Below are positions 1 to 26,443 of a stretch of 26,443 nt of DNA, in pieces. Under the pieces are notes generated by a model that saw only the letters and a program-made list of their open reading frames with translations, did not search any database and was not told the origin of the DNA. The stretch is from a virus, in IMG/VR virus record IMGVR_UViG_3300022200_001144, positions 1 through 26,443 of that record, one strand, 5' to 3'. Position 1 is the stretch's first letter; every line of letters starts with the position of its first letter. The position numbers and the translations under genes are program-made.

Positions 1-85
1 CGGTGGCGGTGGTGGCGGCGGCGGGGCTAACGGTGGCGATGGCAGCGTCGGTTATCTTTACATTACATATTGGGATGTTGACTAA
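1..85 (+). CDS. C-terminal end of a glycine-rich fibre/adhesin-like protein (5' end outside window)
   Basis: The window opens inside a reading frame that begins with about eight consecutive glycine codons, continues with ANGGDGSVGYLYITYWDVD and stops with TAA at 83-85. Poly-glycine runs near a C-terminus are known in phage tail-tip adhesins and fibre tips. Together with the fibre and lectin-like genes that follow, this suggests a receptor-binding or tail protein, but only 27 residues are visible. The stop codon overlaps the next start codon (TAATG), so the two genes are probably translationally coupled. The frame is certain from its codons; the function is inference. Confidence 0.6.
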   Translation, partial: GGGGGGGGANGGDGSVGYLYITYWDVD

Positions 86-432
86 TGGCAATCTCAGAAG
101 CGTTTAGCGGATCAGCAAGCATTGGGTCTACAGAATATGACCTTCCTAATGCATCTACTACGTTGTCTTCTCAAACAACGGATGGCATTTATCAACTATT
201 TCTTGATTTAAATGCACTTACAGCGACTGAAGAATATAGATTACGTATTTACGAAAAGTGCAGATCAAGTAGCACTCAACGTATTATCCAAGAAGTTATT
301 TTCTCAGGTGCTCAGTCTGAACCTGTTTATGTTGTCCCTGGGCTTCTACTTATGCATGGTTGGACAATTACATTAAAAAAGAATCAAGGCACTGATCGAA
401 CGATTGAATGGTCTATCCGACAGGTTTCATAA
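85..432 (+). CDS. Conserved phage protein of unknown function, 115 residues, probably virion-associated
   Basis: This 115-residue protein starts at the ATG that overlaps the preceding stop codon. It has no signal peptide or membrane segment. The sequence alternates polar and hydrophobic residues, as in a compact beta-rich fold, and ends in a WTITLKKNQG...IEWSIRQVS strand-like segment. It resembles short unnamed proteins often placed beside tail-fibre genes in environmental podoviruses, but I do not recognise a named domain. It lies between a Gly-rich tail protein and a LamG-like protein, so a structural or fibre-accessory role is plausible. No catalytic motif is visible. Confidence 0.7.
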   Translation: MAISEAFSGSASIGSTEYDLPNASTTLSSQTTDGIYQLFLDLNALTATEEYRLRIYEKCRSSSTQRIIQEVIFSGAQSEPVYVVPGLLLMHGWTITLKKNQGTDRTIEWSIRQVS

Positions 433-435
433 GAC

Positions 436-1866
436 GTGATTAATTGGTCATTACTACTTCAGGGTGGAGCGCAGCTTCTTTATGAGCCAAACCCTACTGG
501 CGTTGTTCTTATTCCAAAAGCGCCGTGGACTTCGCAGCCTAAGTACCCATCAAGGATAAACTGGTCTCACCCGGCGACGGCTCAACTTGTCAGGGCTGGC
601 GCTGCTACATCTAATCGCGATCTTGTAACTAACGCGCTGTTAACCACGTCGAGCATTGAACCGTGGGAAGGCGGGAACTTAGTCGCTCGCGGCGGTACAA
701 CTTGGCCGTTCTCTTACGCTACTGGTGATCATTGGACGGTTCCTACTGACGGGAGCCTGACCATTCTTGCTGCATATCCAAAAACCCTACCTATTTCTTT
801 TAACGGATTGGGTTTGTGGCGTTCTAACTCGAACTCTAGAGGGGCGTCCGCCTTTTATATTGAGGGCTTGTCCGTTATTGTCAGAGTAGCAAATGTCAAT
901 GTAATGTATTTGACGAGTGGTCCTTTTGTCCCCACAAGAAGGTTATTTTACGTTGCTTTCAGAGTATCATCAGGAACCAGCGGGGAAGCTGCTGTTTTTT
1001 GGAATGGGATTAAAGCGGCGACTGTTAATCATACGCAGTCACTGTCCGGCAGCACCGTTTATAACATTGGTGCTCAGTATAACAGCACTGACGCTATCGG
1101 TCATCTTGCAGCGTATTGGGTTTGGAACAGGAGCCTTAGTGATGCAGAGCTTGTCGCTCTAACTCAGAACCCTTGGCAACTCTATCAACCCCAGCGTTTT
1201 ATCTTCCCTGCTCAAACAGCAGGTGTTACTGCTAATAATCTCCTTGCCAATGACCTCCAGAGTAGTTCCAGTGTTTCCACACCCTCCTTGGGTCAGACTC
1301 ATGGGTTGTTGGCTAATGACCTACAAAGTGCATCTTCTGTTTCTACTCCAACATTAGGTCAAACCCATGTTCTTTTGGCTAATGACCTACAAAGCACTTC
1401 CTCGGTATCCACACCAAGTTTAGCTGCTTTTGCCAATGTTGATACTCTATTAGCGGATAACCTAGAAAGCCTCTCTACGCTTTCTACGCCAGCCCTTGGT
1501 CAAACTCATGAGATTTTGGCTAATGATCTACAAAGCGCTTCTTCATTATCTACACCTACTGTAGGGCAAGTCCATGTTCTGCTTGCAGATAATCTACAAA
1601 GTGCTTCTTCATTATCTACACCTAGCATTAGCCAGACCCATGTTCTTCTAGCAGACAATCTCCAAAGTCTTTCCACACTATCTACTCCGTCTTTGGGAGG
1701 CACTCTTCTTAATGCTCTGTTGGCTAATGACCTCCAAAGTGTTTCTACACTGAGTATCCCTGTCCTAAGACAGAAGAAACAGATCAACTACGCAGCAAGT
1801 GCAACGGTTGGTTCACTTTCGGCAATAACCTTCTATCACAACAGTGGTAAATGGTATGGTTATTAA
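436..1866 (+). CDS. LamG/concanavalin-like protein with C-terminal 22-residue tandem repeats
   Basis: The protein has 476 residues and a GTG start three bases after the preceding stop. Residues about 60-255 look like a LamG or concanavalin A-like jelly roll: FYIEGLSVIVRV, RLFYVAFRV, AAVFWNGIKAATV and the end motif AAYWVWNRSLSDAELVAL, which is typical of LamG domains in phage fibres. Residues 269-446 are eight tandem copies of a 22-residue unit (LLANDLQS...STP.LGQTH). A short tail, ITFYHNSGKWYGY, ends the chain. The LamG fold usually binds carbohydrate, so a role in host-surface recognition is likely; this is inferred from fold and position. The weak ribosome-binding site makes the GTG start less certain than the frame. 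A structural spacer role for the repeats is possible. Confidence 0.75.
   Translation: MINWSLLLQGGAQLLYEPNPTGVVLIPKAPWTSQPKYPSRINWSHPATAQLVRAGAATSNRDLVTNALLTTSSIEPWEGGNLVARGGTTWPFSYATGDHWTVPTDGSLTILAAYPKTLPISFNGLGLWRSNSNSRGASAFYIEGLSVIVRVANVNVMYLTSGPFVPTRRLFYVAFRVSSGTSGEAAVFWNGIKAATVNHTQSLSGSTVYNIGAQYNSTDAIGHLAAYWVWNRSLSDAELVALTQNPWQLYQPQRFIFPAQTAGVTANNLLANDLQSSSSVSTPSLGQTHGLLANDLQSASSVSTPTLGQTHVLLANDLQSTSSVSTPSLAAFANVDTLLADNLESLSTLSTPALGQTHEILANDLQSASSLSTPTVGQVHVLLADNLQSASSLSTPSISQTHVLLADNLQSLSTLSTPSLGGTLLNALLANDLQSVSTLSIPVLRQKKQINYAASATVGSLSAITFYHNSGKWYGY
1240..1776 (+). repeat. Eight coding tandem repeats, about 66 bp (22 residues) each
   Basis: Within the LamG-like gene the unit LLANDLQS(S/A)SSVSTP(S/T)LGQTH recurs eight times with conservative changes (AND/ADN, SS/ST, SV/SL). 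Two copies carry two- or three-residue insertions at the joint (SLAAFANVDT and SLGGTLLNA). Neighbouring copies share long identical DNA stretches, so copy-number change by recombination is possible. Similar Leu-Ala-Asp/Asn, Ser-Thr-Pro repeats occur in phage and alphaproteobacterial surface proteins, from memory. Confidence 0.85.
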
Positions 1867-1878
1867 AAAAGAGGATTT

Positions 1879-2019
1879 ATGCTTACTAATAGAGAACTAC
1901 AGAACATTCTTGATCAAATCAACTCCTTGTTTAGTGAGGTAAGAGAAGATCTTGAGAAGCTAAAGAAAGAAGTAGAAGAACTAAAAGAGAAGAAAACAAA
2001 TGCCAATAAGAAAAGTTAA
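1879..2019 (+). CDS. Small coiled-coil protein, 46 residues
   Basis: The ATG at 1879 is preceded by a purine-rich ribosome-binding site (AAAGAGG, ending at 1874) at short spacing. The product begins MLTNRELQNILDQIN and continues with a strongly charged heptad-like helix (LFSEVREDLEKLKKEVEELK) and a lysine-rich end. Hydrophobic residues recur every three to four positions, as in a coiled coil. There is no cysteine or membrane segment. Its last 20 bases overlap the start of the next gene in another frame. The function is unknown; an oligomeric adaptor or regulator would fit, but this is a guess. Confidence 0.65.
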   Translation: MLTNRELQNILDQINSLFSEVREDLEKLKKEVEELKEKKTNANKKS

Positions 2020-2140
2020 GGGTGGTTACAAGTGGGGTAGTAAGGGAAAAGTTTATCCGACCCGTGAAGGGGCAGAAAAACAAGCACAAGCAGCTTATGC
2101 CTCTGGATATAAAGAAGATAAACCAAAGAAAAAGAAATAA
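2000..2140 (+). CDS. Small basic conserved phage protein, 46 residues
   Basis: The start ATG at 2000 lies inside the end of the preceding gene. The product MPIRKVKGGYKWGSKGKVY...TREGAEKQAQAAYASGYKEDK ends in a polylysine tail. The VKGGYKWG(S/K)xGKVYPT and AxxQAxAxYASGYK pattern is familiar from many unrelated short phage ORFs, where it is annotated only as hypothetical. The net charge is strongly positive, so nucleic acid binding is possible. The conserved pattern makes translation likely despite the small size. No structural data come to mind. Confidence 0.75.
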   Translation: MPIRKVKGGYKWGSKGKVYPTREGAEKQAQAAYASGYKEDKPKKKK

Positions 2141-2169
2141 TTGATTTTATCTTCAATATATGTTATAAT
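2141..2169 (+). promoter_or_regulatory. Sigma70-type promoter with extended -10
   Basis: TTGATT at 2141-2146 and TATAAT at 2164-2169 are separated by exactly 17 bases. The -10 box is preceded by TG plus one base (2161-2163), forming a perfect extended -10. This fits a host RNA polymerase promoter starting near 2176, upstream of the small genes, scaffold and capsid. It lies just after the stop at 2140 and before the GTG at 2204, the natural place for a promoter. Confidence 0.7.
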
Positions 2170-2203
2170 TTGAATATCAACAATCCAATTTAGTTGGGCA
2201 ATT

Positions 2204-2443
2204 GTGAACAAAGAAACTGAAGAATACTATAATGATTTCTTTGAACTCTTTAGAACACCTGGGTGGTCTAGGTTAATTGAAGAGTTTCAACAAAATGCGG
2301 AGTTAACTAATTCCGTAGAAAACGTAAAAGACTCAAATGATTTGTACTTTAAGAAGGGTCAACTAACCGTCTTGGCGTTGATCCTCAACCTTGAAACGTA
2401 CATCAATAGAGGTTACGAGAATGCCTCCACTGAGGATGTTTGA
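2204..2443 (+). CDS. Conserved phage protein of unknown function, 79 residues
   Basis: This 79-residue acidic protein uses a GTG start; no strong ribosome-binding site is visible. It contains EEYYNDFFELFRTPGWSRLIEEFQQ, SNDLYFKKGQLTVLALILNLE and an acidic end. The FxTPGWxxLxE and LYFRKGQLxVL patterns are familiar from short proteins just upstream of the scaffold in T7-like and marine podoviruses, without a known function. A small helical fold is likely. It follows the sigma70-like promoter directly and overlaps the next gene by 23 bases, so it is probably the first gene of the scaffold-capsid transcript. Confidence 0.75.
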   Translation: MNKETEEYYNDFFELFRTPGWSRLIEEFQQNAELTNSVENVKDSNDLYFKKGQLTVLALILNLETYINRGYENASTEDV

Positions 2444-2648
2444 TTTTCAGTGTAGTGAGGACCACATATTTGAAGCACTTGTGGAAGATCCAAAAGAATC
2501 CGTATCGTGCCCAAGATGTTCTTCTCACTCCAAAAGAATTATCAGCCCCATTCGTAGTCTCCTTGATCCCCTTAGTTTCCCTACAGCGGAATCCAAGTGG
2601 ATTAGGGAACATGAGAAGGCTGGTAGTAAAAACAATGGAAGCCTTTAA
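2421..2648 (+). CDS. FmdB-like zinc-ribbon protein, 75 residues
   Basis: The start chosen is the ATG at 2421 because AGAGG lies eight bases upstream. An upstream TTG in the same frame has no such signal. The product begins MPPLRMFDFQCSEDHIFEALVE and continues with SVSCPRCSSHSKRI. This matches the layout of the FmdB-type zinc ribbon (aromatic start, Cys near residue 11, FE strand, then CPxC). The first knuckle has one Cys and a His two residues after the acidic pair (CSEDH) instead of CxxC, so metal binding may be altered. Small FmdB-like proteins next to capsid genes are common in podoviruses; their role is unknown. The preceding gene overlaps it by 23 bases. Confidence 0.75.
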   Translation: MPPLRMFDFQCSEDHIFEALVEDPKESVSCPRCSSHSKRIISPIRSLLDPLSFPTAESKWIREHEKAGSKNNGSL

Positions 2649-2708
2649 CGGTAACTTTCATTTTTTAAATAAATCCACAATGGTTAACACCACGGAGTAA
2701 TAAGTTCA

Positions 2709-3539
2709 ATGAGTAGAGCAATCCTACTTGATGAAGACACAACTGAGCGTCTTGATGATATTGAAGATCAAGAAGTAGATTCACAAACACTACAAGACCC
2801 CTCACAGGACACTTTTGTAGAGCAAGAGTTTACTCAAGATCAAGATGATGATGTTCCTGATAAGTACCGAAACAAGTCTATCAAAGACTTGGTACGAATG
2901 CACCAAGAGGCTGAAAAACTTCTTGGTCGCCATAGTTCCGAAGTAGGTGAACTTAGGAAGGTTGTTGATCAGTACATTGCGGCACAACTCAACCAAAACC
3001 AAAAAGTAAATACGGAACAACAGCAGCAGCAAGAGGAAGAAGAAGTAGATTTCTTTGTTGACCCTGTAAGGGCAACTCAACAACAAATTGAAAATCATCC
3101 TAGCATCCGGCAAGCAAAGGAGTACACGGAGCAGGCTCGTAGAGCAGCTTCTTTGACTCTTGTCAAGAACAAGCATCCTGACATGGAAGAGATTCTCAAA
3201 GATCCTTCCTTTGCTGAATGGATTCAAGCAAGCAAGATTAGAACTCAAATGCTTATTGTTGCAGATAAACAATATGATGCAGACGTAGCAGATGAGCTTT
3301 TTACCTTGTGGAAAGATCGCCAGCAAGTAGTACAGAACACAGCTACGGTGGAGAAAGCAGCACGTAAGGATGCTCTTCGATCCGCCAGCACTGGTAATGT
3401 TCGATCCAGCGGCGAGCAAAGTGCTAAGAAGAAGTTCCGTAGGGCTGATATCATTAAACTTATGAACTCCGACCCTTCGCGTTACGAGGCTTTGCAACCA
3501 GAGATTATGCGGGCTTATGCTGAAGGGAGGGTTATTTAA
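2709..3539 (+). CDS. Capsid scaffolding protein
   Basis: This 276-residue, very acidic, mostly helical protein sits directly before the major capsid gene, the standard place for a scaffold. The N-terminus is rich in Asp and Glu (LLDEDTTERLDDIEDQEVD). Residues about 95-115 are a low-complexity Gln/Glu tract. The C-terminal third turns basic (AKKKFRRADIIKLMNSDPSRYE...), as in P22- and T7-type scaffolds, whose basic C-terminal helix contacts the capsid protein. Scaffolds direct procapsid assembly and leave before or during DNA packaging. There is no sequence signature strong enough to prove this alone; position, charge and composition support it together. A GGAG lies upstream at rather long spacing. 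Confidence 0.85.
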   Translation: MSRAILLDEDTTERLDDIEDQEVDSQTLQDPSQDTFVEQEFTQDQDDDVPDKYRNKSIKDLVRMHQEAEKLLGRHSSEVGELRKVVDQYIAAQLNQNQKVNTEQQQQQEEEEVDFFVDPVRATQQQIENHPSIRQAKEYTEQARRAASLTLVKNKHPDMEEILKDPSFAEWIQASKIRTQMLIVADKQYDADVADELFTLWKDRQQVVQNTATVEKAARKDALRSASTGNVRSSGEQSAKKKFRRADIIKLMNSDPSRYEALQPEIMRAYAEGRVI

Positions 3540-3562
3540 CAATCATTGAGGTTATTTAGAAA

Positions 3563-4564
3563 ATGGCTGGTGAAACTTCAGGTGCATATTTTACAGCTAA
3601 TGCTGTAGTTGACAAAACAGCAGCGGCTACTTTTATCCCTGAGATTTGGTCTGATGAGATCATTGCATCTTATCAAAAGAATCTCAAGATGGCTCCTTTG
3701 GTCAAGAAGATGACCATGAAGGGTAAGAAGGGTGATCTTATCCACATCCCCAAGCCCGTTCGTGGTACCGCTTCGGCAAAGGCAGAAGCAACGGCAGTAA
3801 CGATCCAAGCTAACCTTGAGTCTGAACTGACGATCAACATTAATCGTCACTTTGAATACTCACGTCTTATCGAGGACATCGTTGAAGTACAAGCTCTGTC
3901 GAGCCTTCGTCGTTTCTACACGGAAGACGCTGGTTACCAGTTGGCACTCAAGGTTGACACGGACCTCTTCAGTGCTTCCACTGGCTTTGGTAACGGCACG
4001 CTGACCCTTAGCCCCGCAAACACGGGCGCTAGCTGGGCAAGCAACAACGCAGTGTATTACGTCGACGCATCCACTGGTTTGACTGCTTATGCGGTTGACC
4101 AGGTTATTGATACCGACGTATTCACTGATGCAGGCTTCCGTGGTCTGATTAAGAAGTTGGATGATAATGACGTACCGATGGACAACCGTGTGTTCATTGT
4201 GCCCCCGGCACTGCGCTCGGCAATCATGGGTATTGACCGTTATGTATCGAGCGACTTTCGGGATGCACGTACCGTACAATCGGGTCTAATTGGGTCTGTT
4301 TATGGTATTGACGTGTATGTCTCCTCCAACTGCCCTGTCATTGAAACCGCAGCAGCTAACACTGCTGTAGGTAACAACGTGGATATCCGTGGTGCTCTCC
4401 TGTTCCACAAGGAAGCCATTGTCCTTGCGGAGCAAATGGCTGTCCGTTCGCAGACGCAGTACAAGCAGGAATACCTGTCCACCCTGTTCACTGCTGACAC
4501 GCTCTATGGCGTACAAGTCTATCGCCCAGAGGCTGGCTTTGTTCTTGCAGTTAGTGACCTGTAA
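3563..4564 (+). CDS. Major capsid protein (HK97-fold)
   Basis: This 333-residue protein forms the icosahedral shell. Segments IPEIWSDEIIASYQKNLKMA, KKGDLIHIPKPVRGTA, TININRHFEYSRLIEDI and YTEDAGYQLALKVDTDLF are the familiar order of T7/podovirus-like major capsid proteins of environmental phages: N-arm, E-loop region with GD..IP, spine-helix segment and A-domain. The length matches the family. The scaffold gene lies just upstream. Codon use shifts toward more G and C in the gene body (for example GTTCGTGGTACCGCTTCGGC) than in neighbours, typical of a highly expressed gene. A rho-independent terminator follows, as behind gene 10 of T7. A TGAGG lies 11 bases upstream of the ATG. Confidence 0.93.
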   Translation: MAGETSGAYFTANAVVDKTAAATFIPEIWSDEIIASYQKNLKMAPLVKKMTMKGKKGDLIHIPKPVRGTASAKAEATAVTIQANLESELTININRHFEYSRLIEDIVEVQALSSLRRFYTEDAGYQLALKVDTDLFSASTGFGNGTLTLSPANTGASWASNNAVYYVDASTGLTAYAVDQVIDTDVFTDAGFRGLIKKLDDNDVPMDNRVFIVPPALRSAIMGIDRYVSSDFRDARTVQSGLIGSVYGIDVYVSSNCPVIETAAANTAVGNNVDIRGALLFHKEAIVLAEQMAVRSQTQYKQEYLSTLFTADTLYGVQVYRPEAGFVLAVSDL

Positions 4565-4580
4565 GCAAAGCTAACTAAGC

Positions 4581-4629
4581 AAGGCAGGGAGAAACTCTAC
4601 ACCAAGAGAAGTACCCCTGCCTTCTTTTT
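4581..4629 (+). terminator. Rho-independent terminator behind the capsid gene
   Basis: AAGGCAGGG (4581-4589) pairs with CCCTGCCTT (4615-4623). A nested CTCT/AGAG stem lies in the loop, and C plus five T follow at 4624-4629. The position is directly after the capsid stop codon, parallel to the T7 terminator behind gene 10. It probably lowers transcription of the downstream genes relative to capsid. Confidence 0.85.
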
Positions 4630-4650
4630 AACATTAAGGGCACTAATTCA

Positions 4651-4929
4651 ATGGCTACTGAAGATAGACTCTCCAGGATTGAAACCAAGCTGGACAAACT
4701 GACTGAAGCAATTCTCACTATTGCTAGAGTTGAAGAAAAGGTTCTTGCTTCCAATGAAAGAATAGAAAAGATTGAGGATAGACTTGAAAAGCAAGAGGGG
4801 TCCATTGGGGAGTTGATCTCTAAAGTGGCTGTAAACTCAAAGCAAGTATCCTTCTTCGAGAGAGCACTCTGGTTTTGTTTGGCTACTATTGCAAGTTTCG
4901 CTACTTATTACATTAAGGTAAGCAACTAA
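4651..4929 (+). CDS. XhlA-like coiled-coil protein with C-terminal membrane anchor
   Basis: This 92-residue protein has a helical N-terminal part with heptad spacing (RLSRIETKLDKLTEAILTI, RIEKIEDRLEKQEGSI) and a single hydrophobic segment near residues 70-88 (ALWFCLATIASFATYYI) with a short tail. This is the architecture of XhlA-type proteins, which assist holins in some phages, and of various small phage membrane proteins. Other lysis-type membrane genes lie at 7134-7912. Its stop codon overlaps the start of the tail fibre gene (TAATG). The XhlA label is by architecture, not by a diagnostic motif; a structural role is also possible. Confidence 0.65.
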   Translation: MATEDRLSRIETKLDKLTEAILTIARVEEKVLASNERIEKIEDRLEKQEGSIGELISKVAVNSKQVSFFERALWFCLATIASFATYYIKVSN

Positions 4930-6761
4930 TGTCCAACTATACAAAATCAACTGATTTCACTGCCAAGGACTCTCTCCCCTCTGGGGATTCACAAAAGGTT
5001 ATTCGTGGCTCTGAGTTTGATACTGAGTTCTCCGCTATTGCAACGGCAGTAAACTCCAAGGCTGACAAGTCTGGGGATACTATTGTCCTCACCGCAGGGA
5101 CTGTCTCTGCACCTTCTCTCACCACTGTAGGTGACACCAACACAGGCATCTACTTCCCCGCAGCGGACAAAGTAGCTATTGCTACTGGAGGCACTGAGCG
5201 TGCCCAAGTTACCTCTGGTGGTAATTTCCTTTTAGGAACGACTACCGAAGCTGGTACCGATAGGTTAAACGTCGTTAGCAGTATCCGCATTGGTAATGCA
5301 AGCACTGAGACAAACGCATTACAACTCACCACGAGTGCTTCATCTGCAACTGTTCAAACCCGATATGGAACGCCACTTATTTTTGGTACTAACGCTACCG
5401 AGCGTATGCGCCTTGACTCCTCTGGCAATCTTGGTATTGGGACGACCCCAAGTTACAAGCTAGATGTCAGTGCAACTGGAACAGAAGTAGGAAGGTTTAA
5501 GACATCTGGGGCAATTAACGCTTTGTATTTGGAAGACAGTGGAACCACTGCCAACACTCTTTATATAGGGACTGTTGGAAACGATTTTCGAATTGTTACT
5601 AGTTCTAATGAACGCCTGCGGCTTGACTCCTCTGGCAACCTTGGCTTGGGTGTAACCCCGAGTGCTTGGAGCGGCATCAAGGGAATACAGATTGGCGACG
5701 GCGCATCATTCACCGGAGGTGCCGGGCTCAATAATGCGTTTATTGCTTCCAATGCTTTTTACGATGGCACAAATTGGAAATACATCAACAACAACTATGC
5801 TTATTACGAAAGCATAGGTGGTGCCGCTGCTGCTCGCTGGTACACAGCCCCCTCTGGCACCGCAGGTAATACCATTAGTTTCACCCAAGCGATGACGCTG
5901 GATGCGAGTGGGAACTTGGGGGTTTCGTCTACAAACACTACTGGTTGGACTTTAAGTCTAGGTCTTTCCGTGGGTACGGGAAAAATTAGATTATCTAACA
6001 ACGAGAATGACGGCGCTGACACTTGGATATTGAAATATTCCCGAAGCGATGATTCGTATACGGCGGGGATAAAGTCTCCTAGTTATCAATCAGGGGGTGG
6101 TATTGCCTTCGTAACTGGCACTACGGCTGGGAATGAAACAGAACGCGTCCGCATCGCAGGTAATGGGAACGTGGGCATTGGGACTAACTCCATTCTTCCC
6201 AATATCGGATTAGAACTAAAGAAAGCGGGCGCATATATTGCATTAAATACAACAACTACAGGGTTTTCTTTAATTCGTGGTTATGATAGCGGAACGGAAC
6301 GGTGGGGTATAGGACAGGCAGGATTTGGAGGAACTGATGGGCTTGCTTTTTACACAAGCGCTTCTATTACAGAACGAGCCCGCATCACAGGTAGTGGTGA
6401 TTTCTTGGTGGGGACTACGGCCACCACCGGTAGCCAGACAAACACTAAAAATACAGTTGTAGGAAAGATCACGTCTAATAATGGAACGGTTTCAGCAGCA
6501 AATAACACAGCAACAACGATCCTGTCTGTATCAGCAGCAGGATCTAGTACCTTTTTGGTAACGGTCACCCTTATTTCCGTTGATGTAGGTTCCTACTACA
6601 CTGTTTTAGGGCTTCTTCGCTGTGGAGGTAATACGGATAACTACACAAATATCATTACAGCAACAAATCTTACTGTGTCGCTAAATGGATCAGATTTACA
6701 GGTTACACAGACAAGCGGGCTCTCTGGTACTGTAACTTGGTCTCTTTTGAGACTTATTTGA
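4929..6761 (+). CDS. Tail fibre / tail spike-like protein with repeated beads
   Basis: The protein has 610 residues. The N-terminal 50 residues (NYTKSTDFTAKDSLPSGD...RGSEFDTEFSAIATAVNSK) match the common attachment domain of phage tail fibres: a DFxxKDsLpsGdp..v..G.efdtEF.aIa.A. motif followed by coiled coil. The rest is a chain of variable beads closed by a recurring motif, E-R-x-R-[LI]-x-x-S/N-G-[ND]-[LFV]-G-[IV]-G-T, at about six places (for example ERMRLDSSGNLGIGTTP and ERLRLDSSGNLGLGVTP). Such repeats form trimeric beta-rich shafts. The C-terminus is beta-rich and ends in WSLLRLI, probably the receptor-binding tip. No intramolecular chaperone domain is visible. It binds the host surface during adsorption. 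Confidence 0.85.
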   Translation: MSNYTKSTDFTAKDSLPSGDSQKVIRGSEFDTEFSAIATAVNSKADKSGDTIVLTAGTVSAPSLTTVGDTNTGIYFPAADKVAIATGGTERAQVTSGGNFLLGTTTEAGTDRLNVVSSIRIGNASTETNALQLTTSASSATVQTRYGTPLIFGTNATERMRLDSSGNLGIGTTPSYKLDVSATGTEVGRFKTSGAINALYLEDSGTTANTLYIGTVGNDFRIVTSSNERLRLDSSGNLGLGVTPSAWSGIKGIQIGDGASFTGGAGLNNAFIASNAFYDGTNWKYINNNYAYYESIGGAAAARWYTAPSGTAGNTISFTQAMTLDASGNLGVSSTNTTGWTLSLGLSVGTGKIRLSNNENDGADTWILKYSRSDDSYTAGIKSPSYQSGGGIAFVTGTTAGNETERVRIAGNGNVGIGTNSILPNIGLELKKAGAYIALNTTTTGFSLIRGYDSGTERWGIGQAGFGGTDGLAFYTSASITERARITGSGDFLVGTTATTGSQTNTKNTVVGKITSNNGTVSAANNTATTILSVSAAGSSTFLVTVTLISVDVGSYYTVLGLLRCGGNTDNYTNIITATNLTVSLNGSDLQVTQTSGLSGTVTWSLLRLI

Positions 6762-6816
6762 ACCAAAATCACTCTACACTCGTGTGCCGCACTAGAAAGT
6801 AACTAAGAGGATTATT

Positions 6817-7137
6817 ATGACTACACAACATACTTGGACTGTGGCCGAGATGGATGTATACGTTCAACAAGACGGACATAGCGAGGTTGTTTTTAATGTC
6901 CACTGGACCTGCTTGGGTCAGAATGAGGAATTTTTTGATAGTGCTTATGGTGTATGTGCTGTGCCTTTGCCAACTTCCTCCTTTACTCCTTACGCCAACT
7001 TGACTCAAGATCAAGTGTTGGGTTGGATCTGGATTAACGGGGTAGACAAAGCCGTTACTGAAGCTGCGGTGGAAACACAGATTCAGGCGAAAATCAACCC
7101 TGTTGTTGAAACCCCTCCCTTGCCGTGGTCACCATGA
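6817..7137 (+). CDS. Conserved phage protein of unknown function, 106 residues
   Basis: This 106-residue protein has a good ribosome-binding site (AAGAGG, six bases before the ATG). The sequence starts TTQHTWTVAEMDVYVQQDG and contains VVFNVHWTCLGQNEEFFDSAYG and NLTQDQVLGWIWINGVDK. This pattern (TWxVxxMxxxp...vVfxVhWxc.g....y..s.yG) is familiar from phages as a small unnamed protein following tail-fibre genes. I recall it as a domain of unknown function, without certainty about the number. It may be a fibre-tip accessory protein or assembly helper. The stop codon overlaps the next start (ATGA). Confidence 0.75.
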   Translation: MTTQHTWTVAEMDVYVQQDGHSEVVFNVHWTCLGQNEEFFDSAYGVCAVPLPTSSFTPYANLTQDQVLGWIWINGVDKAVTEAAVETQIQAKINPVVETPPLPWSP

Positions 7138-7340
7138 GTTTAGATCATCTCAAAGGTGCCTTAAGAAGCAAGACTGTTTGGTGGAATACTTTTTTAGCTC
7201 TTTTAGCTTCCTTAGAACTCCTTAGACCTCATTTGACAACCTTGATTGGACTTGAGACTACTGCTACTATTCTCTTGGCAGGTTCTTTGGTAAACCTGTT
7301 CTTGAGAGTAGTAACAACAACCCCACTTAAGGATAAATAA
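7134..7340 (+). CDS. Putative holin-like small membrane protein, 68 residues
   Basis: The start chosen is the ATG at 7134, overlapping the preceding TGA; a GTG nine bases upstream is also in frame. The protein has two hydrophobic segments: SKTVWWNTFLALLASLELL (about residues 12-30) and TTATILLAGSLVNLFLRVV (about 43-61). A short basic tail PLKDK follows. Two membrane helices in under 70 residues, next to a GTA-type holin gene, fit a class II holin or a similar phage membrane protein. Holins open the inner membrane at the time of lysis. There is no family signature beyond topology and place, so the function is inferred. Confidence 0.6.
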   Translation: MSLDHLKGALRSKTVWWNTFLALLASLELLRPHLTTLIGLETTATILLAGSLVNLFLRVVTTTPLKDK

Positions 7341-7505
7341 ATGAGTATTACACTGAGTCTTGCAATTGAAGAGGTTAATGGGATTCTTCAGGTTCTTGGG
7401 GATCTCCCTACGAAGTCAGGTGCTTTCCCTCTTATGGTTAAGATTAAGGAACAAGCTGAAGAGCAATTGCCTCCTACTAAAGAAGAGTCAGAAACTCAAG
7501 AGTAA
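7341..7505 (+). CDS. Small conserved phage protein, 54 residues
   Basis: An ATG follows directly after the preceding TAA. The product is MSITLSLAIEEVNGILQVLG, then DLPTKSGAFPLMVKIKEQAEEQL and an acidic tail. The pattern VNxxLQxLGxLPxxxGxxPLxxKIxxQ is a recurrent short phage ORF, often near lysis genes and annotated as hypothetical. A two-helix soluble protein with a Pro/Gly turn is likely. It lies between a holin-like protein and a GTA-type holin, so a minor lysis or virion role is possible. I know of no demonstrated function. Confidence 0.7.
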   Translation: MSITLSLAIEEVNGILQVLGDLPTKSGAFPLMVKIKEQAEEQLPPTKEESETQE

Positions 7506-7507
7506 CA

Positions 7508-7912
7508 ATGCAACTACTTAACCTCGTTCAGTCCATCTTTAAGCCTGCTGTAGAACTCATTGATGAAGTTCACACTAGTCAAGAGGAAAAGCTACAACAC
7601 AAAGAGAGACTCTTGGTTACTCAAGCAGCAGTCATTGACCAGGTGCTTCAGTACGAGAAGGACTCCTTTGAGTCTAGGGCAAAGATCATTGAAGCAGAGG
7701 CTAAGTCAGAACATTGGCTCACAGCTATTTGGAGACCAGTGACCATGCTTACATTCCTTGCTTTGTGTGTTGGAGATAGCCTTGGGCTTCTCTCCAGTCC
7801 ACTTAGGGATGAAGCATGGTCTCTGCTTCAGTTGGGTCTGGGTGGTTATGTTGTAGGTAGGTCAGCGGAGAAGATAACTAAATCAGTATTGAGCAATAAA
7901 GATGGTTCCTAA
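7508..7912 (+). CDS. GTA_holin_3TM-family holin
   Basis: This 134-residue protein has an N-terminal amphipathic and charged helical region (LIDEVHTSQEEKLQHKERLL...) and then AEAKSEHWLTAIWRPVTMLTFLALC, where the WRP(V/I)TML signature opens the first membrane helix. A hydrophobic segment around SLGLLSSPL follows. The end, LLQLGLGGYVVGRSAEKI, is the typical GGYxxGRSxEK end of the family. This is the holin type described for gene transfer agent release. It would permeabilise the inner membrane for lysis. No endolysin gene lies in the window. Its last 11 bases overlap the next gene. The family assignment is fairly safe; the function follows from the family. Confidence 0.8.
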   Translation: MQLLNLVQSIFKPAVELIDEVHTSQEEKLQHKERLLVTQAAVIDQVLQYEKDSFESRAKIIEAEAKSEHWLTAIWRPVTMLTFLALCVGDSLGLLSSPLRDEAWSLLQLGLGGYVVGRSAEKITKSVLSNKDGS

Positions 7913-10124
7913 TCTTTCTCTTCCAAACATTAACCTGGCTGCACTGGCAGCACTAACTCAGGGAAACACAGGGATGTTTAACATACCCTCATTAGCCCCT
8001 GTAGTGCCTCCTGTAGCCCCTATAGTGCCTCCTGTGGCTCCTGTAGTGCCTCCTGCGCCTGTTGTAGCCCCTGTGGCTACCCCAGTAGCCCCTACAGCCC
8101 CTGTAACGCCTGTAGCGCCTCCTGTGGCCCCTGTGGACCTTTCACAGGTTCTTGGCAACCTTAACTTGGAAGCTATTGCAGGTGCTTCAGGAATGTTTGG
8201 TGTGCCTGGTGCAACAACCAGTACTATTACTAATCCTTACACTCCTGCTTATGTTGTAAACCCAGACATAAACCTTGCAGGAGCAACGGACATCTTTGGT
8301 GGTAGAACCTATGAGTCACCCTTGGCAACCCCTAGTGGTACTCGTGTAGGCTACAGTGAGATGCTTAAACTTAACCAAACACCCGGTTATGTAACCACCA
8401 ACAGACCTGAGCAGATTGGTGACATGTATCTCCCCTTCAGACCTTCAGGGGAAGGTGCTCAAGTAGCTGATGACATCAAGACGTGGTACGAGTATTACAC
8501 TGACAACGAAGACTTTAGAAAGTATTTGTCCGCTGATGAACAGACTGAGCTTGCTTGGTTGGACTACAGAAATGACAGGTACACAGAAGAAGCCTTTACA
8601 AAAAAGATTAACGATATTCGAGATCAATTCAATCTTCCCAAAAGTGTAGGGTTTAAGGACTTTGAAGCACACTTCTCCTATGGCACCAAGAGGAAGAAGT
8701 ATTCAGATAATCCGTATGCAGACCTTCAGCAGTACGGTCCTTCCATTGGTGGCTATTGGAACCCTGAGAATGATCCCAGTGAGTTCCAGCAAGCAATGGC
8801 TAATCCTGTTGTAAATGCAGCACTCACCACTGCTGGTGCTGTAATAGGCAACATGCTTCTTCCTGGTGTTGGTGGACAAGCATTGGGATCAGCCCTTGCC
8901 AGTGGAACCACTACAAAACTATCAGGGGCTGATTGGGAGGACGCACTTAAGGCTGCTGCTATCTCTGGTGGTAGTGCTTATCTTGCTGGTCAGTTGGCAG
9001 GACCACAAGCAGCACCTACTTCAGAATTTAACATCCCAGCAATTGATTTTAATGCACCCTCAGTTCCTTTGGGTGGTATTAATACAGATCTTATAACGTC
9101 TTCTTTGCTTGCTCCTGCTGGGTCTTCAGCTATAGCCGCACCTGTTCTAAACATAGCAGCACCTACCTTCTTTGAAACAGCCCTTGGTCAAGGATTAGGT
9201 AAAGCAGGGCTTGCATTAGCTTCTGGTGGAGACATCAAAGATGCTCTTACAGCAGGTGTCCTTGGTTACACAGGTGCCCCTGGTGGTCTCCTAAGTGGAA
9301 CTCTTGGGGATACTCTTGGTATTGATCTTGGGACTAGCACCCTTGCTAAAGGCATAGAAGGGCTTAACCTAGCTGATGCACTCAAGTTTGGTGTAAGCCT
9401 TCCTGAAGATCAATTGTCTGCTGTAGGAGGACTTCTTGGGGATATGAACCTTGGGACTGTAGGTCAATCAGGTGTTCTTAGTCCTTTGCCGCCTAGTCTT
9501 CAGAACATTGTAGAGAATGTACAAGTATCTGACTTGTTGGCAAACATTGGTGGTCCTAGTACGTCCTCCTTGTTTAACATAGCCTCTGATCTAAACTTAC
9601 CTTCGCTGAACTTGCCTGATTTTAACTTACCTAGTTCAGAATTTAATCTGCCTCCTGTACCTGAATGGCTAAAGAATGCTTATGAAAATGTAGAAGGCGC
9701 TGTACAAAACGTTTATGAGACTGTAGAAAAACCAGTGCAGACTGCTTATGAGGCTGTAGAAAAACCAGTGCAGACTGTTTATGAAAATGTAGAAGGTGCT
9801 GTACAAGATGCTTACCAGAATGCAGAAGGCTTTATTCAAGAGCTGTTAAAGCCTGTCTCTAATCCTTTAGACGAGCTACAAAAACCAGATCTTAATGTAA
9901 ACACTCCTAATTTTGATCTTCAAAAGCTATTTGCAGGGCTTCTTGGTACGGGATTATTCGCTTCAAAACAACAACCACAAATAGCATCTCCAACCAAAGA
10001 ATATACTCCATTCATGGCTACCATAGATTACAACCCAAAAATACAACAACTAACACGGATTGCGGCTTCAGATCCTTTGTCTATTCTTTTGCAAGAGTTT
10101 TACAACTCAAGAGGTGTAGCATGA
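7902..10124 (+). CDS. Large repeat-rich putative virion protein, 740 residues
   Basis: I do not recognise this protein as a whole. Residues about 32-78 are a Pro-Val-Ala tract made of PPVAP units. Residues about 100-270 hold a globular-looking charged region (EQIGDMYLPFRPSGEGA, TWYEYYTDNEDFRKYLS). Around 300-345 lies a Gly/Ala-rich hydrophobic region (AALTTAGAVIGNMLLPGVGG), resembling membrane-active stretches of ejection proteins. Residues about 540-590 carry repeated LNLP/FNLP motifs. Residues 593-647 are five tandem 11-residue repeats. The gene lies between the holin and the head-tail adaptor (ATGA overlap with the adaptor), within the structural block. A tail or ejected internal protein is the best guess; no enzyme motif is visible. 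Confidence 0.65.
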   Translation: MVPNLSLPNINLAALAALTQGNTGMFNIPSLAPVVPPVAPIVPPVAPVVPPAPVVAPVATPVAPTAPVTPVAPPVAPVDLSQVLGNLNLEAIAGASGMFGVPGATTSTITNPYTPAYVVNPDINLAGATDIFGGRTYESPLATPSGTRVGYSEMLKLNQTPGYVTTNRPEQIGDMYLPFRPSGEGAQVADDIKTWYEYYTDNEDFRKYLSADEQTELAWLDYRNDRYTEEAFTKKINDIRDQFNLPKSVGFKDFEAHFSYGTKRKKYSDNPYADLQQYGPSIGGYWNPENDPSEFQQAMANPVVNAALTTAGAVIGNMLLPGVGGQALGSALASGTTTKLSGADWEDALKAAAISGGSAYLAGQLAGPQAAPTSEFNIPAIDFNAPSVPLGGINTDLITSSLLAPAGSSAIAAPVLNIAAPTFFETALGQGLGKAGLALASGGDIKDALTAGVLGYTGAPGGLLSGTLGDTLGIDLGTSTLAKGIEGLNLADALKFGVSLPEDQLSAVGGLLGDMNLGTVGQSGVLSPLPPSLQNIVENVQVSDLLANIGGPSTSSLFNIASDLNLPSLNLPDFNLPSSEFNLPPVPEWLKNAYENVEGAVQNVYETVEKPVQTAYEAVEKPVQTVYENVEGAVQDAYQNAEGFIQELLKPVSNPLDELQKPDLNVNTPNFDLQKLFAGLLGTGLFASKQQPQIASPTKEYTPFMATIDYNPKIQQLTRIAASDPLSILLQEFYNSRGVA
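9678..9842 (+). repeat. Five tandem 33-bp (11-residue) coding repeats
   Basis: The five units read AYENVEGAVQN, VYETVEKPVQT, AYEAVEKPVQT, VYENVEGAVQD and AYQNAEGFIQE. All are exactly 11 residues long. The tyrosine, glutamate and glutamine positions are fixed, as expected of a hendecad amphipathic helix. At DNA level the second and third units are nearly identical (CTGTAGAAAAACCAGTGCAG in both), so recent duplication is likely. Confidence 0.9.
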
Positions 10125-10771
10125 ACTATCTAACACTAGTAAACAATGTCCTTAGAAGGATAAGGGAAGATGAGATCACTGTGATCAATCAGAATGCTTA
10201 TGCTGCTTTGATTGGTGACTTTGTAAATGACGCCAAGGTATCAATAGAGGAGGCTTGGGATTGGACTGCTTTAAGAACCAGCCTATCAATAACCACCTCC
10301 AATGGTGTAAATGAGTACACTCTTACTGGCTTTGGTGATAACTTCAAGTATATTAAACTTCTTGACACATCAAATAACATTACAGTACCTTATCAAGCTA
10401 AAGAGTGGATTGACGTACAAAATAACAGCACAGATACTCCTTTGGAGGGAAAGCCTATTTACTTCAGTTTTAGCCAACTGGACGCCAATGGGGACATGAA
10501 GATAATTCTGTATCCCACTCCTGATGCTGCTTATACATTGAGAATGGATGCTGTAGTTAGGCAAGCACCTCTTGCACTAGGAGAAGATGTTATCAAGGTT
10601 CCTTGGCTTCCTGTGATGCACCTTGCAGTAGCTTTTGCCGCTAGGGAGCGAGGGGAAACTGGAGGAACTAGCACTGTTGAATACTTTGGTATTGCAGATA
10701 AGTATCTAGCTGATGCTATTGCATTGGATGCTTCCTATCATCCTGAAGAAACAATCTTTAGGGTAGTGTAA
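10121..10771 (+). CDS. Head-to-tail adaptor (SU10/P22 gp4-like)
   Basis: The 216-residue protein starts MNYLTLVNNVLRRIREDEIT and contains VNDAKVSIEEAWDWTALR, then a beta-rich region beginning TTSNGVNEYTLTGFGDNF, and later RMDAVVRQAPLALGEDVIKVPWLPVMHLAVAFAARERGE. The order of an N-terminal helix pair with AxxxVExAWDWxxLR, beta strands, and a C-terminal helix with LPVxxLAxAxAARERGE fits the adaptor family found in SU10-like and other podoviruses (P22 gp4-type function). Twelve copies would sit below the portal and join it to the tail. The neighbouring gene (TAATG overlap) looks like the nozzle, as expected. The assignment rests on remembered family pattern. Confidence 0.75.
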   Translation: MNYLTLVNNVLRRIREDEITVINQNAYAALIGDFVNDAKVSIEEAWDWTALRTSLSITTSNGVNEYTLTGFGDNFKYIKLLDTSNNITVPYQAKEWIDVQNNSTDTPLEGKPIYFSFSQLDANGDMKIILYPTPDAAYTLRMDAVVRQAPLALGEDVIKVPWLPVMHLAVAFAARERGETGGTSTVEYFGIADKYLADAIALDASYHPEETIFRVV

Positions 10772-12288
10772 TGTCACAACCACTACAAACAATCAACCTA
10801 ATGGCTCCTGGCTTTAGAGGGCTAAACACAGAAGACTCAGTTCTCTCCCTTGACCCCTCCTTTGCTACCTATGCAGACAATTGTGTCATTGATAAGTACG
10901 GTAGGATCTCTGCAAGGAAGGGCTATTCTGTTGTTACCACTTCAGCAACCCCTTTGGGATCTGACTTTATTCAAGCAATCAAACAGTTTAGGGACTCAGG
11001 CGGTAACACAGCTATTTTCTCAGTGGGTAACAATAAGATTCTAAAGGGAACTACAACCCTCACCGATGCAACCCCAGGCTCCTATACCATCACAGGGAAT
11101 GCTTGGAAAATTGTGGACTTCAATGACCACATTTACTTCTTCCAAAGAGGACATGAGCCTTTGGTGTACAGCAATGCTTTGGGTGCTGTCACCAAGATGT
11201 CCAGTCACCCTTCTTATTCAGCTACAGTTCCCTATGCACATGAAGTCCTTGCTGCCTACGGTCGTCTATGGATAGCAGACACAAGTTCCAATAAGACTAT
11301 CATCTATTGGTCTGACTTGCTTAATGGACAAAAGTGGTCTGGTGGTACCAGTGGATCTATTGATATAACTAAGGTATGGCCTGATGGTTATGATGAGATT
11401 GTAGCACTAGCAGCACACAACAACCTTTTGATTATCTTTGGTAAGCACAGTATTGTAACTTACCAAGGTGCAGAGGCTCCTTCTACTATGGAGCTTTATG
11501 ACACTGTAGCTGGTGTTGGTTGTGTTGCAAGGGACTCAGTTCAATACACAGGGACTGATGTTCTCTTCATGAGCTACTCGGGTCTTAAGTCCTTTGGTAG
11601 GACTATTCAAGAAAAATCATTACCTTTGAATGATCTTTCAAGGAACATTAAAACTGACATTATTTCTACCATTAAAAATGAAACAGGACAAATAACCTCT
11701 TGCTATAGCCAAGAGAATTCTTTTTATCTTGTGTTTTTCCCTTCAAGCAACATTATCTATTGTTTTGATGTCAAAGGAACACTGGAGGATGGCTCTTACA
11801 GAGTAACTCGATGGCCCACCAATAAACTAAAGTGTTTTGAGAGACTGGTGGATGGTACTCTTTATATTGGTACATCCTCTGGTATTGCAACGTACTCTGG
11901 GTACTCAGATGCGGGTGCAACCTACATCATGAGATACTACAGTCCCAATCTCACCTTTGGTGACCCATCAAAACTAAAATTCCTTAAAAAGATTAAACCT
12001 ACTATCATTGGTGGTAATTCAACAAATATTTCTTTCAAGTGGGGATATGGATTCGATAGCTCTTTTAAGTCCTACCAAGTTAATCTTCAAAGCTATGGTG
12101 CATTTCCTTATTACAATGTAGGTCAGTTTAATATAGATGAATACTCAGGCGGTTCTCAATACGTTGTGCCTAATATAAACACAAACGGTAGTGGTACTAA
12201 TATCGTGGTGGGTCTTGAAGCTGTTATAACTGATCAAATTTCACTACAAGAATTTAACATATACACCTTGATTGGTAAAACTTATTAA
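10771..12288 (+). CDS. Putative tail nozzle / stabilisation protein (P22 gp10-like role)
   Basis: This 505-residue beta-rich protein opens with LMAPGFRGLNTEDSVLSLDP, then FATYADNCVIDKYGRISARKGY, a start typical of phage nozzle or tail-tube-like proteins that follow the adaptor gene. Further segments, IYFFQRGHEPLVYSN, AYGRLWIADTSSNKTIIYWSD, LLIIFGKHSIVTYQG and KCFERLVDGTLYIGTSSGI, recur every 40-60 residues like blades of a beta-propeller. In P22 and T7 the corresponding proteins form a hexameric tube closing the tail. The place after the adaptor, with overlapping stop and start, supports this. There is no catalytic motif. The role is by position and fold impression. Confidence 0.7.
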   Translation: MSQPLQTINLMAPGFRGLNTEDSVLSLDPSFATYADNCVIDKYGRISARKGYSVVTTSATPLGSDFIQAIKQFRDSGGNTAIFSVGNNKILKGTTTLTDATPGSYTITGNAWKIVDFNDHIYFFQRGHEPLVYSNALGAVTKMSSHPSYSATVPYAHEVLAAYGRLWIADTSSNKTIIYWSDLLNGQKWSGGTSGSIDITKVWPDGYDEIVALAAHNNLLIIFGKHSIVTYQGAEAPSTMELYDTVAGVGCVARDSVQYTGTDVLFMSYSGLKSFGRTIQEKSLPLNDLSRNIKTDIISTIKNETGQITSCYSQENSFYLVFFPSSNIIYCFDVKGTLEDGSYRVTRWPTNKLKCFERLVDGTLYIGTSSGIATYSGYSDAGATYIMRYYSPNLTFGDPSKLKFLKKIKPTIIGGNSTNISFKWGYGFDSSFKSYQVNLQSYGAFPYYNVGQFNIDEYSGGSQYVVPNINTNGSGTNIVVGLEAVITDQISLQEFNIYTLIGKTY

Positions 12289-12305
12289 CTTGGAGATCTT
12301 AGTTT

Positions 12306-13256
12306 ATGGCTGGTTTTGATTTTTCTTCTTTGTGGTCTAATCTTTTTGGTGGCATTAGTAATAACTTAGGTGCCATAGGTCAAGGAGCAGGTCTCCTTGG
12401 TGGTGGTGCTTTGTACAATGAAGCCTATCAAAACATTGGTGATGTTGGTCAGAGTGCTTTGGAGAAATCCAATGCTCTTGCTCAACAGGCTCTCAATCAA
12501 ACACAGTTCAGACCCTTCACAGTAACTACAGGTCTTGGCAATCTTCAGGCAACCCCTGAAGGTGGCTACGGTATGACCCTTAGCCCAGATCAACAGGCGC
12601 TTCAGAATCAACTCTTTGGTGGTGCCCAAGGGTTCTATGGACAAGCTACGCAGCCACTACAGCAGCGTACACAGGATGTCTACAACCAACTAAGGGCTAT
12701 ACAAACCCCAGAGGAGCAAAGGCAACAATTGGCTCTTGAGGAGCGCCTGATGGGTCAGGGACGCCTTGGTCTTAATACAGCACAGTACGGTGGTGCTCCT
12801 GAACAGTTTGCACTTGCTAAGGCACAGGAAGAAGCAAAGAACCAAGCAGCCTTTGTTGCGATGGAACAAGCAATGAAGGAGCAAATGCAGGCTGCTGAAC
12901 TTGGTAAGTTGTACCAAACCGGTGGTTATCTCCCCATGAGTTCATTGCTTTCAGCCTACAACCAGGGTCTCCAAGGATCACAGTTGGCTTCTGAGATGCA
13001 ACGGGGAGGAGCAGGTTTGTTTGGTGAAGCTGCTATGGGTGGTATTAATGCACTCTTGGCAAGCCGTCTTGCACAGGGCAACCTTGCTGGTCAGATTGGT
13101 CAGGCACTCCTTGGTGGGACCATGCAGGGCATGTTGAGTCAACAGCAATCCGCAGCAGGTCAAAGTGATCTTGGAGGGGCTTTTGGAGATTTCTTTAAGT
13201 GGCTTGGTGGCTTTGGTCAAGATAAAAGCAAGATGCAAGCAGGGTCTGGGACATAA
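12306..13256 (+). CDS. Putative internal virion/ejection protein, Gly-Gln-Ala-rich, 316 residues
   Basis: The protein has 316 residues, with GGAG about ten bases upstream. The N-terminus is Gly-rich with hydrophobic residues (WSNLFGGISNNLGAIGQGAGLLGGGALYNEA). Long Gln/Ala-rich helices follow (DQQALQNQLF, EEQRQQLALEERLMGQGRLG, AQEEAKNQAAFVAMEQAMK), and then a Gly-rich C-terminal region. This composition and the position behind the tail genes are typical of podovirus ejected core proteins (the T7 gp14 or P22 gp7 type) that enter the host envelope with the DNA. No lytic transglycosylase motif is visible. It is probably co-expressed with the next two genes. Sequence alone cannot fix which core protein it is. 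Confidence 0.65.
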   Translation: MAGFDFSSLWSNLFGGISNNLGAIGQGAGLLGGGALYNEAYQNIGDVGQSALEKSNALAQQALNQTQFRPFTVTTGLGNLQATPEGGYGMTLSPDQQALQNQLFGGAQGFYGQATQPLQQRTQDVYNQLRAIQTPEEQRQQLALEERLMGQGRLGLNTAQYGGAPEQFALAKAQEEAKNQAAFVAMEQAMKEQMQAAELGKLYQTGGYLPMSSLLSAYNQGLQGSQLASEMQRGGAGLFGEAAMGGINALLASRLAQGNLAGQIGQALLGGTMQGMLSQQQSAAGQSDLGGAFGDFFKWLGGFGQDKSKMQAGSGT

Positions 13257-13267
13257 GGAGATAAATA

Positions 13268-14625
13268 ATGGCATCAATCAGTGAATCTTTAATCCAAGGG
13301 CTTCTTCAGCCTGCCTTGGTTTTCAGTCTTTTCAAGAACCCCTTGGGATGCTTCTTGGTGGATCACAGGCAAAGAGAGCTGAAGAGGAGAGACAGAAGAG
13401 TTTGTTTACCCAAGCACTTGGTGCTGAAAACATGAGTGACTTGCAAGGTATCATTGGACAGACTAGAGATTCTGATGAAGCTGCTCGGCTTGTTCAAGCA
13501 GCTCAAGTGGGTGGAACCCTTCGAGCAACACAACAAGCAGCGGACAGAGAAAAAGCCTTTAGGGATATGGTTGCAAGGGAAGGAGCAAGCCTTGGTTCAG
13601 AAGGACAAAGACTAGCAGAAGTGGCTCAAACTGAAGAGTATGATACTTTACGAGAAAATTGGGCCAATCTTTATAAGAACTTTAACTCTAACCCTGGGAT
13701 TCTTAAAACCTATAATGTTCCTACTTCACGATGGGCAGATTTAATTAATCTTCCACCAAAAGATCTTATCTCTCTTTTGAAATCTTCAATGGAGATAGGT
13801 GAAGCAACAATTAAAAATTATATAAATCAAGACGGTCAAATAGTAAGTTTAGCTACTAATAAATTAGGCCAGGTAAGAGACGAAAACGATCAATGGATTC
13901 CGATTGAACAAACAGGATTGACGATTGCGCCTGATAGGCAACAAACGTTTAATATGAACCAATCTATCAATGATCAGATTGGCCCTCAGATTGCTGCTGA
14001 TCTAGATGAAAGTAAGAAAGGAGCCACAGCAGCATCTGGAGCATATACTGGCAGCCTTGAAGGGGAAGCTCTTATTCAAGGTTTACCTGATTCCGCCTTT
14101 GGTCCAAGTGCAGAGATTAAACTACTTGGTAACGAAGCATTAATTGCTCTTGGTTTCAATAATCCTGAAAGAATAAGAACAGCTTCAGATTTGAGAACTT
14201 TCTCGAATAACCGAGCAAGAGCTGCTGTAAAGATTCTAGCTAGTGGTGATCTTGGGAGTGCTCAAAGTCTCACTGATGCTGATAGAGAATTTGCCAAGCA
14301 ACTGGCAGGTGGTGATATAACGTGGAACAAAGAAGCACTCAAGAAGTTGTTGTACCTTGAAAGAAAAATCGCATTTGCCCGTATTGAGGCGCATAACAAT
14401 GACCTAAATACGCGTATCGGTAAGGTTGCTCCAAATGTTGTTCCTTTATATACAGTAAAACCACCAGTACCTACCTTCTATGATCAACCTGGGAATTATG
14501 TAAAGCAAGGAACCGCCGATGAAGATGGTCTAAGGCCAAGGCAGCGTGTGTACAAGGATATCTTTGGTGTAAGTAGGTATGCAGATGGCACCATTGAACC
14601 AAATGACAAACCTTCAAATCGTTAA
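13268..14625 (+). CDS. Putative internal virion/ejection protein with an apparent -1 frameshift near the start
   Basis: A strong ribosome-binding site (AAGGAG, 13255-13260) lies seven bases before the ATG at 13268, which reads MASISESLIQGLLQPALVFS and stops at 13433-13435. The long frame of this gene is different: it is open from 13285, has its first ATG at 13348 with no ribosome-binding site, and runs to 14625 (425 residues from 13348). The two frames join by a -1 shift between 13285 and 13432, giving about 452 residues. The long frame is helical and charged (AKRAEEERQKSLFTQALGAE, LYLERKIAFARIEAHNNDL), as in ejection proteins, and it lies between two similar genes. Whether the shift is real, a mutation or a sequence error cannot be told here. 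Confidence 0.65.
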
Positions 14626-14637
14626 GAGGCTCTAAAA

Positions 14638-16281
14638 ATGGGAGTAAATTGGGATACGCCTAGCCCCGCTGAAGATAAAAAATCAAGCAGTAAAGGCGGT
14701 GTTATTTGGGATGAACCCACCACTCAACAAGTAGCAGAACAACCTCAACCTCAAGGAGCTGTTTCTGAGATTCTTCAAAGGAGAGGTCAGGAGTTCCAAG
14801 AGATTGCTCAAAGAGAACTTGGTGGCAAAGGGAAAGAGCAACAGTTTCCTACTGTAGTTGTGCCAGGACTTGAGGGCGCTCCTGGTCCTGGTCAGGATAT
14901 CCTTTCATTCTTACTTCAAACAGGTGGTAAGACTGGTTTAGGTACTTTATCCGATTTGATTGGTGCCGCAGGATCTGCCATGATCCCTGAGCCAATCAAG
15001 GAAGCTGTGACTTCAGGTCTCGGTGCTCTTGCAAACACAGAAGTTGGGGGCAGTCTTCTTCAGGCTCTCCAAGGAGGTGTTGAAGGATATCAAAAGTGGG
15101 CTGAAGCTAACCCAACTCTGGCAGCTAACTTGGAAGCAACAACCAATATTGCTACTGCTATCCCAAGCACAGGTGTTTCCGCTATTTCTAAAAATCCTGT
15201 TACAAGAGCAATTGAAAACAGTGCTATAGAGAAAAATATAAACTTAGCAAAAGAGATCATTAGACCTAATAGGGATATAAACACAACTATTGCTGAAGAA
15301 AGGCTAAGGGACACAAGGGAAGGTGGTTTTCTTGGTAATCTTTCCATAGAGCTAAACAGACAGGAAGAGCGTGCAGCAGAGCTTCTTGGTGAGGTCTATG
15401 ACAGAGACAAAACATTTGTCACCAATTACAACACTGCTGATACTTTTATTAGAAATAGATCAGAGGAGTTAACCAAGACTATTGATGCTGCAACTACAGC
15501 AAATATTTCTCCTGTAGATGTCACAAAAAAAATAGCAACTGACCTTAATACCTTGTATACAGAAAAACCGACATTAAGAAATGCAACCAGTTTGGTTAAC
15601 AAGATAAAGAATAATTATACGGCCATCCTTGATAAGTATAAGGACTCCAATGGAGAGATTAAACCTTCAGACCTTCTTAAGGTTAGACGGGAGTTTGATA
15701 ATTGGTGGCAAGAAGAGCTACCCTCAGTAGACTTCTCTAGAACTGGAGGTAATTCAAATCAAGCGGAGCTTGTTGTAGGTTTGTTTAGAAGGGCAACCAA
15801 TGATGTTATTGATGCGGCAGTCCCTGATGCAAAAGTAAAGGAAGAACTTTATGACTTATCTAGTATGATCAGGGCTAATCAAAACGTACAGACAAAAGCT
15901 ACTGTTGAAGCATCAAAAGCAATTGAAAGAACGTTTAATAAACTTGGGTTGAGCCAGCCATCAACAGTTGCTTCAAATGCTGCTACTTTGGGTATAGGAG
16001 CAACAGGTATTATTGCCATTACAAAGGGGTTAACGTCTTTGAGTGGGTTAGAGGCTGCTCTTGGTGGCGCAGGTCTTGCTGCGGGTACTCTAGCCTTGGG
16101 TGCTGCATACAAAATACTTAGAAAGCCAGAAACAAGAAGAACCTTTGTTAAACTTGTAGAGGCATTGGACAAGAAAAAATCATTTGCAGCGAGTGCTTCT
16201 TTGATTGAAAGTGTCAATGGTCTTTATACAAGCCTCGGGGAAGAACCTTTGTTCCCAGAACAACAGAAAGAACAGCAATGA
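14638..16281 (+). CDS. Putative internal virion/ejection protein, 547 residues
   Basis: The protein has 547 residues, with GAGG just before the start. The N-terminus carries two copies of a short motif, VNWDTP and VIWDEP, separated by a Ser/Lys linker. Such W-D-x-P motifs are common at the start of phage internal proteins. A Gly/Ala-rich region (TLSDLIGAAGSAMIPEPIKE) is followed by a long charged helical middle. Residues about 445-495 form a Gly/Ala hydrophobic stretch (ATLGIGATGIIAITKGLTSL, ALGGAGLAAGTLALGAAY) able to insert into membranes. The protein ends in a basic-acidic tail. This matches the large ejected proteins encoded last in podovirus structural operons. No peptidoglycan hydrolase motif is visible. 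The stop overlaps the next gene (ATGA). Confidence 0.65.
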   Translation: MGVNWDTPSPAEDKKSSSKGGVIWDEPTTQQVAEQPQPQGAVSEILQRRGQEFQEIAQRELGGKGKEQQFPTVVVPGLEGAPGPGQDILSFLLQTGGKTGLGTLSDLIGAAGSAMIPEPIKEAVTSGLGALANTEVGGSLLQALQGGVEGYQKWAEANPTLAANLEATTNIATAIPSTGVSAISKNPVTRAIENSAIEKNINLAKEIIRPNRDINTTIAEERLRDTREGGFLGNLSIELNRQEERAAELLGEVYDRDKTFVTNYNTADTFIRNRSEELTKTIDAATTANISPVDVTKKIATDLNTLYTEKPTLRNATSLVNKIKNNYTAILDKYKDSNGEIKPSDLLKVRREFDNWWQEELPSVDFSRTGGNSNQAELVVGLFRRATNDVIDAAVPDAKVKEELYDLSSMIRANQNVQTKATVEASKAIERTFNKLGLSQPSTVASNAATLGIGATGIIAITKGLTSLSGLEAALGGAGLAAGTLALGAAYKILRKPETRRTFVKLVEALDKKKSFAASASLIESVNGLYTSLGEEPLFPEQQKEQQ

Positions 16282-16544
16282 TCAAAAAGTCAGACCTCAA
16301 ATGTAACCAACCAAAGAGAACCCCAGGTCACCCTAAGAAGTCTCATGTTGTCAAAGCATGTGAGGGTGGTAAGGAGAAGGTCATTCGATTTGGTGAGCAA
16401 GGAGCAAAGACAGCAGGCAAACCTAAGAAGGGTGAGTCTAAGGAGATGACACAAAAGAGAAAGAGCTTTAAGGCACGACACGGAAAGAACATTGCAAAGG
16501 GTAAAAGTTCAGCAGCCTATTGGGCTGATAAGGTGAAATGGTAA
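16278..16544 (+). CDS. Small basic conserved phage protein, 88 residues
   Basis: The start overlaps the preceding stop (ATGA). The 88-residue product is very basic (about one third Lys or Arg). It has an N-terminal part with two cysteines (DLKCNQPKRTP and VVKACEGGKEKVIRFGEQGA) and a C-terminal SFKARHGKNIAKGKSSAAYWADKVKW. The pattern RFGEQGxKT...RKxFKxRHxKNIxKGKxSAAYWAxKxKW is a familiar unnamed family of podoviruses and cyanophages, usually at the end of the structural or terminase region. A DNA- or RNA-binding role would fit the charge but is not shown. The next two small genes follow with TAATG overlaps. Confidence 0.8.
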   Translation: MIKKSDLKCNQPKRTPGHPKKSHVVKACEGGKEKVIRFGEQGAKTAGKPKKGESKEMTQKRKSFKARHGKNIAKGKSSAAYWADKVKW

Positions 16545-16696
16545 TGCCAGGTCTTTACGAGAACATTCATAAGAAACGTGCTAGGATTGAAGCAGGTAGT
16601 GGTGAGCGAATGAGGAAGAAGGGTTCCAAAGGAGCACCCACGGAAGAAGCCTTTGAGAAGGCAGCTAAGACAAGAAAGAAGAGGAGCAAAAAGTAA
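16544..16696 (+). CDS. Small basic conserved phage protein, 50 residues
   Basis: The ATG overlaps the previous stop (TAATG). The product begins MPGLYENIHKKRARIEAGSG and continues ERMRKKGSKGAPTEEAFEKAA, ending in a run of Lys and Arg. The pattern MPGLYxNIHxKRxRIxxGSGExMRKxGxKGAPT is highly recognisable among marine and freshwater phages and always unnamed. The Lys/Arg content suggests binding to nucleic acid or to an acidic partner. Too short for confident structure; one helix at each end is likely. Conservation across phages makes it a real gene despite its size. Confidence 0.8.
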   Translation: MPGLYENIHKKRARIEAGSGERMRKKGSKGAPTEEAFEKAAKTRKKRSKK

Positions 16697-16797
16697 TGTT
16701 CAAAGTGTGCAAAGGGTGCCCTAGTCCAGCTAAGTGTAAGAAGGCAGGGAAGTGCTTTAAGAAGGCTACTCAGGAGAAGGTGAAAGGTTACAAATAG
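16696..16797 (+). CDS. Tiny Cys-rich basic protein, 33 residues
   Basis: It begins at an ATG that overlaps the previous stop (TAATG). The product is MFKVCKGCPSPAKCKKAGKC followed by FKKATQEKVKGYK. Four cysteines (5, 8, 14, 20) form C-x2-C-x5-C-x5-C, enough for one zinc site or two disulfides, flanked by many lysines. I know no named family, but the stop-start chain with two conserved small genes supports translation. It is the last gene of the plus-strand block; the terminator hairpin starts 42 bases downstream. Confidence 0.6.
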   Translation: MFKVCKGCPSPAKCKKAGKCFKKATQEKVKGYK

Positions 16798-16838
16798 TCG
16801 GCACTTATTGATAACTGACGAAAGAATGTAACACAAAA

Positions 16839-16866
16839 ACAAGGGGGGCACTAAAGCCCCCTTTGT
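16839..16866. terminator. Bidirectional rho-independent terminator between convergent blocks
   Basis: ACAAGGGGGGC (16839-16849) pairs with GCCCCCTTTGT (16856-16866) over 11 base pairs, one of them a G-T wobble, around the loop ACTAAA. Read on the minus strand the hairpin is followed by TTTTG, a good U-tract. Read on the plus strand it is followed by CTATTTTA. It lies between the end of the plus block (16797) and the end of the minus block (16962), so it can stop both transcripts. Confidence 0.85.
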
Positions 16867-16919
16867 CTATTTTAGCCCAAAACACCCCAGTAAAAATGCG
16901 GCTTCCAAGGCACTATGCC

Positions 16920-16951
16920 AGGGGGGTCGCTACTACCCTACAGACCCCCCT
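16920..16951. other. Second G/C-rich hairpin in the convergent intergenic strip
   Basis: AGGGGGGTC (16920-16928) pairs perfectly with GACCCCCCT (16943-16951) over nine base pairs, with a 14-base loop. It starts 11 bases downstream of the reductase stop codon on the minus strand. No T-tract follows on either side, so by itself it is a weak terminator. It may protect the 3' end of the mRNA or assist the neighbouring terminator. The rest of the strip 16798-16961 shows nothing else beyond a small GGCA-CTA-TGCC hairpin at 16909-16919. Confidence 0.65.
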
Positions 16952-16961
16952 TATGTCACTT

Positions 16962-18851
16962 TTACAGTGGATCTTTGATAAACTCTATCTCACAGGCATT
17001 ACCCACACAGGCTAGAGTTTGCGCCCCTTCGGTATTGTCGGACATCTCTTGGATGTTCCAATCAATCTCTTTGGGCATTGTCTCTACACCAACCAAGTAA
17101 ACCTCCTCAGTGATCTCCTCATAGGGAGCCTGTTGGTAGGTGTGCTCTGAGAAGGGCAGGAAGCTAATTCCTGATACTTCATCAAAGTTGTTGTAGATCC
17201 ATTGTCCTACCTCCAGGAACTCACTGTCCTTGTAGTACACCGTCTGTGACACCTTGTGTTCACACCAATAGTTCTGGTACAGACTGTTCAGCTTCAACTG
17301 ATCCATAGCGGACTGCTTAGAAGCCATTACAGAGCCCTCTGGAGCCTTTTGGTAGAAGGTGAATACCTTGGTAGTGGGTGAGGTCACATCAGTCTCCACA
17401 GGCACCCCAGCGGCTTCCAGAGTGGCACACAGGGGGTCTCTGGAGTCTGCTCTTACCCGACGTATGTAATAAGGACTATAACGACCATGAATACCACTGG
17501 AGGAATTAACCAACTGGGATACTGTACCGGAAGGCTTAACGCAAGTAATAGCTGTGCTTTGATTGACTCCCAGCTTGGCAGCCCATTCTTTATTAGTTTC
17601 AATTGCAATCTCCTTCATGGCAGTAAGCCATTTTCCAAGATCCTTAGAATTGGGATTACCCAACAACCAGTGATCCATGATACCAGTCAAGGACACTCCA
17701 AGCAAACACTCTTCCTTGGTGTTAGCAGCCCAGACATTCCGTAGGTAACGGAAGTCAGTCAAGGTGGACTGAAGGGTTCCAAGGATTGTAGCTACACGCA
17801 CCTTGCTCTTTAGATCCTCCAAGGTGTCATTAGGTCTAACCACAACCTCACTCAGGTTACAGAACTGGTTAGGACGTAGAATGATCTCAGAGCAAGGATT
17901 AGTACCAAACTCAAAGTTAGTTTCCCTACGACCATTCCTGGCTGCCTGCTTCTGAGAGGCTACCCTTGAGAAGATCCCTCGTTCACCACTACGGGATTCA
18001 TACAGTGCAGACCACTCAGACAGGAATTGATCGAACTCAGGCTTCTCTGTGTAGCAAGCACTGTTGTTTGACAAACCACGCTGGGGCTGGTCTACCCACC
18101 ACTGACCATGCTTTGCACGCCGTAGGCGATCATCACTCAGGTTACTCAGGCTAATCAGGGCTGACCTACGGACTCCACCAACGACAACAATTTGGGCAAT
18201 CTTGCAGCAGAGGTCATGGCATTCAAGGCTTGTAAGTTTTCTTCCAGCCCCTCCCTTAAAGAGGTCAACTGAGAACCTGAATAGGTTGACAAGAGGTTCT
18301 GGACCGGAAGCCCTACCTCCGAAAGTTCTAAGAGGGGCCCCAGCAGGACGCACTCGACTAATGTCCCACTTGGGTACTTGACCTGAATAGAGCAACGATA
18401 CAAGTTCTCGGAAGGCTTTTGCCCAACCAATCTTTGAATCCGATACGTGAATGATGGTGTCTGTGTCATAGAAGTCTTCTGCTACTTCAGGCAACTTAGC
18501 AATGTATTGTCTTTCAACACTAAACCCCACACCAGTTCCACACATGAGAATGTACATCATCTCATCAAAGGCTCTGGGGCTGTCTACGGCAATGTAACTA
18601 CAATTGAACCCTGCTACGTTGTCTCGATCCAGTGCTTCCCCTGCTGTCATCAGTGCCCGCATGGAGGGCATGACTTGCATATCATAGATGGAAGTCCAAA
18701 GCAAGGTTTCTGTTTCTTCATCAATCAAGCCTTTCTCAACCCAATAGTGGGTGTACCGAGAGACAGTTTCTCCCCAGTGTTCCCTTCGGTTCTCATTAGG
18801 TAGATATCTGGCGTACCTAGATTTATGAATGTACTGTTGGTATAGATCCAT
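16962..18851 (-). CDS. nrdJ: Class II (adenosylcobalamin-dependent) ribonucleoside-triphosphate reductase
   Basis: The enzyme reduces ribonucleotides to deoxyribonucleotides using coenzyme B12, supplying dNTPs for phage replication. I chose the ATG at 18851 (AGGAGG seven bases upstream; it overlaps the preceding TGA), giving 629 residues. Visible motifs are FNCSYIAVDSPRAFDE with Cys84, GTGVGFSVER, NPCSEI with Cys320 and Glu322, FCNLSEV with Cys331, VKPSGTVSQLVNSSSGIHGR, and the C-terminal pair CVGNAC (Cys615 and Cys620). The 11-residue spacing from the active-site Cys to the second redox Cys, and the CX4C tail, match the monomeric Lactobacillus leichmannii enzyme (C408/C419, C731/C736). It is shorter than that enzyme (739). 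It is the last gene of the minus block. Confidence 0.93.
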   Translation of the reverse strand: MDLYQQYIHKSRYARYLPNENRREHWGETVSRYTHYWVEKGLIDEETETLLWTSIYDMQVMPSMRALMTAGEALDRDNVAGFNCSYIAVDSPRAFDEMMYILMCGTGVGFSVERQYIAKLPEVAEDFYDTDTIIHVSDSKIGWAKAFRELVSLLYSGQVPKWDISRVRPAGAPLRTFGGRASGPEPLVNLFRFSVDLFKGGAGRKLTSLECHDLCCKIAQIVVVGGVRRSALISLSNLSDDRLRRAKHGQWWVDQPQRGLSNNSACYTEKPEFDQFLSEWSALYESRSGERGIFSRVASQKQAARNGRRETNFEFGTNPCSEIILRPNQFCNLSEVVVRPNDTLEDLKSKVRVATILGTLQSTLTDFRYLRNVWAANTKEECLLGVSLTGIMDHWLLGNPNSKDLGKWLTAMKEIAIETNKEWAAKLGVNQSTAITCVKPSGTVSQLVNSSSGIHGRYSPYYIRRVRADSRDPLCATLEAAGVPVETDVTSPTTKVFTFYQKAPEGSVMASKQSAMDQLKLNSLYQNYWCEHKVSQTVYYKDSEFLEVGQWIYNNFDEVSGISFLPFSEHTYQQAPYEEITEEVYLVGVETMPKEIDWNIQEMSDNTEGAQTLACVGNACEIEFIKDPL

Positions 18852-19111
18852 CAAAGGTCCTCCTCTTCCTGTGTCCCCATAGCCATTGCAAATTGAATGT
18901 TGAACTTATGTGCCTCAAGGGCACCAAGGACTTCTATTGGGCTAAGTACGGGGTAACAGACAGTGTGTAGTTCCCCTTGATATTCAATGAAGGCTAAAAA
19001 AGAGTCAGGGACTTTATCTTTGATTGAGATTTTATCAAAGATCTCCTGAACGGTCTTTTCAACTTCTTCCTCTTTGTCCTTCTTACCAAAGCCACCTTGA
19101 ATGACGTGCAT
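18851..19111 (-). CDS. Unknown protein, 86 residues, in the nucleotide-metabolism operon
   Basis: The ATG overlaps the MazG-like stop (TAATG), and its own stop overlaps the reductase start. The sequence has a Gly-rich start (MHVIQGGFGKKDKEEE), a charged helix, a beta-like middle (PDSFLAFIEYQGELHTVCYP) and a helical LGALEAHKFNIQFAMAMG, ending in acidic residues. No family is recognised. Tight coupling between a nucleotide pyrophosphohydrolase and the ribonucleotide reductase suggests a job linked to nucleotide metabolism, but there is no motif to confirm it. Confidence 0.65.
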   Translation of the reverse strand: MHVIQGGFGKKDKEEEVEKTVQEIFDKISIKDKVPDSFLAFIEYQGELHTVCYPVLSPIEVLGALEAHKFNIQFAMAMGTQEEEDL

Positions 19112-19443
19112 TAGCGATCACCTCTACCTTGAATAGTTCCATCTTCCAGGCGCTTCTTAAGTTTCTCTACATTAGCTTTAGCTACTTTCTCAAAGTCAAT
19201 TTGCATATCATCCAAGATCATGGCAAGGTTCCAAAGGACATCACCTGCTTCACTAATGACCTTTGCACGGTCTACACTGACGGCATCACCCCTCAGAATG
19301 GGCTTGATGAACAGGTCAGCTAGCTCCGCTGCTTCCACCATGAGAGAACAAACGGGATACATTCTGTCTTCATAAAGCGCAGTACGAGAAGCAAGACGTT
19401 GATACAGATTAAAGTCAATGTACTTTTCCTCTTTATTTTCCAT
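19111..19443 (-). CDS. MazG-like nucleotide pyrophosphohydrolase
   Basis: This 110-residue all-helical protein has the MazG metal-binding pattern: LMVEAAELADLF (Glu37, Glu40), ISEAGDVLWNLAMI (Glu65, Asp68) and the later ANVEKLKKRLEDGTIQGRGDR. The ExxE...ExxD arrangement binds Mg2+, and the C-terminal NxxKLKKR with GRGDR is typical of phage MazG-like proteins. Family members hydrolyse NTPs or dNTPs to monophosphates and pyrophosphate. In phages they are thought to adjust nucleotide pools or the host stringent response. It overlaps the DUF3310 gene by 11 bases. The exact substrate is unknown. Confidence 0.85.
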   Translation of the reverse strand: MENKEEKYIDFNLYQRLASRTALYEDRMYPVCSLMVEAAELADLFIKPILRGDAVSVDRAKVISEAGDVLWNLAMILDDMQIDFEKVAKANVEKLKKRLEDGTIQGRGDR

Positions 19444-19687
19444 GCACTATGTACTCCTCAATGAGTTTTTCCAAGTACCATTTAGCCTTCTTAAGATCCT
19501 CTAGACCATTCTTGTACTTGTATCTGTGTATATATTTTAACACAGAACCCTCATAATAACTGCATATATTTGCACCCAATTGCTGCCTGATGTACTCAAT
19601 GGCTTCAATTGATCCTTGGTTATAGTGCTTTGGCTTTGCAACTGCATCCCATTCAGCAGGTGTAGCATTATCAATACTGTTTTTCAT
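19433..19687 (-). CDS. DUF3310 protein, T7 gp1.7 nucleotide kinase-like
   Basis: I took the ATG at 19687 as the start because GGGAG lies close upstream. The frame extends further upstream to 19768, but that part overlaps the endonuclease gene and looks unnatural. The 84-residue product contains KPKHYNQGSIEAIEYIRQQL, GANICSYYEGSVLKYIHRYK and GLEDLKKAKWYLEKLIEE. This is the classic DUF3310 pattern (P.HY..G.IE.Id.I...l......g.glKY..RykkKnG.eDL.KA.wYL..L). The domain occurs in T7 gp1.7, which phosphorylates dTMP and dGMP. It is shorter than gp1.7, so kinase activity is not assured. The neighbouring MazG-like and reductase genes support a nucleotide role. Confidence 0.85.
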   Translation of the reverse strand: MKNSIDNATPAEWDAVAKPKHYNQGSIEAIEYIRQQLGANICSYYEGSVLKYIHRYKYKNGLEDLKKAKWYLEKLIEEYIVHGK

Positions 19688-19703
19688 AAAGAATGTCTCC
19701 CAA

Positions 19704-20144
19704 TCACAGTCTTGCCGACTTCTTTCTCTTCTTCTTTGAAGCATTGTCAACATAAGCAAGGAACTCATCTAGTTGTGATAGTGTAAAGTATCTAAACCCT
19801 TCCTTCTCACACCACTTACCCATAGTAATGTCAGAACCTTTACGTACTTTCTTCCTTGGATCAGAGAGAATAAATATCAATTCATTGTACTTATTGATAC
19901 TGTCCCTAATGGCTTTGTACTTTTGAGTGTCACCAGTCCTAAAGAACCCCTTACACTCCACAATGATCCCACTGTCCGAGTGTACAAAGTCAGGTTTGTA
20001 TTCCCTATGAACCACATAGGGCAACATGAATGGTTCAAACTTGAATTCCCATCCAGTCACCCCTTGTGCAAAGTCCCTCTCAAGACCACTCCTGTACCCG
20101 CTACTGGATCTCGGCATAGGGAATCTCTGGAACCTTGGGTTCAT
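19704..20144 (-). CDS. Endonuclease I (T7 gp3-like Holliday-junction resolvase)
   Basis: The product has 146 residues against 149 in T7 endonuclease I. The motif GYRSGLERDFA carries Glu22. YKPDF carries Asp52 and GIIVECKGFF carries Glu63 and Lys65, corresponding to T7 Glu20, Asp55, Glu65 and Lys67. Further family matches are TQKYKAIRDS, ELIFILSDPRKKVRKGS and TMGKWCEKEGFRY. The enzyme cleaves branched DNA and helps break down host DNA in T7. It overlaps the end of the exonuclease gene. An alternative ATG at 20117 would drop nine residues. The C-terminus is Lys-rich, as in T7, and probably contacts DNA. Confidence 0.9.
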   Translation of the reverse strand: MNPRFQRFPMPRSSSGYRSGLERDFAQGVTGWEFKFEPFMLPYVVHREYKPDFVHSDSGIIVECKGFFRTGDTQKYKAIRDSINKYNELIFILSDPRKKVRKGSDITMGKWCEKEGFRYFTLSQLDEFLAYVDNASKKKRKKSARL

Positions 20145-20970
20145 TAACTACCTTGGTGAAGAACTTTGGACCTGTGGAGTACACAAACCCTCGTAGACCC
20201 TGCCAGCAGACCTTCTTAAAGTGACAGTAGGAGCAGGTAGCCGTCAGTACCATGTTGCCACTCTTGCCGTCTGGCACAGGCTCTGCACAGGGCTTCTCAG
20301 GTGATTCATTCTTGTTCACCACCTGCCACACATGCTTCACTCGATCCTCGATGGAGTAGCTAATCTTCTCGTGTACTGGAGCCTGGGTGTCCTCTTCATC
20401 GTACATGAGATAAGTCAGGTGTCCATTCTGCTTGTCCATTGCAAGCCAGCCGTACTTTGTCTCACCCTCAGAGTGAGCATAAGCCTTGATCTGTCCCACA
20501 TAGGCAAATGGATCATCATAAGCCAGAGATCCATCCTTGAACTTCTTAAAGCCATAGGTACTAGTGGACTTGATGTCAGTCACAATCCCATCAATCTTAC
20601 AGTCCATAGACCCTTTGACTTCGGCTACCTCACAGGGGTGCTGCTCATGTGTCACCTTATGTCCTGACATCTTAACCAAGAACAGCAGCATCTCCTCGAT
20701 GATGTGACCATAGAGGAACTTGATGAGGTTCTCTGGGCGGTACTTCTGTCGTGCTTTACTGTGATAGTGATTCCATAAATAACGGTCGTCCCTTCCGATA
20801 TTTGAGAGCCTCAGCTTGCGTGAATCAAAACTCTTGCTAAGGAACTCCTTACGCATGAGATCCTTGACTGCCTCACCAAAGGCATCAATCTCTTTCTCAA
20901 CATCAACCCCCTCTGGTGCCCTCTTGGAGAGAACAACAGAGTAAATATCATCTACTAATGTATGAATCAT
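20101..20970 (-). CDS. PD-(D/E)XK exonuclease with C-terminal Fe-S type cysteines (Cas4/RecB-like)
   Basis: The product has 289 residues. The nuclease core shows YGHIIEEML (Glu92), VKGSMDCKIDG (Asp127), VTDIKST (Asp132, Lys134) and the QxxxY motif QIKAY (Gln160), the order seen in RecB/AddB/Cas4-type nucleases. The C-terminal part has Cys228 and then C-SY-C-HFKKV-C (Cys246, 249, 255). The CxxC-x5-C spacing is that of the iron-sulfur staple of AddB and Cas4, with Cys228 the likely fourth ligand. A 5'-3' or 3'-5' exonuclease used in replication, recombination or host DNA degradation is likely, probably replacing T7 gp6. It overlaps the resolvase-like gene (ATGA) and the endonuclease I gene. Confidence 0.8.
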   Translation of the reverse strand: MIHTLVDDIYSVVLSKRAPEGVDVEKEIDAFGEAVKDLMRKEFLSKSFDSRKLRLSNIGRDDRYLWNHYHSKARQKYRPENLIKFLYGHIIEEMLLFLVKMSGHKVTHEQHPCEVAEVKGSMDCKIDGIVTDIKSTSTYGFKKFKDGSLAYDDPFAYVGQIKAYAHSEGETKYGWLAMDKQNGHLTYLMYDEEDTQAPVHEKISYSIEDRVKHVWQVVNKNESPEKPCAEPVPDGKSGNMVLTATCSYCHFKKVCWQGLRGFVYSTGPKFFTKVVNEPKVPEIPYAEIQ

Positions 20971-21281
20971 AGAATTGCCCCTACGTTGCTACGATGCTTG
21001 ACAAAGCGCATCTTTCGTGTTCTAGGGTTAAATACTAGTATCTGAACTCCAAGCATCTCCTGAGCAAAGGTTCTCTTGAAACCCCATTTCAATTCACTCT
21101 TCTTGCTCTTGATGTCAAATAGCCAAACCTTGCCATTCTTGATTGCCACAATGTCCACTGGACCTGTTGATCCAGAGTTTTTATAAACCTCAAAGCCATT
21201 GTCCCAAAGCCAGGTTACTGCGTAAAACTCAGCTAGATCACCTATTCTGCTTGTGTTTTTGTTCAATGTGTTTCGCTCCAA
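20967..21281 (-). CDS. Small PD-(D/E)XK nuclease, Holliday-junction-resolvase-like
   Basis: This 104-residue protein has a compact restriction-endonuclease-like core: RIGDLAEFYAVTWLWDNGFE (Glu18), NSGSTGPVDIVAI (Asp43) and VWLFDIKSKK (Asp56, Lys58). The third motif is D-x-K instead of the more usual E-x-K. The order (helix with Glu, GxxD, strand, then DxK) is that of small Hjc-like resolvases and other phage PD-(D/E)XK nucleases. It may act on branched or damaged DNA. It overlaps the polymerase by 19 bases and the exonuclease by four. It would be a second junction enzyme beside endonuclease I, so another specificity is possible. Confidence 0.75.
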   Translation of the reverse strand: MERNTLNKNTSRIGDLAEFYAVTWLWDNGFEVYKNSGSTGPVDIVAIKNGKVWLFDIKSKKSELKWGFKRTFAQEMLGVQILVFNPRTRKMRFVKHRSNVGAIL

Positions 21282-22966
21282 TTGTTTCCAATGTGGTACT
21301 CACCAGCCAAAGGACAGTTGAGCTTGAAGTGAAGCCCTGCTGCTTGGATGGATTGTACTGCCAAGATCCCAAAGGATCTGGCTTGCTCTTCCTTGACTTC
21401 ACTTTGTATTTCATCATGGATGTTACCTACAAACTTAAAGTCAAGACCCCACATATTAGCATACTCATGGAGAATACACAGTGCTTTTTTCATAACAATT
21501 GCGCCTGCACTTTGGAGTAGTGTATTTAGTGCAGCATGTTCTGATCGGATATAAACCTTCCTCCCATCAACACCAAATAAAAAACCTCTGTGGCTTTTAA
21601 TGGACACTTGTTCCTTAAGGGCTGCCAAAGCAGGCACGTTACTTAGAAATTTCTCCTTCAGCCTCTTTCCCTCTCGGGAATCTTTACCCACAATGGACCC
21701 TATTTTGGCGTCTCCTGCCCCGTACAGGAAAGCGTAGATAAAGGTTTTTGCTTGGTTCCTGGTCTCCAGTCCTGCTGCTAGTTGGTTCTTTGTGTGTACA
21801 TCACCCGTCAGGATCTCCTTGGTGTACTCAGGATCATTCATGTAGTGTGCAAGCATTCTCAGCTCAAGCCCACTGGCGTCTACACCCACCAGCTTGTACC
21901 CCTTTGGTACCACCCAGCAGGCTCTACAGTCAGTCCCATAGGGCTTCCCATTGGCTGTCACCTGCGCCATGTTGGGGTTGCTGTGTGTCATCCTTCCTGT
22001 AACTGCACCATTGGTCCTGACTTCCCCGTGGACTCTACTGTCCTTGTCAGCCAGCTCCACCCAAGACTCCACCATAGCAATTCTTTTCTGTACCATCAGG
22101 TACTCTGCTATGAGTTGAGCTTGGGGAATAGAGACACCTTCTAGGACAGTCTCATCCACCTTGGGTTGCCCTGTCTCAGTGAACTCCTTGGGCTTCCATC
22201 CAAACCATTGAAGGTATCTTCCAATCTGCTGCCGCGAGCCTAGATTGAATGGTGACCAGCTTATCCTGCTGAATGGTCCTGCCACCTGTTTCCATTGGTC
22301 TTCACCAAAGAACTTAAGACCCACTGAGGATAACTCCCCATTGAGTTTGTACTTTGGTGTTACTTCTTTTTCAAAGACAGGTAGAGGTTTGAATACTGAG
22401 AGAACAGTATCCTCCAGCTCCATCAGTTTCTGCTTTAGTTCACCAAGGAAGGTGTAGCACTTCTTCTGGTCCAAGAGCCACCCATTGCGGGTTTGCTCTG
22501 TGATGATCCATGCTACTTGGTGCTCTAGCTGAATGGACTGTTCAGAGAACCCTTGTAGTTCCTTGAGCAGGCACTCATGCAGCCTCTTGGTCACCTGTAC
22601 GTCCCTCAGACAATACTCGATCATCTCAGGTGTACATTGTGACCAATCACTATGGTCACCCTTGGGGAACCCTAGAGCCTCACCATAGGAGGCTAGGCTG
22701 TGTCCTAGCTCCCTGCTGGGGTTTGCAAGCCTTCCAAGGACCAGGGTATCTACTACCCTAGCTCTATCAAAGGAAACACCCCACAGACGTTCCAGCACGG
22801 GCACATCGAAGCCTATGCCATTGTGGAACACCCATGTAGATTCCTTGTGTTGGTTGAAGAAGGTTACAAAGTCATCACGCCTCGTGAATGTCTGATTGTT
22901 GACACAGACCACCCATATCTTGTCCGGGGTCAGACTGTTCGCTTCTATGTCCGTGTACAACAGCAT
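21263..22966 (-). CDS. DNA polymerase, family A, T7 gp5-like with 3'-5' exonuclease
   Basis: The product has 567 residues; AGAGG lies nine bases before the ATG. The exonuclease shows YTDIEAN (Asp6, Glu8), HNGIGFDVP (Asp54) and YCLRD (Tyr118, Asp122), so proofreading appears intact. The polymerase shows GVDASGLELR (motif A, Asp363), RNQAKTFIYAFLYG (motif B; Arg403, Lys407, Tyr411, Tyr415) and NIHDE (motif C; His517, Asp518). Close likeness to T7 gp5 extends over TRNQAKTFIYAFLYGAGDAK and RSEHAALNTLLQSAGA. Tyr411 corresponds to T7 Tyr526 (E. coli Phe762). T7 gp5 has 704 residues; the difference is partly in the thumb insertion that binds thioredoxin, which is shorter here. It replicates the phage genome. 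Confidence 0.95.
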   Translation of the reverse strand: MLLYTDIEANSLTPDKIWVVCVNNQTFTRRDDFVTFFNQHKESTWVFHNGIGFDVPVLERLWGVSFDRARVVDTLVLGRLANPSRELGHSLASYGEALGFPKGDHSDWSQCTPEMIEYCLRDVQVTKRLHECLLKELQGFSEQSIQLEHQVAWIITEQTRNGWLLDQKKCYTFLGELKQKLMELEDTVLSVFKPLPVFEKEVTPKYKLNGELSSVGLKFFGEDQWKQVAGPFSRISWSPFNLGSRQQIGRYLQWFGWKPKEFTETGQPKVDETVLEGVSIPQAQLIAEYLMVQKRIAMVESWVELADKDSRVHGEVRTNGAVTGRMTHSNPNMAQVTANGKPYGTDCRACWVVPKGYKLVGVDASGLELRMLAHYMNDPEYTKEILTGDVHTKNQLAAGLETRNQAKTFIYAFLYGAGDAKIGSIVGKDSREGKRLKEKFLSNVPALAALKEQVSIKSHRGFLFGVDGRKVYIRSEHAALNTLLQSAGAIVMKKALCILHEYANMWGLDFKFVGNIHDEIQSEVKEEQARSFGILAVQSIQAAGLHFKLNCPLAGEYHIGNNWSETH

Positions 22967-23099
22967 TCTTTAGAGCCTCTTTTTCTTTCTTTTTACTTTC
23001 CTTGTAGTCTAACCAACTGTTTATTCCCTCCCAGATACCCTCAAGATCTTCTGCCTTGTACCATCTTCCATTAGCTTTGTGCCTTGGTGAGTACATCAT
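22875..23099 (-). CDS. Small unknown ORF overlapping the polymerase start, possibly longer by frameshift
   Basis: The visible frame of 74 residues begins MMYSPRHKANGRWYKAEDLE and continues GIWEGINSWLDYKESKKKEK. It runs 92 bases into the polymerase gene in a different frame and ends at 22875. The first 45 residues look protein-like; the part inside the polymerase may simply be forced by it. There is no ribosome-binding site before the ATG pair. The same frame stays open upstream and would read SHRGTFWFVSPYN directly before the methionines. A +1 slip at TTT-TAG (23137-23142) would join this to a 19-residue start at 23196. No family is recognised. Confidence 0.45.
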   Translation of the reverse strand: MMYSPRHKANGRWYKAEDLEGIWEGINSWLDYKESKKKEKEALKNAVVHGHRSEQSDPGQDMGGLCQQSDIHEA

Positions 23100-23192
23100 A
23101 TTGTAAGGTGAAACAAACCAGAATGTTCCCCTGTGGCTAAAACATACTTGTCCATTGGAGTAGGGGTAAATATTTGCGAATTTGTTCGTTCA

Positions 23193-23519
23193 TCATGGCG
23201 TTCCAAGTTGTTTTTTCAATCTACGAATCTCTGCTTTGAGATTACGATTCTCATAATCTGCGAAACCTGCACGTTCTTGCATTTTTTTCATTTGTGTAGC
23301 AAAGTCACGGTCGCTTGGCGTTAAATCTTCATCAGGTGCGATAATAAATTTACCATTTTCCCAATCAAATCCCATAGTTATACTTTTTACATGCACCATG
23401 GGACGGGAACCAACAGTAGCATATGGTAGTTTAATCAAAATCATCACCTCTGGATCCTCACGGTAACCATCACGACTATAACGATTCACAATATGACACA
23501 ACTCACTCAATTTCATCAT
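23193..23519 (-). CDS. Conserved phage protein of unknown function, 108 residues
   Basis: This 108-residue protein contains MKLSELCHIVNRYSRDGYREDPE, then VMILIKLPYATVGSRPMVHV, SITMGFDWENGKFIIAPDE and LTPSDRDFATQMKKMQER, and ends in a charged coiled coil (NRNLKAEIRRLKKQL). The block LPYxTVGxxPxVxVKSxxxGFDWExGKFxxxxxxDLTxxDxxF is familiar from many phages (T4-like and T7-like), usually unnamed. A small beta sandwich followed by coiled coil is likely. It overlaps the next upstream gene by ATGA and ends with TGATGA at the start of a possible small gene. The function is unknown. Confidence 0.75.
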   Translation of the reverse strand: MMKLSELCHIVNRYSRDGYREDPEVMILIKLPYATVGSRPMVHVKSITMGFDWENGKFIIAPDEDLTPSDRDFATQMKKMQERAGFADYENRNLKAEIRRLKKQLGTP

Positions 23520-23713
23520 TTAACTCCGAAATGTTGTTTAATTCTAGTATCTATCCGCTCTGGTCTTCGCTGATCTGTATACAAACCTTCAAAAATACCA
23601 GCACACTCCAGCACAATCAACTCGCCAAATTTCAAAACTGCTTCTCGATCCCATTCATCAAGTTTATCCCAACAACCTTGAGAAGTCAAGCCAGAATTGT
23701 CAGCCTGGGACAT
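23516..23713 (-). CDS. Conserved phage protein of unknown function, 65 residues
   Basis: The start chosen is the ATG at 23713; a TTG five codons upstream is in frame but has no better signal. The product begins MSQADNSGLTSQGCWDKLDE and continues AVLKFGELIVLECAGIFEGL, ending in RIDTRIKQHFGVK. The pattern (K)F(A/G)ELIVxECA....I..HFGV(E/K) is very common in short phage ORFs of unknown function. Here the N-terminal part before WDREAV looks non-standard. Its start lies inside the downstream extension of the amber-interrupted ORF. The stop overlaps the next start (ATGA). Confidence 0.65.
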   Translation of the reverse strand: MSQADNSGLTSQGCWDKLDEWDREAVLKFGELIVLECAGIFEGLYTDQRRPERIDTRIKQHFGVK

Positions 23714-23816
23714 ATGTGGACATAGCAAACTCTGCTGTTTGGTTTACAGATCCATCAGAGATTGTGAGAACACCAGGTGTAAGGCAATCATTATATGTTC
23801 CAATAACGATGCCAAT

Positions 23817-23939
23817 CTATATCAGCATCTTTAGCAAGTTTGTTTTACCTTTCTCTATAAGAAACATTATTGTGTCAACAACAAGATCAACGTCAACTTC
23901 TGGTCTTGTTATCCTGTACTGACCTACTCTCTTAGCCAT
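23817..23939 (-). CDS. Small ORF of 40 residues, possibly an 80-codon gene broken by an amber codon
   Basis: The ATG lies one base after the primase-helicase stop (TGACATG). It reads MAKRVGQYRITRPEVDVDLV, VDTIMFLIEKGKTNLLKMLI and then TAG at 23817-23819. The same frame continues after the amber without any stop for 38 residues (IGIVIGTYNDCLTPGVLTIS, DGSVNQTAEFAMSTYVPG) to TGA at 23700-23702. Both halves look like natural protein, and the join LLKMLI-x-IGIVIG is smooth, so a single 79-residue protein with an interrupted codon is plausible. Alternatively the short form is the real gene. No family is recognised. Confidence 0.5.
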   Translation of the reverse strand: MAKRVGQYRITRPEVDVDLVVDTIMFLIEKGKTNLLKMLI

Positions 23940-23940
23940 G

Positions 23941-25557
23941 TCAGAATGGAACCTCATAGTTCTGTTCAGCACTGTCCTCAGTGATCTCCACCAGTCTACC
24001 TGTGTCTCGATCATAGAACAGTTTACAGGCTACACCCGTGAGACCAGCAAAGCGATTCTTTAGGACACGCACCACAGTCGTGTTTGCTTCCTTGAAGTCT
24101 TCTGCCTGCTGGTTACGTTCCAAGCCAATTACACAGTCCGATAGCTGTGCAATGGCAGCAGACCCCCTTAGTTCACTCAGGGACACCTGAGCACCCTCCT
24201 CGTGACCCTTGGAGCCTTGAGGGCGTCTAAGGTGAGATACTAGGAACATACCAATGTTTAGCTCCTGAACCAGTGTTCTGAGCTTGGTCATGATAGCATC
24301 AATAGCTCTTCTCTCGTCGCCAAAACCCTCTTGTGACGACACGATGATGCTGATATGGTCGAGAATGAACCATTTACAATCGTATGCTTTAGCCATGTAT
24401 CGAATACGGCTAAACACACTATCATCATCAGCACTACCAAAGTGCTTCCAAAAGTAGAACCTTTCTGGGTTGATCTTTCTTAGCCAAGCTAAACGATCAT
24501 CTTTGGTTACCCCTGGAAGATGTAGGGGTTGGTTTGCCATGATCGAAGCAATACCTAGACCAGTCCTCTTTGGTACTTCCTCAAGAGCAATCACAGCAAT
24601 ATTGTCCTGAGTGTTGGTGTAAAGATAATACTCCATCTCTCTCAAGATCTGAGATTTACCCATACCAGAACCTGAAGTGACAGTCACTAGTTCACTAAGG
24701 CGGAACCCATAGGTGAGATGATTTAGACCACTCCAAGGATAAAGAATACTATTATCTTCTTCTTCATTCTCTACCTCTTTAATAATCTCCTCAAAGGTTA
24801 CAATACCATCTGGTTTGTGTGCCTTTGAATCCCACCAGCACTTCATAAACTCAGTAACATTACCGTCCTTGAGCAGGTCACAGGCATCCTTAGACCCGTC
24901 TGGGAGTTTCATGATCTTTAGCTTATGTGGACTAAAGAGATCCTTGATTGATTCAATAGCTGCCTTACCAGCATTGTCATTATCAAAGCACACAACAACA
25001 GAATCATAACCCTCAAGAAACTCTAGGTTATCTTGGATGTCTTTACGGGCACCTTGGCTACCTGTACGAATACTAACCACATCCCATTTGTTATTAAACA
25101 TCTCAGACACAGCCAAAGCATCACACTCACCTTCAGTGATTGTAATAAATTTTCCAGAGCCTCTACATATCTGTTGACCAAAGAGACCTAAACCTTGAGA
25201 TATACCTTTGCATGAGAATTGTTTTGATTGCACTACCCTTGTTTTGATAGCAGCAATATCGCCAGTATCAACTCTATAGTAAGGATAGTGGTGCTTTGCA
25301 ATATTTCCAAATGAATCATATTCAACATGAACATTAAACCTTTCACAGGTGGCTTTGGATATTCTACGATCCTTGATGGAATCAATAACACCAACCAATT
25401 CTACTTGCATAGTAGTACCTATGTTATAACCATTATCTGACTTGCTTCTTACATAATAGTTACAATTAGTTGAAAAACAATAAGCACCCCCATCATCATA
25501 AATAGCTAAGTTATCTTTAGATCCACACTTAGGACAACTAGAGTGTCTTAAGAACAT
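23941..25557 (-). CDS. Bifunctional primase-helicase (T7 gp4-like)
   Basis: The product has 538 residues. The N-terminal zinc-binding domain carries Cys8, Cys11, Cys27 and Cys32; the last spacing is CX4C, against CX2C in T7. TOPRIM motifs follow: TITEGECDAL (Glu142) and VVVCFDNDNAG (Asp192, Asp194). The RecA-like helicase shows Walker A GSGMGKS (residues 296-302), ALEEVPKRT, Walker B KWFILDH and FLVSHLRRP. The C-terminus is acidic and ends in phenylalanine (EDSAEQNYEVPF), as in T7 gp4, where the tail contacts polymerase. It synthesises primers and unwinds DNA at the fork. The start lies two bases after the preceding stop. Function is secure from the motifs. Confidence 0.95.
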   Translation of the reverse strand: MFLRHSSCPKCGSKDNLAIYDDGGAYCFSTNCNYYVRSKSDNGYNIGTTMQVELVGVIDSIKDRRISKATCERFNVHVEYDSFGNIAKHHYPYYRVDTGDIAAIKTRVVQSKQFSCKGISQGLGLFGQQICRGSGKFITITEGECDALAVSEMFNNKWDVVSIRTGSQGARKDIQDNLEFLEGYDSVVVCFDNDNAGKAAIESIKDLFSPHKLKIMKLPDGSKDACDLLKDGNVTEFMKCWWDSKAHKPDGIVTFEEIIKEVENEEEDNSILYPWSGLNHLTYGFRLSELVTVTSGSGMGKSQILREMEYYLYTNTQDNIAVIALEEVPKRTGLGIASIMANQPLHLPGVTKDDRLAWLRKINPERFYFWKHFGSADDDSVFSRIRYMAKAYDCKWFILDHISIIVSSQEGFGDERRAIDAIMTKLRTLVQELNIGMFLVSHLRRPQGSKGHEEGAQVSLSELRGSAAIAQLSDCVIGLERNQQAEDFKEANTTVVRVLKNRFAGLTGVACKLFYDRDTGRLVEITEDSAEQNYEVPF

Positions 25558-25559
25558 AC

Positions 25560-25745
25560 TTAAATCTCATCTATGTTTATTAATACATATTTAGATTTAC
25601 TATCTAGGTTATTAAATTTAATAAACCTACCTGGTTTCTTATAATCAAAATTAGAACAATGAAAGTATTCTGCATTCATCTTCCTAGATGACCAGAAAAT
25701 TACATTGTCTCTGAGCACACCGTAGAGTGTAGTCTCACTGTCCAT
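25560..25745 (-). CDS. Unknown protein, 61 residues, upstream of the primase-helicase
   Basis: AGAGGG lies seven bases before the ATG, so translation is likely. The product is MDSETTLYGVLRDNVIFWSS, RKMNAEYFHCSNFDYKKPGR and FIKFNNLDSKSKYVLINIDEI. It is rich in aromatic residues and Asn, with alternating strands, and has one Cys. No family is recognised. The gene follows the long structured spacer at 25746-25852 and precedes the primase-helicase by two bases, so it may be cotranscribed and coupled to it. A role in replication is guesswork. Confidence 0.65.
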   Translation of the reverse strand: MDSETTLYGVLRDNVIFWSSRKMNAEYFHCSNFDYKKPGRFIKFNNLDSKSKYVLINIDEI

Positions 25746-25776
25746 CGTAACACCCTCTAGGACCGCATAGGAAGCC

Positions 25777-25843
25777 CTAGGAGACGTTCTGAGGGGTAGG
25801 GTAGCACCTACCTACCGGGTACCCCTCTCTCAGAGCCTCCTAG
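25777..25843 (-). other. Long imperfect hairpin in the spacer between the SSB gene and the downstream genes
   Basis: The largest gene-free strip of the minus block (25746-25852, 107 bases) holds a nested inverted repeat. CTAGGAG (25777-25783) pairs with CTCCTAG (25837-25843). TCTGAGGGGTA (25788-25798) pairs with TACCCCTC (25820-25827) and AGA (25832-25834) around a four-base bulge. An inner GGTAG/CTACC stem forms the tip. Neither side has a clear T-tract, so it is not a standard terminator. An RNA processing site, mRNA stabiliser, attenuator or origin element is possible. Confidence 0.65.
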
Positions 25844-25852
25844 AGCCTCTGG

Positions 25853-26221
25853 TTAGAACTCGCCTTCCGTCTCCTCTCGGGGAGCAGGATCTTCCAAAAC
25901 AGTCACTTCATTGAAGTATGAAGCCGTTCCCCAGACAGGTGATGGGTTTTTAAGCGCAACATTCAATTTTACTTTAGTACCCCAACGGATTTCCTGATCC
26001 GCTTTTTCAACAAGAGTACCATTAAGTTTAAATGGGTATTGAGTTGTAAACTTACGTTGATGCTTGCCTTGGTAATCTTTAATTCTTACACCTTTTGATT
26101 CTAATTCAGCTTTAGTGGCATCATCCAAAACTAGGACAAGAGAATATTTACCTATGCTTTTACCATTAAATACCTCATGTTGAGATAGATTAGAAAAAGC
26201 AACTACACCTTCAACTACCAT
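25853..26221 (-). CDS. Single-stranded DNA-binding protein (T7 gp2.5-like)
   Basis: This 122-residue protein has a predicted OB-fold core: VEGVVAFSNLSQHEVFNGKS, KYSLVLVLDDATKAELESKG, a basic loop (KDYQGKHQRKFTTQYPFKL) and WGTKVKLNVALKNPS, then WGTASYFNEVTVLED. The C-terminus is acidic with terminal phenylalanine (APREETEGEF), the hallmark of gp2.5-type proteins, whose tail contacts polymerase and helicase. It is shorter than T7 gp2.5 (232 residues). GAGG lies eight bases upstream and the start directly follows the preceding stop. It coats single-stranded DNA at the fork. The assignment is by fold pattern, tail and replication neighbourhood. Confidence 0.8.
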   Translation of the reverse strand: MVVEGVVAFSNLSQHEVFNGKSIGKYSLVLVLDDATKAELESKGVRIKDYQGKHQRKFTTQYPFKLNGTLVEKADQEIRWGTKVKLNVALKNPSPVWGTASYFNEVTVLEDPAPREETEGEF

Positions 26222-26404
26222 TTATTCATCCTCATCATTATAAGTAACAAATATGTTACCATTATCTTCAGTATAAGTATCTTCTAATACTTGATCTGAA
26301 ATAGTGGCACACAATGAACACAGATCCAAAAAAGTATTAGTTATATTGCACTTTCTATTTAACTCATACTCCTCCAAGATAATATCACAAGCCTTGCATC
26401 TCAT
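26222..26404 (-). CDS. Small zinc-ribbon-like protein, 60 residues
   Basis: The product begins MRCKACDIILEEYELNRKCN and continues FLDLCSLCATISDQVLED, ending in an acidic stretch. CKAC (Cys3, Cys6) and CSLC (near residues 29-32) form a CxxC...CxxC zinc ribbon. The pattern MRCKACxxxLxxxE..R......fxDLCxxC is a familiar unnamed phage family. A protein- or nucleic-acid-binding adaptor is possible. Its start overlaps the stop of the partial upstream gene (TAATG), and the SSB gene follows without a gap. Confidence 0.75.
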   Translation of the reverse strand: MRCKACDIILEEYELNRKCNITNTFLDLCSLCATISDQVLEDTYTEDNGNIFVTYNDEDE

Positions 26405-26443
26405 TATTCATCATCTTTATATTCTCCCCAACGATACTTAGTA
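26404..26443 (-). CDS. C-terminal end of an unknown protein (5' end outside window)
   Basis: The last 40 bases of the window contain, on the minus strand, an open frame reading TKYRWGEYKDDE and then TAA at 26404-26406. The stop overlaps the next start (TAATG), the spacing used throughout this block, so it is most likely a real gene end. Nothing can be said about its function. Confidence 0.45.
   Translation of the reverse strand, partial: TKYRWGEYKDDE

Follow-up and report, generated by a model that had tools for sequence, protein, structure and literature searches.

Mosaicism has been described for phage ejection proteins (PMC8954989), and our literature search turned up no publication on ejection genes that use programmed frameshifting. 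The window analysed here, a stretch of 26,443 nucleotides from the virus record IMGVR_UViG_3300022200_001144, carries a gene (13268-14625) which the initial annotation had described as ejection-type and as starting in one frame and continuing in another. Comparison with related contigs indicates that this gene is almost certainly one normal frame broken by a one-base deletion, arising either from an error or from a real inactivating mutation, with no recoding involved.

Signals, frames and neighbours of the broken gene

Re-reading of the window upheld the coordinates behind the two-frame description. The only strong ribosome-binding site, AAGGAG, ends seven bases 5' of the ATG at 13268, whose frame stops at the TGA 13433-13435. 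The long frame opens at 13285, right after the TGA 13282-13284, and encodes 425 amino acids from its first ATG, at 13348, where no start signal was seen. The T runs at 13320-13323 and 13329-13332 and the C run at 13339-13342, proposed as candidate shift sites, are likewise present. The features of the locus are as follows:

12306-13256, plus strand: intact upstream gene, part of the same late module; its counterpart is intact in the related contigs L002 and L004
13255-13260, plus strand: Shine-Dalgarno sequence AAGGAG of the broken gene, read directly; overlaps the upstream gene's stop codon
13268-13435, plus strand: 5' piece of the gene, comprising the true start ATG and an out-of-frame tail; the start is homologous in all ten relatives
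13285-14625, plus strand: 3' piece, lying in the -1 frame; true frame from about 13318, stop at 14623-14625
13316-13317, plus strand: place where one base is missing by comparison with a 99.8%-identical contig, located by alignment; the exact base is not assignable within the T run
14638-16281, plus strand: downstream gene, intact; its counterpart is intact in L002

Within the 5' piece, MASISESLIQGLLQPA represents genuine residues and those beyond it are not genuine.

An SU10-type adaptor gene (10121-10771) lies upstream in the gene order, followed by a gene (10771-12288) with a mixture of amidase and virion structural protein matches: its top PHROG match bears the label amidase, and the next ones the labels virion structural protein and internal virion protein. 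Other neighbours match a major head protein and tail fibres, and the other strand carries a DNA polymerase and a primase/helicase. Judged by this gene order, the intact protein probably belongs to the virion of a tailed phage, as part of the tail/internal-core module. The term ejection-type agrees with the placement of the gene in a late virion module beside adaptor and tail genes, but the intact protein gave no PHROG or Pfam family match at E ≤ 0.01 and showed no homology in sequence to any known family of ejection proteins, leaving the term as a plausible guess from position and composition. Residues 295-415 weakly match (28% identity) a hypothetical protein of Bradyrhizobium phage ppBjS10J-1 (OP596615.1), which resembles this part of the window protein only. 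A DNA-level search of annotated phages returned weak matches only, all of them outside the broken gene.

Two further genes of the window were observed. On the minus strand, 16962-18854 holds a gene for a Class II-like (B12-dependent) ribonucleotide reductase, with weak scores in Pfam; its DNA is 92-95% identical to that of relatives which share only 72-81% in their virion genes. The protein encoded at 436-1866 contains repeated LLANDLQSxSSVSTPxLGQTH-like units and may be a virion or tail-associated protein with repeats.

A near-identical contig and the one-base difference

Scanning IMG/VR with the 425-residue product retrieved the contig IMGVR_UViG_3300007542_001164 (L001), with 100% protein identity over that part. 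This contig aligns to window positions 12612-21347 with 99.83% identity over 8,737 bp, and the alignment holds a single indel, at position 13318, where the window is one base shorter in a short T run that has three T in the intact allele. All 14 substitutions listed for the pair (covering a 7,012-bp part of the overlap) are within 16481-19309, so that the indel is the only difference across 12612-16480. These substitutions are all transitions, and their confinement to 16481-19309 suggests recent recombination or a mixed population.

The corresponding gene of the near-identical contig (657-2012) is the same gene, its DNA identical throughout except that it is one base longer, which gives a single uninterrupted frame of 452 codons from the homologous ATG. 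The initial annotation had named one more base restoring the frame as a sign of error rather than biology, and at the contig level such a base is found here. None of its three candidate shift sites fits, since the frame difference falls at the short T run 13316-13317. A whole-collection scan for either allele yielded no further copy beyond IMGVR_UViG_3300007542_001164; the near-identical intact allele thus comes from a single contig.

Wider relatives and the origin of the disruption

A second scan, built on an alignment of residues 1-90, returned ten loci, IMGVR_UViG_3300007542_001164 among them. It used two separate short peptides, one from each side of the deletion site, so a broken allele was also detectable. 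Three of the loci lie on contigs of the earlier scan (L001, L002 and L004), making ten independent contigs in all; no relatives were found in the bacterial and archaeal genome collection. N-terminal identity is 45-100% across the ten loci, and 45-76% for the nine besides the nearest contig.

Every one of the ten loci has one continuous frame starting at the homologous ATG, and the two-frame arrangement occurs in none of them. The distance from this ATG to the methionine equivalent to 13348 is 81 nt in all ten (codon 28) vs 80 nt in the window, and the pattern MASISES.IQGL..P....Q...EPLGM is conserved in frame across the deletion site. Six of the ten loci have the same 20 bases 5' of the ATG, GGGACATAAGGAGATAAATA. 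With all ten loci continuous, the uninterrupted frame is ancestral, and only the window departs from it. The earlier proposal that the two pieces form one protein is thereby borne out, and, of the causes put forward with it, a sequencing error or a damaged gene agrees with the loss of one base, while programmed frameshifting does not agree with the continuous relatives.

In its normal state the gene is a single 452-residue frame translated from ATG 13268, and the base missing near the 16th-17th codon breaks that frame. Judged by the alignments, the window has lost a base relative to the near-identical contig and the frame is intact in all relatives. Because the 99.8%-identical contig and all the other relatives are uninterrupted, the window contains either a sequencing or assembly slip or a broken copy. 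We consider an error in the window's contig somewhat more likely than a real mutation. It is favoured by an isolated indel among thousands of identical bases, disrupting a gene that is intact in every relative, and by the open genes on either side of it. The T run is, however, only three long in the intact allele, and loss from three T would be atypical of homopolymer errors if the data are short reads; 8.7 kb with no other indel also suggests generally good sequence.

A real one-base deletion, either in a defective phage genome or in a minor variant captured in the consensus, is a more tentative explanation. The isolated indel against the near-identical contig fits it as it fits an error, frameshift mutants occur in phage populations, and a contig consensus may derive from few molecules. 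Against this, every related contig found has the gene intact, so that one would expect a null allele to be purged and hence rare. If the deletion is real, the expected product is a truncated peptide of 55 residues, and a longer product would need initiation at Met28 (13348).

Programmed -1 ribosomal frameshifting joining both frames is excluded for practical purposes. The strong Shine-Dalgarno sequence on a short frame, together with a long open -1 frame, suggests it when the window is read alone, but ten relatives, the nearest among them, encode the same protein with no shift, and no canonical X XXY YYZ slippery heptamer is present in any phase of window 13268-13435. At the deletion site the DNA of most relatives differs while its length is unchanged, which means that a slippery sequence is not conserved. 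In L002 and L004 the frame matching the window's out-of-frame tail is closed early by a TGA; the tail is therefore not a conserved product, and dual coding of it is ruled out.

We give practically no credence to a true start at ATG 13348 with the 13268 frame as a separate small gene: both frames are mechanically open in the window, but ATG 13348 has no start signal and corresponds to an internal residue, Met28, in all ten relatives, which begin in frame at the equivalent of ATG 13268 and not, as the initial annotation had envisaged for homologs arguing against a joined gene, at the methionine of 13348. It is also exceedingly improbable that the short-T-run deletion represents a recurring on/off allele in the phage population, a slippage-based variation of an ejection-type virion protein.

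Reading the locus as one gene with a one-base loss removes a false candidate for programmed frameshifting, and the gene is better annotated as one frame from 13268 with a one-base disruption than as a 425-residue protein from 13348.

A shared gene start on unrelated bodies

The related loci share their gene start more widely than the rest of the gene. The first 43-60 residues show 60-97% identity between loci, whereas from residue 100 onwards the bodies form at least four groups (L007/L008/L010; L009/L012; L011/L013/L015; L016) with no significant similarity between groups. At the DNA level the shared part is a block reaching from about -30 to +120 relative to the start codon, 97-100% identical between loci (for example L008 vs L012 or L013), and on one or both sides of it identity is at or near chance level. 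In the window the block is located as follows:

13238-13390: block of about 150 bp that covers the ribosome-binding site and some 40 codons, nearly identical between several of the related contigs (compared around the start codon in L007-L016)

From these comparisons of sequence, the block may be a recombination joint, or it may encode a conserved N-terminal or virion-targeting tag placed on exchanged bodies. A conserved start on unrelated bodies illustrates how the virion genes of uncultivated phages evolve as mosaics, and is consistent with ordinary phage mosaicism as in ejection proteins (PMC8954989). Compared with the internal virion or ejection proteins of podoviruses (PMC8954989), the window gene is alike in its late-module position downstream of an adaptor-like gene and in its mosaic, modular sequence; its product differs from them in having no PHROG or Pfam match, and the likeness between the two is one of position and mosaicism.
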